A stretch of DNA of 59,081 bases from Alphaproteobacteria bacterium. Its GTDB lineage: Bacteria; Pseudomonadota; Alphaproteobacteria; Rhodobacterales; Rhodobacteraceae. A program made the position numbers and the translations under genes. Each line of letters starts with the position of its first letter. Position 1 is the stretch's first letter. The stretch spans positions 64,546 through 123,626 of the forward strand of contig JARFTV010000001.1 in the NCBI GenBank assembly GCA_029289325.1, in the 5' to 3' direction. Under the pieces are notes generated by a model. The model was not told the DNA's origin, searched no databases, and worked only from the letters and a program-made list of their open reading frames with translations. Of the stretch, positions 1-59,081 are shown piece by piece.

Positions 1-492
1 AGCGAAAAGACCGATCCGCTGGCCGCGAACCAGAGGCAGAAGCGTGTCGAAGACCGCAGTACCCGTGGCCAGCCGCTCTCCCAGACGGCGGCGCGTCGCG
101 GCCGCTGGCGCGGAAGCCCGCAACGCCCTGGGCCGTGATCCGCGCAACAGCGGGCGTCCGTCAAGCGGCTTGCCGGAGGGGTCGATGATCCGGCCGATCC
201 AGCTGTCGTCCGGCGCGATCTCGGCCCGGCCGAGGAGCTCCACCCGGTCACCGATGGCCATGCCATCGCCCGGCGCATCGGGCAAGACCGAACAGCGACC
301 CTGCGACAGGCGCAGAACCTCTCCCGCCGAGACCTCTTCGCGGCTGAGAATCAGGACGCGGTCGCCAATTGCCGCCGCATCCAGCCCGGTCACTTCGGCC
401 AGCCCACGGCGGGTCTCGACCACGCGGCCGACCCGCCGCACTGGGGTAGCCTCGGCGATCTCGGCGAGAAGACCATCAAATACTCCGGACAC
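1..492 (-). CDS. fliI: FliI flagellar export ATPase, N-terminal part (cut by window edge)
   Basis: N-terminal 164 codons of the flagellum-specific type III export ATPase, which powers and directs export of rod, hook and filament subunits at the cytoplasmic face of the basal body. The reading frame runs from a GTG at 492 (RBS AGGGAG six bases upstream) to the window edge without a stop. The beta-barrel region of F1-type ATPases is visible, followed by the linker RIIDPSGKPLDGRPL and then VFDTLLPLVRGQRIGLFA, which in the family directly precedes the Walker A loop; the window ends just before it. Divergent from flgB with 84 bases between the starts. A rightward frame over the same bases is an antisense shadow. 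Confidence 0.93.
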   Translation of the reverse strand, partial: MSGVFDGLLAEIAEATPVRRVGRVVETRRGLAEVTGLDAAAIGDRVLILSREEVSAGEVLRLSQGRCSVLPDAPGDGMAIGDRVELLGRAEIAPDDSWIGRIIDPSGKPLDGRPLLRGSRPRALRASAPAAATRRRLGERLATGTAVFDTLLPLVRGQRIGLFA

Positions 493-514
493 GGGTTTCT
501 CCCTTTGTTCGACC

Positions 515-529
515 TCAACCGTTTCTAAA
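515..529. promoter_or_regulatory. Possible second CtrA-like half-match box, fliI/flgB
   Basis: TCAA-N7-TAAA, six of eight positions of the CtrA consensus TTAA-N7-TTAA, placed 25 bases from the better box at 540-554. Weak alone; noted because of the pairing and the location between two flagellar units. Confidence 0.3.
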
Positions 530-539
530 GGAATCACCC

Positions 540-554
540 TTAAGCCTTGGTGAA
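540..554. promoter_or_regulatory. CtrA-like box between fliI and flgB
   Basis: TTAA-gccttgg-TGAA matches seven of eight consensus positions of the CtrA box (TTAA-N7-TTAA) with exact spacing. It lies 22 bases before the flgB start and about 48 bases before the fliI start, so it could serve both divergent units. CtrA controls flagellar genes in several Rhodobacteraceae; binding here is inferred. Confidence 0.5.
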
Positions 555-576
555 ACAACTCGAGGGAGAAGCCCCG

Positions 577-960
577 ATGTTCGAGAAGCTGGAACTCACA
601 AGGATGGCCCAAGCGCTGGCGGCGCATTCGGGCGCACGGATGGCGGTCATCGCCAGGAACGTGGCCCATGCCGATTCGCCTGGGTACAAGGCAAAGGACC
701 TGCCGGACTTCGCCAAGGTCTTTGCGGTGGAAGGCGGCCAGATGCGGGCCACCCGGCCCGGCCATCTGGGAGCGGCAGCCGCAACGGGCGCGCTGGACCC
801 TCAGCATGCGCCAGGCCGCGAAGCGCCCAATGGCAACACCGTATCGCTGGAAGCCGAGATGGTGAAATCGGTCGAGGCGCGACAGTCGCACGAGATGGCG
901 CTGGCGATCTACCGGGCAACATCCGACGTCCTGCGCGCCAGCCTTGGCCGGTCGCGTTAG
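577..960 (+). CDS. flgB: FlgB proximal rod protein
   Basis: Flagellar proximal rod protein, 127 aa, exported by the flagellar type III system and assembled on the MS ring/export gate as the first rod segment. The N-terminal flagellar-rod signature NVAHADSPGYKA (residues 28-39) is clear, and the C-terminal helix (VEARQSHEMALAIYRATSDVLR) is the second half of the rod coiled coil. The ATG at 577 is chosen because GGGAGA lies seven bases before it; an upstream GTG at 547 has no RBS. First gene of a nine-gene rightward unit; flgC starts ten bases after its stop. Confidence 0.95.
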   Translation: MFEKLELTRMAQALAAHSGARMAVIARNVAHADSPGYKAKDLPDFAKVFAVEGGQMRATRPGHLGAAAATGALDPQHAPGREAPNGNTVSLEAEMVKSVEARQSHEMALAIYRATSDVLRASLGRSR

Positions 961-970
961 GGGGTGAAGG

Positions 971-1354
971 ATGGGCAACGATCTTATCTCGTCGCTTTCC
1001 TTCGCCGCCGCCGGGATGGAGACCCAGGCCATGCGGCTGCGGCACGTATCCGAGAACATCGCCAACGCCGATACCCCCGGCTACCACCGAAAGGTGATGA
1101 CCTTCCGGGCGGCGATGGAGACGGGCCTCGTCGAACCCGGCCCGGTCCGTCTGGACCGCAAGGACCTGACCAGACTCTATGATCCCGGCCACCCCTTGGC
1201 CGATGCAACCGGTCACTACGACGGCTCGAATGTCGATCTGGTGATCGAAATCGCTGACGCGCGCGAAGCGCAGCGCAGCTACGAGGCGAACCTCAGGATG
1301 TTCGACCAGACGCGTCAGATGACGCAAAGCCTGTTCGACCTTCTGCGGCGATAG
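971..1354 (+). CDS. flgC: FlgC proximal rod protein
   Basis: Flagellar proximal rod protein, 127 aa, normal family length. N-terminal rod signature SENIANADTPGYHRK near residues 28-42 and a C-terminal coiled coil with SYEANLRMFDQTRQM typical of FlgC/FlgG-type axial proteins. GGGGTGAAGG immediately upstream acts as RBS. Encoded between flgB and fliE in the usual alphaproteobacterial order; together with FlgB, FlgF and FliE it builds the rod inside the periplasm. Confidence 0.96.
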   Translation: MGNDLISSLSFAAAGMETQAMRLRHVSENIANADTPGYHRKVMTFRAAMETGLVEPGPVRLDRKDLTRLYDPGHPLADATGHYDGSNVDLVIEIADAREAQRSYEANLRMFDQTRQMTQSLFDLLRR

Positions 1355-1366
1355 GAGGACTCCAGA

Positions 1367-1651
1367 ATGGACGTGAACACTTCTCTCGTTTCTCAGGCCT
1401 ATGCCCAGGCCCGCACTGCCGCCGCCCCACAGGCCGGGTCGGCGGATGAGGGCCTCGCCAGTCTGGCTGGGAACTTCATGGGGGCCCTGCAGGAGCATGA
1501 GGCCGTCGCCCGCGCCGCAATGACCGGCAACGCGGATCCTCATGCCCTGGTCCAGGCGCTTGCCTCTTCCCAGATGGCAGTCGAGACGGTGGCCACGGTG
1601 CGCGATCGCGTCGTCGAGGCTTACCAGGAAATCCTGAGGATGCCCGTATGA
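1367..1651 (+). CDS. fliE: FliE rod/MS-ring adaptor
   Basis: FliE, 94 aa, the small all-helical adaptor that joins the rod to the MS ring and export gate. The C-terminal half (VQALASSQMAVETVATVRD, then EAYQEILRMPV) is the conserved family segment with the invariant ...R...AYQEI.RM. ending. A strong AGGAGG RBS precedes the ATG. Its last codon and stop overlap the fliQ start (ATGA), implying translational coupling. Confidence 0.94.
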   Translation: MDVNTSLVSQAYAQARTAAAPQAGSADEGLASLAGNFMGALQEHEAVARAAMTGNADPHALVQALASSQMAVETVATVRDRVVEAYQEILRMPV

Positions 1652-1914
1652 CCGAGTCGATGATCTTCGACATGATGCGGCAGGGCCTTTGGGTCGCCGT
1701 GCTGATCGCGGCGCCCCTCCTCACGGTCGCGCTGGTCGCGGGGGTGGTCGTGGGCCTGTTCCAGGCGCTGACCTCCATCCAGGAGATGACGCTGACCTTC
1801 GTTCCGAAAGCCGCGCTGATGCTCGCGGTCTTCTGGGTCTCGATGAGCTTCATGACCTCGACCCTGGTGTCCTTCTTCACTGATTCAATCATCCCACAGA
1901 TCGCGGGGGGCTGA
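1648..1914 (+). CDS. fliQ: FliQ export-gate membrane protein
   Basis: FliQ, 88 aa, an inner-membrane component of the FliPQR export gate. Two hydrophobic hairpin helices are visible (about residues 13-40 and 50-75), separated by the conserved QALTSIQEMTLTFVPK loop. Length equals the family norm of 85-90. Starts inside the fliE stop and ends two bases before the flgF start, so the unit is fully packed. Unusual only in being placed away from fliP and fliR, which is common in alphaproteobacteria. Confidence 0.95.
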   Translation: MTESMIFDMMRQGLWVAVLIAAPLLTVALVAGVVVGLFQALTSIQEMTLTFVPKAALMLAVFWVSMSFMTSTLVSFFTDSIIPQIAGG

Positions 1915-1915
1915 C

Positions 1916-2623
1916 ATGGATGCGGCGCTTTACACGACCCTGAATCGGCAATCCGGCCTGATGCGCGAGATGGGCGTGGTGGCGAACAACATCGCCAACA
2001 GCTCCACCACCGGCTTCCGCCGCGAGGGCGTTGTCTTCTCGGAATATGTCGCGGCACTTGAGCGGGACCCCTCGCTGTCCATGGCCCATGCCAGCGGCCG
2101 ACATGTCGACCTGTCGCAAGGGACCCTGTCGCAGACCGGCGGCGCCTTCGACTTTGCCATCCAGGGCGAAGGCTTCTTCCTGATCGAGACGCCGCAGGGC
2201 GAACGCCTGACTCGCGCGGGGAGCTTCACGCCCTCGCCCGAGGGAGAGCTGGTGACTGCCGACGGCTATCGCCTGCTGGACGCAGGCGGCGCGCCGATCT
2301 TCGTTCCACCGGACGCCAGGGTGGCGCTGGCCCGGGACGGCACGCTTTCGGCCAACGGCGAGCCTGTCGCGCAGATGGGCCTTTGGCGCCCGACGGACCC
2401 GCTGACACTGCGCCACCAGTCCGGAACGCTGTTCGATGGCGGGGCGCTGGAGCCGATCGAGAACGGCCAGATCCTGCAGGGCATGCTTGAGGACGGCAAT
2501 GTCGAACCGGTCTCGGAGATCGCGCGGATGATCGAGGTCCAGCGCGCCTATGAACTGGGCCAGAAATTCCTGGATGCCGAGGACGAACGCGTCCGGGGCG
2601 TCATCCAGGCGCTTGGACGATAG
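1916..2623 (+). CDS. flgF: FlgF proximal rod protein
   Basis: FlgF, 235 aa, proximal rod component of the FlgG/FlgE axial family. The N-terminal axial signature NNIANSSTTGFRREG lies near residues 23-37; the middle carries the FlgE/F/G-like beta domain (FDFAIQGEGFFLIETPQGERL... GSFT); the C-terminus has the ARMIEVQRAYELGQKF coiled-coil signature. Distinguished from the following FlgG by order and by the shorter length. One base separates it from the fliQ stop. Confidence 0.95.
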   Translation: MDAALYTTLNRQSGLMREMGVVANNIANSSTTGFRREGVVFSEYVAALERDPSLSMAHASGRHVDLSQGTLSQTGGAFDFAIQGEGFFLIETPQGERLTRAGSFTPSPEGELVTADGYRLLDAGGAPIFVPPDARVALARDGTLSANGEPVAQMGLWRPTDPLTLRHQSGTLFDGGALEPIENGQILQGMLEDGNVEPVSEIARMIEVQRAYELGQKFLDAEDERVRGVIQALGR

Positions 2624-2632
2624 GAGATTGCG

Positions 2633-3418
2633 ATGAAAGCGCTGCAGATCGCCGCGACTGGCATGTCGGCCCAGCAGATGAAGGTCGATGTCGTTTCCAA
2701 CAACCTCGCGAACATGTCCACCACGGGCTACAACCCGCGCCGGGCCGATTTCGCCGACCTGCACTACCAGCAGATGGCGCGGCCGGGCAGCGTGTCGGCC
2801 GCCGACGGCGCCATGCTGCCGACGGGGGTGCAGGTCGGGCTTGGGGTCCGGCCGTCCAGCGTTTCAGTCGTGCTGGGGCAAGGCTCGCTGGAAGCGACGA
2901 ACGGCGATCTCGACGTCGCGATCGACGGCAACGGCTATATCGAGGTCCAGATGCCCTCGGGCGCCACCGGCTATACCCGCGACGGGGCGCTGAAGCGTTC
3001 GGCGGACGGGCTGATCGTGACCTCGGATGGCTTTACGGTCGCACCGGGGATCACCATCCCGTCGGATGCGCGCGGGCTGACGATCAGCCCTTCTGGCGAG
3101 GTCTGGGCCAGTTTCATCGACCGGGTGGAGCTTGAGCTTCTTGGCCAGCTGACCCTGACGACATTCCCCAACGAAAAGGGGCTCGAGGCGATCGGTTCCA
3201 ACCTCTTCCTCGAAACCCCGGCGTCGGGCGCGCCGCTTTCCAGCGTCCCGGGGGAGGAGGGGCTGGGGACCCTGCGCCAAGGCTATCTGGAGGCAAGCTC
3301 GGTCGATGCGATCCGCGAAGTGACCGAACTCATCAAGGCACAGCGCGGCTACGAGCTGAATGCAAAGGTGATCACCGCCGCCGACCAGATGCTTGGCGCG
3401 ACGACACAGGTACGGTGA
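2633..3418 (+). CDS. flgG: FlgG distal rod protein
   Basis: FlgG, 261 aa, the distal rod (drive-shaft) subunit that crosses the peptidoglycan and outer membrane. N-terminal signature NNLANMSTTGYNPRRADF, central segment LDVAIDGNGYIEVQMPSG, and the C-terminal signature ELIKAQRGYELNAKVITAAD with DQMLG near the end are diagnostic of FlgG. RBS AGGAG eight bases upstream. The stop codon overlaps the flgA start region. Confidence 0.97.
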   Translation: MKALQIAATGMSAQQMKVDVVSNNLANMSTTGYNPRRADFADLHYQQMARPGSVSAADGAMLPTGVQVGLGVRPSSVSVVLGQGSLEATNGDLDVAIDGNGYIEVQMPSGATGYTRDGALKRSADGLIVTSDGFTVAPGITIPSDARGLTISPSGEVWASFIDRVELELLGQLTLTTFPNEKGLEAIGSNLFLETPASGAPLSSVPGEEGLGTLRQGYLEASSVDAIREVTELIKAQRGYELNAKVITAADQMLGATTQVR

Positions 3419-3837
3419 TGCGATCCCTGATCGCCCTTCTGGTGCTGACCGCCCCGGCCATGGCGGACAGCGTCGTCGCCACCCGCACGATCCGGGCGCA
3501 GACCATCATCTCGATCGACGACCTGACCACCGTCGCAGCTGCCCTTCCCGGCGCCTTGGCCGATCCGGTCCTGGCCGTGGGGATGGAGGCACGCGTGGCG
3601 ATCTATGCTGGCCGCCCGGTGCGGGCCCAGGACCTGGGCGCCCCGGCACTGGTCGAACGCAACCAGCTCGTTCCCCTGATCTACCTGTCAGGCGGGCTGG
3701 CAATTTCGACCGAAGGCCGCGCCCTTGCCCGCGGCGCGGCCGGCGAGGTGATCCGCGTGATGAACCTGAGCTCACGCAATACCGTCAACGGCCGCGTGGG
3801 CCCGGATGGCGCAATCTATGTAGGATGGAACGAATGA
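3418..3837 (+). CDS. flgA: FlgA P-ring assembly chaperone
   Basis: FlgA, about 139 aa, periplasmic chaperone for P-ring (FlgI) assembly. A short signal peptide (residues 1-17, ending AMA) precedes an SAF-like domain; the C-terminal block GEVIRVMNLSSRNTVNGRVGPDGAI is the family signature. It is shorter than enteric FlgA (about 220 aa), as usual in alphaproteobacteria. A GTG one codon upstream (3415) is an alternative start. The start overlaps the flgG stop and the stop overlaps the flgH start, but no flgI is next to it here. Confidence 0.92.
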   Translation: MRSLIALLVLTAPAMADSVVATRTIRAQTIISIDDLTTVAAALPGALADPVLAVGMEARVAIYAGRPVRAQDLGAPALVERNQLVPLIYLSGGLAISTEGRALARGAAGEVIRVMNLSSRNTVNGRVGPDGAIYVGWNE

Positions 3838-4559
3838 TGAAGCGACTTGCCCTGATCTGCGCCATCGTCCCCGCCGGCTGCGGCAGCCTGAACCAGGTTG
3901 GCAGGGCCCCGGAATTTTCGCCGCTGGAGGGCAGCGCGCAGCATTATGCGATGTATTCGGCCAATCTGCCCCAGGACACGTCCCCGCGGACACCTTCGGC
4001 CGAGTCGTCGCTCTGGGCGGCCGGATCTGATTCCCTTTTTGGCGACCGGCGGGCTGCGCGGCGCGGCGACATCCTCACCGTGGTCATCGAGATCGACGAC
4101 AGCGCCTCGATTTCGAACTCCACCGGGCGGAACCGGAGCGGCAACGTGAAATCGGGTCTGCCAGATTTCTTCGGAATCCCGCAGCGATTGAACAGCAGCC
4201 TGCCCGACGGTGCCAGCATGGGCGAGGCGGTCGAAACCCGGTCGTCTTCGACCTTCAAGGGCTCGGGCAATGTCTCGCGCAATGAGCAGTTGACCCTGCG
4301 CATCGCGGCCACCGTGGTCGAAGAGCTGCCGAACGGTGTCCTGCGGATCGAAGGGCAGCAGGAGGTCCGGGTGAACTTCGAGATGCGTGAACTTGTCGTG
4401 ACCGGCTACGTGCGGCCGACCGACATCTCGCGGCAGAACGAAATCACCTATGACAAGATCGCCGGAGCCCGTGTCGCCTATGGTGGCCGCGGCCAGATCA
4501 CCGACGTCCAGCAGCCGACCTATGGCCAGCAGGCGGCCGACATCCTGCTTCCGTTCTGA
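3834..4559 (+). CDS. flgH: FlgH L-ring lipoprotein
   Basis: FlgH, 241 aa, outer-membrane L-ring subunit that forms the bushing around the rod. Lipoprotein signal with lipobox VPAGC near residue 17. Diagnostic stretches include SLWAAGSDSLFGDRRAARRGDILTV, STFKGSGNVSRNEQLTLRIAA, and the C-terminal EITYDKIAGARVAYGGRGQ...VQQPTYGQ. The frame is open far upstream, but the ATG at 3834 (or 3837) is the first that gives a signal peptide, and it overlaps the flgA stop. Confidence 0.95.
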   Translation: MMKRLALICAIVPAGCGSLNQVGRAPEFSPLEGSAQHYAMYSANLPQDTSPRTPSAESSLWAAGSDSLFGDRRAARRGDILTVVIEIDDSASISNSTGRNRSGNVKSGLPDFFGIPQRLNSSLPDGASMGEAVETRSSSTFKGSGNVSRNEQLTLRIAATVVEELPNGVLRIEGQQEVRVNFEMRELVVTGYVRPTDISRQNEITYDKIAGARVAYGGRGQITDVQQPTYGQQAADILLPF

Positions 4560-4561
4560 CC

Positions 4562-5032
4562 ATGCTGCGCAAACTTCTCCCCATCATCCTTGCTCTCGTT
4601 GGACTGGGCGGCGGCGTCGGCGCCGGGCTGTTCCTGCGCCCTGCCCCTTCGCCCGAGGATGCGGTCGCCGCAGAAGAGACAGCCGCGGCCAAGGACCCGC
4701 AGGAGGGCGGGCAGGAATATGTCAAGATGAACAATCAGTTCGTCGTGCCCGTCGTGGAAAAGGGCCGCGTAGCTGCCATGGTCGTCCTGTCCCTGTCGGT
4801 TGAAGTCGCACCGGGGAATACCGAAGCGGTCTATCAGCGCGAGCCGAAACTACGTGACGTGTTCCTCCAGGTCCTGTTCGACCACGCCAATGTCGGCGGC
4901 TTCAGCGGCTCGTTCACGGACGGGTCGAACCTGATCAGCCTGCGCACCAGCCTGAAGGAAGCTGCCGGGCTGATCCTGGGCACTTCGGTCCGTGACGTCC
5001 TGATCACCGATATCGCCCGCCAGGACAGCTAG
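4562..5032 (+). CDS. FliL-family basal body protein (paralogue 1)
   Basis: FliL-like flagellar basal-body protein, 156 aa: one N-terminal membrane helix (residues 4-26), an Ala/Glu linker, and a periplasmic SPFH-like domain ending in the conserved LRTSLKEAAGLILG...DVLITDIARQ pattern. FliL proteins encircle the stator and tune torque. This is the second FliL-like gene of the window (the other is at 14087-14581); the two differ strongly, so they probably have distinct roles. Last gene of the flgB unit; it meets the leftward unit tail to tail with a four-base overlap. Confidence 0.82.
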   Translation: MLRKLLPIILALVGLGGGVGAGLFLRPAPSPEDAVAAEETAAAKDPQEGGQEYVKMNNQFVVPVVEKGRVAAMVVLSLSVEVAPGNTEAVYQREPKLRDVFLQVLFDHANVGGFSGSFTDGSNLISLRTSLKEAAGLILGTSVRDVLITDIARQDS

Positions 5033-5370
5033 CGTTTGCGGTCCAGCCGCTGGGCCGCCCCGTTCAGCGCCTGCAACCGTCCGAAGGCCGCCGCGGCCCC
5101 GGACTTTGCCTGCATCCAGGCGACCGTCTGCTGCGCTATGATGGTATTCAACTCGGCCCGCCGGATATCCGCCCAACGCTGACAGGCGAGATCGACCAGA
5201 CCCGCCTGGACGGGAGGAAGATCCACCGGCGCGCCCGCCGCATTGATCGCCCGTAGCTGCGATTTGCTTCGTTCCAGCCGTTCGGCCGCCTGTCGCAGAT
5301 CAGCAAGTCGCTGATCGAGCACCAGCTGCGACAGGGTGGCAAGCGTCTGAAACTTCTTGCAGCCGGTCAT
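5029..5370 (-). CDS. Small helical protein, possibly FliJ-like
   Basis: 113 aa, hydrophilic and almost wholly helical, rich in Ala, Gln, Arg and Leu, with heptad-like runs (LSQLVLDQRLADLRQAAERLERSKSQ). No signal peptide or membrane segment is visible. The start overlaps the flhB stop as ATGA, so it is coupled to the export-gate genes. Size, charge and coiled-coil character resemble the export chaperone/stalk protein FliJ, but sequence identity cannot be judged by eye; it could equally be a clade-specific flagellar accessory protein. Confidence 0.6.
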   Translation of the reverse strand: MTGCKKFQTLATLSQLVLDQRLADLRQAAERLERSKSQLRAINAAGAPVDLPPVQAGLVDLACQRWADIRRAELNTIIAQQTVAWMQAKSGAAAAFGRLQALNGAAQRLDRKR

Positions 5371-6446
5371 CTGCGGCGGGCCCTTTTCCTCATCGCGTCT
5401 GCAAAGCGGATCGCGGCGGCAACAGCCCGGTAGTGCTCGACCCGGATCTCCTGCCCGATCTCGATCGTGGCATGTAGCGCACGGGCCGTCGGCGGGTCAC
5501 TGTGGATCGGCACGCCATTCTCTGCCGCGCGCTCGCGGATCCGATGGGCGATTTCGTCCACCCCCTTGGCCAGGCAGATGGGCGCGCCGCGCCGGGAGCG
5601 ATCCCAACGCAGCGCCACCGCGTAATGGGTGGGGTTCACGACCACCACGTCGGCCTTTGCCACATCGGCCAGCATCCGGTTCGTCGCCACCTCTTGCGCA
5701 CGCTGGCGGCGGGCAGATTTCAGATGGGGGTCCCCCTCGCTCTCCTTGAACTCGTCGAGCATTTCCTTGCGCGACATGCGGTGGCGCTGCCGATGGCGGT
5801 GGACCTGCCAGAGATAATCCACCGCACCAAGCGCCACCGCGATCACGAAGACGATCACGAGGAAATCGATCGTCAGCCGCCCTAGCAGCGCAGCCGCCAT
5901 CCCGGGACTGAGGTAGACCGCCCCCAGCACCTCGGGCAGGCGGGAGGACAGGAACGCGTAAAGGATGGTCGAGATGAGGACGAGCTTCAGCGTGCTCTTG
6001 GCGAATTCCATCAGGCCGTCAGGGCCAAACTTGTGCTTGGCGGTCGCGATAGGTGAAATGCGTGACTGTTTGGGGGCCAGCTTTTCCGGCGCGAAGACAA
6101 GGCCCCGCGTGACGAAGATCACCGCCAGCACGATACAGGCGGGGACCAGCATCAGGATCAGCGTGGGTCCGACGAAGGCAAACAGCAACCCGGCCAAGGG
6201 GCCGCTCGCACCCGTTGTCATGAGGGCGGCAAGCCGATCCGCTTGGTCCAGGATCACCATGCCGGTGTTGCCCGCGCGCTCCACCAGCCAGGCCCCGCCC
6301 GTCACCAGCGCCAGAACAAGCCCCCCCTGCGCCGCCGCACCCAGCAGTTCGGGCGACCGCGCGATGTCGCCCTTCCGTCGCGCCTCCTCAAGCTTTTGCG
6401 GGGAGGCCTCGTGTTCCTTTTCGCCGCTTTCGTCCTCCGCGCTCAT
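5367..6446 (-). CDS. flhB: FlhB export-switch protein
   Basis: FlhB, 359 aa, controls export-substrate switching from rod/hook to filament. N-terminal EKEHEASPQKLEEARRKGDIARSPEL signature, four membrane helices between about residues 30 and 210, and a cytosolic domain carrying the autocleavage motif NPTH at residues 271-274 followed by HYAVALRW. Start and stop both overlap neighbours as ATGA (fliR upstream, the FliJ-like gene downstream), making a tightly coupled gate operon flhA-fliR-flhB. Confidence 0.97.
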   Translation of the reverse strand: MSAEDESGEKEHEASPQKLEEARRKGDIARSPELLGAAAQGGLVLALVTGGAWLVERAGNTGMVILDQADRLAALMTTGASGPLAGLLFAFVGPTLILMLVPACIVLAVIFVTRGLVFAPEKLAPKQSRISPIATAKHKFGPDGLMEFAKSTLKLVLISTILYAFLSSRLPEVLGAVYLSPGMAAALLGRLTIDFLVIVFVIAVALGAVDYLWQVHRHRQRHRMSRKEMLDEFKESEGDPHLKSARRQRAQEVATNRMLADVAKADVVVVNPTHYAVALRWDRSRRGAPICLAKGVDEIAHRIRERAAENGVPIHSDPPTARALHATIEIGQEIRVEHYRAVAAAIRFADAMRKRARRR

Positions 6447-7225
6447 GGCGCGGGCCGGAAGGGTTGGGCGACATGGGCCGAAAAGGCCTCCAGCCAGACG
6501 GCCAGCAGGGCCGGACTGACTATCGCCAGAAGCGCCAGCCCCCCGAGGGTCAGCGCAGGGGCGCCGACCATCGAAACCATCAACTGCGGCATCGCGCGGT
6601 TGATCGCCCCGATTGCCAGATTGTAGACGGTCGCTGCGATGACGAAGGGCGCAGCCAGCGAAAAGGCCAGCGAAAAGGTCGATCCGATCAGACCCAGCCC
6701 CCAGTCCGCCACCCGCGCCGGATCGGGGTAGCCTCCGGCGGGCATCAGATCATAGGACAGGATCAGCAGTTCTGCCGCGCGGACATGCAGCCCCGCCGCG
6801 AGGGCAAGTGCCAGTCCCGCGATGATCAGCAGGTTGCCGATGGCCGGCTGAGGTTCCGGCGCGACACCCGCGAAAAGCTGCGACAGCGTGGTCGCCTGTG
6901 CGATGATCGAGGCCGCCGTCTGCAGCGCCAGCACGAAAAGGCGCATCCCCATGCCCAGGATCAGCCCGGCAATCGCTTCTCCAAGAAGCGGGGCGAGGGC
7001 GGGCTGCAGGCCGGTGCTCAGGACGTGGTCGGCGACAAAGGGAGCGACAACGGCAGCAAGGACCAGAACCAGCGCCATCTTGACCCGGGCCGGCACGGCA
7101 CTCTCCCCCAGCCCCGGCATCAGCGCCACCGCCGCACCGACCCGCACAAGGGCCAGCGCAGCCGCCCAGAGCATTCCTTCGGCGAGGTCAAGCAATACGG
7201 CAAGATCGGCGATCACCTGGTTCAT
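6443..7225 (-). CDS. fliR: FliR export-gate membrane protein
   Basis: FliR, 260 aa, polytopic inner-membrane component of the export gate with FliP and FliQ. Six hydrophobic segments are visible; the conserved LRVGAA..LMPGLGE (near 26-41) and the RAMPQLMVSMVGAP block near residue 205 are family hallmarks. Overlaps flhA and flhB by four bases each (ATGA), so equal translation of the three gate genes is likely. Confidence 0.95.
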   Translation of the reverse strand: MNQVIADLAVLLDLAEGMLWAAALALVRVGAAVALMPGLGESAVPARVKMALVLVLAAVVAPFVADHVLSTGLQPALAPLLGEAIAGLILGMGMRLFVLALQTAASIIAQATTLSQLFAGVAPEPQPAIGNLLIIAGLALALAAGLHVRAAELLILSYDLMPAGGYPDPARVADWGLGLIGSTFSLAFSLAAPFVIAATVYNLAIGAINRAMPQLMVSMVGAPALTLGGLALLAIVSPALLAVWLEAFSAHVAQPFRPAP

Positions 7226-9297
7226 GCCGGAACCTGGCCCAAAAGCGCTGGCCGCGCGTCGGTGCCGATCTCCTCGTAGGACAGGACCGGCATGTGCAGG
7301 CCCTTCGCCTGGACAACCGTCCGCAGGAAGCGCCTGCGCGCGACGGACGTCACCAGCGCGGGGAAGACCCCTCCTTCGGAAGCCCGGTTGACCCGATCAG
7401 TCAACCCATTGGCCAACTTGGCAAAAAGGTCTGGCGGCAGGGCAATGTCGCGCTGACCGCGATCACCGTCGATCTGATAGGTCGAAAATGCCTTTTCCCA
7501 TTCCGGGGCAAGCTGGATCAGTGGGACAGACCCGTCCGGGCGCTTCAGCTCGGCCACGATCTGGAAGCCCAGCCTCTGCCGGACATGTTCACAGATCGCC
7601 TCGGGCGCACCGAGCTGCCGAGCTTCGGCCACCGCCTCCAGAATCAGCGGCAGGTTGCGGATCGACACCCGCTCTTCGAGAAGGAGGCGCAACACGGCAT
7701 GAAGCAGGTCGACCGGCACCTTGTCTGGCATGAGTTCGTCAAGCAGGCGGCGGTTCGCCTCCGCCCGGATCGGGTCGGAGAGCTTGACGAATTCGTCCAG
7801 AAGCCGGCGCAGCCCGCGAAGGGTCAGTAGCCGGGAGAGGTTGCCCTTCAGAACCTCAAGCAGGTGGGTGGCCAGGACCTCGGTCGGGGTGACGATGGTC
7901 AGGCCGGAAAGGGCGGCGTCCTCCTGCTGGTCGGGCAGGATCCAGCGGGCGGGTGCGCCATAGACGGGCTCTTTCACATCCAGGCCGTCGGGGGCCTGGG
8001 TGCCATCGGCCAGAAGCACCAGAACCCGGTCGGGGAACAACCTGTCGGCAGCCCGCTCGACGCCATGCAAGCGGATTCGATAGTGCCCGGGGGCGAGCGT
8101 GGTTTCATCAGTCAGCCGGATCTCGGGGAGGATGAAGCCGAAGGCCGTGGCAATGTGGTTGCGCATATTGGCGATGCGTCCGTCGAGACCCGTCGCCGGG
8201 TCCAGCGCCATGGCAACCAGATTCGGGGAGAATTCGATGTGGATGTCATCGAAGTCCAGCACGTCGCCGATCGAACGGGCGCGCGGCTGCTCGACCTCGG
8301 CGGCAGGGCTTTCCTCCTGACGTACGGCCTTGCGCGACTGCATGTAGGCCAGGCCGCCCAGAACCAGCGCGGCAAGCATGAATGGCAGGAACGGCATCCC
8401 CGGCACGATGGCAAAGATCGCCATCAGTCCGGCCACCGTGCCCAGCGCCGCCGGATAGCGCCCGAGCTGCGCAAAGAACGAGACGTCGGCCGCGCCCTTC
8501 TGGCTCCCCTTGGCCAGCAGAAGTGCAGCGGCGATCGAGATGATCACGGCCGGAATCTGGCTGACCAGCGCATCCCCGACCGTAAGGATCGTATAGGTCT
8601 CGAAGGCAGCGGCCGCGTTCAGGCCGTGGATGAAGATGCCGACGATCAGCCCCACCAGGATGTTGAGTCCGGTGATCAGGAGACCCGCGATCGCATCGCC
8701 CTTCACGAATTTCGACGCACCATCCAGCGAGCCGAAAAAGTTTGTCTCAGCCAATTCCTGCTCGCGTCGGCGCTTTGCTTCGCTGTGGTCGATCGCCCCG
8801 GCGGACATGTCGGCGTCGATGGCAAGCTGGCGGCCGGGCATCCCGTCCAACGCGAAACGCGCGCCGACTTCGGCCATCCGGCCTGCGCCCTTGGTGATGA
8901 CGATGAAGTTGACGATCAAAAGGACGATGAAGATCACCACCCCCAGGATCAGGTTGCCGCCCATGATGAATTCGGCAAAGCCCTGGATCACGTGGCCAGC
9001 CGCATCGGTACCGGTATGGCCTTCGCCGATAATCAACTTGGTTGATGAGACGTTCAGGGACAGCCGCAGCAGGAGCGACGCCAGCAGGATCGTCGGAAAG
9101 GCGGAAAAGTCGAGCGGCCGGTCGATGAACAGGGTCACCGTAAGCATGAGGATCGCAAGCGAAAAGCTCACGGCCAGGCCGATGTCCAGCACGATGGCGG
9201 GGACCGGCAGGATCATCATCACGATCACGGCCATCAGGGCGATGGCCAGCAGGATCGTTGGCCGGAAGATCGTTGCCACGTCAAACCCGTTCGGCAT
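7222..9297 (-). CDS. flhA: FlhA export-gate protein
   Basis: FlhA, 691 aa, the large export-gate protein that couples proton flow to export and docks chaperone-substrate complexes. The first half has eight membrane helices and the FHIPEP-family signature RFALDGMPGRQLAIDADMSAG near residues 146-166 followed by charged RRREQELAETNFFGSLDGA. The C-terminal 350 residues form the cytosolic docking domain. ATG start is one base after the upstream transglycosylase stop (TGAGATG). Confidence 0.97.
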   Translation of the reverse strand: MPNGFDVATIFRPTILLAIALMAVIVMMILPVPAIVLDIGLAVSFSLAILMLTVTLFIDRPLDFSAFPTILLASLLLRLSLNVSSTKLIIGEGHTGTDAAGHVIQGFAEFIMGGNLILGVVIFIVLLIVNFIVITKGAGRMAEVGARFALDGMPGRQLAIDADMSAGAIDHSEAKRRREQELAETNFFGSLDGASKFVKGDAIAGLLITGLNILVGLIVGIFIHGLNAAAAFETYTILTVGDALVSQIPAVIISIAAALLLAKGSQKGAADVSFFAQLGRYPAALGTVAGLMAIFAIVPGMPFLPFMLAALVLGGLAYMQSRKAVRQEESPAAEVEQPRARSIGDVLDFDDIHIEFSPNLVAMALDPATGLDGRIANMRNHIATAFGFILPEIRLTDETTLAPGHYRIRLHGVERAADRLFPDRVLVLLADGTQAPDGLDVKEPVYGAPARWILPDQQEDAALSGLTIVTPTEVLATHLLEVLKGNLSRLLTLRGLRRLLDEFVKLSDPIRAEANRRLLDELMPDKVPVDLLHAVLRLLLEERVSIRNLPLILEAVAEARQLGAPEAICEHVRQRLGFQIVAELKRPDGSVPLIQLAPEWEKAFSTYQIDGDRGQRDIALPPDLFAKLANGLTDRVNRASEGGVFPALVTSVARRRFLRTVVQAKGLHMPVLSYEEIGTDARPALLGQVPA

Positions 9298-9298
9298 C

Positions 9299-9964
9299 TC
9301 AGTTGCCCCCGATCAGGCGGAGGCCGCTGCCACTTGCCGCGACCAGCGAGCCATTCGTGCTGGCGGAACCGGAACGAAGCAGGGGAAAGCGGTTCTCGCG
9401 CGGGGCAACGTCAGGCGCCTCGCTGGGTGACGGACCAAGCGCGGCAAGCACGGTCTCGAACCGGGCGCCATATCGTGCCGCATGTTCGGGCGTCATCGAG
9501 TGATAGGCGGCAGCAGCGGCGGCCCAGTCGCCGGTCCTTGCATAATGGCCCGCCAGAAATTCGGCGGCATAGGTGGCATTGGGCAGCGGAGACAGCATGT
9601 CGGAAAGCGAGGCGAACCCCTTGGAATGCCAGCGAATGTTCAGCTGGAAACAGCCGAGATCGACGTTCGTCCGGCCCTGGTCCAGCATGGATTGCGCATG
9701 CGCTTCCGCCTCGCGCGCGCTGTCGAACCAGCGGCCCTCGCCGCCCACATTCACCGTCCAGGGCCATGGCCGTGCATCACGGCCGGTCTCGACCAGGCTG
9801 ATGGCCAGCAGAACCTCAAGCGGGACGCCGGCGGCCCGCGCAGCGGATCGTGCAGCCTCCGCACAGAGGACCGACGGATCCTCCCGCGCAAGGAGCATGG
9901 GGCCCCAAACGACCAGCGTCGGCAGAACAGCTGCCATCAGGACAAGACAAGGACGGAAGGTCAT
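9299..9964 (-). CDS. Lytic transglycosylase of the flagellar operon
   Basis: 221 aa, exported peptidoglycan-cleaving enzyme of the SLT/lysozyme-like fold. A hydrophobic signal segment (residues 5-26) is followed by AARSAARAAGVPLEVLLAISLVETGRD, where E59 is the likely catalytic glutamate; later DLGCFQLNIRWHSKGF and MLSPLPNATYAAEFLAGHY fit SLT motifs. The start is the ATG with GGAGG upstream; an in-frame GTG four codons earlier lacks a good RBS. In Rhodobacter species FlgJ lacks muramidase and a separate transglycosylase (SltF) opens the wall for the rod; position just before flhA suggests this is such an enzyme. Confidence 0.85.
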   Translation of the reverse strand: MTFRPCLVLMAAVLPTLVVWGPMLLAREDPSVLCAEAARSAARAAGVPLEVLLAISLVETGRDARPWPWTVNVGGEGRWFDSAREAEAHAQSMLDQGRTNVDLGCFQLNIRWHSKGFASLSDMLSPLPNATYAAEFLAGHYARTGDWAAAAAAYHSMTPEHAARYGARFETVLAALGPSPSEAPDVAPRENRFPLLRSGSASTNGSLVAASGSGLRLIGGN

Positions 9965-10039
9965 GCTGAACTCCACCTCCGGCTTCTGCCGGATTCGGCT
10001 GCAGGCTAGCCGATGAATCTTGCCAAGCGGTTAGCGCGG

Positions 10040-12190
10040 TCAGGGTGCGGCAGGGACTTGAACGGCCGCGAGAAGCGCCACCAGCGCCGCCCGGGCTGCG
10101 GCGCCGTCCTCGGCCAGACGGTTGCCTGTCGCAAGAAGGCCAGGATCAGGTTCCGGCGGCGGGGCGACCAGCAGCTCGGCCGCAGCCTGCCACGTCGCGT
10201 TCCCCTCCTCACTCAAGGCGCGCCAGTCCTGGCCCCAGACCAGAGCCTGCGCCGCAAGGTCGGTCTGGCCCGTGGCAATCAGCGCCTCGCGGGCAGGTTC
10301 ATAGGCTTTGAGCTGCAGATTGGCACCGGCCCGCAAGGTAGCAGCCTCGCCCTGGTCAAGGTCCCCAAGGCGGGCAAGGGCGTCCTGTGCTGCCCCGCGC
10401 GCAAGTTCGGCCCGGGCTGCCAGCAGGCGGTGCTCTGGCGGGTCGCCCTGGCTGGGGGGACCCAGCCATTTGAGGGCCGGATCGGCAAAGCCCAGGTCCA
10501 GAAGACGCCGAGCGATCTGGCGACGTACGTCCCCTGGGACGGCCGGTGCAGGAACCTCCGGTCCAAGGACGAGATGGGCAAGAAAATCGTCATCCGGCGC
10601 AAGCTGCCCGGCGATCCGCCAGAGATCTGGCGGCGGCGCTGTAGCGGCAGTCGCAAAGGCCTCATCCGTTCGTCCCGAAAGCGCGAGCGCAAGAATAAGC
10701 GCCCGGCGGATGGCGGCTTGGTCCGACCGGCCCTCACTCTCGCCCAGAACGGATTGCAGCGTGGCCGCGACTTCGGGTGAGATCGGCTCGGCCCGCCGGG
10801 AATGCGCTTCGACCAGCGTGACAAGGGGCGCTGAGTCAGACCCCGCCGCGGCGACGGCAACTTGGGCATGGCCCTGGGCGGCCTCTGGACGTTCGGCCTG
10901 CAGGTCGACCTTGGCGTCGAGATGGGCAATCTCTGCCCGGTTGCTGTGCGGAGCCCGCTCCATCGCATCACGGATCACCCGGGCCGCACTCTCATCCCCG
11001 CGGGCAAGCAGCCGGTCCGCAAGTACGGGGCCAAGACCCTGGCGAAGATGGGCCGGAAGCGCGAGGAAGCTGCGCAGAACCGCATCGACATTGACCTCTG
11101 GGCCCAAGGGCAGGCGATCTGCGGCTAGCGCGGCCCAAAGTGCAGCAGGGCCGTCGCAGGGTAGCATCGTGGCAAACGGGCCGTCCGGGTCGCTGTCGCC
11201 ATCAACGAGGTGGGACATCGAACGGTAATGCGCAAGCTCGGGCGGGGCGACAGCGGCAGGGACCAGCGAGGCCACCTGCCTGGCTTCGGCACCGAAGCCG
11301 AGGTATAGAAATCCTTGCACGGCTTCGATTGCGGCCCTGGGCTCGATCTCGTCGAATTCACCGTAGAACCCGGATCTGGCAGCGGAGAGCAAATCCAGCG
11401 GCGCCCGACCCTCGCCCCAGGCGGGCAGGTCGAGCATCTTGTCGGGCAGGCAGACGGTGGGGATTACCGGTCTGGTCGACCCGCCGCCCGGGCTGGCCGC
11501 GATCCCCGGCAAATCTCCGATATGGATCTGGCTCCAGGGCAGGTCGGTCAGTCCAGGGTTCGGGACCCTGGGTGCCTTCCCCGGCATCTCCATCTGCACG
11601 ATCCCTTGCGCGGCCCCGCGGCTGATCTGGGCCAGAAGCTGATCTCGCAACGGTTGCAGTGAGACTGAGCCCGTGGCGAGTTCCAGCAGGTCCATCCTTC
11701 GCCGCGGCCCGCCCGTGGCTGGGGGGCGGTCGGCCAGCCAGTTGTAGCCAGCGATCGGCACTGGATCGGGAGGCGCCGGTGGCGCCGTTGCACCTTGGCC
11801 AAAGGGCTGCTCGAAGGCGGATCCGGCTGGAGGCGGACCGTCCTTGATGTCCAGAACCACGATTCCGGGTCGGTATTCGAACGGAAAGACATGGCAGTCG
11901 CAGGCCAGCGCAAGCTGCAGCGCCCCGCCTTCGGCATCGATGCGCAATGACTGCAGGCGCGTGCGCGGGATAAGGTCCCAGACCCGGCCAAGGTCATAGT
12001 CTGGCTGCCCCGTCCCGACTGCGGCAAAGCCATAGCCCATGGCCGTACGACCCAAAGTCCAGGGCGACGGACCGGGAAGCGCGACCACGAGGCGGGTAAA
12101 GCCGTCATGCTCACCCGATGTCACGCGCGCCGTCTGTGCCAGCGCGGGATGTGCGAGGGCCAGCAGGAGGAGAAGCAGAACGCGGATCAT
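10040..12190 (-). CDS. Large exported protein of the mot operon, unknown function
   Basis: 716 aa. A clear signal peptide (residues 1-18, ending ALAQ) is followed by a beta-rich domain (about 20-115; DGFTRLVVALPG ... GIVVLDIKDG) that reads like an AMIN-type peptidoglycan/secretin-binding module, then a proline-rich linker and a long Ala/Leu-rich helical region (about 230-716) with TPR-like repeats. The start overlaps the motA stop (ATGA), so it should be made with the stator protein. Candidate roles: periplasmic motor/stator accessory protein analogous to rhizobial MotC, or wall-anchoring factor. No enzyme motif was recognised. Confidence 0.75.
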   Translation of the reverse strand: MIRVLLLLLLALAHPALAQTARVTSGEHDGFTRLVVALPGPSPWTLGRTAMGYGFAAVGTGQPDYDLGRVWDLIPRTRLQSLRIDAEGGALQLALACDCHVFPFEYRPGIVVLDIKDGPPPAGSAFEQPFGQGATAPPAPPDPVPIAGYNWLADRPPATGGPRRRMDLLELATGSVSLQPLRDQLLAQISRGAAQGIVQMEMPGKAPRVPNPGLTDLPWSQIHIGDLPGIAASPGGGSTRPVIPTVCLPDKMLDLPAWGEGRAPLDLLSAARSGFYGEFDEIEPRAAIEAVQGFLYLGFGAEARQVASLVPAAVAPPELAHYRSMSHLVDGDSDPDGPFATMLPCDGPAALWAALAADRLPLGPEVNVDAVLRSFLALPAHLRQGLGPVLADRLLARGDESAARVIRDAMERAPHSNRAEIAHLDAKVDLQAERPEAAQGHAQVAVAAAGSDSAPLVTLVEAHSRRAEPISPEVAATLQSVLGESEGRSDQAAIRRALILALALSGRTDEAFATAATAPPPDLWRIAGQLAPDDDFLAHLVLGPEVPAPAVPGDVRRQIARRLLDLGFADPALKWLGPPSQGDPPEHRLLAARAELARGAAQDALARLGDLDQGEAATLRAGANLQLKAYEPAREALIATGQTDLAAQALVWGQDWRALSEEGNATWQAAAELLVAPPPEPDPGLLATGNRLAEDGAAARAALVALLAAVQVPAAP

Positions 12191-13056
12191 GCGACATCCT
12201 GCTTCAGGTTGCGCATCGCCTCCTCCAGCTCGCCAAAGCCGGGGCGGACATGGTGCGGCGTGTTCTGGCGGCCGACCTCGATGCAGATATTTGCCGGGTG
12301 GCGGTGCAGATTGGCGATCAGCACCTCGCGGATCAGTTGGTAGAAATGGATGTCCTCCTCGACCACGGTCTTCACGCGCGACGCGAAGGGGCCCATCAGC
12401 CCATAGGCGAGGAACACCCCCAGGAAGGTTCCGACCAGCGCGCCGCCGATCATCTTGCCCAGCACCTCGGGCGGCTGGTCAATCGAGCCCATGGTCTTGA
12501 TCACACCCAGCACAGCGGCCACGATGCCAAGCGCAGGAAGGCCGTCGGCCATGGTCTGCAGCGCGTGGCTGGAGTGCATGGCGTGGTGCAGCGTCGATTC
12601 CATCCGCTTGTCCAGAACCTCTTCCACCTGATGCGGGTCGTCGTAGTTCATCGATGCGGCCCGCAACGTGTCGCAGATCAGTTCCATCGCCTCATGGTCA
12701 TGCTGGATGCGCGGGTATCGGACAAAGATCGTCGAGACGTCGGGCGATTCGATGTGTTCCTCCAGCGCGACGGGATTGGCCCTTGCCAGGCGGATGAGTT
12801 CGAACAGCAGGCACAGAAGATCCCGGTAGTCTTCGGGCTTCCACTTGGGGCCCTTGAAGACCTTGCCGACGTCCTTCAGCGTATGTTTCACGCCAGCCAT
12901 GTCATTCGAGATCAGGAAGGCACCGGCGGCGGCGCCGCCGATCATGATCATCTCGAAGGGCAAGGCCTTGAGGATGATGCCCATCTTGCCACCGGCCAGC
13001 GCATAGCCGCCGAAGACCATGACAAGAATGACGGCGATGCCGACGAAACCCAGCAT
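12187..13056 (-). CDS. motA: MotA stator protein
   Basis: MotA, 289 aa, inner-membrane proton-channel stator that generates torque with MotB. Four membrane helices: two near the N-terminus and two around residues 170-225, with the conserved LPALGIVAAVLGVIKTMG and the GALVGTFLGVFLAYG pair. The cytosolic loop holds HMLGE-like charged residues (FELIRLARANPVALEEHIE) that contact FliG. No motB lies in the window. A CtrA-like box lies 43 bases upstream. Confidence 0.95.
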   Translation of the reverse strand: MLGFVGIAVILVMVFGGYALAGGKMGIILKALPFEMIMIGGAAAGAFLISNDMAGVKHTLKDVGKVFKGPKWKPEDYRDLLCLLFELIRLARANPVALEEHIESPDVSTIFVRYPRIQHDHEAMELICDTLRAASMNYDDPHQVEEVLDKRMESTLHHAMHSSHALQTMADGLPALGIVAAVLGVIKTMGSIDQPPEVLGKMIGGALVGTFLGVFLAYGLMGPFASRVKTVVEEDIHFYQLIREVLIANLHRHPANICIEVGRQNTPHHVRPGFGELEEAMRNLKQDVA

Positions 13057-13098
13057 GTTGACCCCTGATGCTGCCTGCGACCACTATCCGCGCGGCCG

Positions 13099-13114
13099 GT
13101 TAAGACTTTGTCAC
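13099..13114 (-). promoter_or_regulatory. CtrA-like box before motA
   Basis: On the minus strand GTGA-caaagtc-TTAAC: the second half-site is perfect including the trailing C, the first has two mismatches. It sits in the 65-base gap between the motE-like gene and motA, 43 bases before the motA ATG, the only sizeable gap in that leftward unit, so an internal promoter here is plausible. Confidence 0.4.
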
Positions 13115-13121
13115 TCGCGCC

Positions 13122-13688
13122 CTACTGCCTGGGCACGTCGACGTTTCTTCCCGCGACGATCACGCTGACACCGTAGGCGGTCTCGGGCGACATGCCGGAG
13201 AGGATCGCGGCGGCCGCTTCCGGCGTCATCCGGGCCAGGAAACCGGCCGCGAACTCGGGCGACATGGCGTCGAACAGCGCCGCCGCATCCTTTGGCTTCA
13301 TCGCCTGATAGACCGCGGTGAGGCGCTGGAGATCCTGTTCCGCGGCACCGTCGGCCAGCGCCAGCGTCGCCCGCAGCTCCTGCTCGACGGCTGCCATCTC
13401 GGCCAAGCGCCTGGTTACCGCCTCATCCGCCAGCGCCAGTGCGGCCAGCCGGTCCTGCAGGGCCGACTCGCGCGCGGCCACCCGGTCCTCCCGCAGCTTC
13501 AGTGCCTCGGCGAGGGCGGTGGGGGTTTCGCAAGCGACGGGCGCAACCTGGTCCGGCGGCGGTGGTTCTGCATCGGAGCGGGCCAGGGCCGTGCCAACGC
13601 CGGACCCCAGTCGCAAGGCGCCGGAGGCGGCAAAGAGCAGCGCCACGATGAACAATGCCCCGCGACCCGGCTTCTTCCGGCCGCTCAT
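13122..13688 (-). CDS. MotE-like (MgtE N-domain) motility protein
   Basis: 188 aa. One N-terminal membrane segment (residues 10-35), a coiled-coil centre (LKLREDRVAARESALQDRLAAL) and a C-terminal MgtE intracellular N-type domain (YQAMKPKDAAALFDAMSPEFAAGFLARMTPEAAAAILSG read in parts). This layout is that of MotE, a periplasmic chaperone/partner of the stator accessory protein MotC in rhizobia, and of related 'MgtE N' flagellar proteins. Overlaps the pflI-like gene by four bases and precedes motA. Confidence 0.8.
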   Translation of the reverse strand: MSGRKKPGRGALFIVALLFAASGALRLGSGVGTALARSDAEPPPPDQVAPVACETPTALAEALKLREDRVAARESALQDRLAALALADEAVTRRLAEMAAVEQELRATLALADGAAEQDLQRLTAVYQAMKPKDAAALFDAMSPEFAAGFLARMTPEAAAAILSGMSPETAYGVSVIVAGRNVDVPRQ

Positions 13689-14077
13689 TCCGCGGCCTCC
13701 ACCGTGTCACGGGCAGGCCGGCGCCGGACGAAACGCAGACGCTTTTCCTCGTCAGCGGGCTCGGGCTCGGGCGGCCTGGCTGGGGGCTTCGGCTCGGGCA
13801 GATCATGCAGCGACGCGACCAGAAGTTCCAGTCGGCGGGCCACGTCTTCCCCGCGCGCCGTCAGTGCCTCCAGGCTTTCGGCCGAGCCGGTGGCGGCCCC
13901 GCGCGCCTTGGCAAGGGCAGCGATCATCTCGTCCACCTGGGCTGACAGGACGGCAATTGCCCCGCCCATGCCGCTTTCCAGCGTGGTGAATTTCTTCAGC
14001 CGTGTCGCAAGCACATAGCAATAGATCGCCGCTCCGAAAGAGCCCGCGACCAGAAGGATATCGGCTATCAGGTCCAT
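13685..14077 (-). CDS. Bitopic, proline-rich flagellar protein (PflI-like)
   Basis: 130 aa with a single N-terminal membrane helix (residues 5-25), a helical stretch (residues 38-92) and a proline/glutamate-rich tail (EPKPPARPPEPEP) followed by a basic end. Caulobacter PflI, a bitopic proline-rich protein needed for correct flagellar positioning and encoded beside fliL, has the same architecture and neighbourhood; the match is by layout, not by alignment. Lies nine bases after fliL2 and overlaps the motE-like gene. Confidence 0.65.
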   Translation of the reverse strand: MDLIADILLVAGSFGAAIYCYVLATRLKKFTTLESGMGGAIAVLSAQVDEMIAALAKARGAATGSAESLEALTARGEDVARRLELLVASLHDLPEPKPPARPPEPEPADEEKRLRFVRRRPARDTVEAAE

Positions 14078-14086
14078 GGCCCGCCC

Positions 14087-14581
14087 CTAGTTCAAAACGA
14101 ATTCGGTGATCAGAAGGTCGCGCACCCGGCCTTCACCCGTCACGATCTGGATTCGGCGCAGCATCTGCGCCCGCAGCCGCGCCATCGCGGCCGGATTCTC
14201 GATATCCCGCGTGTCGATCGCGCGAAGATAGCTGTTGAGCACATCCAGAATCCGCGGCGCCAGCCGCGTCACATCGGCAGCGGCCTGTTCCACCACCTCG
14301 ACCTGGGCCGAGAAGCGCAGATGTTCCGCCCGCGAGTCACGCCCCAGCGAGATCACCAGCGTCTCAAGCGGGACGAAGGCGATTCCCGTCAGGGGGCCCG
14401 GCGCGGCCTCGTGCTTCTTCCCGCCCGCCGGTGGGCCGAGAATCATGCCGGCCCAGGTGGCATAGAACCCGCCGCCGCCCAGCAGAATCGCCAGCAGGAT
14501 CCCGATCAGCAGGGGTTTCTTCGACCGCTTCGGCGGTGCCTCTTCCATGTTGGTGTCGGTCGTTGCCACGTCCAGCTCCAT
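14087..14581 (-). CDS. fliL: FliL stator-associated protein (paralogue 2)
   Basis: FliL, 164 aa: short basic cytosolic N-terminus (PPKRSKK), one membrane helix (residues 24-46) and a periplasmic domain with FVPLETLVISLG...HLRFSAQVEV and the C-terminal RAQMLRRIQIVTGEGRVRDLLITEFVLN pattern that marks the FliL family. It is the more canonical of the two FliL proteins in the window. First gene of the long leftward motor/export unit, divergent from fliF. Confidence 0.92.
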   Translation of the reverse strand: MELDVATTDTNMEEAPPKRSKKPLLIGILLAILLGGGGFYATWAGMILGPPAGGKKHEAAPGPLTGIAFVPLETLVISLGRDSRAEHLRFSAQVEVVEQAAADVTRLAPRILDVLNSYLRAIDTRDIENPAAMARLRAQMLRRIQIVTGEGRVRDLLITEFVLN

Positions 14582-14614
14582 CCTGACGACGGGGCGACAA
14601 TAGTCCGAAGGTCA

Positions 14615-14629
14615 CTAACCGATTGTTAA
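14615..14629. promoter_or_regulatory. CtrA-like box between fliL and fliF
   Basis: CTAA-ccgattg-TTAA on the plus strand; on the minus strand TTAAC-aatcgg-TTAG. Seven of eight consensus positions with exact spacing. It lies 34 bases before fliL and 55 before fliF, so it can govern both divergent motor units. Confidence 0.55.
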
Positions 14630-14683
14630 GCCGGGCAAGTCATTCCTTGGGCAACGGCAGAAGCCCGTGTGCGGAGAATCGCC

Positions 14684-16285
14684 TTGCAGAACGTGTTCAC
14701 TCTCTGGTCCTCGCTTGATCTGCGCCGCCGCCTCGTGGTGGTCGGCGCCACTGTCGCGATGTTCGCGGCGGTCCTCGGCCTCAGCCGGATGGCGTCCTCC
14801 CCTGATCTCGTCCTGCTTTACGCCGGGCTTGAACCGGGTGCTGCCGGTGAGGTGATCAAGGCGCTGGACCAGCGTGGCGTCGCTTATGAGGTGTCGGGCA
14901 ATTCGATTCTGGTCGATGCCGCCCAGCGCGACAGCCTCCGGATGGCCCTCGCGGCCGAGGGACTGCCAGCTGCGGGCGGCGGCGGATATGAACTTCTGGA
15001 TCAGCTTTCGGGTTTCGGCACCACCTCCCAGATGTTCGACGCGGCCTATTGGCGCGCCAAGGAGGGGGAGCTTGCGCGGACCCTGCTGGCAATGCCCGAG
15101 ATCCGGGCCGCGCGCGTCCACATCGCCAGCGGTCCGACGCGGGCCTTTCAGGCCGAGACCAATGCCTCGGCCTCGGTCACGCTAACCACCACCAGCGGAG
15201 CCCTGGGTGAGACGCAGGCCCGGGCGATTCGTCATCTGGTGGCCAGCGCGGTGGCCGGGATGCGGCCGGATAAGGTGCAGATCATCGATACGGTCGCGGG
15301 CCTGATCGGCGGGCAGGAGACGGCCGAATTCGACAGAGGCCAGGCGGCCAACCGGGCCGCCGCGATCAAGGGCAACGTGGAGCGGCTGCTCGCCGCCCGC
15401 GTCGGCACGGGCAAGGCAGTGGTCGAGGTCGCCGTCAGCCTGGTCTCGGAACGCGAATCCTTCACCGAGCGCAAGTTCGACCCCCAGGGCCGCGTGGCGA
15501 TCTCTTCCGAGACCGAGGAACGCAGTGGCTCGTCGACCCAGCCGGGCAGGGATGTGACTGTCGCCTCGAACTTGCCCGAGGGCGATGCCCAGGCGGGGGG
15601 ACAAGGCCAGAGCCAGAACTCCGAGACGCGCGAACGGGTAAATTACGAAGTGTCCGAGACCCAGCGTGAAGTGCTGCGCGCGCCGGGAGACATCCGCAGG
15701 CTTACGGTGGCCGTCATGGTGGACGGCGTGGTCAACGTCGCGCCGGACGGCACCCGGACCTGGGAGCCGCGCAGCGACGAAGAACTCACCACGCTGCGTG
15801 AGCTTGTGGCCTCGGCCGTAGGGCTGGACGAGACGCGCGGCGACGTCCTGACGCTCAAGACGCTGGAATTCCAGGACCCGGTGCTCGTCACGGGAACCGA
15901 GGCCAGCTCCGGCCTTCTGCCCCCAATCGGGGCACTGGATGTGATGACGATGATCCAGACGGTGATCCTTGCAGTGGTCGCGCTGGTGCTGGGGTTGTTC
16001 GTGATCCGGCCGATCCTGACCTCGGGCGCGGCCTCGCGCGCGCTGTCCGAACCGGACGCGCCCCTGGCGCTGCCCCCGGCCTTCGAGATGGGCAATGCCC
16101 TGGACGGCGAGGTCGAACCCGCCTTCGCCATGCCGGCCTTCGGCAGCGCGATGGCCGACCTGGGCGACCTGCCGCAGGTCGAGGAAGACCCGGCCAGCCG
16201 CCTGCGCCGGCTCATCGAAGAGCGTCAGGCCGAGTCGATCGAGATCCTGCGCGGCTGGATGGAGAATGAAGAGGAGCCTGCGTGA
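14684..16285 (+). CDS. fliF: FliF MS-ring protein
   Basis: FliF, 533 aa, forms the MS ring in the inner membrane. Two membrane helices flank a large periplasmic part: residues about 18-38 and 425-447. Ring-building motifs include LYAGLEPGAAGEVIKALDQRG and TSQMFDAAYWRAKEGELARTL...ARVHIA, and the C-terminal tail binds FliG. Start chosen at TTG 14684 (GGAGA six bases upstream); a GTG at 14669 would add five residues without an RBS. No fliG follows, unlike in enteric operons. Confidence 0.95.
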   Translation: MQNVFTLWSSLDLRRRLVVVGATVAMFAAVLGLSRMASSPDLVLLYAGLEPGAAGEVIKALDQRGVAYEVSGNSILVDAAQRDSLRMALAAEGLPAAGGGGYELLDQLSGFGTTSQMFDAAYWRAKEGELARTLLAMPEIRAARVHIASGPTRAFQAETNASASVTLTTTSGALGETQARAIRHLVASAVAGMRPDKVQIIDTVAGLIGGQETAEFDRGQAANRAAAIKGNVERLLAARVGTGKAVVEVAVSLVSERESFTERKFDPQGRVAISSETEERSGSSTQPGRDVTVASNLPEGDAQAGGQGQSQNSETRERVNYEVSETQREVLRAPGDIRRLTVAVMVDGVVNVAPDGTRTWEPRSDEELTTLRELVASAVGLDETRGDVLTLKTLEFQDPVLVTGTEASSGLLPPIGALDVMTMIQTVILAVVALVLGLFVIRPILTSGAASRALSEPDAPLALPPAFEMGNALDGEVEPAFAMPAFGSAMADLGDLPQVEEDPASRLRRLIEERQAESIEILRGWMENEEEPA

Positions 16286-16884
16286 TGCCCGGATTGCGGC
16301 TGGAAGTATTCGATACCGCATCGACTCCGGACGGGGGCGTGCAGCCGCTGGTCGAGGCGAGCCAGTTGGAAGAGGTCAAGATCTCGGCCTATGAACAGGG
16401 TTATTCCGCCGGATGGGAGGACGCCTCGGCCGCTCAGCAGGGCGACCAGGCCCGTATCCGTGCCGATCTGGCCCGCAACCTGCAAAGCCTGTCCTTCACT
16501 TTTCAGGATGCCCGCAGCCATGTCCTGCAAGCGATCCGGCCGCTGATCCTCGAGATGACCGGACGCCTGCTCCCCGACCTCGCGCGCGAAGCGCTGGCCC
16601 CGATGGTGCTGGAAGCCCTCATGCCCATGGCCGAGGAACTGGGCGACGCGCCCCTGACACTTGTCCTGAACCCCGCGGTTCGCGAGCGGGTCGAGAGCCT
16701 GATCGCCGCGGCAACCGGCCTGCCCGTCGTCATCGAGGAAGAGGACTCGCTGGGCGAAGGGCAGGTCTACATCCGGCTTGGACCGCAGGAGGCCAAGGTC
16801 GACCTCACGCGCGCCACCCAGGACATCACCGCCGCCGTGCGCGCCTTCTTCAACCTATCAGATCAGGATGAGACCCATGGATGA
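16285..16884 (+). CDS. fliH: FliH-like export ATPase regulator
   Basis: 199 aa, between fliF and fliN. The N-terminal part has acidic, glycine-spaced helix signals (EVKISAYEQGYSAGWEDASAAQQ) typical of the FliH/YscL stalk, and the C-terminal half resembles the V-ATPase E-like domain with VLNPAVRERVESLIAAATGLPV and ending in VDLTRATQDITAAVRAFF. FliH binds FliI and FliN and docks the ATPase at the C ring. ATG 16285 overlaps the fliF stop (TGATG). Called FliH from architecture and position; the family is poorly conserved. Confidence 0.75.
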   Translation: MPGLRLEVFDTASTPDGGVQPLVEASQLEEVKISAYEQGYSAGWEDASAAQQGDQARIRADLARNLQSLSFTFQDARSHVLQAIRPLILEMTGRLLPDLAREALAPMVLEALMPMAEELGDAPLTLVLNPAVRERVESLIAAATGLPVVIEEEDSLGEGQVYIRLGPQEAKVDLTRATQDITAAVRAFFNLSDQDETHG

Positions 16885-17146
16885 ACTGGCCGACAGCAAT
16901 CCCTTCAGCCAGGTTCCGATCGAGGTGACGATTTCGGTCGGCCGCGCCCGGCCGCTGGTGCGCGACCTGCTGCGGCTGTCCAAGGATTCGGTGCTGCAAC
17001 TGGACCGCCGGGTGGATGACCCGGTCGAGCTTTACGTGGGCGACCGGCTGATCGCCCGGGGAGAGCTGACCGAGCTGGAGGGCGAGAATGCGGGACAGCT
17101 GGCCGTCCGCCTGACCGAGGTCGCCAATCTGCGCGGTGGATTGTGA
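16877..17146 (+). CDS. fliN: FliN C-ring switch protein
   Basis: FliN, 89 aa, C-ring/switch component and docking site for FliH-FliI. A single SpoA (surface presentation) domain: VPIEVTISVGRARPLVRDLLRL, then LDRRVDDPVELYVGDRLIARGEL and VRLTEV at the end. Short as typical FliN. The start overlaps the end of fliH, and its stop overlaps the fliP GTG start. FliM and FliG, its usual partners, are not in the window. Confidence 0.93.
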   Translation: MDELADSNPFSQVPIEVTISVGRARPLVRDLLRLSKDSVLQLDRRVDDPVELYVGDRLIARGELTELEGENAGQLAVRLTEVANLRGGL

Positions 17147-17880
17147 GACGCAGCCTTCCGCTCTCGATCCTGCTGATCGGGCTGGCCGGCCCGGTGCTGG
17201 GGCAGGAGCTTTCGATCGACCTTGGCGGCGATGGGAACTCGCTGTCGTTGCGGTCGGTGCAGCTCCTTCTCCTGATCACGCTGCTCAGCGTCGTGCCGGG
17301 GCTGGCGGTCATGGTGACCTGCTTTCCCTTCATCGTGACCGTGCTGTCGATCCTCCGGCAGGCGCTGGGCCTGCAGCAGGCCCCACCCAACATGATGATC
17401 GTCAGCCTCGCGCTGTTCCTGACCTGGTATGTGATGGACCCCGTCTTCACCGAGGCCTGGACCACCGGGATCGAGCCGATGACCAGCGGCCGGATGGAGG
17501 TGGGACCAGCCCTGCAGGCCGCGATCCTGCCCTTCCGGGAGTTCATGGCCCTGCGGGTCGACGCAGAGACCTTCCAGACCCTGCAGGACCTTCGCGTCAC
17601 CCCCGGCGCCGCAATTTCTCCGGTCCCGCCGGGCGAGGCGTCGCTCTCGCTGCTGGTGCCGTCCTTCCTGCTGTCCGAGATCCAGCGGGCCTTCGAGATC
17701 GGCTTCATGATCTTCCTTCCCTTCCTCATCATCGATCTGGTGGTGGCGGCGATCCTGATGTCGATGGGGATGATGATGGTCCCTCCGGCCGTGGTCTCGC
17801 TGCCGTTCAAGCTGGTCTTCTTCGTGGTGGCGGACGGTTGGGCGCTGGTCTCCGGGGCACTTGTGCGAAGCTATTTCTGA
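17143..17880 (+). CDS. fliP: FliP export-gate membrane protein
   Basis: FliP, 245 aa, core of the FliPQR gate. A cleavable signal peptide (residues 1-21, ending VLGQ) precedes four membrane helices. Family signatures: RQALGLQQAPPNMMIVSLALFLT, ELFISAILMSMGMMMVPP-like segment IDLVVAAILMSMGMMMVPP, and LPFKLVFFVVADGW near the C-terminus. GTG start, overlapping the fliN stop. Last gene of the fliF unit. Confidence 0.95.
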   Translation: MRRSLPLSILLIGLAGPVLGQELSIDLGGDGNSLSLRSVQLLLLITLLSVVPGLAVMVTCFPFIVTVLSILRQALGLQQAPPNMMIVSLALFLTWYVMDPVFTEAWTTGIEPMTSGRMEVGPALQAAILPFREFMALRVDAETFQTLQDLRVTPGAAISPVPPGEASLSLLVPSFLLSEIQRAFEIGFMIFLPFLIIDLVVAAILMSMGMMMVPPAVVSLPFKLVFFVVADGWALVSGALVRSYF

Positions 17881-17895
17881 CCGGATCGGCGAGGG

Positions 17896-17914
17896 TGTCC
17901 ACGGTGGACATTTT
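17896..17914 (+). terminator. Probable terminator after fliP
   Basis: TGTCCA-CGG-TGGACA perfect palindrome directly followed by TTTT, 15 bases after the fliP stop. Stem is short (six to seven pairs), so termination strength is uncertain; the symmetric sequence could also be a protein-binding site. Confidence 0.45.
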
Positions 17915-18077
17915 CTCAGAACAAAATCAAAACAATGACTTACGCGCGGGCGTTCAGGATTTTTTAATCTCTGCCACAGGCCCGGTAGCGAGGGAGATCT
18001 GAACCCGCTGGCGGGACATCGGCCGAGCCGCCGGGGGTTGCCGACAGACAGTCCCTTGCGCCTTGGGCGCGGGCGTA

Positions 18078-18098
18078 GGGTGGGCAATCTGCCCACCC
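18078..18098. repeat. Perfect hairpin between fliP and ispE
   Basis: GGGTGGGCA-ATC-TGCCCACCC: nine-pair perfect inverted repeat with a three-base loop, 11 bases beyond the ispE stop. No T-run on either side. It has the look of a REP-like extragenic palindrome or a two-way transcription barrier between the convergent fliP and ispE units. The rest of 17911-18077 is AT-richer and holds no gene that I can support. Confidence 0.55.
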
Positions 18099-18109
18099 TG
18101 GTTCCGGGG

Positions 18110-18961
18110 TCAGTCCAGGATCCGGCCCGCGGTGATCCACCAGGACGGATGGGCGGTACGCAGCGATCTGGCCGCGGCCTCGGCGGCTTCGGCGGTGTCG
18201 AACAGGCCGAAATGGGTGCCGCCCGAGCCGGACATGCGGGCCAGATGACAGCCGGGCGCACCCTCAAGCGCGGCCTGCACCGTGGCCAGGCTGGGCGCGA
18301 TCTGGTGGGCCGGGTCGACGAGGTCATTGCGGGTTGCCTTGGCCAGCCAGTCGGCAAGGGCTGCGGCAGAGGCCAAAGCCGCGGCGGGCAGTTCGGGCAG
18401 CGCCGGGCTGTCGCGCCGGGTCAGCGCTGCAAAGACCTGCGGCGTTGGCACGGGAAGGCGCGGGTTGACCAGAACAACCCAGACCGGCGGCAGCGGTGGC
18501 AAGGGCTGAAGCACCTCGCCGATCCCCGACATCCGCGCGGGGCGCCCGGCGAGACAGACCGGCACATCCGCGCCAAGCCGCAAGACATCGGCCTCGGGCG
18601 GAAGGGGGCGGCCGGTCAGCGCCGCGAGCGCCCGCAGCGCCGCAGCGGCATCCGCCGATCCCCCGCCGATGCCAGAGGCCACCGGAAGGACCTTTTCCAG
18701 CACCAGCGCCGCATCCGTCACCCCCATCGCCCGCGCGGCGCGCAGCACCAGATTGTCAGGCTCGGCCGCAAGACCGGCGCTTTCCGGCCCCGCCAGCCGC
18801 AGCGAAAGCCCCTGCCCCGACGAGGCCGTCACCAGATCGCCGACCGAGGCGAAGACCACCAGACTGTCCAGCAGATGATAGCCATCGGCGCGGCGGCCGG
18901 TGACATGGAGGCAGAGGTTCAGCTTGGCAGGCGCGCGCCGGGAAACGGCGTCAGTTGCCAT
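18110..18961 (-). CDS. ispE: 4-diphosphocytidyl-2-C-methyl-D-erythritol kinase
   Basis: IspE, 283 aa, GHMP-family kinase phosphorylating CDP-ME at the 2-position in the MEP isoprenoid pathway (cytosolic). N-terminal [20 protein letters not shown], the ATP-binding glycine-rich [21 protein letters not shown] near residues 91-111, [10 protein letters not shown] with the catalytic Asp, and [12 protein letters not shown] near the C-terminus are all present. The start lies inside the upstream TPR gene (11-base overlap), implying cotranscription. Confidence 0.96.
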
Positions 18962-20654
18962 TCTTGGCGGCCTCGACCGGGCCCGGCAAGGTGCCTTCCT
19001 CGGCCATCACGGCATCCAGCCCCACCTCCAGCTTGCGGCGGATGCGCACGGCATCCTTCTCCTCCGGCTCGAACGACAGGGCGCGCCGCCACTGGAACCG
19101 TGCCTCAAGCTTGCGGCCCACCATCCAGTAGACATCGCCCAGATGGTCGGTCACGATCGGATCGACCGGCTCGAGCAGCGAGGCGCGCTCCATCGGTTCC
19201 AGTGCCTCGTCATAGCGACCAAGCCGGAACAGCGCCCAGGCGAGGCTGTCGATGATATAGCCCTTGTCGGGATCACCCGCGACGGCCTTTTCGATCATGC
19301 CCAGCGCCTCATCCAGCTTTTCGCCGCGATCCACCAGCCCATAGCCAAGGTAGTTGAGCACCTGCGGCTGGGTCGGGTTCAGTTCCAGCGCGCGCCGGAA
19401 GTCGGCTTCGGCGGCGGGCCAGTCCTTGGATTGTTCGTGGCTGATGCCGCGATAGAAGAAGAGCACCCAGTCGTTCTGGGTGATCTCGGGCTTCAGGTCG
19501 ATGGCAGCGGTATAGGCGATCTCGGCTTCGTCGAAACGCTGTTCCATCCGCAAGAGGTCGGCAAGGGCGAATTGCACCGAGCCCAGTTCCGGATTGGCCC
19601 GGGCCAGCGCCTGCAGCGCCTCGATCGCGGCATCGGTCCGGCCGTCCGAGCGCAGGGCCCCGGCGCGGCCGATCTCGGCCGAGACGAAGGCGGGATCGCC
19701 CGGCGCGAAGCGGCCATAGGTCTCGGCCGCAAGCTGGTGCTGGCCGAGCAATTCCAGAACATCGGCGGTCAGGAGCGTGACATCGGTATGGTCGGGACGC
19801 AGATAGCCCGCGACGCGCAGGTGCAGCAGCGTATAGACCGGATCGGCATCGCCGTTCAGCGCCGTGGCGACCGAGAAGAAGACCTCGGCGATCCCGTCGC
19901 GGGCCGAGCGGACCGTGTCGAAGGGCACCGGCTCGCCCGCCTCGAGCCGAAGGCGCAAAGCATCGACGATCGGGTCGGGCCCGGTTCCGAAAGTGCGGTC
20001 GATCAGCTCCAGCGCGTCGGGGTTGCGTTCCAGCTGGGACAGGATCTGGGCATGGGCAAAGATCCCGCGGCGCATGACGAAGATCGGCCCGGCGGCGCGG
20101 CCCGAGAGGATCTCGTCCGCGCCTTCCAGATCGCCGACCGAGGCGAGCGCCAGCGCCTTGTGGTAATAGCCGAAGGCTTGAAGCCCCTCGATCTTGGTGA
20201 CCTCGTCGAAGGCGGCCAGCGCGTCCGTCATCCGGCCGTCGCCGACCAGCGCCCAGGCGCGGACCAGGCTGTCGACCAGATCGCCCACGCTGCGGCCCCC
20301 GTCCACCGCGGCGAGGAGGGCGGCGTACTCCTCACGCTGGGCCTCATCGGCGAGAAGGGCGAATTCGGCGAGCTGGCTTTGATCGCCGCCCAGCGCCTTG
20401 AACTGCTTGGCCGCCTGGATCGCCAGGTCCAGATTGCCGGCGCCCAGTTCGGCCAGGATCGCGCCTTCGAGGAGACGGGCGTTGCCGGAATCCGCGAGGA
20501 TCGCCTTGCCATACCAGCCCGAGGCGGCGCGAAAGTCGTTCTGCGACTCCGCCACCCGCGCGGCAAGATAGGCCCCCGAATCCGGCTCGGCATGCAGCGG
20601 TGCGCCCAGAACGGCGGCAAGCGCCAGGGCGGTCAGCAGGCGGGTCTGGGGCAT
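18951..20654 (-). CDS. Exported tetratricopeptide-repeat protein
   Basis: 567 aa with a signal peptide (residues 1-21, ending LHA) and serial TPR helices over nearly the whole length; typical repeats are [23 protein letters not shown]-like and [28 protein letters not shown] segments in the last 170 residues. Belongs to the alphaproteobacterial periplasmic/outer-membrane TPR proteins found before ispE; likely a scaffold, no catalytic motif. Start chosen at the ATG with GGAGGAG upstream (20654) rather than an in-frame ATG 54 bases earlier. Confidence 0.85.
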
Positions 20655-20741
20655 GGAACTCTCCTCCGGCAGTCGGGGAAAGCTAGCGGGCCGGACGGGA
20701 CAAGGCAATGCGGGCGGGCCTGACCTGGCGCGCCCGGCTGG

Positions 20742-22385
20742 TCACATGTTCGGGTAGTTCGGCCCGCCGCCGCCCATCGGCGTGGTCCAGACGATGTTCT
20801 GCGACGGGTCCTTGATGTCGCAGGTCTTGCAGTGGACGCAGTTCTGGAAGTTGATCCGGAAGGTGGCGTCCTGACCCTCGCCCAGCACCTCGTAGACCCC
20901 GGCGGGGCAATAGCGCTGCGCGGGTTCGGCGTATTTCGGCAGGTTGACGGCGATTGGGACCGAGGGGTCCTTCAGCACCAGATGGGCGGGCTGTGCCTCG
21001 TCGTGGTTGGTGAAGCTGAAGGCGACGTTGGTCAGCCGGTCGAAGGACAGTTTGCCGTCGGGCTTGGGGTAGTCGATCGGCTTGTGGTCCTTGGCAAGGC
21101 CCGTGGCCGCCGCGTCGGACTTGCCGTGGCGCAGGGTGCCAAAGGCGGTGAGGCCGATGGTGCTCAGCCACATGTCGACGCCGCCGCCCATCAGGCTGGC
21201 GACAAGGCCGTATTTCGACCAGAGCGGCTTGACGTTGCGGACCTTCTTGAGGTCGCGGCCGATGGCGCCGGTGCGGACCTCGGTTTCGTAGACGGTCAGT
21301 TCGTCGCCCTGACGTCCGGCCTTGATCGCGGCATGGGCGGCCTCGGCGGCGGCCTTGCCCGAGAGCATGGCGTTGTGGTTGCCCTTGATGCGCGGGACGT
21401 TCACCAGACCCGCCGAGCAGCCCAGCAGCGCCACGCCCGGAGCAACCAGCTTGGGGATCGACTGCCAGCCGCCTTCGCTGATGGCGCGGGCACCATAGGC
21501 CACGCGCTTGCCGCCCTTCAGGAGTTCCGCGACCATCGGGTGGTGCTTGAAGCGCTGGAATTCCATATAGGGGTAGAGGTGGGGGTTCTCATAGTTCAGG
21601 TGGACCACGAAACCGACATAGACCTGATTGTTCTCAAGGTGATAGATGAAGGACCCGCCCCCGGCGTTCTTGCCCAGCGGCCAGCCCATCGTATGGGTGA
21701 CCGTGCCTTCGCGGTGCTTCGAAGGGTCGATCTCCCAGATTTCCTTCATGCCGAGGCCGAATTTCTGCGGGCAGTGACCTTTCGACAGCTGATACTTCTC
21801 GATCACCTGCTTGGACAGGCTGCCGCGCACGCCTTCGGAGAGGAAGACATACTTGCCGCGCAGCTCCATCCCCGGTTCATAGGAGGGGCCGGGCTCGCGC
21901 GTTTCAGGGTCGCGGCCGAATTCGCCGGCAACCACGCCAACCACGGTGTCGCCTTCGAACACCAGTTCGGAACAGGACATGCCGGGGAAGATCTCGACGC
22001 CCAGCCCTTCCGCCACGCCCGCCATCCAGCGGCAGACATTCGCCATCGAGACGATGTAGTTGCCGTGGTTCGACATCAGGGGCGGCATCGGCCAGTTCGG
22101 GATGCGGATCTGCCCCGCCGGCCCGAGCATGTAGAAGTTGTCCTCCTTCACCTCGGTCTTGATCGGCGCGTCCATGCTGCGCCAGTCGGGCAGGAGTGCG
22201 TCGAGGCCGCAGGGGTCCAGCACGGCGCCCGACAGGATATGCGCGCCGACCTCGGAGCCCTTCTCCAGAACGACGACGGAAAGGTCCGGATCCAGCTGCT
22301 TCAGCCGGATCGCGGCCGACAGGCCCGCAGGCCCCGCGCCAACGATGACAACGTCGTAATCCATCTTCTCGCGCTGGATCGTCAT
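20742..22385 (-). CDS. Electron transfer flavoprotein-ubiquinone oxidoreductase
   Basis: ETF-QO, 547 aa, membrane-associated flavoprotein that passes electrons from ETF (fatty acid, amino acid and choline oxidation) to ubiquinone. FAD fold VVIVGAGPAGLSAA at residues 12-25, a second FAD block (PRIKGNHNAMLSGKAAAEA), and the 4Fe-4S cluster cysteines at about 493, 516, 519 and 522 (FQNCVHCKTCDIKDP). Start at 22385; a second ATG seven codons later is possible. Standalone gene, 87 bases from its downstream TPR neighbour. Confidence 0.95.
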   Translation of the reverse strand: MTIQREKMDYDVVIVGAGPAGLSAAIRLKQLDPDLSVVVLEKGSEVGAHILSGAVLDPCGLDALLPDWRSMDAPIKTEVKEDNFYMLGPAGQIRIPNWPMPPLMSNHGNYIVSMANVCRWMAGVAEGLGVEIFPGMSCSELVFEGDTVVGVVAGEFGRDPETREPGPSYEPGMELRGKYVFLSEGVRGSLSKQVIEKYQLSKGHCPQKFGLGMKEIWEIDPSKHREGTVTHTMGWPLGKNAGGGSFIYHLENNQVYVGFVVHLNYENPHLYPYMEFQRFKHHPMVAELLKGGKRVAYGARAISEGGWQSIPKLVAPGVALLGCSAGLVNVPRIKGNHNAMLSGKAAAEAAHAAIKAGRQGDELTVYETEVRTGAIGRDLKKVRNVKPLWSKYGLVASLMGGGVDMWLSTIGLTAFGTLRHGKSDAAATGLAKDHKPIDYPKPDGKLSFDRLTNVAFSFTNHDEAQPAHLVLKDPSVPIAVNLPKYAEPAQRYCPAGVYEVLGEGQDATFRINFQNCVHCKTCDIKDPSQNIVWTTPMGGGGPNYPNM

Positions 22386-22658
22386 GGTATTCCCCCCATG
22401 GGCGGCCCCTACCGCCCCAGACCTTGCTACTTGCGGACCCTGTTGCCGCAGGCGGACCGCAAGGTCAACCGTGACGCAACATCCTTGCCAGCACACATTG
22501 CCGCGCGCAGCTTTCTGTTCCCGCGCCGACCGCCCGCCGCCCGGCTGCGGCATGGCCCTTGCATTTCCCGCCCCCATCGGGTGAGGTGAGGCCGAGACAA
22601 GTCCGAAGTCATGGACCGCAACCCGGTCCGTGGCTTCTTCTTTTGCAGTGGAAGGCCG

Positions 22659-23129
22659 ATGGAAAAGATCCCGATGACCCGGCGCGGCTTTGACGCGCTG
22701 GATGCCGAGCTGAAGCAGCTGAAGACCGTCGACCGTCCGGCGATCATCCGCGATATCGCGGAGGCGCGTGAACATGGCGACCTGTCCGAAAACGCCGAAT
22801 ACCATGCCGCGCGCGAGAAGCAGGGCTTCATCGAAGGCCGGATCAAGGAGCTGGAAGGGCTGCTGTCGCTGGCCGAGGTCATCGACCCGTCCAAGCTGTC
22901 GGGTGCGGTCAAGTTCGGTGCCACCGTCACGATCGTGGACGAGGATACCGACGAGGAAAAGACCTATCAGATCGTCGGCGAGACCGAGGCCGATATCGAG
23001 AACGGCCTGCTGAACATGCGGTCGCCCCTGGCCCGTGCCCTGATCGGCAAGGAAGAGGGCGACAGCGTGGACGTCACGACGCCGGGCGGAACCCGGTCTT
23101 ACGAAATCCTGTCGATCCGTTACCTCTGA
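22659..23129 (+). CDS. greA: Transcription elongation factor GreA
   Basis: GreA, 156 aa, rescues backtracked RNA polymerase by stimulating transcript cleavage. N-terminal coiled coil with [32 protein letters not shown] carrying the tip acidic residues, and C-terminal FKBP-like domain with [14 protein letters not shown] and [11 protein letters not shown]. Start is the ATG with GGAAGG upstream; an in-frame ATG at 22611 would add an unlikely Phe-rich extension. The preceding 273 bases (22386-22658) carry no supported gene, only the divergent promoter space toward the ETF-QO gene. Confidence 0.96.
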
Positions 23130-23145
23130 ACAGGGGATTGGCCCG

Positions 23146-24144
23146 GTGAAACCAACTCGGGACCCCATGCGAAACGACCTTGCCCCCCCGCCCGAGACCG
23201 GGCGGGCGCTGGAGTTTGGCGGCGCGGCGATGAGCGTGGTCTGGATCCTGCTGATCCTTGCCTATGTCTTCCTCTCACCCCCCGGCAGCGAGGCGCGGAC
23301 CTTCGGGCTGGTGATGACCCTTCTGATGGTCTTCCTGCCGATCGCGCTGATCTGGGTCGTGGTCACGACGCTGCGGTCGGTTCGCGAGTTGCGGGCGGAG
23401 GCAGCGCGCTTGCAGGCGGCGGTCGATGCGATGCGCTCCAGCTATGTGCAGACGCAGGGCCAGCATCCCGCACCGCACAGCTCGGCGGTCGAGAAGAAGC
23501 TGGACGAGATCGCGGCGGTGACGCGGCAGGCGGGAACGGTGCTGGCCAGCATGTCCTCACGCAGGGAGGTGGCGGCCCCGGAGCGCAAGGCCGCGCTGGC
23601 ACGCCCGCAGCCCGAGCCGGCGGCCGAGCAGCCCGCGCTGGCGCTGGGTGCCCCGGCCGAAGAGATGCGCCCGCCCCTGTCGGTCGCCGATTTCATCCGG
23701 GCGCTGCAGTTCCCGGAATCGCCCGAGGACAAGGAAGGCTTCCGGGCCCTGCGTCTGGCGCTGGACGACCGGACGGTGGCCAAGCTGATCCGCTCAGCCC
23801 AGGATGTGCTGACGCTGCTGAGCCAGGACGGCATCTATATGGACGACCTGAAGCCCGACCTCTGCCAGCCGGAGCTGTGGCGGCGGTTCGCGGGCGGCGA
23901 GCGGGGCAAGTCCATCGCGCCGCTGGGGGGCATCCGGGACCGGACCTCGCTGACGCTGACGGCAACGCGGATGAAGTCGGACCCGGTGTTCCGTGACGCG
24001 GCGCACCATTTCCTGCGGACCTTCGACAAGACCGTCGCGGCCTTCGAGCCGAACGCGACGGATGCCGAACTGGCCGAGCTGTCGGATACAAGGACCGCGC
24101 GGGCCTTCATGCTGTTCGGTCGCGTGACGGGAACCTTCGACTAG
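23146..24144 (+). CDS. Conserved membrane protein of unknown function
   Basis: 332 aa. Two membrane helices close to the N-terminus (about residues 28-46 and 52-74), a helical segment with heptads (VRELRAEAARLQAAVDAM), an Ala/Pro/Glu-rich linker (about 135-180) and a C-terminal soluble domain (LRLALDDRTVAKLIRSAQDVLTLLSQDGIYMDDLKP, FRDAAHHFLRTFDKTVAAFEP). No family I can name with confidence. Start taken as GTG 23146 (AGGGGA upstream); ATG 23167 is an alternative. Follows greA by 16 bases, so probably cotranscribed. Confidence 0.75.
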   Translation: MKPTRDPMRNDLAPPPETGRALEFGGAAMSVVWILLILAYVFLSPPGSEARTFGLVMTLLMVFLPIALIWVVVTTLRSVRELRAEAARLQAAVDAMRSSYVQTQGQHPAPHSSAVEKKLDEIAAVTRQAGTVLASMSSRREVAAPERKAALARPQPEPAAEQPALALGAPAEEMRPPLSVADFIRALQFPESPEDKEGFRALRLALDDRTVAKLIRSAQDVLTLLSQDGIYMDDLKPDLCQPELWRRFAGGERGKSIAPLGGIRDRTSLTLTATRMKSDPVFRDAAHHFLRTFDKTVAAFEPNATDAELAELSDTRTARAFMLFGRVTGTFD

Positions 24145-24291
24145 GTCCCGTCCGAGGAACGATCGGGCTGCGCGCCCGCGTCGCAGCGGAACGGATTTCC
24201 TTTTTTGGCCTGTGTTGGTGCGGGGGGATGAAACCCTGTTCCGATCGGCTTATGTTCGCCGCAGACAGGATTTCAACCGCAGAGGTTCCCA

Positions 24292-24942
24292 ATGGCCGTC
24301 CGCATCAATGACATCGCCCCGGATTTCACCGCCGAGTCCACCGCTGGCACGATCAGCTTCCATGACTGGCTGGGCGACAGCTATGGCATCATTTTCAGCC
24401 ACCCGCGCGACTTTACCCCGGTCTGCACCACGGAATTCGCCGCGGTGGCCCAGCTTGCGGCAGAGTGGAAGAAGCGGAACACCAAGGTGATCGGGGTCTC
24501 GGTGGATTCGGTCGAGGATCACGGCAAGTGGAAGCGCGATATCGAGGCGTTCGGCGGCGCTCCGGCCGATTTCCCGATCATCGACGACACGTCGCTGACG
24601 GTGGCCAAGGCCTATGACATGCTGCCCGCCGATTACTACCTGCCGACCGAGGGGCGGACCCCCGCGAACTCGGCCACGGTGCGGACGGTCTATATCGTGG
24701 GGCCCGACAAGAAGATCCGCCTGTCGATGACCTATCCGATGTCGATCGGCCGCAACTTCGCCGAGATCCTCCGGGCGCTGGATGCGGTCCAGAAGACGGA
24801 TGGCGTGCCGCTGGCAACCCCGGCCAATTGGGTGCCGGGGCAGGACGTGATCGTGGCGCTGGCGCTGAACAACGACCAGGCCAAGGAGCGCTTTGGCGAG
24901 CTGGACATCAAGCTGCCCTACCTGCGGTTCGCCAAGGGCTGA
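24292..24942 (+). CDS. 1-Cys peroxiredoxin (Prx6 type)
   Basis: 216 aa peroxiredoxin reducing hydrogen peroxide and alkyl hydroperoxides in the cytosol. The peroxidatic motif FSHPRDFTPVCTTEFA places the active cysteine at residue 45, the PVCTTE form being specific to the Prx6/1-Cys group. Downstream signatures NTKVIGVSVDSVEDHGKW and RTVYIVGPDKKIRLSMTYP fit. It has its own 147-base upstream region (24145-24291) without another gene. Its end overlaps the convergent small gene by 25 bases. Confidence 0.93.
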   Translation: MAVRINDIAPDFTAESTAGTISFHDWLGDSYGIIFSHPRDFTPVCTTEFAAVAQLAAEWKKRNTKVIGVSVDSVEDHGKWKRDIEAFGGAPADFPIIDDTSLTVAKAYDMLPADYYLPTEGRTPANSATVRTVYIVGPDKKIRLSMTYPMSIGRNFAEILRALDAVQKTDGVPLATPANWVPGQDVIVALALNNDQAKERFGELDIKLPYLRFAKG

Positions 24943-25205
24943 GCCTTCGGATAGGCCGATCCCCAGACCCTCGCCGCCTCGCGCGCGAGGGTCTTTTGTT
25001 CTGCGGCGGCCAGTCGGTCGCGGGCGGCCTGCGGGCAGCCGGTGTCGCGCAGGGCGCGGTGCCAAAGGCGAAGGACCGAGGCCGCGCTCCACGGGAGGGC
25101 GGCCCCGGCCAGCCAGGCCCGCAGATCGGGGGGAAGCCGGTCGTAGGCGGACATGGTGTCGGTCGCGCGCCAGCGGGCGCGCGGGGAGGTGAGGTTCCGG
25201 CTCAT
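24918..25205 (-). CDS. Small conserved protein, probably DUF6525 family
   Basis: 95 aa, basic and Trp-containing: [33 protein letters not shown]. This pattern is shared by short Rhodobacteraceae proteins annotated as DUF6525, by memory rather than alignment. The start overlaps the cobW stop as ATGA, so it is translationally coupled to the GTPase and may belong to the same zinc-responsive unit. No metal-binding motif is visible. Function unknown. Confidence 0.65.
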
Positions 25206-26404
25206 GCCGCCTTGCGCCGCCAGTCGGGGAAGGGGTCGGCAAGGCTGGTCCAGGCCTCGGGGGTGAAACTGATCGCGGGGACCAGGGCGTCGTCAAGCCG
25301 GGCGCGGAGGGCGGCTTCGTCCATCCCGTGGCCGATGAAAACGAGTTCCTGCCGCCGGTCGCCCCATGGCTCCTGCCATTTCGCGGCCACTTCCTTCAGC
25401 GCCTCGGGATGGGCGGGCCAGCGGTCCTGCGGCACGGAGGCCCACCAGCCGCCCAGCGGGCTGACCGAGGAGACCGCCCCCGCCAAGGAGAATTCTGCCA
25501 CCCAGTTCGGCCGGGTCGCCAGCCAGAAATGCCCCTTGGCGCGGATCACGCCGGGCAGGTCGCCGTTCAGCACGGCGTAAAGGCGGGCGGGATGGAACGG
25601 CTGGCGGGCGCGGTAGACGAAGGAGGTGATCCCATATTCCTCGGTCTCGGGCGTGTGGTGGGCGAAACCGTACAGTTCCTTGGCCCAGAGCGGATGCTCG
25701 GCCGCGCGGTCGAAATCGAAGAGGCCGGTGTCGAAGATCGCGGCCGGGTCGACGATGGAATGGTCAGTCTCGACCAGGCGGGCGTCGGGGTTCAGCGCCC
25801 GGATGATCTTGCGGGCGGCTTCGGCGCGCTGGGGGCCGGCGTCGCGGACCTTGTTCAGGATCACCACATTGGCGAATTCGATCTGGTCGGTCAGCAGGGT
25901 GACAAGGGTGCGGTCGTCCCCGTCACCCAGACTTTCGCCCCGCTTGGCCAGAAAATCATGGCTGGAAAAGTCGTTCAACAGGTTGATGGCATCGACAACG
26001 GTGACCATCGTGTCGAGCCGGGCGACGTCGGACAGGCTTTGCCCCGCCGCATCCCGAAAGTCGAAGGTCGCGGCCACGGGCATGGGTTCGGCGATCCCCG
26101 TGCTTTCGATCAGGAGGTAGTCAAACCGCCCCTCGGCGGCGAGGCGGCGGACTTCGGTCAGAAGATCGTCGCGGAGCGTGCAGCAGAGGCAGCCGTTCGA
26201 CATTTCGACCAGCTTTTCCTCGGCGCGGGACAGTTCGGTTCCCTCGCGCACAAGGTCGGCATCGATGTTCACCTCGGACATGTCGTTGACGATGACCGCG
26301 ACGCGGCGCCCATCGCGGTTGTTCAGGACATGGTTCAGAAGCGTGGTCTTCCCGGCCCCGAGGAAGCCGGAAAGGACGGTGACGGGCAAGCGTGTGTCGG
26401 ACAT
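25202..26404 (-). CDS. CobW/COG0523 zinc-type metallochaperone GTPase
   Basis: 400 aa G3E GTPase. Walker [10 protein letters not shown] at residues 13-21, the metal-binding CxCC motif (NGCLCC, residues 70-75), [13 protein letters not shown] guanine-specificity loop, and a CobW C-terminal domain with Trp-rich stretches ([19 protein letters not shown]). Such proteins deliver zinc to client enzymes under zinc starvation. A perfect Zur-type palindrome sits just upstream and the RBS is buried in a hairpin (see separate entries), pointing to a zinc-starvation role rather than cobalamin synthesis. Confidence 0.92.
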
Positions 26405-26406
26405 GA

Positions 26407-26430
26407 GAACCTCCGGTTTGGCGGAGGTTC
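26407..26430 (-). promoter_or_regulatory. RBS-sequestering hairpin before the CobW gene
   Basis: On the transcribed strand GAACCTCCG-CCAAAC-CGGAGGTTC, a perfect nine-pair hairpin with a six-base loop, ending two bases before the ATG. The Shine-Dalgarno GGAGG lies inside the 3' arm. If the fold forms in the mRNA, translation would be inhibited unless opened. Confidence 0.65.
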
Positions 26431-26435
26431 TATTA

Positions 26436-26450
26436 TGTTATACTATAACA
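26436..26450. promoter_or_regulatory. Zur box upstream of the CobW gene
   Basis: TGTTATA-C-TATAACA, a perfect 7+1+7 palindrome in a local AT-rich island. It matches the alphaproteobacterial Zur operator core (TGTTATA-N-TATAACA type). It lies 32 bases upstream of the CobW ATG and overlaps the probable -10 region, a repressor position. Confidence 0.8.
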
Positions 26451-26459
26451 ATCAAGCGG

Positions 26460-27053
26460 TCAGGCGCTCGCCGTCTTTGGCAACAGCAAGATCGGTGCCC
26501 CGATCTCGACCATTTCGTAAAGCTCCATGATGTGCTCGTTCGCGAGCCTGACGCAGCCGTTCGACACGGCAGAGCCGATGGTCCAGGGCTCGGGCGTGCC
26601 GTGGATGCGGAGGAACGTATCCCCGCCGCGATCATCGAACAGGTACAGCGCCCGCGCGCCAAGCGGGTTGCGGGGTCCACCCGGCATCCCGTCGGCCCAT
26701 TTGGCATATTGGTCCGGGTCGCGGGCGATCATGTCCTTGGTGGGCGTCCAGGAGGGCCATTCCTTCTTGGCCCCCAGAGTGAACCAGCCGGATTCGTACA
26801 GATCCCCCCGGCCCACGCCGACGGAATACTGCATCCCGCGACGTTCGGTCAGCACATGGTACAGGGCAAAATAATCGGGATCGACGATGAGCGTCCCCGG
26901 CTCTTGCGGGTCGCGGAAGCGTATGGGGCGGGGCAGAAACTCCTCTGGCATGACCCAGGTTTCCGCCGACCGCGACTCGTGCGCGGAGGCGCGCCAGGGC
27001 AGAGCTGCGGCAAGGCCGGTTGCGATGAGAGTGCGTCGGTTCAATCGAGTCAT
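26460..27053 (-). CDS. L,D-transpeptidase (YkuD family)
   Basis: 197 aa, exported enzyme forming 3-3 peptidoglycan crosslinks or anchoring proteins. An N-terminal twin-arginine-like signal (NRRTLIATGLAAALPWRASA) is followed by the YkuD domain with the catalytic block IHGTPEPWTIGSAVSNGCVRLAN (His and nucleophilic Cys). Also typical: GMPGGPRNPLGARALYL. The frame stays open upstream, but ATG 27053 gives the signal peptide. Ends just before the Zur box of the next gene and is not part of its unit. Confidence 0.9.
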   Translation of the reverse strand: MTRLNRRTLIATGLAAALPWRASAHESRSAETWVMPEEFLPRPIRFRDPQEPGTLIVDPDYFALYHVLTERRGMQYSVGVGRGDLYESGWFTLGAKKEWPSWTPTKDMIARDPDQYAKWADGMPGGPRNPLGARALYLFDDRGGDTFLRIHGTPEPWTIGSAVSNGCVRLANEHIMELYEMVEIGAPILLLPKTASA

Positions 27054-27128
27054 GCGCTTGTCCTTTTCCGTGATCCTTGCGGAGGCACGCGTTACGCGCA
27101 CCACAAGAAGCTGTGAGACAAGACGAAA

Positions 27129-27155
27129 AAGGCCCCGAGGTTTCCCCGGGGCCTT
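27129..27155 (-). terminator. Rho-independent terminator of pnp
   Basis: On the minus strand AAGGCCCCG-loop-CGGGGCCTT followed by TTTCG: a nine-pair GC stem with a T-run, 22 bases after the pnp stop. Confidence 0.85.
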
Positions 27156-27177
27156 CACATTCACGCCAGTGAAGGGA

Positions 27178-29319
27178 TCAACCCTCGGCGGATTCTTCTT
27201 TCTTCTCGACGATTTCCTCGCCGGTTTCCTGGTCGACCATCTTCATGCCAAGGCGGACCTTGCCACGATCATCGAAGCCGAGGAGCTTGACCTTGACCTC
27301 CTGGCCTTCCTTCAGGACTTCGTTCGGATGGGTCAGGCGCTTGTTGGCGATCTGGGAGACGTGCACCAGACCGTCGCGCTTGCCGAAGAAGTTCACGAAG
27401 GCGCCGAAGTCGACCAGTTTCACCACCTTGCCGGTGTAGACCTGACCCTCTTCGGGTTCGGCGACGATCGACCAGATCATGTCATAGGCCCTCTTGATGG
27501 CCTTCTGGTCGTTCGAGGCGATCTTGATCTGACCGTCGTCGTTGATGTCGACCTTGGCACCCGAGACTTCGACGATCTCACGGATGACCTTGCCGCCCGA
27601 ACCGATCACTTCACGGATCTTGTCGGTCGGGATCTGCATCGTCTCGATCTTCGGGGCGTATTCGCTGAAGCCCTGCGGGGCCGAGAGCGCCTTGCCCATC
27701 TCGTTCAGGATGTGCAGACGGCCGTCCTTGGCCTGAGCCAGGGCCTGCTTCATGATGTCGGGGGTGATCCCGGCGATCTTGATGTCCATCTGCAGCGAGG
27801 TGATGCCCGACGCGGTGCCGGCGACCTTGAAGTCCATGTCACCGAGGTGATCCTCGTCGCCGAGGATGTCGGTCAGCACGGCCCAGGAGCCGTCTTCCTC
27901 CAGCACCAGACCCATCGCGACGCCAGCCACGGGGGCCTTCAGCGGCACGCCCGCGTCCATCATCGACAGCGACCCGCCGCAGACCGAAGCCATCGAGGAG
28001 GAGCCGTTCGATTCGGTGATCTCGGACACGACGCGGATCGTGTAGGGGAAGTCGGTCGGCGCGGGCAGGACCGCCTGCAGCGCGCGCCAGGCGAGCTTGC
28101 CGTGGCCGATCTCACGACGGCCGGGCGAGCCCACGCGGCCCACTTCGCCGACCGAATAGGGCGGGAAGTTGTAGTGCAGCATGAAGTTCGAACGGTAGTT
28201 TCCGTTCAGCGCGTCGATGATCTGCTCATCCTCGCCGGTCCCGAGGGTGGTGACGACGAGGCCCTGGGTTTCACCCCGGGTGAACAGCGCCGAGCCGTGC
28301 GCGCGCGGCAGGACGCCGGTTTCGCAGACGATCGGACGGACGGTCTTGGTGTCGCGGCCGTCGATGCGGCGGCCGTGCTTGACCACGTCACCGCGCAGAA
28401 CCGCCGATTCCAGCTGCTTGATCGCCGGGTAGAGGTTCGGGTCGGCCTGGTCTTCCTCGGTCATCGCGGCCTTGATCGCGTCGACGGCAGCCTGGATGGC
28501 GCTGGTCCGTTCCTGCTTGTCGCGGATCGCGAAAGCGGCGCGCATCTGCTCTTCGCCGGCGGCTTTCACCTTGGCGTAGAGGGCCGAATAGTCGGGCGGG
28601 GTGAAGTCGAACGGCTCTTTCGCCGAGGCTTCGGCGAAGTCGATGATCAGGTCGATCACCGGCTGCATCTGTTCGTGGCCGAACACGACGGCGCCGAGCA
28701 TTTCCTCTTCGGTCAGCTCGTAAGCTTCGGATTCCACCATCATCACGGCGTCCTTGGTGCCGGCAACGACGAGGTCCAGGCGCTGGTCGGGCTTCATGCG
28801 CAGCTGCGTCATGTCGTCCATCGCCGGGTTCAGCACATACTGGCCGTCGACAAAGCCGACGCGCGCCGCGCCGATCGGACCCATGAACGGCACGCCCGAG
28901 ACGGTCAGCGCCGCCGAGGCCGCGATCATCGCCACGATGTCGGGGTCATTCACCAGGTCGCAGGACAGCACGGTCGCCATGACCAGCACTTCGTTGCGGA
29001 AGCCGTCGACGAACAGCGGGCGGATCGGACGGTCGATCAGGCGGGAAACCAGCGTCTCTTTCTCGGACGGGCGCGCCTCGCGCTTGAAGAAGCCGCCGGG
29101 GATCTTGCCGGCTGCGTAGTATTTTTCCTGATAGTGAACGGTCAGGGGGAAGAAGTCCTGGCCCGGCTTCGCGGCGCGCGCGAAGGTCACGTTGGCCATA
29201 ACCTGGGTCTCGCCCAGCGTCGCGATCACCGACCCATCGGCCTGACGCGCAACTTTCCCCGTTTCCAGCGTGAGCGTTTCATTGCCCCACTGGATCGATT
29301 TCTTCGTCACATTGAACAT
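27178..29319 (-). CDS. pnp: Polyribonucleotide nucleotidyltransferase
   Basis: PNPase, 713 aa, phosphorolytic 3'-5' exoribonuclease of mRNA decay. Domains in order: RNase PH 1 (about 1-140; [20 protein letters not shown]), alpha-helical linker, RNase PH 2 (about 330-550; [18 protein letters not shown]), KH ([15 protein letters not shown] near 560) and S1 ([20 protein letters not shown] near 625). ATG 29319 with AGAGG upstream. rpsO, its usual upstream partner, is absent; the 183 bases before it (29320-29502) contain no gene I can support. A rightward open frame of over 1100 codons on the other strand is an antisense artefact of codon bias. Confidence 0.97.
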
Positions 29320-29502
29320 GTATCGTTTCCTCTGGAGGTCCGGCCCCTGCCGGTGCCCCCGATATCTGGCGGCCCCATTGCCGCCCTTCCCCCGCATCCT
29401 TTGCATGTGCCCCGGGGGCGGGCCTCACGTCTCAGATGGCGGGGGCCATACAGGAAAACGGCCCGCTTGGAAAGGAGAGACCTTGCCGAGGGTCCCGGGC
29501 GA

Positions 29503-30405
29503 TCATTCCGCCGCCGCGACCGGGGCGCGGATCCGGCCGGTCGCGACCAGTGCCACACCGCCCAGCGTCACGGCAAGACCGGCGGACATCGCCCAGGTCA
29601 AGGGCTCGGCGAACATCGCCCAGGCCCAGAGCATGGTGACCGGCGGGCTGAGATAGACGGTGGCCGAGACCATCGCCGGTGGGTAAAGCCGAAGGAACTG
29701 GTAATAGATCAGCCAGCCGCCATAGGTGGCCATGACGACCAGCCAGAGCATCCCGAGCGCATAACTTGCGGTCAGCGGCGGGAAAAGGCCGCCGGTGACC
29801 AGAGCAACCGGAGCGAACATCGCGGCGGCCCAAAGGCATTGCAGGCACAGCCGTTGCGGAATGGTCAGCGGGATCGCCGCACGGCGTTCCTGCATGACGG
29901 TGGAAAGGGCAAAGGCAAGCATCCCCAGGATCGGCAGAGCATAGGCCTGGACAGGCGCATCCCCCAAGGCCAGCGCATCGGCAGAAACCAGAAGCACCCC
30001 GGCCAGTGCAACCAGCGTCCCAAGCCATTGCTGGCCGGACAGCGCCTGCCCAAGGATCGGGGCGGAGAGGACGGCGATGCCGAGGGGGACAAGGTCGGAC
30101 ATCAGCGCGACAAGGCCGGTGGGCACGCCCTCGCCAATCGCAAGGGCAAAGCCGCCGAGGTAGAGGAACATGCCAAGGAAGGCATACAGACCCTGCTCTG
30201 CCACCGCGCGGGGCGTGATCCGGGGCCCGTGCATCAGCGCCAGCGGCAGCAGGCAGAGACCTGAGATCAGGCTGCGGCCGAACAGGATCTGGGGAACGGT
30301 GGCGCTGTCAGTGGCAAAGCGGATGCCGACGAAGCCCGAACTCCAGCACAGGACCAGAGCGGTGGCGAGGACGGTGAACAGAAGCGGGGACGGGCGGAGG
30401 CGCAT
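29503..30405 (-). CDS. EamA/DMT-family transporter
   Basis: 300 aa with ten predicted membrane helices in two EamA halves (drug/metabolite transporter superfamily). Halves: WSSGFVGIRFATDSAT... VALAGVLLVSADA and LGMLAFALSTVMQERR... TLGGVALVATGRI. Substrate unknown; many members export amino acids or metabolites. Start ATG 30405 gives the family length, although no strong RBS is seen. Lies between trxA and pnp on the same strand, with a hairpin between it and trxA. Confidence 0.88.
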   Translation of the reverse strand: MRLRPSPLLFTVLATALVLCWSSGFVGIRFATDSATVPQILFGRSLISGLCLLPLALMHGPRITPRAVAEQGLYAFLGMFLYLGGFALAIGEGVPTGLVALMSDLVPLGIAVLSAPILGQALSGQQWLGTLVALAGVLLVSADALALGDAPVQAYALPILGMLAFALSTVMQERRAAIPLTIPQRLCLQCLWAAAMFAPVALVTGGLFPPLTASYALGMLWLVVMATYGGWLIYYQFLRLYPPAMVSATVYLSPPVTMLWAWAMFAEPLTWAMSAGLAVTLGGVALVATGRIRAPVAAAE

Positions 30406-30488
30406 AATCGCGCAGAGGCTGGCCCGGAAGGCGGAGCGCCGCGCTGTTGTGATCGACACATGCCCGAGAGAAAGCGACCAAAGACAAC

Positions 30489-30512
30489 GCCCGGGCCTGA
30501 GCCCGGGCTTTT
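30489..30512. terminator. Hairpin terminator after trxA
   Basis: GCCCGGGC-CTGA-GCCCGGGC, eight perfect pairs, 16 bases after the trxA stop. The T-run TTTT is on the plus side; on the trxA strand the tail is weaker (GTTGTCTTT). Confidence 0.6.
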
Positions 30513-30527
30513 CCTGAAATTGGTCGG

Positions 30528-30854
30528 TCAGATCGCCGACTTGATCCAGTTCTCCAGCGCGGCCTTGGGGGCGGCGCCGACCTTGTTCGACACAACCTGG
30601 CCGTCCTTGAACATGAACAGCGCCGGGATGCCACGCACGCCCAGGGTGGCGGGGCTGTCCGGGTTCTCGTCCACGTTGACCTTCACGATCTTGACCTGGC
30701 CGGCGTATTGCGCGGCGAGTTCCTCCAGAGCGGGGCCGATCTGGCGGCAGGGGCCGCACCATTCGGCCCAAAAGTCCACAACGACCGGAATCGGCGACTT
30801 GCGGACTTCGGCATCGAAGGTGGCGTCGGTGACTGCGACGGTGGCAGCGCCCAT
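30528..30854 (-). CDS. trxA: Thioredoxin
   Basis: TrxA, 108 aa, cytosolic protein-disulfide reductant. Active site WCGPC at residues 32-36 in [18 protein letters not shown], cis-proline loop [15 protein letters not shown], and the conserved ending. Follows addA by 57 bases, the common alphaproteobacterial addB-addA-trxA order; probably has its own promoter as well. Confidence 0.97.
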
Positions 30855-30911
30855 GGTCGTTCTCCTACGGGATTTGTCGGTTAAGGAACGTATGGAGGTG
30901 GGCCGGGAAGG

Positions 30912-33900
30912 TCAAGGGATCGTGGCACGGGCCAGCGCCGCCCTCACGATCTCGGGATCCACGGGCATGAGGCTGGGGGCGCGGGTCCAGAGGATCGCAG
31001 TCTCGATCCGGCGGCCGGGGTAGATCTCGCCCAGCATATGGGCATAGGCACCAAGCTGGCGGAGGATGCCTTCGGGGATCTGGTCGGGGCCGGCCGGGAT
31101 CACGGCGTTCGACTTGTAGTCGATGACCTGAACACGGTCGGGGGTCACGATCAGCCGGTCGATGCTGCCAGCAAGGATGCGGCCCTGCCAGGGGGCGGAG
31201 ACGGCGACCTCGGCCAGGGTTTCGGGGCCGAAGAGGGGGGCGAGGTCGGGCGCCTCCAGCACCAGCCGCGCCTCGGCCAGGATCTCGGCGGCGAGGATCG
31301 GGTCGGGGATCAGGCTGGCCACGTGGTCGGGCCAGCTGGTGCGGTCGAGGGTGGGAAGCCGCTCCAGCAAAAGGTGCAAGGCGGTGCCGCGGGCCTTGGC
31401 GATGGCCTCGGGCCAGGCGGCCTCGCCGGGGAGCGCCTTCGCTCCGCCGAGATCGGAGGGCGACAGGGGTTTCGGGGCTTCGACCGGCACGGGGGCGGGG
31501 CGGATCAGCCAGTCAGGCAGCGCGCCTGGGGCCATAGGCGCATCGGGGAGGGTCCAGGCGGGTTCGGGCCAATCGCCGAAGGCGTGACGGCGGATGCCGT
31601 CGGCGTCGAAGGCTCCGGCGCGGTCCACCCCGGCGCGGATCAGGTTGTACCAGCAGTCGGTCTGCTTCACGTCACCCGCCGCGGCCGTGATCAGCCAGCA
31701 GCGCGCGCGGGTCATGGCGACGTAGAGCAGGCGCAGGCGTTCGGCCGCCTCGCGCGCCTGTCGGGCGGCGCGTTCGGCAGCAATCGGGGGCGGGCTTTCG
31801 GCGCTGGGGGTCTTCCAGACGGCGGGGCCGTTGGGCAGGCGGTACAACTGGTCCCGCTCTTGCGGCTTGCGGTCGCCGGTGTCGGGGAGGATCACGATCT
31901 CGCCCTCCAGCCCCTTGGCGCCGTGGACAGTCATCACCCGGATCAACCGACCCTCGCCGTCCAGCTGGCGCTTCACCTCGACGTCATCGGTCTGCATCCA
32001 GACGAGGAAGCCGGTCAGGCTGGGGACCTCATGCCCTTCGTAGACGAGGGCCTGCGACAGAAGCTCATCAATGCCGTCCTGTGCCTCGGGGCCAAGGCGG
32101 GCGAGCAGCTTGCGGCGGCCGTCGTGGCGGTGCAGCGCGCGTTCGATCAGGTCGTAGGGCCGCAGGAAATCGGCCTGCGCGCGCATGTCGTTCAGGAAGG
32201 CCAGTGTGTCCGCGTGGCCGGGGTGGTCGCGCAATGCCTCCCACAGATAGCCCTTGCGGGGGTTGGCGAGGCGGAAAAGCTCGGCCTCGGACCAGCCGCA
32301 GAGAGGGGAGCGGAGGAGGCTGGCGAGGGACAAGTCGTCCTCGGGCGTGTCGAGGAAGGTCAGGAGCGCGGTCAGGTCGCGGACGGCGAGTTCCCCGCCC
32401 AGCTTCAGCCGGTCGGCCCCGGCGATGGGCAGGTTCAGGGTCTTGCAGGCGCGAATGATCTCGTGAAACAGCGGCGAGCGGCGTTGGACCAGGACTAGGA
32501 AATCGCCGTAATGGACCGGGCGCTGCGGCGGTTTGCCGTCGCGCGGGACCTGGGGGATCTGCACCCCGGCGGCCACGGTATCGCGGATCCATTCGGCGAT
32601 GCGGCGGGCCAGGATGACGCGCGGATCCTCGGCGCTGCGGGCGTCGACGGGGTCGAACCAGTCGCCGGGCTCGGGCGTGTCAGCCTTCTGCTCCACCGGC
32701 CAGACATCGACGCGGCCGGGGAGGCGTTCGTTGAAGGCGCGGTGACGGGATTCACCGCCAAGGGCCTGAAATTCGGCCGGGGTGAAGGTCTGATCCACAA
32801 CCGACAGGATCGCGGGCGAGGAGCGGAAGGAATGTTCCAGCGAGCGACCGACGAGCCCGGGCCCGCCCTCCAGGCGGCTGTGGAAATGGTCGCGCTTGAG
32901 GTCGAAGGCGGCCACATCGGCGCCCTGGAACGAGTAGATCGACTGCTTCTTGTCGCCCACGACGAAAAGCGTGCGGGGGCGGAGAGAGGACCCTTCGCCC
33001 GCGATCAACTCGGACGCGAGGGACTCGATCAGGTCCCATTGCTCGGGGCTGGTGTCCTGCGCCTCGTCCACCAGGATATGGTCGATGCCGCCATCAAGAC
33101 GGTAGAGCACCCAGGCGGCCAGCGACGGGTCCTTCAGCAGCGCGCGGGCCTTGCCGATCAGGTCGTCGAAGTCGAGAAGGCCCCGGGCGGCCTTGCGCGC
33201 CTCATACTCGGGCAGGAACACAGCGGCGAAACGGTGCAGCGCCAGGGATTTCTCGGCCGCTTCCAGACAGATGCGGCGGGTGCGGGCGCTTTCGACTCGG
33301 GCCATCAGCGCCTCGCAGCGGTCCATGATGGCGGCAAGGGCGGCGCGGGTGTCCTTGGTGGGGAACTTGCCGATCTTGGCAGCAAAGGGCGCGGCGGCGC
33401 TGTCGCCAAAGAGGAACAGGCTTTCCAGTGCCGCAAGGGTCGACAGCTCGGGGATGGAGAGGTCCAGGGTGCGGAGTTTGTCCGCGGCCTTGATGTCCGT
33501 GGACGTGCCCCGGCCCAGCCCGGCGATCAGGTCGGGGAACCAGATCGTTTCGTCGCCAAGGAAGGTTTCGGCCAGAAGGTCAGCCGCCGCATAGCCCGGC
33601 GGCAAGTCGAACAGCGGCCAGATCGCTGCGGCGTCCAGCGGCGTGGCAAAGGCGGCGCGATGGCGCGAGAGTTCCTCCACCAGAGGGGCGAAATCCTCGG
33701 CCCCCTGCACCTCCGCAAGGCGGCGGACGAGGGGGGCGTGCGGGCCGTCGGCCAGATCCTCGACGATTTCGGCGCGCATCTGGCGGGCGGAGCGGTCGTC
33801 CAGTTCGGCGAAACCGGGGGGCACCCCGGCCTCGAGCGGGAAGCGGCGCAGGAGGCTGCCACAGAAGCTGTGGATGGTCTGGATGCGCAGACCGCCGGGG

Positions 33901-34238
33901 GTTTCGATCGCGCGGGCGAAGAGCTGGCGGGCGCGGGCCAGGCGGGGGGCAGAGAAATCCTGTTCACCAAGGTCCAGAAGCGCCTTGCGCAGGTCGGGTT
34001 CGGGGGCCATCGCCCATTCGCCCAACCGCTTGAACAGCCGGTTCTGCATCTCGGACGCAGCGGCCTTGGTGTAGGTCAGGCAGAGGATGTGCTGCGGTTC
34101 GACCCCCGAAAGCAGCAGCCGCGCCACCCGATCGGTCAGCACGCGGGTCTTGCCGGACCCGGCATTGGCCGAGAGCCATGTGTTGCGCTCGGGATGGGCG
34201 GCGGCGATCTGGGCCTCGAAGGCGGGATTGATCGTCAT
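30912..34238 (-). CDS. addA: AddA helicase-nuclease subunit
   Basis: 1108 aa, UvrD-type helicase/nuclease subunit of AddAB, the RecBCD equivalent that resects double-strand breaks for RecA loading. Walker A WLSANAGSGKTRVLTD (residues 21-36), motif II HILVDEAQDTSPEQWDLI, motif VI LLYVAMTRARCWL, and a C-terminal RecB-type nuclease block GSIDRLIVTPDRVQVIDYKSN. The start overlaps the addB stop (ATGA). Confidence 0.95.
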   Translation of the reverse strand: MTINPAFEAQIAAAHPERNTWLSANAGSGKTRVLTDRVARLLLSGVEPQHILCLTYTKAAASEMQNRLFKRLGEWAMAPEPDLRKALLDLGEQDFSAPRLARARQLFARAIETPGGLRIQTIHSFCGSLLRRFPLEAGVPPGFAELDDRSARQMRAEIVEDLADGPHAPLVRRLAEVQGAEDFAPLVEELSRHRAAFATPLDAAAIWPLFDLPPGYAAADLLAETFLGDETIWFPDLIAGLGRGTSTDIKAADKLRTLDLSIPELSTLAALESLFLFGDSAAAPFAAKIGKFPTKDTRAALAAIMDRCEALMARVESARTRRICLEAAEKSLALHRFAAVFLPEYEARKAARGLLDFDDLIGKARALLKDPSLAAWVLYRLDGGIDHILVDEAQDTSPEQWDLIESLASELIAGEGSSLRPRTLFVVGDKKQSIYSFQGADVAAFDLKRDHFHSRLEGGPGLVGRSLEHSFRSSPAILSVVDQTFTPAEFQALGGESRHRAFNERLPGRVDVWPVEQKADTPEPGDWFDPVDARSAEDPRVILARRIAEWIRDTVAAGVQIPQVPRDGKPPQRPVHYGDFLVLVQRRSPLFHEIIRACKTLNLPIAGADRLKLGGELAVRDLTALLTFLDTPEDDLSLASLLRSPLCGWSEAELFRLANPRKGYLWEALRDHPGHADTLAFLNDMRAQADFLRPYDLIERALHRHDGRRKLLARLGPEAQDGIDELLSQALVYEGHEVPSLTGFLVWMQTDDVEVKRQLDGEGRLIRVMTVHGAKGLEGEIVILPDTGDRKPQERDQLYRLPNGPAVWKTPSAESPPPIAAERAARQAREAAERLRLLYVAMTRARCWLITAAAGDVKQTDCWYNLIRAGVDRAGAFDADGIRRHAFGDWPEPAWTLPDAPMAPGALPDWLIRPAPVPVEAPKPLSPSDLGGAKALPGEAAWPEAIAKARGTALHLLLERLPTLDRTSWPDHVASLIPDPILAAEILAEARLVLEAPDLAPLFGPETLAEVAVSAPWQGRILAGSIDRLIVTPDRVQVIDYKSNAVIPAGPDQIPEGILRQLGAYAHMLGEIYPGRRIETAILWTRAPSLMPVDPEIVRAALARATIP

Positions 34239-37126
34239 GTCAGGTCCTCGGGCAGCGGGTCCTGGGTCATGTCCCATTCGCCATAGCGCGACAGGTGGTC
34301 ATAGTCCGACTGGTCCTTCTCGGACATCAGCGCGCGGCGGGCGGTGTAGCCCTGCCCCGGTTGCGCATAGGCCGAGATGAGACGGACGAATTCCTCCCAG
34401 ACCGCGCCGATCTGGCCGGGAGCGAGGTCGGTTTCCACCGTCTTGAGCTCGGCCTTGAGGCCGACGAAAGCGATCCGCGCGGCCTCGGACAGGCCCAGCG
34501 AGGCGAAGCCGCCACGTTCCGCCATGGCCGCGGCAAGGAGGAGCTGCTTGTCGAAGGTGCGCTGCTGCTTTTCGCTGGGCGGGTCGCCGGTCTTGTAGTC
34601 GATCAGGAGGAGGCGGCCGTCGTCGAGGCGGTCGATCCGGTCGGGCTTGCCGGTCAGGGTGAAGTCAAGCCCCGCTACCTGGATGGCGCCCTTCTCCTCC
34701 AGCAGGACCGGGGTGCCGCCGGTGCTGGCGGAATAGCGCAGGAAGGCGTCGGCGGCCTTGGCGATCCGGGCGCGCCAGACGGTGCGGGCCAAGGGCCAGG
34801 CGACGCCGGCGGCAAGGACCTCGTCGGCGATGGACAGGAGTGTGGCGCGGTCGGCGCCCCCCCGGCGCAGGAAGGTTTCCAGGATCTCGTGCAGGACGAC
34901 GCCGCGCAGGCGGGGATCCGCCTCGGGGCGGAGCGGATCAAGCGGGGAGAGGCGCAGGACATGGCGCGCGTAGATGGCGTAGGGGTCGCGGACGAGCCGG
35001 CTGATTTCGGTCAGCGACAGCCGCTTGGGCCGCGCCTCGACCGGCGGGCGGGGAGAGGGGCGCGGGGCGGGGCGCACGGGGTCCACCTGATCGAAGCGGG
35101 CGGCGAGGGTTAGCCAGTGCTGGCCCCTGCCCCGCATCAGCTCCAGCGCCTTTGGCCCGTCACGGTCGGGCAGGCCGGACATCAGGTTGACCAGCCGGTT
35201 CAGCCAGCGGGCGGGCACGGTCTCAGCCTCTGGCCCCCGGAGCGCGCGGGTCAGGACGACGCGGGGCGCGGCGATGGCCTGCTGGTAGTCATGCGCCGAA
35301 AGGCCGATGCGGCGTTCCGGCAAGAGCAGCCCCGCCGCCTTGCGCATCGCCCGGTTCAGCCAGGGATCGGGTGGCGGCTGGGCGGGCCAGGCGCCTTCGT
35401 TGAGGCCGCCGAGGATGACCAGCTCGGCCCCCTGCACCCGCGCCTCGATCGTGCCCCAGATCATGATGTCGGGATGGACGCTTTCGGCCTCGCGCACCTC
35501 GTGCCGTTGCAGGATGCCGTGGAACAGGCGGTCATAATCGCCGGGGGTCAGGATGCCGGCGACCCCGGCTTCGGCCTGAAGTTCGGCCAGAGCCTCGGCG
35601 GCCTTCTGCCCGGCCTCCTTTTCCCACAAGGCGCCGGAGCCATCGGCGGCGAAGCCCCGGGCCAGACGTTCGGCGGTGGCGAGATGGGCGTCGACAAAGG
35701 CCGTCAGCGGCCGCGGGCCGATGCTTGCCAGCGGCGAAAGGGTTTCGCCCAGGATCCGCGCCCACTCCTGCGCGCGGTCCATGCGGCTTTTTTCGGCCCA
35801 GGCGGCAAGGCTCTCGGCCGTCGGGAAGGCGGGACCATGGCGGCGGAGGTGGAGTTCAAGCTCGCGCGTCAGGATCAGATGCGCGCCGCGGCCGGGGCCG
35901 GAGAACGCGAGCGGGTGCTTCAAGAGGGCGAGCAGGCGGTCTGCGGTCAGACGCTCGCCGATCAGCCCGGCGATCTGGCGCAGGAAACGGCCGGGTGCCG
36001 AGAGGGGCAGCGGGCGGCCCGCCGAATCGTCCGGGCGGATCCCCCAGCGGTCAAGCGCGGCGGTGACGCGGCGGGTCAGGTTCCGGTCCGGCGAGATCAG
36101 GGCGGCGCGCACCCCGTCTTCGGCAGCCTTGCGGAGGATCAGGGCGATCGCGAAGGCTTCGGCGCGTTCGCCGGGGGCCTCGATCAGGGTCAGGTCCTGC
36201 GTCGCCGGAATCAGCGGCGGCAGGGAGGGACCCTCGGCAAGCCATTGGTCGGTGATCGGCGCGGGGCGCAGCGACAGGGAAACCAGTCGGTTACGTTCGG
36301 GCGATGGCGCGGGGGTGGCGGTCCAGGGGCGCACGGCCTCGGGCCCGCATTCAAGAAGCTGCATCAGCGCGCGGAAGCGGAACTGGGGATGATCCTCGGC
36401 GGTCAGGGCATCGTCCAGCCGGTCCCAGACCGCGGGCGGCTGGTCGAAATCGTAACCGGGCAGCACTACCGCGCCCTGCGGCAACCGCGCCACCGCCTGC
36501 ATCAGGAGCGCCGTGGTCCCGCGCGATCCGGTGGACCCGGCAAGGATCACCGGATCGGCGGGCGGTGCCGCCTGCCAATGCGCTGCCAGTGACAGGACCG
36601 CCTGCCGCAGCCGCCCCTCAACATCCTCGTCACGGTCCATGGTCTGGGCGACGATCCCGAGGAAAGCCTGAGTGCGCGCCCAATGGGCGGAATGGTCAGC
36701 CACATCCAGCGCGGCGATGCGTTCGGGCGAGACTCCCTCACCCTCCATCTCCTCCATCAGCGCGGCGAGGCTGTCGGCCAGGTCGTAAAGCGCGCTGCGC
36801 GGGAAATCGGTGGTGCCGGTCTTGAGCAGCTTGTCGAGCAGCACCGTCAGCTCCAGCCGTCGGCGCAGGGGCGGGATGGCGGGGGGCGGAGGCAGGGGTC
36901 CAAGACCGACAACATCGGTCAGAAGGAGGAGGCGCGGCAACAGGCGCGGGCCCTGGGCCAGCAGACACTCTGTCACCCGCCTCCGCATCCGCTGGGTGTT
37001 CAGAATCAGCGTGACCCTCGCCAGGGCTTCGGGCGGCTGGTCTTGCATACGGTGCAGCAGGCCCGCGACCAGTTCGGCCGGGAAGTCGACGCCGGGCGGC
37101 AGGGCGAAAAGCGCGGGATCAGCCAT
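34235..37126 (-). CDS. addB: AddB helicase-like nuclease subunit
   Basis: 963 aa, second AddAB subunit, with an inactive helicase-like scaffold and its own nuclease. Visible: LAGSTGSRGTTALLMQAV (Walker-like), RVQGAELVILGGLNEGAWPAQP, and the C-terminal nuclease GKPDRIDRLDDGRLLLIDYKTGDPP. Start ATG 37126 lies inside the end of the upstream nucleotidyltransferase gene; ATG 37135 is also possible and neither has a clear RBS, suggesting coupled translation. Confidence 0.93.
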   Translation of the reverse strand: MADPALFALPPGVDFPAELVAGLLHRMQDQPPEALARVTLILNTQRMRRRVTECLLAQGPRLLPRLLLLTDVVGLGPLPPPPAIPPLRRRLELTVLLDKLLKTGTTDFPRSALYDLADSLAALMEEMEGEGVSPERIAALDVADHSAHWARTQAFLGIVAQTMDRDEDVEGRLRQAVLSLAAHWQAAPPADPVILAGSTGSRGTTALLMQAVARLPQGAVVLPGYDFDQPPAVWDRLDDALTAEDHPQFRFRALMQLLECGPEAVRPWTATPAPSPERNRLVSLSLRPAPITDQWLAEGPSLPPLIPATQDLTLIEAPGERAEAFAIALILRKAAEDGVRAALISPDRNLTRRVTAALDRWGIRPDDSAGRPLPLSAPGRFLRQIAGLIGERLTADRLLALLKHPLAFSGPGRGAHLILTRELELHLRRHGPAFPTAESLAAWAEKSRMDRAQEWARILGETLSPLASIGPRPLTAFVDAHLATAERLARGFAADGSGALWEKEAGQKAAEALAELQAEAGVAGILTPGDYDRLFHGILQRHEVREAESVHPDIMIWGTIEARVQGAELVILGGLNEGAWPAQPPPDPWLNRAMRKAAGLLLPERRIGLSAHDYQQAIAAPRVVLTRALRGPEAETVPARWLNRLVNLMSGLPDRDGPKALELMRGRGQHWLTLAARFDQVDPVRPAPRPSPRPPVEARPKRLSLTEISRLVRDPYAIYARHVLRLSPLDPLRPEADPRLRGVVLHEILETFLRRGGADRATLLSIADEVLAAGVAWPLARTVWRARIAKAADAFLRYSASTGGTPVLLEEKGAIQVAGLDFTLTGKPDRIDRLDDGRLLLIDYKTGDPPSEKQQRTFDKQLLLAAAMAERGGFASLGLSEAARIAFVGLKAELKTVETDLAPGQIGAVWEEFVRLISAYAQPGQGYTARRALMSEKDQSDYDHLSRYGEWDMTQDPLPEDLT

Positions 37127-37820
37127 CGGCGGCATCGTGCAGAAGACGCTCGGCCTCGGCAATCCCTGCCGGGTGACCCACGTCGCACCAGCGGCCCTGA
37201 TGCACCAGACCAAAGGCCGTCCCAGCGGCGATCATGTCGTTCCAGAGCCGGTTCAGCGAGAAGACGTCCTCCGCGATCGCCGCCAGCCGATCGGGGGTCA
37301 GGATGCAGGCGCCGATATAGACGTGATCCTCCCCTCCCTGCCCACGCAGGATCCGACCCTGATCGTCCAGCCGGAAATCGCCCTTCGGCCCATGCGCAAG
37401 CGTCTGCTGAAGCGGCAGAAGGAGGAGCAGCGTCTCCATCCGCGCGGGGTCCCAGGCCTGGGCCAGCTGCGACAGCGGGTTCGCGCCGGTCCAGATGCCG
37501 TCACTGTTCAGGACCGCCACCGGGCCGGGACCGAGCAGCGGGAGAGCCGCCTTCAAGCCGCCGCCCGTTTCCAGGATCTGGGGCTCATGGCTGATCGCGA
37601 TGCCCTTGGGGGTCAGGTGGGCGGCAAGCTGTTCGGCCTTGTAATGCGTGTTCGCCACGACCCGACGCGCGCCCGCCCCGGACGCCATGTCCAGCGCGTG
37701 GTCGATCAATGGCCGCCCCGCCACGGGGATCAGCGGTTTCGGCCGGTCGGCGGTCAGCGCGCCCATCCGGGTGCCGAAACCGGCTGCGAAGATCATCAGC
37801 GGGAAGGGGAAATCGGGCAT
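37119..37820 (-). CDS. murU: N-acetylmuramate-1-phosphate uridylyltransferase (MurU type)
   Basis: 233 aa nucleotidyltransferase. N-terminal LMIFAAGFGTRMGALTADRPKPLIPVAGRPLIDHAL is the sugar-nucleotidyltransferase signature, later VAVLNSDGIWTG holds a metal-binding Asp. Paired with the AmgK-type kinase just upstream (25-base overlap), which phosphorylates MurNAc at C1; MurU then makes UDP-MurNAc, a cell-wall recycling shunt that bypasses de novo UDP-MurNAc synthesis. Function inferred from this pairing. Confidence 0.85.
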   Translation of the reverse strand: MPDFPFPLMIFAAGFGTRMGALTADRPKPLIPVAGRPLIDHALDMASGAGARRVVANTHYKAEQLAAHLTPKGIAISHEPQILETGGGLKAALPLLGPGPVAVLNSDGIWTGANPLSQLAQAWDPARMETLLLLLPLQQTLAHGPKGDFRLDDQGRILRGQGGEDHVYIGACILTPDRLAAIAEDVFSLNRLWNDMIAAGTAFGLVHQGRWCDVGHPAGIAEAERLLHDAADG

Positions 37821-38812
37821 TGGGCTTCGATGCTGGCAAGGATTGCGGGCGTGGGCTCGGGCAGGGTCTCGGCGCAGATCCGGGCCAGCTCGGCAAGGTC
37901 GGGGTGGGCGAGGTTGCGCTGGAGCTGGCCCCAGACGCGAGGGATCAGGCGCAGGTATCCCGGTTTGCCCGCGACAAGGCCAAGCCGGGCGAAGATCCCG
38001 AGGATGCGGAGCGCGCGCTGGGCGCCGAGGGCGGCATAATGGGCGGCAAAGCTCTTGGCGTCGATGCCGGTTGCGGTGACGAAGCGGTCGATCATGCGCG
38101 CTTCGATCGTGGGTGAGACATCGCGGCGCGCGTCTTGGAGGAGCGAGACGAGGTCATAGCCGGGCTGGCCCAGCTGGCCAAGCTGGAAGTCCAGAAGCCC
38201 GACCCGCGCGGGGCCGTCGCGGTCCGGCAGCCAGAGCAGGTTCTCGGCGTGGTAATCGCGCAGGATCAGGACGCGCGGGCCGTCGGCATGGGTTTGCAGC
38301 ATCCCGGCCAGGGTCGCGGTGAAGCGGCCGGTATCGGGCGCAGTGCCGATGGCCGCGGGCATGTAGACGGTCAGGGCCAGAGCGGCGGCTTCGGCCCAGT
38401 CGCGGGCCGAAAGGTTCGGCAGGCCGATCGGCGGCGGGGCGGCTTGCAGCCGGACCAGCACATCGACGGCGGCGGCGTAGAGCGGCTCTTCCAGGGTCGG
38501 ATCAGCGGCAACAAGGCGCGCGAAGAGACCGTCGCCAAGATCCTCGAGCAAGAGCAGGCCCTGCGTCAGATCGGTTGCGATCAGGCGCGGCGGCGAAAGG
38601 CCGAGGGTGGCGAGATGCCGGGCCATGGTGGCAAAGGCGGCCGGATCGTCAGCGCCTCCGGGCGGGTTGTCCATGAGGACGGCAGTTTCGCTGCCGCGCG
38701 CCAGCCGCCAGTAGCGTCGGTCGGAGGCATCTCCGGCCAGGTGGTGGCGGTCGGCATTGTCCCAGCCGGCGGCGGCCAGGAAGGCGGCGATGAGCATCTC
38801 GCGGTCAGACAT
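37796..38812 (-). CDS. amgK: Anomeric MurNAc/GlcNAc kinase (AmgK type)
   Basis: 338 aa aminoglycoside-phosphotransferase-fold kinase. DASDRRYWRLARG near residue 28, the lysine-substituting nucleotide loop, LLLLEDLGDGLFARL, and the catalytic LRDYHAENLLWLPDRDG with LLDFQLGQLGQPGYDLVSLLQDARRD. The AmgK-MurU pair recycles cell-wall amino sugars. Embedded between tsaE (eight-base overlap) and murU. Confidence 0.86.
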   Translation of the reverse strand: MSDREMLIAAFLAAAGWDNADRHHLAGDASDRRYWRLARGSETAVLMDNPPGGADDPAAFATMARHLATLGLSPPRLIATDLTQGLLLLEDLGDGLFARLVAADPTLEEPLYAAAVDVLVRLQAAPPPIGLPNLSARDWAEAAALALTVYMPAAIGTAPDTGRFTATLAGMLQTHADGPRVLILRDYHAENLLWLPDRDGPARVGLLDFQLGQLGQPGYDLVSLLQDARRDVSPTIEARMIDRFVTATGIDAKSFAAHYAALGAQRALRILGIFARLGLVAGKPGYLRLIPRVWGQLQRNLAHPDLAELARICAETLPEPTPAILASIEAQCPISPSR

Positions 38813-39275
38813 CCAGCGCGGCTTTCCGCAACGCCTCGCGCCCGCCGCTCAGGGTGAGTTGGCGGCCATCGCCCAGCGCCGAAAGGTCCAGACGCAGCGC
38901 GCCGGGGGGTAGATGCGTGCCAAGGCGGTCGGGCCATTCCACCAGGCAGATCGCCGAGCTGAAAGCCTCGTCCAGGCCCAGTTCCCAGACTTCGTCGGGA
39001 TGGGAGAGGCGGTAGAGGTCGGCGTGAAAGATCTCCTCTCCCGGCGGGCCGTAAGTCTGGATCAGGGTGAAGGTGGGCGAGGGCACTTCTTCCCCCTGCC
39101 CCAGCCGGGCGCGGATGAAGGCACGGGCCAGGTGGCTTTTCCCGGCGCCGATCGGGCCGGACAGGAGGATCACATCCCCCGGCCGCGCGACCCCGGCCAG
39201 CCGCGCGCCAAGGGCGGCGGTCGCGGCTTCATCCTTGAGGTGGAGCATAACGGGCTGGGGATCGGAGGCGGTCAT
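38805..39275 (-). CDS. tsaE: TsaE tRNA threonylcarbamoyladenosine ATPase
   Basis: TsaE, 156 aa, ATPase assisting TsaD/TsaB in t6A37 synthesis on ANN-decoding tRNAs. Walker A LSGPIGAGKSHLARAF at residues 38-53, EVPSPTFTLIQTY, HADLYRL and VEWPDRL are the family blocks. First of a coupled set tsaE-amgK-murU-addB-addA that is conserved in alphaproteobacteria downstream of divL. Confidence 0.95.
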   Translation of the reverse strand: MTASDPQPVMLHLKDEAATAALGARLAGVARPGDVILLSGPIGAGKSHLARAFIRARLGQGEEVPSPTFTLIQTYGPPGEEIFHADLYRLSHPDEVWELGLDEAFSSAICLVEWPDRLGTHLPPGALRLDLSALGDGRQLTLSGGREALRKAALDV

Positions 39276-39336
39276 GGCGCGAGTCTAGCCGCGGCGCCGG
39301 GGGCCGCAAGGGCGGTTCGCAACCGCAGCCGGGCGG

Positions 39337-40908
39337 TCAGGCCTGAAGGGTCATCCGCGACAATGTCCCGAAGCCCGGCGCGGGGACCGGTTCAGCCACC
39401 TGGCGAGGTCGGAAGGTGATCAGCGTCGCGCCGCCGGTCAGCGGGCGGAACTTGCAGTCAAGCAGGCGGCCGTCGATCAGTCGCGCCTCGCCGTTCCACC
39501 CGCTGCGGTCGCCCATGGTCAGCACGAAATCGGTCGCATCGTCCCACAACATGCTCGGCGCGGTGTGGTCGCGCCACCAGCTGCACAGGGTCGCAATCCC
39601 GGCATCCGACAGCAGGACCGCCGGGTCATGGCCCCAAAGCTGAGCGTAGGCGAGGTTCGACATCACCAGCTGCCCACCCTGCGAGAAGACCGCCACGGCT
39701 TCGTCCACAGTGTCGATCACCGACTGGCCAAGCTCCAGATCGGCGCGGTAGCGGCGTGTGCGAGTCATCTCGGTCGAGATGTCCTCGAACATGAAGGCCA
39801 GCGCCCCGTTCGGATGCGGACGGCCGATCACGCGGTAGGTCTGGCCGCCGGGCAGGCTCCAGGTTTCCTCGAACAGGCCCGAGGCGGCCTCTTCCTCCAG
39901 CCGGACAAGCTGACGGCGCCAGCTGCGGTAGTCCTTCGGCTCGGGGATCATCGACTTGGCGCGCATCGCATCCAGCACGGCGCTGAGCGTCGGGCGTCCG
40001 ATCAGGAAATCCGGGGCCAGTGAGGTCAGATCGGTAAGCGCCGGGTTGAAGAGCTGCAGGACCCGGTTGCGGTCAAAGATCGCCAGGCCGATGGGCAGGT
40101 CGGCGAAAGTCTTGGTCAGGGTCTGCATGAATTCACGCAGCGCGGTTTCGGCTTGCACGGCGGAATTCGCGGCAAGGCCGTAGCAGAACGTCTCATCCCC
40201 AACGGGCACGCGGAACAGATCGAACCATTCCGGCCCGCTTTGCATCTGCAGCCTTGCGCGGGGCGGGCTGGCGCTGTCGGGCCGTTCAAAAAGGCGCGGC
40301 AAGGGCCAGCTCAGATCCTCTCCCTCGGGCAGAAGCTCGACGGCGCGGATCAGGTAGGCGTGGTTGGCCCAGATGACCTGCCCCTCCTGCCCCTCCTTCC
40401 ACATCAGCACGGGCGACCGCGCGAGGACCGCGCGCTGGGACAGCACCTCTTGCTGAAGCGCGGCAATCGCCGCCCCGCATGGGTGCGCCTGCGGCTCTTC
40501 GGTCGGAGAGACCATGGTGAGCCGGGTCATCCCGGCGACGTGTTCGGCATGCATCAGCACCGGCGGCACGATGCCGGGAGCCGAGGTCACATGGACCTGA
40601 CCCAGTCGCGGCAGGCCGGCGACCTTGTCGGCGAGTCCGGGAAACATCGGGCCAAGGCGGAGCAGCAGTTTCTGCCAGGCACCGGGGCCATCCGCCTCGG
40701 GGACCAGCTGGCGGGCGGCCGGGCTGGCATCCAGCAGCCGGTCGCCGTCGAAAAGGAAGATCGTCCCGTCCGCACCGCCGTGGCGGAACAGGCTGGCCGC
40801 CGGGCGCGACTGGCGCGACTGCCAGACCGAGAGCAGCAGGAGGCTGGCTAGAACCACGAGCGTGGCCGACACGACCATGCCGAACATGAAGAGAAATTCA
40901 TTCGCCAT
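39337..40908 (-). CDS. divL: DivL-like multi-PAS membrane protein without kinase domain
   Basis: 523 aa. One N-terminal membrane helix (residues 5-28), then successive PAS-type domains: about 45-110, 165-240, 265-380 (LPIGLAIFDRNRVLQLFNPALTDLTSL) and 385-510 (VIDTVDEAVAVFSQGGQLVMSNLAYAQLWG). No HisKA/HATPase domain follows; the protein ends soon after the last PAS. In Rhodobacter capsulatus a PAS-domain DivL near tsaE and regB controls CtrA and gene-transfer-agent output; order here (regB-divL-tsaE-amgK) and domain content agree. A perfect CtrA box lies upstream. Identification is by synteny and architecture. Confidence 0.8.
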   Translation of the reverse strand: MANEFLFMFGMVVSATLVVLASLLLLSVWQSRQSRPAASLFRHGGADGTIFLFDGDRLLDASPAARQLVPEADGPGAWQKLLLRLGPMFPGLADKVAGLPRLGQVHVTSAPGIVPPVLMHAEHVAGMTRLTMVSPTEEPQAHPCGAAIAALQQEVLSQRAVLARSPVLMWKEGQEGQVIWANHAYLIRAVELLPEGEDLSWPLPRLFERPDSASPPRARLQMQSGPEWFDLFRVPVGDETFCYGLAANSAVQAETALREFMQTLTKTFADLPIGLAIFDRNRVLQLFNPALTDLTSLAPDFLIGRPTLSAVLDAMRAKSMIPEPKDYRSWRRQLVRLEEEAASGLFEETWSLPGGQTYRVIGRPHPNGALAFMFEDISTEMTRTRRYRADLELGQSVIDTVDEAVAVFSQGGQLVMSNLAYAQLWGHDPAVLLSDAGIATLCSWWRDHTAPSMLWDDATDFVLTMGDRSGWNGEARLIDGRLLDCKFRPLTGGATLITFRPRQVAEPVPAPGFGTLSRMTLQA

Positions 40909-40960
40909 TCCGGTTTCCCCGGTTCTGTCCCCGATCGGGGCGACGTTAGGCGGGAAGTCG

Positions 40961-40975
40961 TTAATTGGCGGTTAA
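40961..40975 (-). promoter_or_regulatory. Perfect CtrA box upstream of divL
   Basis: Minus strand TTAA-ccgccaa-TTAAC: all nine consensus positions of the CtrA site. It is in the 75-base gap between the regB stop and divL, 53 bases before the divL ATG, suggesting direct CtrA control of its own upstream regulator. Confidence 0.7.
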
Positions 40976-40983
40976 TGCTGCTT

Positions 40984-42408
40984 TCAGCCCTCGATCCGCT
41001 GGTTCTCGCCCAGCGCACCCCCGGCGGGGACGGCAAGGTTGGCAAGGTCCCAGATGACCTCGACCACCGCGCCGCAACGCTCGGGCCGATCCTCGACAGG
41101 CAGAAAAGGATCGGTCGCATTCGCGAAGGTCAGCTCGGCGCCAGAGCGTTCCAACAGGGTCTTGGCGATGAAAAGCCCAAGGCCCATGCCTTCATAGCCG
41201 GGGCGACGGGCGCTTTCGGGGTCGGCCCGACGCGCCCGCACGAAGGGATCGCCGATCCGGCCGATGACGTTCTGGGGAAAACCCTCACCGTCGTCGATGA
41301 TGCGGATGGTGACGGTCCGGTCGGTCCAGGTTGCCTCGACCCAGACGGTCGAGCGGGCAAAATCCACCGCGTTCTGGATCAGGTTGCGCAGGCCGTGGAT
41401 GATCTCGGGCCGACGTGGGATGGTGGGTTGGACGAGGGTCCCGTCGCCATCCGCGCCCAGCCGGAACTCCACCTGCTTGCCGCGCGCCATGTGAGGCTCG
41501 GCCGCCTCGCGCAGGACGACGGAGAGCGGCGCCTGCCGGAGGTGCAGGTCATCCTTCCCGGCCCGGCCCATGTCGCGCAGGATGTCGCGGCAACGGTCGG
41601 CCTGATCGCGGATCAGGCGGGCGTCCTCCTGCAGGTCGGGGTGGTCGGACAGCTCCTCGATCAGCTCGGCGCTTACGAGCTTGATCGTGGCCAGAGGGGT
41701 TCCCAGCTCATGCGCGGCGGCAGCGACGACCCCGGCGAGATCGGTCAGCTTCTGTTCCCGCGCCAGCGCCATCTGCGTGGCAAGCAGCGCCTCGGACATT
41801 GAGCGGATCTCGGTCGCGACGCGGCGCGAGTAGAGGCCGAGGAAGGCGATCCCGATGACGATGGAGAGCCAGAAACCGAATTCGAAGATCCGCGGGATGA
41901 CCAGCTCGCGCCCGTCGGCAAAGCGCAGGGGCAGGTGCCAGAAGGCGGCGACGGTGATCAGAAGGATCGCCGCCCCGCCCAGAATGACGGTCGAGCGCAA
42001 CCGCAGCGCGCTGGCCGAGATGGTGACAGGCGCCAGGACCAGCAGCGCGAAAGGATTGGTCAGCCCGCCGGTCAGCACGATCAGCAGCCAGAGCTGGCCA
42101 AGGTCGAAGAGGAGGGTGAAGCAGGCCTCGGTCTCGGTCAGGCGGCGGTTCTCGGGGAACAGCGTGATGGAGAAGACATTGGCAAGGACCGAAACCGCCA
42201 CGGCCGCGAAGCACAGGGCCAAGGGAAGCTCCAGCCCGTAGAACTTGTCCGTGGCGATGATGGCGGCCAGCTGGCCGAAGATCGCGACCCAGCGCAGGAG
42301 GATCAGCGTGCGCAGGCGCACCCAGTTCGGCCCCGCCTCACGCGAGGGAAAGGCTATGCCGCCCGTGCCCATGCCGCGACCCGATGTCCTTTCCGGCTGA
42401 TTTGCCAT
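40984..42408 (-). CDS. regB: RegB/PrrB redox sensor histidine kinase
   Basis: 474 aa global redox sensor kinase of photosynthesis, nitrogen and carbon control. Six membrane helices in the first 200 residues, the quinone-binding heptad GGLTNPF (residues 114-120), H-box AAAAHELGTPLATIK with phosphorylated His at about 233, the redox-active Cys at about 273 (QADRCRDIL) and an ATPase domain with NLIQNAVDFA and GMGLGLFIAKTLLE. Start MANQ (42408); an ATG six codons earlier is possible. Divergent from senC with 59 bases between, the shared RegA-controlled promoter space in relatives. Confidence 0.96.
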   Translation of the reverse strand: MANQPERTSGRGMGTGGIAFPSREAGPNWVRLRTLILLRWVAIFGQLAAIIATDKFYGLELPLALCFAAVAVSVLANVFSITLFPENRRLTETEACFTLLFDLGQLWLLIVLTGGLTNPFALLVLAPVTISASALRLRSTVILGGAAILLITVAAFWHLPLRFADGRELVIPRIFEFGFWLSIVIGIAFLGLYSRRVATEIRSMSEALLATQMALAREQKLTDLAGVVAAAAHELGTPLATIKLVSAELIEELSDHPDLQEDARLIRDQADRCRDILRDMGRAGKDDLHLRQAPLSVVLREAAEPHMARGKQVEFRLGADGDGTLVQPTIPRRPEIIHGLRNLIQNAVDFARSTVWVEATWTDRTVTIRIIDDGEGFPQNVIGRIGDPFVRARRADPESARRPGYEGMGLGLFIAKTLLERSGAELTFANATDPFLPVEDRPERCGAVVEVIWDLANLAVPAGGALGENQRIEG

Positions 42409-42467
42409 TGTTATGACGCCCCGCATCTGGGATCAATGCGACCCATCACGACGCGAAGGAGGTCCCG

Positions 42468-43094
42468 ATGACCAGGCTTTATGCAGGCGCGGCCGCCGCA
42501 GCCGTGGCGGCACTTCTGGGCGGATCGGCCTGGTATGTGCTGTCGAACCGCACGGACGATGCCTTTGCCCAGTGTCGCCAGGGCCAGATCGCCGGGGGGG
42601 ATATCGGCGGACCGTTCACCTTGGTCAACACGGCTGGCGAGACGGTCACCGAGGCCGAGGTGCTGACCAAGCCGAGCCTTGTCTACTTTGGCTATACCTT
42701 CTGCCCGGACGTCTGCCCCTTTGACATGTCCCGCACAGTCGAGGCCGTGGATATCCTGGAAGAACGCGGGTTCGACGTGACGCCGGTCTTCATCACCATC
42801 GACCCCGAGCGTGACACGCCAGAGGCGCTGGGTGATTATGCGTTCAACATGCATCCCAAGCTGGTCGCGCTTACCGGCAGCGCGGATCAGGTCAAGGCGG
42901 CCAGCCAAGCCTACAAGACCTATTACCGCAAGCAACCCTCCGAGGACGAATTCTATCTGATGGACCATTCGACCTTCACATATCTGATGCTGCCCGGCAT
43001 CGGCTTTGTGGATTTCTTCCGCCGAGAGGTTACATCTGAGCAGATGGCCAACAGCGTCGCCTGCTTTGTCGAAGCGTCGGGCGCTGGGAAATAA
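42468..43094 (+). CDS. senC: SenC/PrrC (Sco1-like) copper chaperone
   Basis: 208 aa, membrane-anchored thioredoxin-fold protein delivering copper to cbb3/aa3 oxidases and relaying oxidase activity to RegB. N-terminal anchor (residues 4-26), copper motif YTFCPDVCPFD (C79 and C83), and the conserved His in LMDHSTFTYL near 167. Strong RBS GAAGGAGG. Precedes regA by 13 bases. Confidence 0.96.
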   Translation: MTRLYAGAAAAAVAALLGGSAWYVLSNRTDDAFAQCRQGQIAGGDIGGPFTLVNTAGETVTEAEVLTKPSLVYFGYTFCPDVCPFDMSRTVEAVDILEERGFDVTPVFITIDPERDTPEALGDYAFNMHPKLVALTGSADQVKAASQAYKTYYRKQPSEDEFYLMDHSTFTYLMLPGIGFVDFFRREVTSEQMANSVACFVEASGAGK

Positions 43095-43107
43095 TGCAGG
43101 GGATTGC

Positions 43108-43662
43108 ATGACCGACCATACCGAAGCCGATCTGGGCGCCGACCGTTCGCTTCTTCTGGTGGACGATGACGAACCCTTTGTGAAACGCCTGGCCAAGGCA
43201 ATGGAAAAGCGCGGTTTTCAGCCCGACACGGCGCAATCCGTGGCTGAAGGCCGGGCCAAGGCCCTGGCGCGCCCCCCGGCCTATGCCGTCGTGGATTTGC
43301 GGCTGGAGGATGGCAACGGGCTTGAGGTGATCGAGACGCTGCGGGAAAAGCGGCCTGATTGCCGGATCGTCGTCTTGACCGGATATGGCGCGATTGCGAC
43401 GGCGGTTGCCGCGGTGAAGATCGGCGCGGTCGATTATCTTTCGAAGCCCGCCGACGCGAATGACGTCACCAATGCGCTGCTTGCCCGTGGCGAAGTGCGG
43501 CCGGAACCTCCGGAGAATCCCATGTCTGCCGATCGGGTTAGGTGGGAGCATATCCAGCGCGTCTATGAGATGTGCGATCGCAATGTCAGCGAAACCGCAC
43601 GTCGCCTTTCGATGCACCGGCGTACGCTTCAGCGTATTTTGGCCAAGCGCAGCCCCAAATGA
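43108..43662 (+). CDS. regA: RegA/PrrA response regulator
   Basis: 184 aa, exactly the family size. Receiver domain SLLLVDDDEPFVKRL with phosphoacceptor D63 (VVDLRLEDGNGLEV) and the K-containing VDYLSKPAD, a short proline linker (EPPENP), and a C-terminal Fis-type helix-turn-helix (ERMCDRNVSETARRLSMHRRTLQRILAKR-like end). Global redox activator/repressor with RegB. ATG with GGGGATT upstream; an upstream in-frame ATG lies inside senC. Confidence 0.98.
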   Translation: MTDHTEADLGADRSLLLVDDDEPFVKRLAKAMEKRGFQPDTAQSVAEGRAKALARPPAYAVVDLRLEDGNGLEVIETLREKRPDCRIVVLTGYGAIATAVAAVKIGAVDYLSKPADANDVTNALLARGEVRPEPPENPMSADRVRWEHIQRVYEMCDRNVSETARRLSMHRRTLQRILAKRSPK

Positions 43663-43733
43663 ATTGTAAATTGTTGCCAACTCGGAATTGAAGGCCTATG
43701 CCAAGGGCGTCTTTATCCGAGGGGGATCAGACA

Positions 43734-44048
43734 TTGAACATCGACCTGAATTCGCTTTCTCTGAAAGACCTGAAGGACCTTCAATCGCAAGTTGCGCGCG
43801 CCATCGCGGGATTTGAGGAGCGCCGAAAGCGCGAGGCACTGGCCGAGTTGGAAGAAAAAGCGAAGGCAATGGGCTTTTCGCTGGCCGAGTTGACCGGGAT
43901 CACGGCCGGGCGGAAACGGTCGCCTTCCACCGCCAAATACGCAAATCCGGCCAACAAGGCTGACACCTGGTCGGGCCGCGGGCGCAAGCCGCGCTGGTTC
44001 ACCGAGGCGCTGGCTCAGGGTCGCAAACCCGAGGAAATGGCAGTCTGA
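43734..44048 (+). CDS. hvrA: HvrA/H-NS-family DNA-binding protein
   Basis: 104 aa nucleoid/light-response regulator of the H-NS (Spb/HvrA) family. N-terminal oligomerisation coil (LNSLSLKDLKDLQSQVARAIAGFEERRKREALAELEEKA), and a C-terminal AT-hook-like H-NS motif KYANPANKADTWSGRGRKPRWF. TTG start at 43734 is preferred: GAGGGGG lies eight bases upstream and the product then begins MNIDLNSLSL as in relatives; the ATG at 43698 lacks a spaced RBS. Third member of the classical regA-hvrA arrangement. Confidence 0.92.
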   Translation: MNIDLNSLSLKDLKDLQSQVARAIAGFEERRKREALAELEEKAKAMGFSLAELTGITAGRKRSPSTAKYANPANKADTWSGRGRKPRWFTEALAQGRKPEEMAV

Positions 44049-44051
44049 GAT

Positions 44052-44924
44052 TCAGGCCTGCGATTTCAACCATTTGAGAAACGCCCGGGCGGCGGCGCGC
44101 TGTGGCCCGGGCAATGTGACCATGAAATAAGCGGGCAACCGCGCGCGGCTTTCCTGCACCACGCGCAGCCGCCCTTCGCGGACTTCGGCCTCGACCAGGG
44201 CCTCGCTTTCCACCACCAGCCCAAGCCCCTGACGCGCTGCCGCGATGGCCAGTTCTTCGCCACTCACGTCAGTCCGGCTTAGCATCTGCGGCTCCAGCCC
44301 CAGCTGACGCAGAAAGCTGTCCTGTTCCGGCCAATTCCGCGCGAGGACCCAGTCGATGCCCCGCATCTCCTCTGCCGTCAGCGTGGTTCGGCCGCCCAGC
44401 AAGGAGGGCGCGCCGGCAACGACCAGCCGGGCCGGAGCGAGATAGGTCGCCTCCACCCCCGGCCAGTCGCCGTTTCCGTAGCGGATGCCAAGGTCCATCC
44501 CCTCGCGGTGCAGGTCGACGATGCGGGGCTCGGGGTGCAGGGACAACCCGATGTCGGGATGCCGGTCCCAGAAGTCCTTGAGCCGCGGCATCAGCCATTG
44601 CGCCGCGAAGCTGGCCGTCAGCGTCACCTTGACAGGCCGATCCACCGCGCCGTCAAGCAGCGCCTCGACCCCGCGCTGCAGGGCGGCAAAGCCTTCGGAC
44701 AGGGCTGCGTAAAGCTGCTCGCCCTCCGGCGTCAGACTGACCCCGCGCCCGTCGCGCTGCACCAGGGGATGACCCAACTCCTGCTCCAACGCGCGGACCT
44801 GCTGGGCGACGGCGGCGTGGGTCACATTCAGCGCCCGCGCCGCCTGGCTGAAGCCACGCGCCTCGGCCGTGGCGGCAAAGGCCCGTAGTGCCGACAGGGA
44901 GGGCAGGCTGCGCCAGTTGATCAT
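44052..44924 (-). CDS. LysR-family regulator, GcvA-like
   Basis: 290 aa. N-terminal winged helix (LSALRAFAATAEARGFSQAARALNVTHAAVAQQVRALEQELG, about residues 9-50) and effector domain with VTLTASFAAQWLMPRLKDFW, a GcvA/AmpR-type opening, and DLGIRYGNGDWPGV. Effector unknown. Convergent with hvrA (three bases apart) and divergent from a small ORF at 45022, which is the likeliest target by the usual LysR arrangement. Confidence 0.9.
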   Translation of the reverse strand: MINWRSLPSLSALRAFAATAEARGFSQAARALNVTHAAVAQQVRALEQELGHPLVQRDGRGVSLTPEGEQLYAALSEGFAALQRGVEALLDGAVDRPVKVTLTASFAAQWLMPRLKDFWDRHPDIGLSLHPEPRIVDLHREGMDLGIRYGNGDWPGVEATYLAPARLVVAGAPSLLGGRTTLTAEEMRGIDWVLARNWPEQDSFLRQLGLEPQMLSRTDVSGEELAIAAARQGLGLVVESEALVEAEVREGRLRVVQESRARLPAYFMVTLPGPQRAAARAFLKWLKSQA

Positions 44925-45021
44925 ATGATATCCAGACTAACAGTTGGAAAGACTTCCTGAGTCGTATCACGCAGTCATTCATGGCAGAAGGGGCTTCCTC
45001 GCAATGACAAGGAGAAAGCCC

Positions 45022-45168
45022 ATGTTGAATATATTTGCCGATGCCCTGCTGATCGTAGCCCGCTTGGGGCAGCCGCCGGGGCCGCAGCGCCACCGCCGTG
45101 ATCCGCGTGCGTTCCAGGACCTTGAAGGCCTGCGCACGGGTGAGGCGCTGCGCGATCAGGCGCGGTGA
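45022..45168 (+). CDS. Small basic ORF divergent from the LysR gene
   Basis: 48 aa: a short hydrophobic N-terminus (MLNIFADALLIVARLG) followed by a charged, Arg-rich tail. AGGAGA lies seven bases before the ATG, a better RBS than most neighbours have, and a hairpin (GTCATT...AATGAC, 44974-45008) lies directly upstream. No known family recognised. May be a small membrane-associated protein controlled by the LysR regulator, or a chance ORF. Confidence 0.45.
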   Translation: MLNIFADALLIVARLGQPPGPQRHRRDPRAFQDLEGLRTGEALRDQAR

Positions 45169-45175
45169 TGCTGGA

Positions 45176-45769
45176 TCACCCGCAGGCGGTCAGCAACCGC
45201 GCTACCGTCGAGACATAGTCCGCCCGCACCTCTGCGGGCGGGCGAAGCCGGATCTCCAGCCGTCGGATCACCTCGGGCGCTGGCTTGCCGAACAGTCGGT
45301 CGGCCTCGGCTTCGTGGAACCCGGCGATCCGCACCGCCTCCAGCCAGGCGGAAACCTTGTCCGCCGCCTTGATCGCGGTCTTGATGGGTGCAGGCAGAAC
45401 CGCAGGCAGGCCAAAGCGCCGATGCACCGCCGCTGTCAGCCGCTGGTCAAGCTCGTTATAGCCCGGCCCGACCGCTGCCTTCACCGGGCTGATCATGTCG
45501 CCGATCACATATTCCGGGGCGTCGTGCAGGACCGCCGCCAGCCGCCAGCGCTCCGCTATCCCCGGGTTCTGACGGGCAAAGATCTGCTCGACCAGCAGCG
45601 AATGCTCGGCCACCGAATAGGGCCAGTCGCCCCGCGTCTGCCCGTTCCAGCGCGCCACGAAGGCCAGACCATGGGCGATATCCTCGATCTCGATATCCAT
45701 AGGCGTCGGATCGAGAAGGTCCAGTCGGCGGCCCGAGAGCATCCTTTGCCAGGCGCGGGGCACCTTCAT
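45176..45769 (-). CDS. HD-domain phosphohydrolase (YfbR-like)
   Basis: 197 aa, HD-family metal-dependent phosphohydrolase, likely a deoxynucleoside 5'-monophosphatase or related nucleotidase. Metal ligands in YSVAEHSLLVEQIF and AAVLHDAPEYVIGDMISPVK, later KAADKVSAWLEA. The ATG is coupled to the glycosyltransferase stop (TGATG); a GTG one codon upstream is alternative. Substrate not determinable from sequence. Confidence 0.88.
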   Translation of the reverse strand: MKVPRAWQRMLSGRRLDLLDPTPMDIEIEDIAHGLAFVARWNGQTRGDWPYSVAEHSLLVEQIFARQNPGIAERWRLAAVLHDAPEYVIGDMISPVKAAVGPGYNELDQRLTAAVHRRFGLPAVLPAPIKTAIKAADKVSAWLEAVRIAGFHEAEADRLFGKPAPEVIRRLEIRLRPPAEVRADYVSTVARLLTACG

Positions 45770-46734
45770 CACGGCAAGTGCACCGTCGTTTCAGTTGGAA
45801 AGCGGTCAAGATATCGAAGGAACCTGCGACGGCGCAGCACGTGACGCAAACCTACTAGGAACCACCACCATCCTTTACGCATCCGATCGGGAGCGTACTG
45901 TGGCACGCGCTGAACGTCGGGGAAATAAGCCGCTAGAAATGAGTCATAAGCCTTGCGGTACAAAAGGGATATGCACGCACGGCCCGGATCATGCCAAGGT
46001 TTCACGGGACCTATCATGTGTACAATGTTCTGCCCGGCAAGCTCCGCGAAGAAGGGGGCTTTCACATACCACTGCCAGTTCCATACCGGGCTTAACTCTG
46101 CCCAGGCCCTGTAGAGGCAAACATTCAGCAGCGACTGATCATGCGACCTGAACAAATGTCCCTTTTCCGCCCCAAGATCGAGTGCCTTTCGCGTGACTTC
46201 GGCGGTTATGTAAGCTGGTACGTCGATAAGCAGTACTCCAGCGTTGAAGTACGGTGCTGGCGCCAAGTCAAGCGCAGCGAACTCGTGGCGCTGCCTCTCT
46301 GGTGATCCCCATTGTGTGACAACACGGACAGCGCCCAGGCAAAGCCCACCAAGGTCCACCTCGAAAAGCTTGTTGAAGTCCCCACCATGTACAAAAATAT
46401 CTGAGTCGAGATAGAGTATCCGATCGTAGTCGTCCTTCACAAGATCCGGCATCGCAAGTCGCAGATAGGTAGCGTCACCATGCCGTGTTGCGGTGTCTTG
46501 CTGCAACAGCATTGCACCTATCTCAATCTGTAGAACGCGGAGGCCCAAGCCCTTCAGCGCTTCGGGAAGATTCAGTTGTTCTGTTGACGCTATGCAGATG
46601 TCGAAGCTGCGCGACCCCGGCAGCAAAGCAATCTGACGAGCAGCAAAGGCTCCAAAAGGTAGCCAGGCGGGGTTGAGGCAGAATACAACAGCCCGTCGGT
46701 GGACCGCTGGCCCGCTCTCAGCTATGACACGCAC
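45769..46734 (-). CDS. Family 8 glycosyltransferase, low-GC
   Basis: 321 aa GT8-type enzyme using a nucleotide sugar and Mn2+. [29 protein letters not shown] holds the DxD motif at residues 110-112; [19 protein letters not shown] and [12 protein letters not shown] are the other GT8 blocks. GTG start with GGAGG upstream. Base content is clearly lower in G+C than the neighbours (45% in 46381-46440) with different codon use, pointing to horizontal acquisition. Probably acts on a surface polysaccharide or lipopolysaccharide. Sits between the HD gene and ahcY, whose order is likely ancestral. Confidence 0.9.
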
Positions 46735-46795
46735 AGTCGACCTCCAAGTTGGCCCTTCTCGGCAAAGTTGCCTCTGGCACCTTCACGTGTTACCT

Positions 46796-46829
46796 GCCCG
46801 CCCGAAGACAACTGTGTCAAGGAGCGGGC
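46796..46829 (+). promoter_or_regulatory. Possible structured leader at the ahcY RBS
   Basis: GCCCGC (46796-46801) can pair with GCGGGC (46824-46829), enclosing an inner GACA-ACTG-TGTC hairpin and partly the AAGGAG RBS. Could be a small regulatory fold (SAM/SAH-type riboswitches precede sulphur-cycle genes in this group), but no riboswitch consensus was recognised. Confidence 0.25.
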
Positions 46830-46832
46830 TGG

Positions 46833-48233
46833 ATGCTGAATGATCACATCGTGAAGGATATCGGCTTGGCTGAGTTCGGCCGCAAGGAACTCACCATTGC
46901 GGAAACCGAGATGCCCGGTCTGATGGCCTGCCGTGAGGAATTCGGCGCCTCGCAGCCGCTTAAGGGGGCCAGGATCGCGGGCTCTCTGCACATGACGATC
47001 CAGACCGGCGTGCTGATCGAGACGCTGAAGGCGCTTGGCGCCGATGTCCGCTGGGCCTCCTGCAACATCTTCTCGACCCAGGACCACGCCGCCGCGGCCA
47101 TCGCGGCTTCGGGCACGCCGGTCTTTGCCGTGAAGGGCGAAAGCCTGGAGGAATACTGGGACTACACCGACCGCATCTTCCAGTTCGGCGGCGAGGGCGG
47201 GACCTGCAACATGATCCTTGACGACGGCGGGGATGCGACGCTGTACATCCTGCTGGGCGCACGGGTCGAGGCGGGGGAAACCGACCTGATCGCCGTCCCG
47301 ACCAGCGACGAGGAAGTCTGCCTCTTCAACCAGATCAAGAAGCGCCTTGCCGCCTCGCCCGGCTGGTTCACCAAGCAGCGCGAAGCGATCAAGGGTGTGT
47401 CGGAGGAAACGACCACCGGCGTCCACCGTCTGTATGAACTGCACAAGCAGGGCCAGCTGCCGTTCCCGGCGATCAACGTCAACGACAGCGTGACGAAGTC
47501 GAAGTTCGACAACAAGTACGGCTGCAAGGAATCGCTGGTCGACGGCATCCGCCGCGCGACCGACACGATGATGGCCGGCAAGGTCGCCGTCGTCTGCGGC
47601 TATGGCGACGTGGGCAAGGGCTCGGCCGCCAGCTTGCGCGGCGCGGGTGCCCGCGTGAAGGTCACCGAGGTCGACCCGATCTGCGCGCTGCAGGCGGCGA
47701 TGGACGGCTATGAGGTCACGCTGCTGGAGGACGAGGTCGCCACGGCCGACATCTTCATCACGACCACCGGCAACAAGGACGTGATCCGCATCGAGCACAT
47801 GCGCGAGATGAAGGACATGGCCATCGTCGGAAACATCGGCCACTTCGACAACGAGATCCAGGTCGCCGCCCTGCGGAACCACAAGTGGACCAACATCAAG
47901 GACCAGGTTGACATGATCGAGATGCCCTCGGGCAACCGGATCATCCTTCTGTCCGAAGGTCGCCTGTTGAACCTCGGGAATGCAACGGGCCACCCGTCCT
48001 TCGTGATGTCGGCCAGCTTCACCAACCAGGTCCTGGCGCAGATCGAGCTTTGGACGAAGGGCAAGGACTATGCGCCGGGCGTCTACATCCTGCCGAAGGC
48101 GCTGGACGAAAAGGTTGCCCGCCTGCACCTGAAGAAGATCGGCGTGAAGCTGACCGAGCTGAAGCCCGACCAGGCCGCCTATATCGGCGTCAAGGTCGAG
48201 GGCCCGTTCAAGTCGGACCATTACCGCTATTGA
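46833..48233 (+). CDS. ahcY: Adenosylhomocysteinase
   Basis: 466 aa, hydrolyses S-adenosylhomocysteine to adenosine and homocysteine, keeping methylation cycles running; NAD-bound tetramer. [64 protein letters not shown] and the NAD fold [15 protein letters not shown] are diagnostic; ends with SDHYRY. ATG 46833 with AAGGAG eight bases upstream, the open frame further up is not used. Divergent from the GT8 gene. Confidence 0.97.
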
Positions 48234-48239
48234 TGCCCC

Positions 48240-48265
48240 TTCCCCGCAGGCCCGCCTGCGGGGAA
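48240..48265 (+). terminator. Hairpin after ahcY
   Basis: TTCCCCGCAGG-CCCG-CCTGCGGGGAA, 11 perfect pairs with a four-base loop, seven bases after the ahcY stop. No T-run, but position and strength fit termination. Confidence 0.7.
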
Positions 48266-48361
48266 TACCCCCCGATCATTTTCCGTTGCCGTTTCACCCG
48301 CTTTTCGTAAGCTCCCATCGTCTCGCCACAAAGGCAGACGGGCAACAAAGCGAGGGAAAGC

Positions 48362-48703
48362 ATGGGCAAGCGTGACGAACTGATCGCCAAATATGCCGAA
48401 GATCTCAAGACCAAGTGCAATGTCACGCCCGATCTGGCGCTGCTGACCAAGGTCACGATCGGCTGCGGCCCCTCGATCTATGACAACGATGCCCAGACCG
48501 TCGCTGCCTCGGACAAGGACGAGCTGGAGCGGATCCGGACGAATTTCCTGATGAAGAAGCTGGGGCTTCCAGATGGTCCCGCGCTGATGGCGGGCATCGA
48601 GGCCGCGGTCGAAACCTATGGCAAGTCCGAGCGCAACAAGTACCGCGCCGTCTTCTACTATCTGCTGGTCAAGCATTTCGGCAAGGAAGCCGCCTACGCC
48701 TGA
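48362..48703 (+). CDS. DUF2853-family protein
   Basis: 113 aa, cytosolic, no signal. Sequence KRDELIAKYAEDLKTKC, TPDLALLTKVTIGCGPSIYDNDAQTVA and NKYRAVFYYLLVKHFGK are the DUF2853 family pattern, a small helical family of unknown role common in alphaproteobacteria. RBS GAGGGA upstream. Standalone, flanked by terminator-like hairpins on both sides. Confidence 0.88.
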   Translation: MGKRDELIAKYAEDLKTKCNVTPDLALLTKVTIGCGPSIYDNDAQTVAASDKDELERIRTNFLMKKLGLPDGPALMAGIEAAVETYGKSERNKYRAVFYYLLVKHFGKEAAYA

Positions 48704-48719
48704 TCCCGGTCGATGGTCG

Positions 48720-48742
48720 GGCCCGCATCTCCGCGGGCCTTC
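48720..48742 (+). terminator. Terminator after the DUF2853 gene
   Basis: GGCCCGC-ATCTCC-GCGGGCC followed by TTCC, 17 bases after the stop. A second stem (GGAGGGT, 48886-48892, with ACCCTCC, 48909-48915) lies near the DUF421 end. The stretch 48743-48922 holds no gene that I can support. Confidence 0.6.
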
Positions 48743-48922
48743 CAGACCTGCGGGATTTGAGGCGAATCCTTTGCAGCTTCCGCTTGCCGGACAGGGGGAT
48801 TCGGGCGAAAACCTTACCCAAGGGCAGGATGCCCGGAACCCTTTACAGATCACGTGCGGTGCTTGGGGTGTGCGCGTGGGTGGATGGAGGGTTCCGTAGG
48901 GGTGCGGGACCCTCCATTTCGT

Positions 48923-49597
48923 TCAGTTCTCGCGTCGGGGCAGGGTCCATTCGCTGTGGCCGCAATTGGTGCAGACCTCGGCCGGGGCGGCTGCGATGGC
49001 TCCGCACTCCATGCAGCAGACCGGCCCGTCAGCGGGCGGGTCGTTCCCGTGAAGCTCGACGGGCGGAACGATCCGTAGTCCGGGCAAGGCGGTGTCGCGG
49101 CGGAAGACCGATAACCGGCCCGAAGGTTCAAGATAGGCCCGGTCCACCTGGCCCAGATTCCGGACTCCGGCCAGACGCAGCTTCTCCATCAGCTCACCGC
49201 TGCCATGGTTGCGCGCGGCCAGTCCGTCCTGGAGCATCACCCCGTCCCGCAGCACCTCGACCGGAATGCCATCCACCACCCGCTTGGCCTGTCGCCACCG
49301 GATCAGTACCAGATCGAGGGCCTTGTCGAGCAGGACGACGAGCAGGATTGCCAGCATGGCAGGCAGCAGCGGCATCTCGGGCTGGAACAGCGGATCGCCC
49401 ACGGCCGAGCCCAGCGCAATGACCAGCAGGAACTCCACCACCGACATCTGCGCGATCGTGCGACCACCCACCCAGCGCAGCAGGACCATGGTCCAGGCAA
49501 GGATGACGACCACCCGCACCACCACCTCGGCAAGGAACAGCGGCGGAAGACCGGCGAGCAGCAGGCGCCCAAGGTCGAACGGTGCGATCTGGTCCAT
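48923..49597 (-). CDS. DUF421 membrane protein with C-terminal zinc ribbon
   Basis: 224 aa. Membrane helices within the first 110 residues, DUF421/YetF-type signatures MSVVEFLLVIALGSAVGDP and VDGIPVEVLRDGVMLQDGL, then a terminal segment with CMEC and CTNC cysteine pairs (last 32 residues) that reads as a small zinc ribbon. YetF-like proteins are linked to stress and cell-envelope homeostasis; the biochemical role is unknown. ATG with GGGGGAA upstream, 18 bases beyond an EcfG-type promoter. Confidence 0.85.
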   Translation of the reverse strand: MDQIAPFDLGRLLLAGLPPLFLAEVVVRVVVILAWTMVLLRWVGGRTIAQMSVVEFLLVIALGSAVGDPLFQPEMPLLPAMLAILLVVLLDKALDLVLIRWRQAKRVVDGIPVEVLRDGVMLQDGLAARNHGSGELMEKLRLAGVRNLGQVDRAYLEPSGRLSVFRRDTALPGLRIVPPVELHGNDPPADGPVCCMECGAIAAAPAEVCTNCGHSEWTLPRREN

Positions 49598-49615
49598 GAA
49601 TTCCCCCGGACCGGA

Positions 49616-49641
49616 AACCCGATCCGCGACCCTGCGGTTCC
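49616..49641 (-). promoter_or_regulatory. EcfG-type promoter of the DUF421 gene
   Basis: Minus strand GGAAC-N17-GGTT, ending 18 bases before the DUF421 ATG. Fits the general-stress sigma consensus GGAAC-N16/17-(C/G)GTT. Confidence 0.75.
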
Positions 49642-49643
49642 AC

Positions 49644-49669
49644 GGAACTTTCTTGGGGGCCAAACGGTT
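49644..49669 (+). promoter_or_regulatory. EcfG-type promoter of the first DUF2934 gene
   Basis: GGAAC-N17-GGTT, -10 ending 30 bases before the DUF2934 ATG. Lies two bases from the divergent promoter above, a back-to-back arrangement. Confidence 0.75.
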
Positions 49670-49699
49670 GTTTCTTTAGCAAGCGGAAGGGTCACTGAC

Positions 49700-49897
49700 A
49701 TGGAACAGACCGAAATCGAACGTATCCAGCTTCGTGCCTACGAGATCTGGGAGGAAGCGGGCCGCCCGGCCGGGCGAGAGGCCGAACATTGGCAGCAGGC
49801 GCAGGCCGAGCTAGCCGCGAAGGACGCCTTTGGTCTCGACCCCGAAGAGGTCGCAGCCCTGCGTGAAGGCGCCGAGCCGATCAAGGATGAACCCTAG
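49700..49897 (+). CDS. DUF2934 small stress protein (1)
   Basis: 65 aa. The core RIQLRAYEIWEEAGRPAGREAEHWQQAQAEL is the DUF2934 signature, an acidic helical module frequent next to general stress genes. Function unknown. The open frame upstream is antisense to the DUF421 gene, so the ATG at 49700 behind the EcfG promoter is taken. A second DUF2934 protein occurs at 56034-56297. Confidence 0.85.
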   Translation: MEQTEIERIQLRAYEIWEEAGRPAGREAEHWQQAQAELAAKDAFGLDPEEVAALREGAEPIKDEP

Positions 49898-49901
49898 GCC
49901 G

Positions 49902-49926
49902 GGAACCCTGCCCTACACCGAGCGTT
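49902..49926 (+). promoter_or_regulatory. EcfG-type promoter of the small membrane protein gene
   Basis: GGAAC-N16-CGTT, a perfect match to the EcfG consensus, ending 28 bases before the ATG at 49955. Confidence 0.85.
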
Positions 49927-49954
49927 TCCTCAGGAAGCCTAGGAAAGGGAAGCC

Positions 49955-50161
49955 ATGTCTGCCCCCCGCACGAATATCGAAAAACAGAAGCGCCGCCACA
50001 TCGTCCCTCTGCTTGGCATGGCGGTGGTGGTGGTGTTCGCCGTCGGCCTGATCCTGTACTGGCAGTTCGAGGAAGCCGCTCAGGGCGATGCGCCCGGTGT
50101 AGAGGAACCGTCCGATCCGGGAGCCACGCCAAGACTGCCGTCCGACGCGCCACCGCCCTGA
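49955..50161 (+). CDS. Small single-pass membrane protein
   Basis: 68 aa: short basic cytosolic end (IEKQKRRH), one membrane helix (residues 16-37) and an acidic, proline-rich tail. No family recognised; the layout (short N-in helix plus Pro-rich outer tail) recurs in the 128 aa protein at 57509. RBS AGGAAAGGGAAG. Its EcfG-type promoter places it in the stress set. Confidence 0.75.
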   Translation: MSAPRTNIEKQKRRHIVPLLGMAVVVVFAVGLILYWQFEEAAQGDAPGVEEPSDPGATPRLPSDAPPP

Positions 50162-50219
50162 TCACCCGTCATTCGATCGTGTGCATGACCATCGTGCGCG
50201 ACTTCATCGGCCAAGAAAA

Positions 50220-50245
50220 ACGGCGCGGGCAAATGCCCGCGCCGT
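50220..50245 (-). terminator. Terminator of the Gln/Gly-rich gene
   Basis: Minus strand ACGGCGCGGGCA-TT-TGCCCGCGCCGT followed by TTTTC: 12-pair stem and T-run, just past the stop at 50252. Confidence 0.85.
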
Positions 50246-50251
50246 AGAAGT

Positions 50252-50494
50252 TCAGTCGCGGCGCTGGCCGGACTGGCCGCCTTGCTGGCCCTGACCGCCG
50301 CCTTGCTGATGACGGCCGGGCTGCTGGCCGGACTGCTGGCCCTGACCGCCTTGCTGGCCGCCCTGTTGACCCATACCGCCCTGCTGGCCCTGCTGATGCT
50401 GACCGCCCTGATTCTGGCCGCCTTGGCCACCCTGACGCTGGTCGGGGTTGATCTGCTGGCCTTGGTTCTTCTGCTGGTCGTTCTGGTTTGCCAT
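50252..50494 (-). CDS. Low-complexity Gln/Gly-rich protein
   Basis: 80 aa composed almost only of Gln, Gly, Asn, His and a few charged residues (GGQGGQNQGGQ-like runs). ATG 50494 is preceded by AGAGGAG. Such hydrophilic, glycine/glutamine repeats resemble hydrophilin/desiccation-type stress proteins, an inference from composition. Its own EcfG-type promoter and terminator argue that it is a real gene. A hydrophobic rightward frame on the other strand is an artefact of the repeats. Confidence 0.75.
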   Translation of the reverse strand: MANQNDQQKNQGQQINPDQRQGGQGGQNQGGQHQQGQQGGMGQQGGQQGGQGQQSGQQPGRHQQGGGQGQQGGQSGQRRD

Positions 50495-50539
50495 TTGGTC
50501 TTCTCCTCTGACATGCCGACTACCGGCCTGTAGGAAAGG

Positions 50540-50564
50540 AACCGGCAGCGCCCCCGTATGTTCC
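50540..50564 (-). promoter_or_regulatory. EcfG-type promoter of the Gln/Gly-rich gene
   Basis: Minus strand GGAAC-N16-GGTT, ending 45 bases before the ATG at 50494. The same bases on the plus strand give GGAAC-N16-TGTT, a weaker rightward match toward ku. Confidence 0.65.
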
Positions 50565-50585
50565 CCGGAATCCAGCCGCATCCGG

Positions 50586-50611
50586 GGAACCGCGTCGTGC
50601 TGGCGGACGTT
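50586..50611 (+). promoter_or_regulatory. EcfG-type promoter of ku (1)
   Basis: GGAAC-N17-CGTT, perfect consensus, ending 24 bases before the ku ATG at 50636. Confidence 0.85.
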
Positions 50612-50635
50612 TGCCCACTCGCAACGGAGGGCAGC

Positions 50636-51430
50636 ATGGCACCGCGCAGCTTCTGGAAGGGTTATCTGAAACTGTCGCTCGTGACCTGCCCGGTCGCGAT
50701 GACCCCGGCAACCAGCGACAGCGGAAGGTTGCGCTTTCACACGCTGAACCGGACCACGGGCAACCGGGTGGTCCAGCAATATGTCGATGCGGGGACCGGC
50801 AAACCCGTGGCCGAGGAGGACGAGGCCAAGGGTTATCCCCGGGGCGAGGATGATCATGTCCTGCTGGAGGACGACGAGATCGACGCCGTCGCCCTGGAAA
50901 GCACGCGCACGATTGATATCGAACGCTTCGTGCCCCAGGGCTCCATCGGCTGGATCTGGTATGACAAGCCGCATCTTCTGGTTCCCAACGACAAGGTGGG
51001 CGAAGAGGCCTTCGCCGTGATCCGCGAGGCGATGCGGGAAACCGGCATGGCGGGGATCGCGCGGCTGGTGCTTTATCGCCGCGAGCGGGCGGTCCTCCTG
51101 CGGCCTTGTGGCAAGGGGATCGTGCTCTGGACCCTCCGCTACGGCGACGAGGTGCGGCCCGAGGGTGAGTATTTCGCGCGGCTTGAGGACAAGAAGGTGG
51201 ACCGCGACCTGCTGAAGCTGGTCGAAAAGCTCATCGAGGCGCGCAAGGCGGACTGGACCCCGGAACTCGTGGCGGATCCGGTGCAGGAGCGGCTGGTCGA
51301 CATCATCGAGGCCAAACGGAAGGGCCGCAAACCCCCGAAGAAGCCCGCTGCGCCCAAGGATCGGCCGGACAATGTGGTCAACATCATGGATGCGCTGAAG
51401 CGCAGCATCGCGGCCGAGAAGCGGCGCTAG
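50636..51430 (+). CDS. ku: Ku DNA end-binding protein (1)
   Basis: 264 aa prokaryotic Ku, binds double-strand ends and recruits LigD for non-homologous end joining. PRSFWKGYLKLSLVTCPVAM opens the Ku core; HTLNRTTGNRVVQQY, VAEEDEAKGYPRGEDDHVLLEDDEID and TIDIERFV follow; the tail is Lys/Pro-rich. RBS GGAGGG upstream. It converges on ligD with a four-base overlap. A second Ku gene lies behind ligD, so the pair could form a heterodimer as proposed for rhizobial multi-Ku systems. Confidence 0.93.
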   Translation: MAPRSFWKGYLKLSLVTCPVAMTPATSDSGRLRFHTLNRTTGNRVVQQYVDAGTGKPVAEEDEAKGYPRGEDDHVLLEDDEIDAVALESTRTIDIERFVPQGSIGWIWYDKPHLLVPNDKVGEEAFAVIREAMRETGMAGIARLVLYRRERAVLLRPCGKGIVLWTLRYGDEVRPEGEYFARLEDKKVDRDLLKLVEKLIEARKADWTPELVADPVQERLVDIIEAKRKGRKPPKKPAAPKDRPDNVVNIMDALKRSIAAEKRR

Positions 51431-53865
51431 GCTTTTGGCAGGGGTGTGGCCGCGGCGTAGAAATCGCTCCACGGATCAGCGCCCGCGGACAGGCGCGCCG
51501 GCAGGTTCTGCACGGTGAAATGCGCGGGCCCGATGGCGGGGCCCAGTTCCTCCCAGGCGATGGGGGTGGAGACCGCCGCCCCCGGCCGGGCGCGCGTGGA
51601 CCATGGTGCCACGGCCGTCGCCCCGCGCTGGTTGCGCAGGTAGTCGACCAGGATCTTGCCGGTCCGCTTTGCCTTGGCGATGGTCGCGACATAGCGGTCG
51701 GGCTGATCCGCCGCCATCGCCTTGGCCAGAGCCTGACACCAGGCCTTCACCGCCGGCCATTCCGCCTTGGGCTTCAGCGGTGCGACCACATGCAACCCCT
51801 TCCCGCCGGAGGTCTTGAGGAACGCCGCCAGCCCCGCTGCCTCGACCCGTTCGCGCACCTCATGTGCTGCCTCGATCATCGCTTCCCAGCCCACGCCCTC
51901 GCCGGGGTCAAGGTCGATCACGATGCGATCGGGCCGCTCGATATCGGCCAGGGTAGAGCCCCAGGGATGGATCTCCAGCGCCGCCGACTGCACCAGACCC
52001 AGAAGCCCGTCGAGATCACCAACCGCGATCAGCCCCTCACCCGGATCGCCGGGGTCCTCGGGGGTAAGAATGTTGGGATTCATCCCCTTCCAGGCGTGTT
52101 TTTGGAAGAACTGCTGTCCTTCAATGCCATCCGGGCAGCGCAGCAGGGCCAGAGGGCGGCCGATGAGATGCGGCGCGATCAGGGGCCAGACCTCGGCATA
52201 ATGGTCGGCAAGGCCCGCCTTGGTAAGTCCCACGTCGGGCCAATAGACCCGGTCGGGATGCGTCAGCTTGACCCGCCGCTTGGGTTCCGGCGCAGGTTTG
52301 GCCTTGGGAGCGGCTTCGCGGACCACCTCCGTCGCGGGCTTGTCCTCGCGCAGACCCCGGAACGAGGCGTGACGCAGGTGGCCATCCGAAGTCCAGGCGC
52401 GGAACTCGACCTCGGCCACCAGTTCGGGCGTCACAAAACGCGCACCCCGCGCCTCCTCGGCTGTCAGGCGCTTGGCAAAGGGGGTTTCGCGGGTCTCCAT
52501 CGGCTGCAGGCGGGCGAACAGCTCCCGCGCCGTCTGGTTGCTGAACCCGGTTCCGACCCGGCCGACATGATGCAGCGCGCCGTCCTCGAACACCCCCAGC
52601 ACCAGCGAGCCGATGGCGCTGTCCGAGACGGAAGAGGGGACATAGCCTGCCACGACGAACTCCTGTCGGGCCGAGCATTTCGATTTCACCCAGCTCCGTC
52701 CCCGGCCTGATCGATAGGGGCTGTCGCGCAGCTTGGAAACCACGCCTTCCAGTCCCAGCCGACAGACATGGCGCAGGACGATTTCGCCGCCGTCATCGAA
52801 ATGCTCGCTGTAGCGCAGGGCAGCGGGCGCGCCGTTCAGCAGCGGTTCCAGCCGGGCCTTTCGCTCGGTCAGCGGCAGCTTGCGCAGGTCCTCGCCGTCA
52901 AGGTGCATCAGGTCGAAGGCATAGAACACCAGTCGGTCGCCGCGCCCTTCGGCAAGGTCAGCCTGCAATGCCGAGAAATCGGTCGCCCCCGATCCGGATT
53001 CCACCACCAACTCGCCGTCGACCAGAGCCTGATCGGCAAGCCCGCCCAGGACCTCCGCAATCGGGGCCAGCCTGTCGGTCCAATCCAGCCCACTGCGGGT
53101 GAGCAACCGCGCCTTGCCCCCGGCGATTCGGGCCTGCAACCGATAGCCATCGAACTTGATCTCGTGCAGCCAGCGGTCGTCCTTGGGGGTCGTGGCCACC
53201 AGCGAGGCCAGCATCGGAGGCACGAAATCCGGTAGCTCGACCTTGGACGCAGACTTGCGCGGCTTCGCCGCCTTGGCAGCCTTGGGGGTCTTCGGAGCAA
53301 CTCCCTTCGCCACCTCCGCCAGGTCGAGACCAGATTTCACCGACAGCGGCATCTCTTCCAGGATGTCAGGAGCGTCCTCGGAACGGGCGGCCTTATCCTC
53401 GCCCTTGATCAGCAGCCAGTTCTCGCGCTTTTCGCCGGGCTTGCCCTTGATCCGCACCAGATGCCAGCGGCCTTGCAGCTTTTCGCCCTGCAACTCGAAC
53501 TCCAGATGGCCTTTGGCATAACCCTTGTCAGGGTCGGCAACAGGGGACCACGTCCCCCGGTCCCAGACGATCACCGTCCCGCCGCCGTATTGGCCCTTGG
53601 GTATCGTGCCCTCGAAATCGCCATAGTCCAGCGGATGGTCCTCCACGTGCACCGCCAGCCGCTTTTCGCTCGGCACGAGACTTGGCCCGCGCGTGACGGC
53701 CCAGCTTTTCAGAACGCCATCCATCTCCAGCCGCAGGTCATAATGCAGCCGCCGGGCCGCATGTTTCTGGATGACAAAGCTGTTGCCCGCCGCCGCGCCG
53801 ACTTTCCCGGCCGGTTCAGGGGTGGTCTGGAAGTCGCGCTTTCGGCGGTAGGTCTCCAGTGCCAT
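51427..53865 (-). CDS. ligD: LigD multifunctional NHEJ ligase
   Basis: 812 aa with domains in the order phosphoesterase-ligase-polymerase. PE domain (about 1-150: RRLHYDLRLEMDGVLKSW, LDYGDFEGTIPKGQYGGG), ATP-dependent ligase domain (about 210-500) with adenylated Lys at residue 237 (EIKFDGYRLQ), and a C-terminal primase/polymerase domain (about 525-812: PDRVYWPDVGLTKAGLADHY, FFQKHAWKGMNPN, DRIVIDLDPGEG). Performs end processing, gap filling and sealing. Follows ku2 by one base (TGAGATG). Confidence 0.95.
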   Translation of the reverse strand: MALETYRRKRDFQTTPEPAGKVGAAAGNSFVIQKHAARRLHYDLRLEMDGVLKSWAVTRGPSLVPSEKRLAVHVEDHPLDYGDFEGTIPKGQYGGGTVIVWDRGTWSPVADPDKGYAKGHLEFELQGEKLQGRWHLVRIKGKPGEKRENWLLIKGEDKAARSEDAPDILEEMPLSVKSGLDLAEVAKGVAPKTPKAAKAAKPRKSASKVELPDFVPPMLASLVATTPKDDRWLHEIKFDGYRLQARIAGGKARLLTRSGLDWTDRLAPIAEVLGGLADQALVDGELVVESGSGATDFSALQADLAEGRGDRLVFYAFDLMHLDGEDLRKLPLTERKARLEPLLNGAPAALRYSEHFDDGGEIVLRHVCRLGLEGVVSKLRDSPYRSGRGRSWVKSKCSARQEFVVAGYVPSSVSDSAIGSLVLGVFEDGALHHVGRVGTGFSNQTARELFARLQPMETRETPFAKRLTAEEARGARFVTPELVAEVEFRAWTSDGHLRHASFRGLREDKPATEVVREAAPKAKPAPEPKRRVKLTHPDRVYWPDVGLTKAGLADHYAEVWPLIAPHLIGRPLALLRCPDGIEGQQFFQKHAWKGMNPNILTPEDPGDPGEGLIAVGDLDGLLGLVQSAALEIHPWGSTLADIERPDRIVIDLDPGEGVGWEAMIEAAHEVRERVEAAGLAAFLKTSGGKGLHVVAPLKPKAEWPAVKAWCQALAKAMAADQPDRYVATIAKAKRTGKILVDYLRNQRGATAVAPWSTRARPGAAVSTPIAWEELGPAIGPAHFTVQNLPARLSAGADPWSDFYAAATPLPKA

Positions 53866-53866
53866 C

Positions 53867-54697
53867 TCAGCCGGCCTTCCGGCGCGGGGCCAGCTTTTTC
53901 GGCGATGTCTTCCGCGACTTGGTCGTCGCCCCGGCGCTTTCGCGCAGCGCGGTAAGAAGGTCGACCACCTGCCCCTCGCGCCGGGCCTTCGGCTTGGCGA
54001 TCTTGCGGCCCCCCAGCTTGGCCTTCACCAGATCCGCCAGCGCCGCCTCGTACCGGTCGTCAAACTCGGTCGGGTCGAAGGTTCCCTGCTTGGTCTTGAT
54101 GATATGGGCGGCAAGCTCCAGCATCTCGCCCTGCAACTTCAGATCGGGGATCTCGTCGAAAACCTCGGCCGGGGATTTGACCTCATAGTCGAACTGCAAC
54201 GTGCTCGCCACGAGGCCCCGCCCCTGCGGGCGGATCAGCAGGGTCCGCACCCGGCGGAACAGAACCGTCTGCGCGAGGGCAGCCACGCTGCGCGACGTCA
54301 TTCCCTCGCGGATGAGGGCGAACACCTCGACCGAGGCCGGGTCGCTGGGGGCCAGGTAATAGGGTCGGTCGAAGAACAGGGTGTCCACGTCGTCGCAGTC
54401 GATGAACCGATCCAGCCGCAATGTCTTGTCGCTGTCGGGAACGGCAGCGGCCATGTCCTCATCCTCAAGAAGGATGTGATCGCCCTCGTCGACTTCATAG
54501 CCTTTCACCTCATCCTCCCGCGCGACAGGCTTGCCGGTCTCGCTGTCCACAAAGCGGCGCTGGACGCGGTTGCCGGTGGCGCGGTTGATCGTGTGGAAGG
54601 CGATCCGGTCCGAGGTCGAGGCCGCCGTGTACAGCGCCACGGCGCAGCCGACCTCGCCCACCACCATCCGTCCCTTCCAGTTCGCCCGCGGTGCCAT
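53867..54697 (-). CDS. ku: Ku DNA end-binding protein (2)
   Basis: 276 aa Ku paralogue. ANWKGRMVVGEVGCAVALYTAAS, HTINRATGNRVQRRFVDSETGKPV, DEVKGYEVDEGDHILLEDEDM and DRFIDCDDVD are homologous to Ku (1) but clearly diverged; basic C-terminus (TKSRKTSPKKLAPRRKA) probably binds DNA ends or LigD. Start at the ATG following GGGGGGCAGGA; an in-frame upstream ATG would precede the promoter. Cotranscribed with ligD. Confidence 0.93.
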   Translation of the reverse strand: MAPRANWKGRMVVGEVGCAVALYTAASTSDRIAFHTINRATGNRVQRRFVDSETGKPVAREDEVKGYEVDEGDHILLEDEDMAAAVPDSDKTLRLDRFIDCDDVDTLFFDRPYYLAPSDPASVEVFALIREGMTSRSVAALAQTVLFRRVRTLLIRPQGRGLVASTLQFDYEVKSPAEVFDEIPDLKLQGEMLELAAHIIKTKQGTFDPTEFDDRYEAALADLVKAKLGGRKIAKPKARREGQVVDLLTALRESAGATTKSRKTSPKKLAPRRKAG

Positions 54698-54721
54698 TCC
54701 TGCCCCCCTTTGCCGCGATTC

Positions 54722-54747
54722 AACCGTCAGAGGCACCCGGAGGTTCC
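54722..54747 (-). promoter_or_regulatory. EcfG-type promoter of ku2-ligD
   Basis: Minus strand GGAAC-N17-GGTT ending 24 bases before the ku2 ATG; puts the NHEJ operon under the general stress sigma factor. Confidence 0.8.
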
Positions 54748-54822
54748 AAAGCGGCAACTCGCCACAAAGGCGAAAGTGGTCGGCGGGGCTTCGCTTGTGG
54801 ACAGAAGTGATCAGGGGTGGGC

Positions 54823-54847
54823 GGAACTGGCCCCGGTCCGGCGCATT
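54823..54847 (+). promoter_or_regulatory. Imperfect EcfG-type promoter of the sigma factor gene
   Basis: GGAAC-N16-CATT, one mismatch in the -10 element, ending 54 bases before the sigma ATG. Would give autoregulation if functional. Confidence 0.5.
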
Positions 54848-54901
54848 GCCTTTTCAAAGCGCGAATGAATGCGCGGCGAAGACAACCAAGGGCAATCCTA
54901 T

Positions 54902-55375
54902 ATGTCGGATGACATCCTGAGTTACATCCCCGCGCTACGTCTGTTTGCGCGGTCCCTATGCGGTCGGTCTGGCGACCCCGACGATCTTGTGCAGGATACC
55001 CTCTTGCGCGCGATCGAGAAGGTGGACTCCTACACCCCAGGGACCAATATGCGGGCCTGGCTGTTCACCATCATGCGCAACCGCTTCTACAGCCAGTGCA
55101 TCAAGCTGGCACGCGAGCGTCCCGCGGCTGAAGACTGCGCCTCTTCCCAGCCGGTCAGTCAGCCGGTGCAGTACTGGCACATGCGGGGGAAGGAAGTAGA
55201 GGCCGCGCTACTGGACCTGCCGCAGCCCTACCGTGAGGCCATCGTCCTCGTGCTTGTGACCGGGGAAAGCTACTTGTCAGCGGCCGAGATCCTGGGCTGC
55301 GACATTGGCACGATCAAGAGCCGGATCAACCGGGGCCGCCGTCAACTCCGCGCCGCGCTGGGCGAAGAGGTCTGA
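54902..55375 (+). CDS. ecfG: EcfG-type ECF sigma factor
   Basis: 157 aa ECF sigma factor with region 2 (PALRLFARSLCGRSGDPDDLVQDTLLRAIEKVDSYTPGTNMRAWLFTIMRNRFYSQ) and region 4 (LLDLPQPYREAIVLVLVTGESYLSAAEILGCDIGTIKSRINRGRRQL). The NMRAWLFTIMRN and SRINRGRRQ blocks match the EcfG general-stress group of alphaproteobacteria. No PhyR or NepR gene is adjacent, so this may be a secondary EcfG copy. ATG chosen for an AGGG RBS and typical N-terminus; two ATGs 26-33 bases upstream are also in frame. Confidence 0.85.
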   Translation: MSDDILSYIPALRLFARSLCGRSGDPDDLVQDTLLRAIEKVDSYTPGTNMRAWLFTIMRNRFYSQCIKLARERPAAEDCASSQPVSQPVQYWHMRGKEVEAALLDLPQPYREAIVLVLVTGESYLSAAEILGCDIGTIKSRINRGRRQLRAALGEEV

Positions 55376-55385
55376 CTCCCGCCGG

Positions 55386-55410
55386 GGAACAATTCAAGGG
55401 CTGGCAGGTT
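55386..55410 (+). promoter_or_regulatory. EcfG-type promoter of the DUF892 gene
   Basis: GGAAC-N16-GGTT, ending 42 bases before the ATG at 55453; lies right after the sigma stop. Confidence 0.8.
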
Positions 55411-55452
55411 GGCCCCGCCGATCGACCAGAGGAATTCGCCAAGGAGGGCACC

Positions 55453-55950
55453 ATGAAGACGCAGAACCTCGAGAAGCTGTTTCACGAGACGCTCAAGGAC
55501 ATCTACTACGCCGAACGCAAGATCCTGCGCGCCCTGCCCAAGATGGCGCGCGGCGCCCAGTCACCTGAACTGAAGGCGGCCTTCGAAAAGCATCAGGAAG
55601 AGACCCAGCAGCAGGTCGAACGCCTCCAACAGGTGTTCGAGCTGATGGGCAAGCCCGCGCGTGGCAAGACCTGCCCGGCAATCGACGGCATCATCGAGGA
55701 AGGCGAAGAGGCGCTGGAGGCCTTTGCGGGCAGCCCGGCCCTTGACGCCAGCCTGATCGCCGCCGCCCAGGCGGTCGAGCACTATGAGATCGCACGCTAC
55801 GGCACTCTCGTCCGTTGGGCCGAGCTTCTCGATATGGGCGATGCCGTCCGCCTGCTGGACGCGACCCTGCAAGAGGAAGGCGCGACTGACAAGGCGCTGA
55901 CGGACCTCGCGGATGGTTCCGTCAATCAGGCTGCCCTCCAGGCGGCTTGA
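55453..55950 (+). CDS. DUF892/YciE ferritin-like stress protein
   Basis: 165 aa of four-helix, ferritin-like DUF892. FHETLKDIYYAERKILRALPKMA opens the first helix with the conserved YAE; EKHQEETQQQVERLQQVFELMGKPARGKTCPAI and EHYEIARYGTLVRWAELLDMGDAV carry the carboxylate/His residues for a diiron-type site. Family members (YciE/YciF) are general stress proteins. Start behind AAGGAGG. Downstream hairpin terminator. Confidence 0.92.
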   Translation: MKTQNLEKLFHETLKDIYYAERKILRALPKMARGAQSPELKAAFEKHQEETQQQVERLQQVFELMGKPARGKTCPAIDGIIEEGEEALEAFAGSPALDASLIAAAQAVEHYEIARYGTLVRWAELLDMGDAVRLLDATLQEEGATDKALTDLADGSVNQAALQAA

Positions 55951-55995
55951 CGGACTTCAGCCCGCCTTGCACTCCCCAGGGTCGGGCAGAAGGTA

Positions 55996-56028
55996 ACGGC
56001 CCCGCGCCCCCCCGCGCGGGGCCGTTTT
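55996..56028 (+). terminator. Terminator of the DUF892 gene
   Basis: ACGGCCCCGCGC-loop-GCGCGGGGCCGT followed by TTT, 12 perfect pairs, 45 bases after the stop. Confidence 0.85.
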
Positions 56029-56033
56029 CCGTC

Positions 56034-56297
56034 TCAGGCCCGACGCTTGCGGCGCGGCTCTCCCAAGCCGGGCGCTGCGGCCATCGGACCTGGCCCCATG
56101 CCGGCCAGACCGGCCCCGGTCTCCGGGTCCGGCTCTTCGCCTTCCGCCCCGGCCTGCCACAGCGGGCCGCGGTCCTGGCGCTCCAGCTCGGCCTGGGCCT
56201 GCAGCCAGTTCGCCTCGGCGCGACCCGAGGGTGCGCCCTCGTCCAGCCAGATCTCATAGGCCCGCTGGCGGATGCGGGCTTCGTCATTCTGCGTCAT
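56034..56297 (-). CDS. DUF2934 small stress protein (2)
   Basis: 87 aa. RIRQRAYEIWLDEGAPSGRAEANWLQAQAEL is the DUF2934 module, as in the first copy; it continues with a Gly/Pro/Met-rich tail and ends RRKRR. ATG 56297 has GGAGG upstream; the in-frame ATG four codons earlier does not. Divergent from the 57 aa/SDR operon and behind its own EcfG-type promoter. Confidence 0.82.
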   Translation of the reverse strand: MTQNDEARIRQRAYEIWLDEGAPSGRAEANWLQAQAELERQDRGPLWQAGAEGEEPDPETGAGLAGMGPGPMAAAPGLGEPRRKRRA

Positions 56298-56325
56298 CGG
56301 ATCCTCCATTGGTTCCAGCCGGGCC

Positions 56326-56350
56326 AACCAGCTGTGGGCGGGAATGTTCC
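56326..56350 (-). promoter_or_regulatory. EcfG-type promoter of DUF2934 (2)
   Basis: Minus strand GGAAC-N16-GGTT, ending 28 bases before the ATG at 56297. Confidence 0.8.
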
Positions 56351-56355
56351 GCATG

Positions 56356-56380
56356 GGAACAAAGCCAAAGGCGCGAGGTT
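56356..56380 (+). promoter_or_regulatory. EcfG-type promoter of the 57 aa gene and SDR
   Basis: GGAAC-N16-GGTT, ending 31 bases before the ATG at 56412; five bases from the divergent promoter, the second back-to-back pair of the island. Confidence 0.8.
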
Positions 56381-56411
56381 GGTTTCGGAACCGCTGAAGG
56401 AGCAACCCGCC

Positions 56412-56585
56412 ATGCACAGGACGGACCTACCGAAGAACGAAGAGCTGCGCCGCCCCGCGCCGGGGGTGATCGACCAGCGTCAGCAGCAGATCGATCCCGC
56501 CGGCCACCACCGCAAGGACCCGGATCATCGTCCCGACACCAACCGCAAGCAGCCCGGCGGCTCGCCGCAGGAGGAGCAGGAATGA
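56412..56585 (+). CDS. Small hydrophilic protein before the SDR
   Basis: 57 aa, very polar (His, Arg, Asp, Gln, Pro), with RQQQIDPAGHHRKDPDHRPDTNRKQPGG in the middle. No signal or membrane part; likely disordered. AAGGAG RBS. Stop overlaps the SDR start (ATGA), so it may set SDR translation or act in the same stress. No family recognised. Confidence 0.7.
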   Translation: MHRTDLPKNEELRRPAPGVIDQRQQQIDPAGHHRKDPDHRPDTNRKQPGGSPQEEQE

Positions 56586-57439
56586 CCGACTATCCGAAAC
56601 CCCCCTTCCCCGAACAGACGCAAGAGCTTCCCGGAAGCTTCATCCCCATGCAGCCTCGCCCCGACCATGGCGAAACCTCCTGGCGCGGGGCGGGGCGGTT
56701 GCAGGGCAAGGTGGCACTCATCACCGGGGCGGACAGCGGCATCGGCCGGGCCGTGGCGATCGCCTATGCCCGAGAGGGCGCCGACATCGCGCTGTGCTAC
56801 CTGTCCGAGACCGAGGACGCCGCCGACACCGCCCGCATGGTCGAGAACGCGGGCCAAAGCTGCCTGAAGCTGGAGGCGGACCTGTCGGACCCCGAAGCCT
56901 GCCGCCATGTGGTCGATCGAACCGTGCAGGAATGGGGCCGGATCGACATCCTGGTGAACAATGCCGCGCATCAGACGGTCTGCGAAAAGCTGGAGGATCT
57001 GACGCCAAAGGAATGGAACAAGACCTTTGCCGTAAACATCCATGCCATCTTCCACCTGACGCAGGCGGCCGTGCCGCACATGCGGGCGGGGAGTTCGATC
57101 ATCAACACCACCTCGATCAACGCGGACAAGCCGAACCCCTCGCTTCTGGCCTATGCGACCACGAAGGGCGCCATCCAGAATTTCACGGCGGGCCTGGCGC
57201 AGATGCTGGCCGAGCGTGGCATCCGGGTGAACTGTGTTGCCCCCGGCCCGGTCTGGACCCCGCTGATCCCGGCCTCGATGCCGGGCGACAAGGTCGCGCA
57301 TTTCGGGGAAAACTACCCGATGAAGCGCCCCGCCCAGCCGGTCGAACTCGCCTCGGCCTACGTCATGCTGGCCGAGCCGATGTCCAGCTATGTGTCCGGC
57401 GCCACCATCGCAGTGACCGGGGGAATGCCCCTGCTCTAG
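56582..57439 (+). CDS. SDR-family oxidoreductase (general stress type)
   Basis: 285 aa NAD(P)-dependent short-chain dehydrogenase with a Pro-rich N-terminal extension (PKPPFPEQTQELPGSFIPMQP) before the Rossmann motif ALITGADSGIGRAVAIAYAREGADIAL, NNAAHQTVCEKLEDLT, catalytic S...Y...K in STTSINADKPNPSLLAYATTKGAI-like stretch, and CVAPGPVWTPLIPASMP. The extension and the whole pattern match stress-induced SDRs (Bacillus YdaD/GSP39 group). Substrate unknown. Confidence 0.92.
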   Translation: MTDYPKPPFPEQTQELPGSFIPMQPRPDHGETSWRGAGRLQGKVALITGADSGIGRAVAIAYAREGADIALCYLSETEDAADTARMVENAGQSCLKLEADLSDPEACRHVVDRTVQEWGRIDILVNNAAHQTVCEKLEDLTPKEWNKTFAVNIHAIFHLTQAAVPHMRAGSSIINTTSINADKPNPSLLAYATTKGAIQNFTAGLAQMLAERGIRVNCVAPGPVWTPLIPASMPGDKVAHFGENYPMKRPAQPVELASAYVMLAEPMSSYVSGATIAVTGGMPLL

Positions 57440-57448
57440 GGGCGCGTC

Positions 57449-57473
57449 GGAACAATGCCGGGGCTGAGGGGTT
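57449..57473 (+). promoter_or_regulatory. EcfG-type promoter of the Thr/Pro-tail protein
   Basis: GGAAC-N16-GGTT, beginning ten bases after the SDR stop and ending 35 bases before the ATG at 57509. Confidence 0.8.
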
Positions 57474-57508
57474 AACCGACCGGAGCCCCGAAAGCGAAAG
57501 GACATTGC

Positions 57509-57895
57509 ATGTACAATCCTCCCCCTCCCGAAGGCCCCACCTCGGCCAATCCCCATGGGACCGCGCGGCCGATTGACGGGCGTCCGGTTGACGGCCGTCG
57601 GCCCGAAGGCATCAGAACCCGCCAGACAAGCATGTGGCTGGTCTTCGCCGTGCTTGCGGCGATCCTCGTCGTGATCCTGGCGGTCAGCTTCAACAGGAAC
57701 GACTCGCCCAGTCCCGTGACCACGACCACCACCCAGCCTGCAACGGGCACCGGCACGACCGATGGCACGGCACCCACCGCTCCGGCCATCGGCACCGACT
57801 CCGGCACCGCTGTGCCGGGCGAAACCGCTCCGGGCACGACCGCTCCGGGCGAAACGGCGCCGGGCACGACCACGCCGGGTACGACCACGCCCTGA
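57509..57895 (+). CDS. Membrane protein with Thr/Pro/Gly repeat tail
   Basis: 128 aa: Pro-rich N-terminus (NPPPPEGPTS), one membrane helix (residues about 42-62) and an outer tail of short repeats built from TAPG(E/T)T units (last 30 residues). Low-complexity tail in DNA as well as protein, suggesting slippage-based length variation. RBS AAAGGA. No family recognised; same layout as the 68 aa protein at 49955. Confidence 0.75.
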   Translation: MYNPPPPEGPTSANPHGTARPIDGRPVDGRRPEGIRTRQTSMWLVFAVLAAILVVILAVSFNRNDSPSPVTTTTTQPATGTGTTDGTAPTAPAIGTDSGTAVPGETAPGTTAPGETAPGTTTPGTTTP

Positions 57896-57914
57896 CCGGT
57901 GGGTCAGAACACGA

Positions 57915-57950
57915 GGAAGGGCCCGGCACCATCGGTAGCCGGGCCCTTCC
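57915..57950. terminator. Bidirectional terminator between convergent genes
   Basis: GGAAGGGCCCGGC-loop-GCCGGGCCCTTCC, 13 perfect pairs with a ten-base loop, between the tail-to-tail genes ending at 57895 and 57967. Confidence 0.85.
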
Positions 57951-57966
57951 CCCATCCTTATCCGGA

Positions 57967-58473
57967 CTAGCGCCCTGCGGGCAGATCCAGTTCGGTCCTG
58001 GCCAGGAACTGGCGGGTGATCTCGGACGAATGGTTCGCCAGCCAGTCGGCCATTGCCTCTTCCTCGGACAGGCAGCGGCGAAAAACCTCGACCGCCTGAC
58101 TGTCGCCAAGCTGTCCCGCCGCGGCGATCAGGATGCGGTAGGAAGCGATCTCCATATGTTCGAAGGTGTAGCTGGCCAGCGTGCCCTTCACGACCTCATC
58201 CGAGGCAAAGACCCCGCTCATCGCCTGACCGACCGCCGCCAACTTGCCCATGGCATCCTTGACCATCGAGGAAGATTCGCCGTAGCCGTCAAGCAGACGA
58301 CGCAGCTCGGCCTCCTGGCCCTCGGTCTCGGCGATATGCGTCTGGATCCGGTCCCGCAGCTCGGGATAGTGCTCAAGCCGGTTCACCATCCCCTGCATCA
58401 TGGTCAGAGCCTGTTCTTCCATCGCGTGGGCGTCGCGTAGCCAGCCCAGGTAACTCTTGCGCATCTGTTCCAT
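57967..58473 (-). CDS. Ferritin-like DUF892-type stress protein (2)
   Basis: 168 aa, all-helical: YLGWLRDAHAMEEQALTMMQGMVNRLEHYP, ETEGQEAELRRLLDGYGES, and SYTFEHMEIASYRILIAAAGQLGDSQAVEVFRRCLSEEEAMADWL carry the Glu/His set of the YciF/DUF892 ferritin-like fold. Likely a diiron stress protein paralogous in role, not closely in sequence, to the one at 55453. ATG preceded by AAGGATG. No EcfG box seen immediately upstream; it follows a terminator. Confidence 0.82.
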   Translation of the reverse strand: MEQMRKSYLGWLRDAHAMEEQALTMMQGMVNRLEHYPELRDRIQTHIAETEGQEAELRRLLDGYGESSSMVKDAMGKLAAVGQAMSGVFASDEVVKGTLASYTFEHMEIASYRILIAAAGQLGDSQAVEVFRRCLSEEEAMADWLANHSSEITRQFLARTELDLPAGR

Positions 58474-58497
58474 TGGTTTTCATCCTTGCAAAGAAAA

Positions 58498-58528
58498 GCC
58501 GGGCCGCCACCAGAAGCGGCGGCCCGGC
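58498..58528 (-). terminator. Terminator of the tandem-repeat gene
   Basis: Minus strand GCCGGGCCGCC-loop-GGCGGCCCGGC followed by TTTTCTTT: 11 pairs and a T-run, 14 bases after the stop. Confidence 0.88.
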
Positions 58529-58542
58529 AGGGTTGTGAACGA

Positions 58543-59081
58543 CTAGCGGCGCGACGAGCGCGAGCCACCGCGACGGTCATCGTCGTCGCGGTTCTCCCAC
58601 CCACGGCGGGCGGCTTCGGCATGGCCACGGCTGTCGCCGAACCACCCGCCCTGGCCACGCTCGCGGTCCGAGTCGCCACCCCGACCGCCTCCGCGCGAGG
58701 ACCGGCCATCGTCGTCACTGACGAAACGGCCGTATTCGTCCCGCTCGCGGCCATCAGAGCCACGACCCCGACCGCGGGACGACGAGGACCGACGGTCATC
58801 GTCATCGCTCATGAACCGACCGTATTCATCACGCTCCCGGTCGTCCGAACCACGGCCACGGCCGCGGGACGAGGAGGACCGACGGTCATCGTCATCGCTC
58901 ATGAACCGGCCGTATTCATCGCGCTCCCGGTCGTCCGAGCCACGACCCCGACCGCGCGACGAGGAAGACCGACGGTCGTCGTCATCGCTCATGAACCGGC
59001 CGTATTCATCGCGCTCCCGGTCGTCCGAACCACGACCACGGCCGCGCGACGAGGAAGACCGACGGTCGTCGTCATCGCTCA
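58543..59081 (-). CDS. Asp/Arg/Ser-rich tandem-repeat protein (5' end outside window)
   Basis: At least 178 residues of an open frame that runs off the window edge. Perfect to near-perfect 30-residue repeats of the form M-S-D4-R2-S4-(RG)n...DEYGRF, then a degenerate unit and a terminal block with GWFGDSRGHAEAARRGWENR, a motif seen in stress-induced glycine/arginine-rich proteins. Highly charged, likely disordered. No catalytic domain. Ends in a strong terminator. Its promoter lies outside the window. Confidence 0.75.
   Translation of the reverse strand, partial: SDDDDRRSSSSRGRGRGSDDRERDEYGRFMSDDDDRRSSSSRGRGRGSDDRERDEYGRFMSDDDDRRSSSSRGRGRGSDDRERDEYGRFMSDDDDRRSSSSRGRGRGSDGRERDEYGRFVSDDDGRSSRGGGRGGDSDRERGQGGWFGDSRGHAEAARRGWENRDDDDRRGGSRSSRR
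58723..59081 (-). repeat. 90-bp tandem repeats (four copies seen)
   Basis: Units 58993-(59082), 58903-58992, 58813-58902 and 58723-58812, each 90 bases and in frame (30 codons), nearly identical in DNA as well as protein, so recently duplicated. The array continues past the window edge. Confidence 0.9.

Follow-up and report, generated by a model that had tools for sequence, protein, structure and literature searches.

An island of EcfG-type promoter boxes around an accessory EcfG sigma factor gene in a Tabrizicola-like bacterium

Results

Gene and box content of the locus

The DNA analysed (the window) is a 59,081-base stretch from a host that is a Tabrizicola-like member of the Rhodobacteraceae. 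Its last 10 kb carry genes for DNA end joining, ferritin-like DUF892 proteins, DUF2934 proteins, small membrane proteins and a sigma factor, EcfG2 (Table 1). A sequence-only reading had described eleven promoter-like boxes here, 18–54 nt from start codons, and we found the same eleven: ten match GGAAC-N16/17-(C/G)GTT exactly and end 18–45 nt before a start codon, while that of the sigma gene has one mismatch and ends at 54 nt. The block 48923–58473, taken as the full extent, proved too short. The island passes the window end by about 11 kb, to about contig position 134,700 (window-equivalent about 70,150), which makes it roughly twice as long with 18 exact boxes. The island thus delimited also encodes an HWE kinase, a NepR-like protein and a receiver-sigma2 protein. 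The tandem-repeat gene at the window end has a TGTT-form box upstream (window-equivalent 60324–60349).

Table 1. Genes and EcfG-type boxes of the island within the window (window positions).
Feature	Position	Strand	Remarks
DUF421 (YetF C-terminal domain) membrane protein	48923..49597	-	PF04239 E 9e-12; ATG start within longer TTG ORF
Box GGTT, N17	49616..49641	-	18 nt before DUF421/YetF gene; exact in 2/4 relatives
Box GGTT, N17	49644..49669	+	30 nt before DUF2934 gene a; exact in 1/6 relatives, one mismatch in 5/6
DUF2934 protein a, 65 aa	49700..49897	+	PF11154 E 3e-12
Box CGTT, N16	49902..49926	+	28 nt before small membrane protein gene; exact in 6/6 relatives
Small membrane protein, 68 aa	49955..50161	+	without Pfam family
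Gln/Gly-rich protein, 80 aa	50252..50494	-	without Pfam family
Box GGTT, N16	50540..50564	-	45 nt before Gln/Gly-rich protein gene
Box CGTT, N17	50586..50611	+	24 nt before ku1; exact in 6/6 relatives
ku1, end-joining protein Ku	50636..51430	+	TIGR02772 E 2e-84
ligD, DNA ligase D	51427..53865	-	TIGR02776 E 2e-201
ku2, end-joining protein Ku	53867..54697	-	TIGR02772 E 4e-76
Box GGTT, N17	54722..54747	-	24 nt before ku2-ligD; exact in 5/6 relatives, TGTT in sixth
Variant box GGAAC-N16-CATT	54823..54847	+	54 nt before sigma gene; CATT in 5/6 genus relatives
EcfG2, accessory EcfG/ECF15-type sigma factor, 157 aa	54902..55375	+	best PDB match 5uxx_A E 2e-33
Box GGTT, N16	55386..55410	+	42 nt before DUF892 a gene; exact in 7/7 relatives
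Ferritin-like DUF892 protein a	55453..55950	+	PF05974 E 7e-62
DUF2934 protein b	56034..56297	-	PF11154 E 4e-12
Box GGTT, N16	56326..56350	-	28 nt before DUF2934 b gene; exact in 1/5 relatives, one mismatch in 4/5
Box GGTT, N16	56356..56380	+	31 nt before 57 aa-SDR operon; exact in 2/6 relatives, none in 3/6
57-aa protein	56412..56585	+	overlaps SDR start
SDR oxidoreductase	56582..57439	+	NF005214 E 2e-116, below model cut-off; PF13561
Box GGTT, N16	57449..57473	+	35 nt before Thr/Pro-tail gene; exact in 2/2 relatives
Membrane protein, Thr/Pro/Gly/Glu repeat tail, 128 aa	57509..57895	+	ORF
Ferritin-like DUF892 protein b	57967..58473	-	PF05974 E 8e-48; box looked for upstream, not found
Protein with 90-bp tandem repeats (RERDEYGRFMSDDDDRR), C-terminal part, runs past window end	58543..59081	-	

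Concentration of boxes in the island

Exact boxes were scanned with the reversed pattern as control. All ten in the window lie within 49616–57473; positions 1–48900 gave no exact box and two reversed matches, and 100 dinucleotide shuffles of the window gave a mean of 1.25 and a maximum of 5, none reaching 10. The whole genome (4,170,319 bases) held 176 exact boxes versus 125 reversed matches, so that most genome-wide matches are at chance level, as might be expected if GGAAC and SGTT were simply frequent words in a G+C-rich genome. When density was compared across the genome, however, the 8-kb part in the window had 10 boxes where 0.32 were expected from the remaining genome (P = 2e-12), and the full island had 18 in 20.3 kb versus 0.78 expected (P = 8e-19), the genome maximum. 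The shuffle, reversed-pattern and island counts refute a chance origin of the island boxes, to which we give practically no credence.

Boxes stood in promoter position before 15 of 28 island genes (12 of 27 without hand-corrected gene calls), the other 13 of the 28 having no exact box, and before 8 of 29 genes in the region of the canonical sigma factor gene, ecfG1, which forms a looser cluster. A similar density upstream of random genes was not seen: none of the 148 genes on the rest of the contig had a box in promoter position, and the reversed pattern gave none either. Among the island boxes, 132420- (contig coordinates) has no clear gene in front of it, and 134127+ and 134129- overlap on opposite strands.

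Conservation and recurrence around related sigma factors

For 14 boxed genes we examined the corresponding upstream regions in seven relatives, 67 in total. The box was exact in 41, had one mismatch in 17 and was absent in 9, compared with 0 exact and 5 one-mismatch matches for the reversed pattern, and boxes before orthologues were often kept while the spacers diverged. The boxes also match published EcfG forms, namely GGAAC-N16-CGTT as given for R. etli (PMC3892343), GAAC-N16,17-C/GGTT (PMC4814048) and the natural -10 forms CGTT, TGTT, CATT and GGTT reported in PMC7083833. Position, conservation and local concentration thus indicate that the island boxes are probably EcfG-type promoters, in agreement with the consensus first proposed for them.

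Around EcfG2 relatives, 80 named loci contained 419 boxes versus 50 reversed matches, an 8-fold excess. Clustering remains unusual within this genome but is recurrent around relatives of the sigma factor, 42 of the 80 loci having at least five boxes. In the 68 full-length loci, box density was highest nearest the sigma gene (130, 69, 69, 52 and 53 boxes in successive 2-kb distance bins; reversed control 8, 12, 5, 11 and 14). Ku/LigD genes adjoin the sigma gene in 14 of the 80 loci.

Promoter sub-classes

The (C/G)GTT class had been treated as one; both forms are present, but they make up two sub-classes, of which, within the genus, one prevails in the EcfG1 region and the other in the EcfG2 island. 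CGTT:GGTT was 32:9 in EcfG1 regions (own and four relatives) versus 25:74 in EcfG2 islands (own and six; P = 1e-8, a value that overstates independence, as do the others here, because the classes were defined from the same loci that they separate and the loci are related). In the own genome alone the split was weak (6:2 versus 4:14, P = 0.026), and it was absent in loci L105–L157 (GGTT 141, CGTT 132), so it may be limited to Rhodobacterales-type islands. The island boxes are mostly of the G type, often GGAACA[A/T], with four CGTT boxes, and the form GGAACAW-N14/15-GGTT occurred 24 times in the genome, nine of them in the island, with no reversed match. An EcfG-type box preceded the ecfG2-type gene itself in 66 of 79 related loci (CATT 33, CGTT 30).

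The island sigma factor is an accessory paralogue

EcfG2 matched the Pfam models Sigma70_r2 (E 4e-15) and Sigma70_r4_2 (E 8e-12), and its closest solved structure is 5uxx, a Bartonella EcfG–NepR complex. Canonical phyR, nepR and ecfG1 were found on the same contig, about 105 kb away (C77:7814-9528), and a branch with support 100/100 sets EcfG1 of the genus apart in the tree. The island has no canonical PhyR, and ecfG2 does not occupy the canonical phyR-nepR position. Judged by its sequence, the island sigma is an accessory EcfG paralogue and not the canonical general-stress sigma factor. The idea of a stress regulon gathered with its sigma factor is thus upheld by the dense, conserved boxes and has to be amended as to the sigma factor.

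A NepR-like protein and a receiver-sigma2 protein

A 55-aa protein is encoded at C77:125014-125181, 5 kb from ecfG2. The Pfam NepR model gave no match to it at E ≤ 10 and weak, sub-cut-off matches to two of six homologues (E 0.0017 and 0.013). Profile–profile comparison of its family with NepR (hhalign) gave probability 92 and E 6e-7, and the family profile also found NepRs in canonical position. Members occurred in 60 of 80 related loci, 40 of them within 1 kb of the sigma gene, with no match among reversed ORFs, and the commonest arrangement (22 of 40) was downstream of the sigma gene on the opposite strand. From this we infer a divergent NepR-like protein, a putative anti-sigma factor.

The receiver-sigma2 protein (C77:130896-131465) has the PhyR domains in reversed order, an N-terminal receiver and a C-terminal sigma2-like domain. 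Residues 7–115 match the SdrG structure 5ieb, the closest solved (E 3e-11), and the sigma2-like domain lies at residues 125–176. The PhyR_sigma2 model matched all four homologues (E 3e-5 to 0.003) and the own protein (E 9e-4), all below cut-off; Sigma70_r2 matched neither the protein nor its homologues, and no sigma4 match was found in the protein. Compared with EcfG region 2 by hhalign, the sigma2-like domain gave probability 96.8 and E 3e-10.

Discussion

With a confidence a little above even, we favour a general-stress regulon island built on EcfG2. Under stress, PhyR would release EcfG1 from NepR, and EcfG1 would read its own CGTT promoters and the CATT promoter of ecfG2. EcfG2, restrained by the island's own divergent NepR-like protein, would then read the surrounding GGTT promoters and raise the output of double-strand-break repair (Ku/LigD), ferritin-like DUF892, catalase, trehalose synthesis and envelope proteins. 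With sigma, anti-sigma and targets kept together the block could travel as a unit, an idea that fits the plasmid location of close Paracoccus relatives. Sigma specificity and protein contacts are predicted here from sequence. Our confidence in this reading as a whole was lowered slightly because of loci L105–L157 and the results for R. etli, where the motif was reported in just 1 of 19 ecfG2-dependent units, ecfG2 depends partly on ecfG1, and its promoter was not driven by EcfG1 in E. coli (PMC3892343). The 13 boxless genes, the box without a clear gene, the weak class split in the own genome, the four CGTT island boxes, the distance of the NepR-like gene together with its failure to match Pfam NepR, and the one putative target of overexpressed S. 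meliloti RpoE5 (PMC6180224) also speak against it.

EcfG1 could itself read every box, which counts against an EcfG2-specific reading. The island may then be an ordinary target cluster of the general stress response, with EcfG2 a minor amplifier of the same specificity. One consensus fits all boxes, GGTT boxes also occur in EcfG1 regions, and L105–L157 show no class bias; C. crescentus sigU and S. meliloti rpoE5 are described as minor paralogues under the main sigma (PMC8103513, PMC6180224), and both EcfGs of Sphingopyxis are reported to transcribe five of five tested promoters (PMC7083833). The division of -10 classes by locus in the genus argues otherwise, as do the differing promoter classes of the sigma gene and its neighbours over 79 loci and the fall in box density with distance from the sigma gene, and we consider this alternative doubtful, though a real possibility. 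Improbable as the chief explanation, and compatible with the EcfG2-based reading, is a horizontally moving stress cassette whose genes were brought together by selection for co-transfer, not regulation, with the sigma as a passenger. Plasmid records at 60–80% identity (n = 14, all Paracoccus), Pleomorphomonas and Devosia sequences placed among Paracoccaceae in the tree, and reshuffled order with kept gene content in relatives are consistent with it; gene order is nevertheless the same in relatives G149 and G155, and the island of relative G153 sits on a 4.19-Mb contig. Boxes kept despite spacer divergence imply that regulation is also under selection.

We raise more tentatively an extension of the EcfG2-based reading, in which the island holds its own complete partner switch of EcfG2, NepR-like anti-sigma, HWE kinase and, as an inverted PhyR, the receiver-sigma2 protein, whose last domain would act as a sigma2 mimic. 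Once phosphorylated, this inverted PhyR would release EcfG2 from its NepR, and the resulting circuit could be switched apart from the canonical one and read its own GGTT class. If the receiver-sigma2 protein can substitute for PhyR, partner switching would be a more modular mechanism than has been supposed.

Several EcfG sigmas are reported for about half of the alphaproteobacterial genomes that have been sequenced completely (PMC3892343), and for the specific functions of such paralogues a review describes no general consensus (PMC8103513). Three features make the paralogue's role a testable model: accessory EcfG genes of the EcfG2 type are surrounded by closely packed EcfG-type promoters; in the genus, EcfG1 and EcfG2 regions differ in their prevailing -10 sub-class, with ecfG2 itself under a C-type promoter; and near many such sigma genes lies a NepR-like gene so small that it is easily missed. 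Where Ku/LigD adjoins the sigma gene, stress signalling would be tied to double-strand-break repair.

Among known systems, the canonical locus (phyR / nepR-ecfG, ECF15) shares the EcfG-type sigma, GGAAC-N16/17-NGTT promoters, HWE kinase and a NepR-like small protein; the island differs in that its sigma is a separate paralogue among likely targets, its NepR-like protein escapes the Pfam model and canonical PhyR is lacking. S. meliloti RpoE5 is likewise an accessory ECF15 sigma, encoded on the secondary replicon pSymB; its gene is given as an RpoE2 target with promoter GGAAC-N16-CATT, and downstream of it an unannotated RsiA-like (NepR-type) ORF lies on the other strand, but the results described in that report name one putative target upon RpoE5 overexpression and mention no island (PMC6180224). 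The placement of that ORF matches the arrangement that we found most often in the related loci. R. etli EcfG2 (PF00052, p42f) is accessory and plasmid-borne with a ferritin-like gene adjoining, and its report describes no motif found for the regulon (PMC3892343); it differs in being 44% identical to the island EcfG2 with an unsure tree position. We found no NepR-like match in 35 kb around it, and 10 boxes versus 0 reversed. Rubellimicrobium thermophilum has two ecfG loci per genome (GSR and GSR'), HWE kinases and one NepR reported for both; in contrast to the island protein, each of its two PhyRs is reported to show the typical folds of the sigma-like and receiver domains (PMC12148442). The single-domain (FATGUY) response regulators SdrG and MrrA are akin to the island receiver, which among solved structures is closest to SdrG, and differ from the island protein in its additional C-terminal sigma2-like domain.

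Extent and gene content of the stress island

The accessory sigma gene ecfG2 (window 54902-55375, forward strand) is the centre of a conserved island, a variant of a known system, the general stress response. The sequence-only reading had ended its EcfG regulon island at window position 58473; the island is real, but that block is too short, and we found that it runs from about 113,468 to 134,700 on the source contig C77 (JARFTV010000001.1; the window spans 64546-123626 of it), equivalent to 48923 to about 70,150 in window coordinates. Within the window it comprises DUF421, two DUF2934, a small membrane protein, a Gln/Gly-rich protein, ku1, ligD, ku2, the sigma gene, two DUF892, the pair formed by a 57-aa protein and an SDR, a membrane protein with a repeat tail and the final part of a protein with 90-bp repeats. 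Past the window end lie the remainder of this repeat protein, preceded by a TGTT-form box, and then a 55-aa protein, a kinase, an alpha-amylase-family protein that we take to be the trehalose-forming TreZ, a boxed large catalase gene, a protein with a receiver first and a sigma2-like domain last (receiver-sigma2 protein), a predicted 3-methyladenine glycosylase, and small genes, DUF3008 and PRC-barrel among them, of which some are boxed. The left flank carries ahcY and DUF2853, and the right flank, read by eye, carries EVE-domain, gpsA and tsaD genes.

Features of the island, of the canonical EcfG1 set and of a plasmid homologue (C77, source contig; L001 and L169, extracted loci)
Feature	Location	Remark
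90-bp tandem-repeat protein (RERDEYGRFMSDDDDRRSSSSRGRGRGSDD)	window 58703-59081; L001 10089-11842	enters masked N run just past window end
55-aa protein	C77:125014-125181	past window end
PAS-HWE kinase	C77:125262-126674	boxed; past window end
Receiver-sigma2 protein, 189 aa	C77:130896-131465	past window end
Canonical PhyR	C77:7814-8623	sigma-like domain and receiver
Canonical NepR	C77:8786-8962	exact box (CGTT) upstream
EcfG1	C77:8959-9528	HisKA_2 kinase also in canonical set
Receiver-sigma2 protein, annotated hypothetical	L169 19901-20464	full length; Paracoccus marcusii plasmid NZ_CP157013.1

Density and position of the boxes

The exact box, GGAAC-N16/17-SGTT (S = C or G), occurs ten times in the window, always within 49616-57473, while 100 shuffles of the window gave a mean of 1.25 sites and none reached ten. 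All ten are oriented towards a gene and stop 18-45 nt short of its start codon, and the sigma gene is preceded by GGAAC-N16-CATT at 54823-54847, 54 nt before its start; the eleven boxes at 18-54 nt first read from the sequence are thus correct. In the whole genome (4,170,319 bases, 120 contigs) the exact pattern gave 176 matches versus 125 for the reversed pattern used as control, indicating that scattered matches are mostly due to chance. When 173 of the 176 matches were placed and ranked by density, the island was the densest 20.4 kb, with 18 boxes (including one pair overlapping on opposite strands) versus 0.78 per 20.4 kb in the rest of the genome (P = 8e-19), and it supplied about one third of the genome-wide excess over the reversed pattern. 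Within this genome the clustering is unusual, as had been supposed. The canonical EcfG1 region (C77:1-25,100) held 8 boxes versus 0.9 expected. An exact box stood 8-100 nt before the start of 15 of 28 island genes (12 of 27 without hand correction of the gene calls made in this analysis, other counts being unchanged), of 8 of 29 EcfG1-region genes and of none of 148 other C77 genes. Collectively, the shuffles, the reversed pattern, the density and the promoter positions reject chance or base composition as the source of the boxes. Of the other two island boxes, the one at contig position 134484+ stands before a Pro-rich, 71-codon ORF missing from the gene calls, and no clear gene follows the one at 132420-. 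A looser box cluster surrounds canonical EcfG1 in C77:1-26000, about 88-113 kb to the left of the island.

Conservation of the island and its boxes

The gene order is the same in two close relatives, of which one (G149) has the island entire and the other (G155) lacks its terminal PRC and 82-aa genes; four further genomes (G168, G171, G173 and G153) have many of the same genes in different orders. For 14 boxed genes we compared the upstream regions of orthologues from seven relatives (n = 67, the DUF2934 genes of three relatives being entered for both DUF2934 queries): the box was exact in 41, had one mismatch in 17 and was missing from 9, and the reversed pattern gave 0 exact and 5 one-mismatch sites. 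The 16-17 nt spacers had diverged, leaving the motif ends as the conserved part. Orthologues of six genes unboxed here had a box in 3 of 28 cases. The gene of a 94-aa protein (C77:131450-131734, reverse strand) lacks an exact box here; in 5 of 6 relatives, one stands 10-26 nt ahead of the point where its homologue is inferred to start.

We extended these findings to the best 80 named EcfG2 relatives among the matches listed, with up to 10 kb on each side (1.52 Mb in total), from Tabrizicola, Paracoccus, Devosia, Pleomorphomonas, Rhizobium, Mesorhizobium and other genera. These loci are interrelated, and canonical-type NepR matches near the sigma in two of them (L117, L120) suggest that a few may not be EcfG2 proper, so the counts are not independent events. 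They contained 419 boxes versus 50 reversed; at least five boxes were present in 42 of 80 (reversed, 0 of 80), and two had none. In the 68 full-length loci, boxes became fewer with distance from the sigma gene, numbering 130, 69, 69, 52 and 53 per 2-kb step, and reversed sites 8, 12, 5, 11 and 14. Ku1, LigD and Ku2 homologues occurred together in 14 of the 80, including Rhizobium and Neorhizobium. Paracoccus denitrificans DSM 413 (L094) carries a portion of the island. EcfG-type sigma relatives were also found on 599 plasmid records (E<=1e-15), 14 of them, all Paracoccus, at 60-80% identity and the others below 60%. Boxes numbered 8 in the 28 kb of the P. marcusii plasmid locus and 10 in the 35 kb of the ecfG2 (PF00052) region of R. 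etli CFN42 p42f (L170, 40000-75000), with 0 reversed sites in both; PMC3892343 reports no motif for the R. etli ecfG2 regulon.

EcfG2 is an accessory sigma with a putative promoter class of its own

The window sigma contains regions 2 and 4, with 5uxx_A as the top PDB match. The first reading had called it the sigma factor of the regulon; it is of the EcfG type, but it is not the canonical copy, since the canonical phyR-nepR-ecfG1 set lies elsewhere on C77 and a tree branch with support of 100/100 divides EcfG1 of the genus (the name Tabrizicola being borrowed from named relatives) from the island-type sigmas. EcfG2 as the canonical EcfG was hence rejected. The tree includes no canonical EcfG1 from other genera, and its row counts are inflated because many genus genes were entered twice, from two queries. 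L139 and R. etli EcfG2 branched closest to the EcfG1 side; support for this was modest. The sigmas of Pleomorphomonas and Devosia (L084, L096) were placed among Paracoccaceae sequences, suggesting transfer between orders.

The boxes themselves fall into two classes within the genus. The CGTT:GGTT ratio was 32:9 in the EcfG1 regions of our genome and four relatives versus 25:74 in the EcfG2 islands of our genome and six relatives (P = 1e-8), and 6:2 versus 4:14 in our genome alone (P = 0.026), the EcfG1-region boxes here thus being mostly CGTT. The base after GGAAC was C in 31 of 41 EcfG1-region boxes versus A in 56 of 99 island boxes. Loci L084-L104 showed the island lean (GGTT 75, CGTT 23), which was absent from L105-L157, mostly Rhizobiales (GGTT 141, CGTT 132). 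The pattern GGAACAW-N14/15-GGTT had 24 genome matches and 0 reversed; 9 of the 24 fall in the island, 1 close to EcfG1 and 14 in other places. As the island was the source of this pattern, the 15 matches beyond it alone are independent of its making. Among eight outside matches inspected by eye, three (L214, L216, L218) seem intragenic and the other five are plausible promoters. GGAACC-N15/16-CGTT gave 34 matches versus 19 reversed.

The CATT site before ecfG2 might be dismissed as spurious for its one mismatch; we rejected this, as the box proved conserved when the CATT form was included in the test. An EcfG-type box preceded the sigma gene in 66 of 79 loci (the 80th being without upstream sequence), with forms CATT 33, CGTT 30, GGTT 2 and TGTT 2, whereas the other boxes of these loci were GGTT 238, CGTT 128, TGTT 112 and CATT 21. 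In Sphingopyxis, PMC7083833 describes CGTT, TGTT, CATT and GGTT as natural −10 forms of general stress boxes, and the CATT promoter as discriminating most strongly, 38.5-fold, between its two EcfGs (whose names EcfG1 and EcfG2 are not equivalent to ours). S. meliloti rpoE5 is reported as a direct RpoE2 target, and we read its promoter as GGAAC-N16-CATT from the printed sequence (PMC6180224). By contrast, the R. etli ecfG2 promoter was not driven by EcfG1 in E. coli, according to PMC3892343. For this genus we infer a circuit in which EcfG1 would act on ecfG2, and EcfG2 in turn on the island.

A possible second partner switch

The 55-aa protein is a NepR-like candidate. It gave no match to Pfam NepR and nothing relevant in the PDB by sequence, and a regular-expression motif search for NepR returned nothing; its homologues share the consensus IEkEPVPDRLleLArELQkAL, and at the profile level the family matched canonical NepR (probability 92, E 6e-7). 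The profile matched 13 of 149 family genomes; in 9 of the 12 other than our own, the same contig carried an EcfG-type gene no more than 15 kb from the match, which in four of them occupied the canonical nepR position. It matched in 55 of the best 80 loci in round one (8 used in building it) and in 60 in round two, with 40 of the matches less than 1 kb from the sigma (reversed ORFs, 0); in 22 of these 40 the gene lies downstream and on the opposite strand, the most common arrangement. An unannotated RsiA-like ORF is reported in a like position at S. meliloti rpoE5 (PMC6180224). In our genome the gene lies 5 kb from ecfG2, directly before the HWE kinase; the profile found none in the R. etli p42f ecfG2 region.

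The N-terminus of the receiver-sigma2 protein is a receiver nearest to SdrG (5ieb, E 3e-11), with a putative phospho-acceptor Asp invariant in the nine-sequence alignment. Its C-terminus is sigma2-like, matching PhyR_sigma2 in 4 of 4 homologues below the cut-off and EcfG region 2 by hhalign (probability 96.8, E 3e-10); no sigma4 was found in the protein. A partial literature search, which does not prove absence, yielded no description of this architecture that we recognised. By tblastn, 9 of the 80 best loci contained a full-length homologue; of 149 family genomes, 3 have the protein at full length, our own included. In G018 the gene lies 26 nt from the nearer of two listed EcfG-type genes, and in L079 and L080 it is divergent from a NepR-like gene, as canonical phyR is from nepR. 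The boldest reading would give the island a second partner switch. A profile from the nine homologues retrieved a further one, encoded by the P. marcusii plasmid, whose stress island also holds Mn-catalase, DUF892, SDR, treS and glgB.
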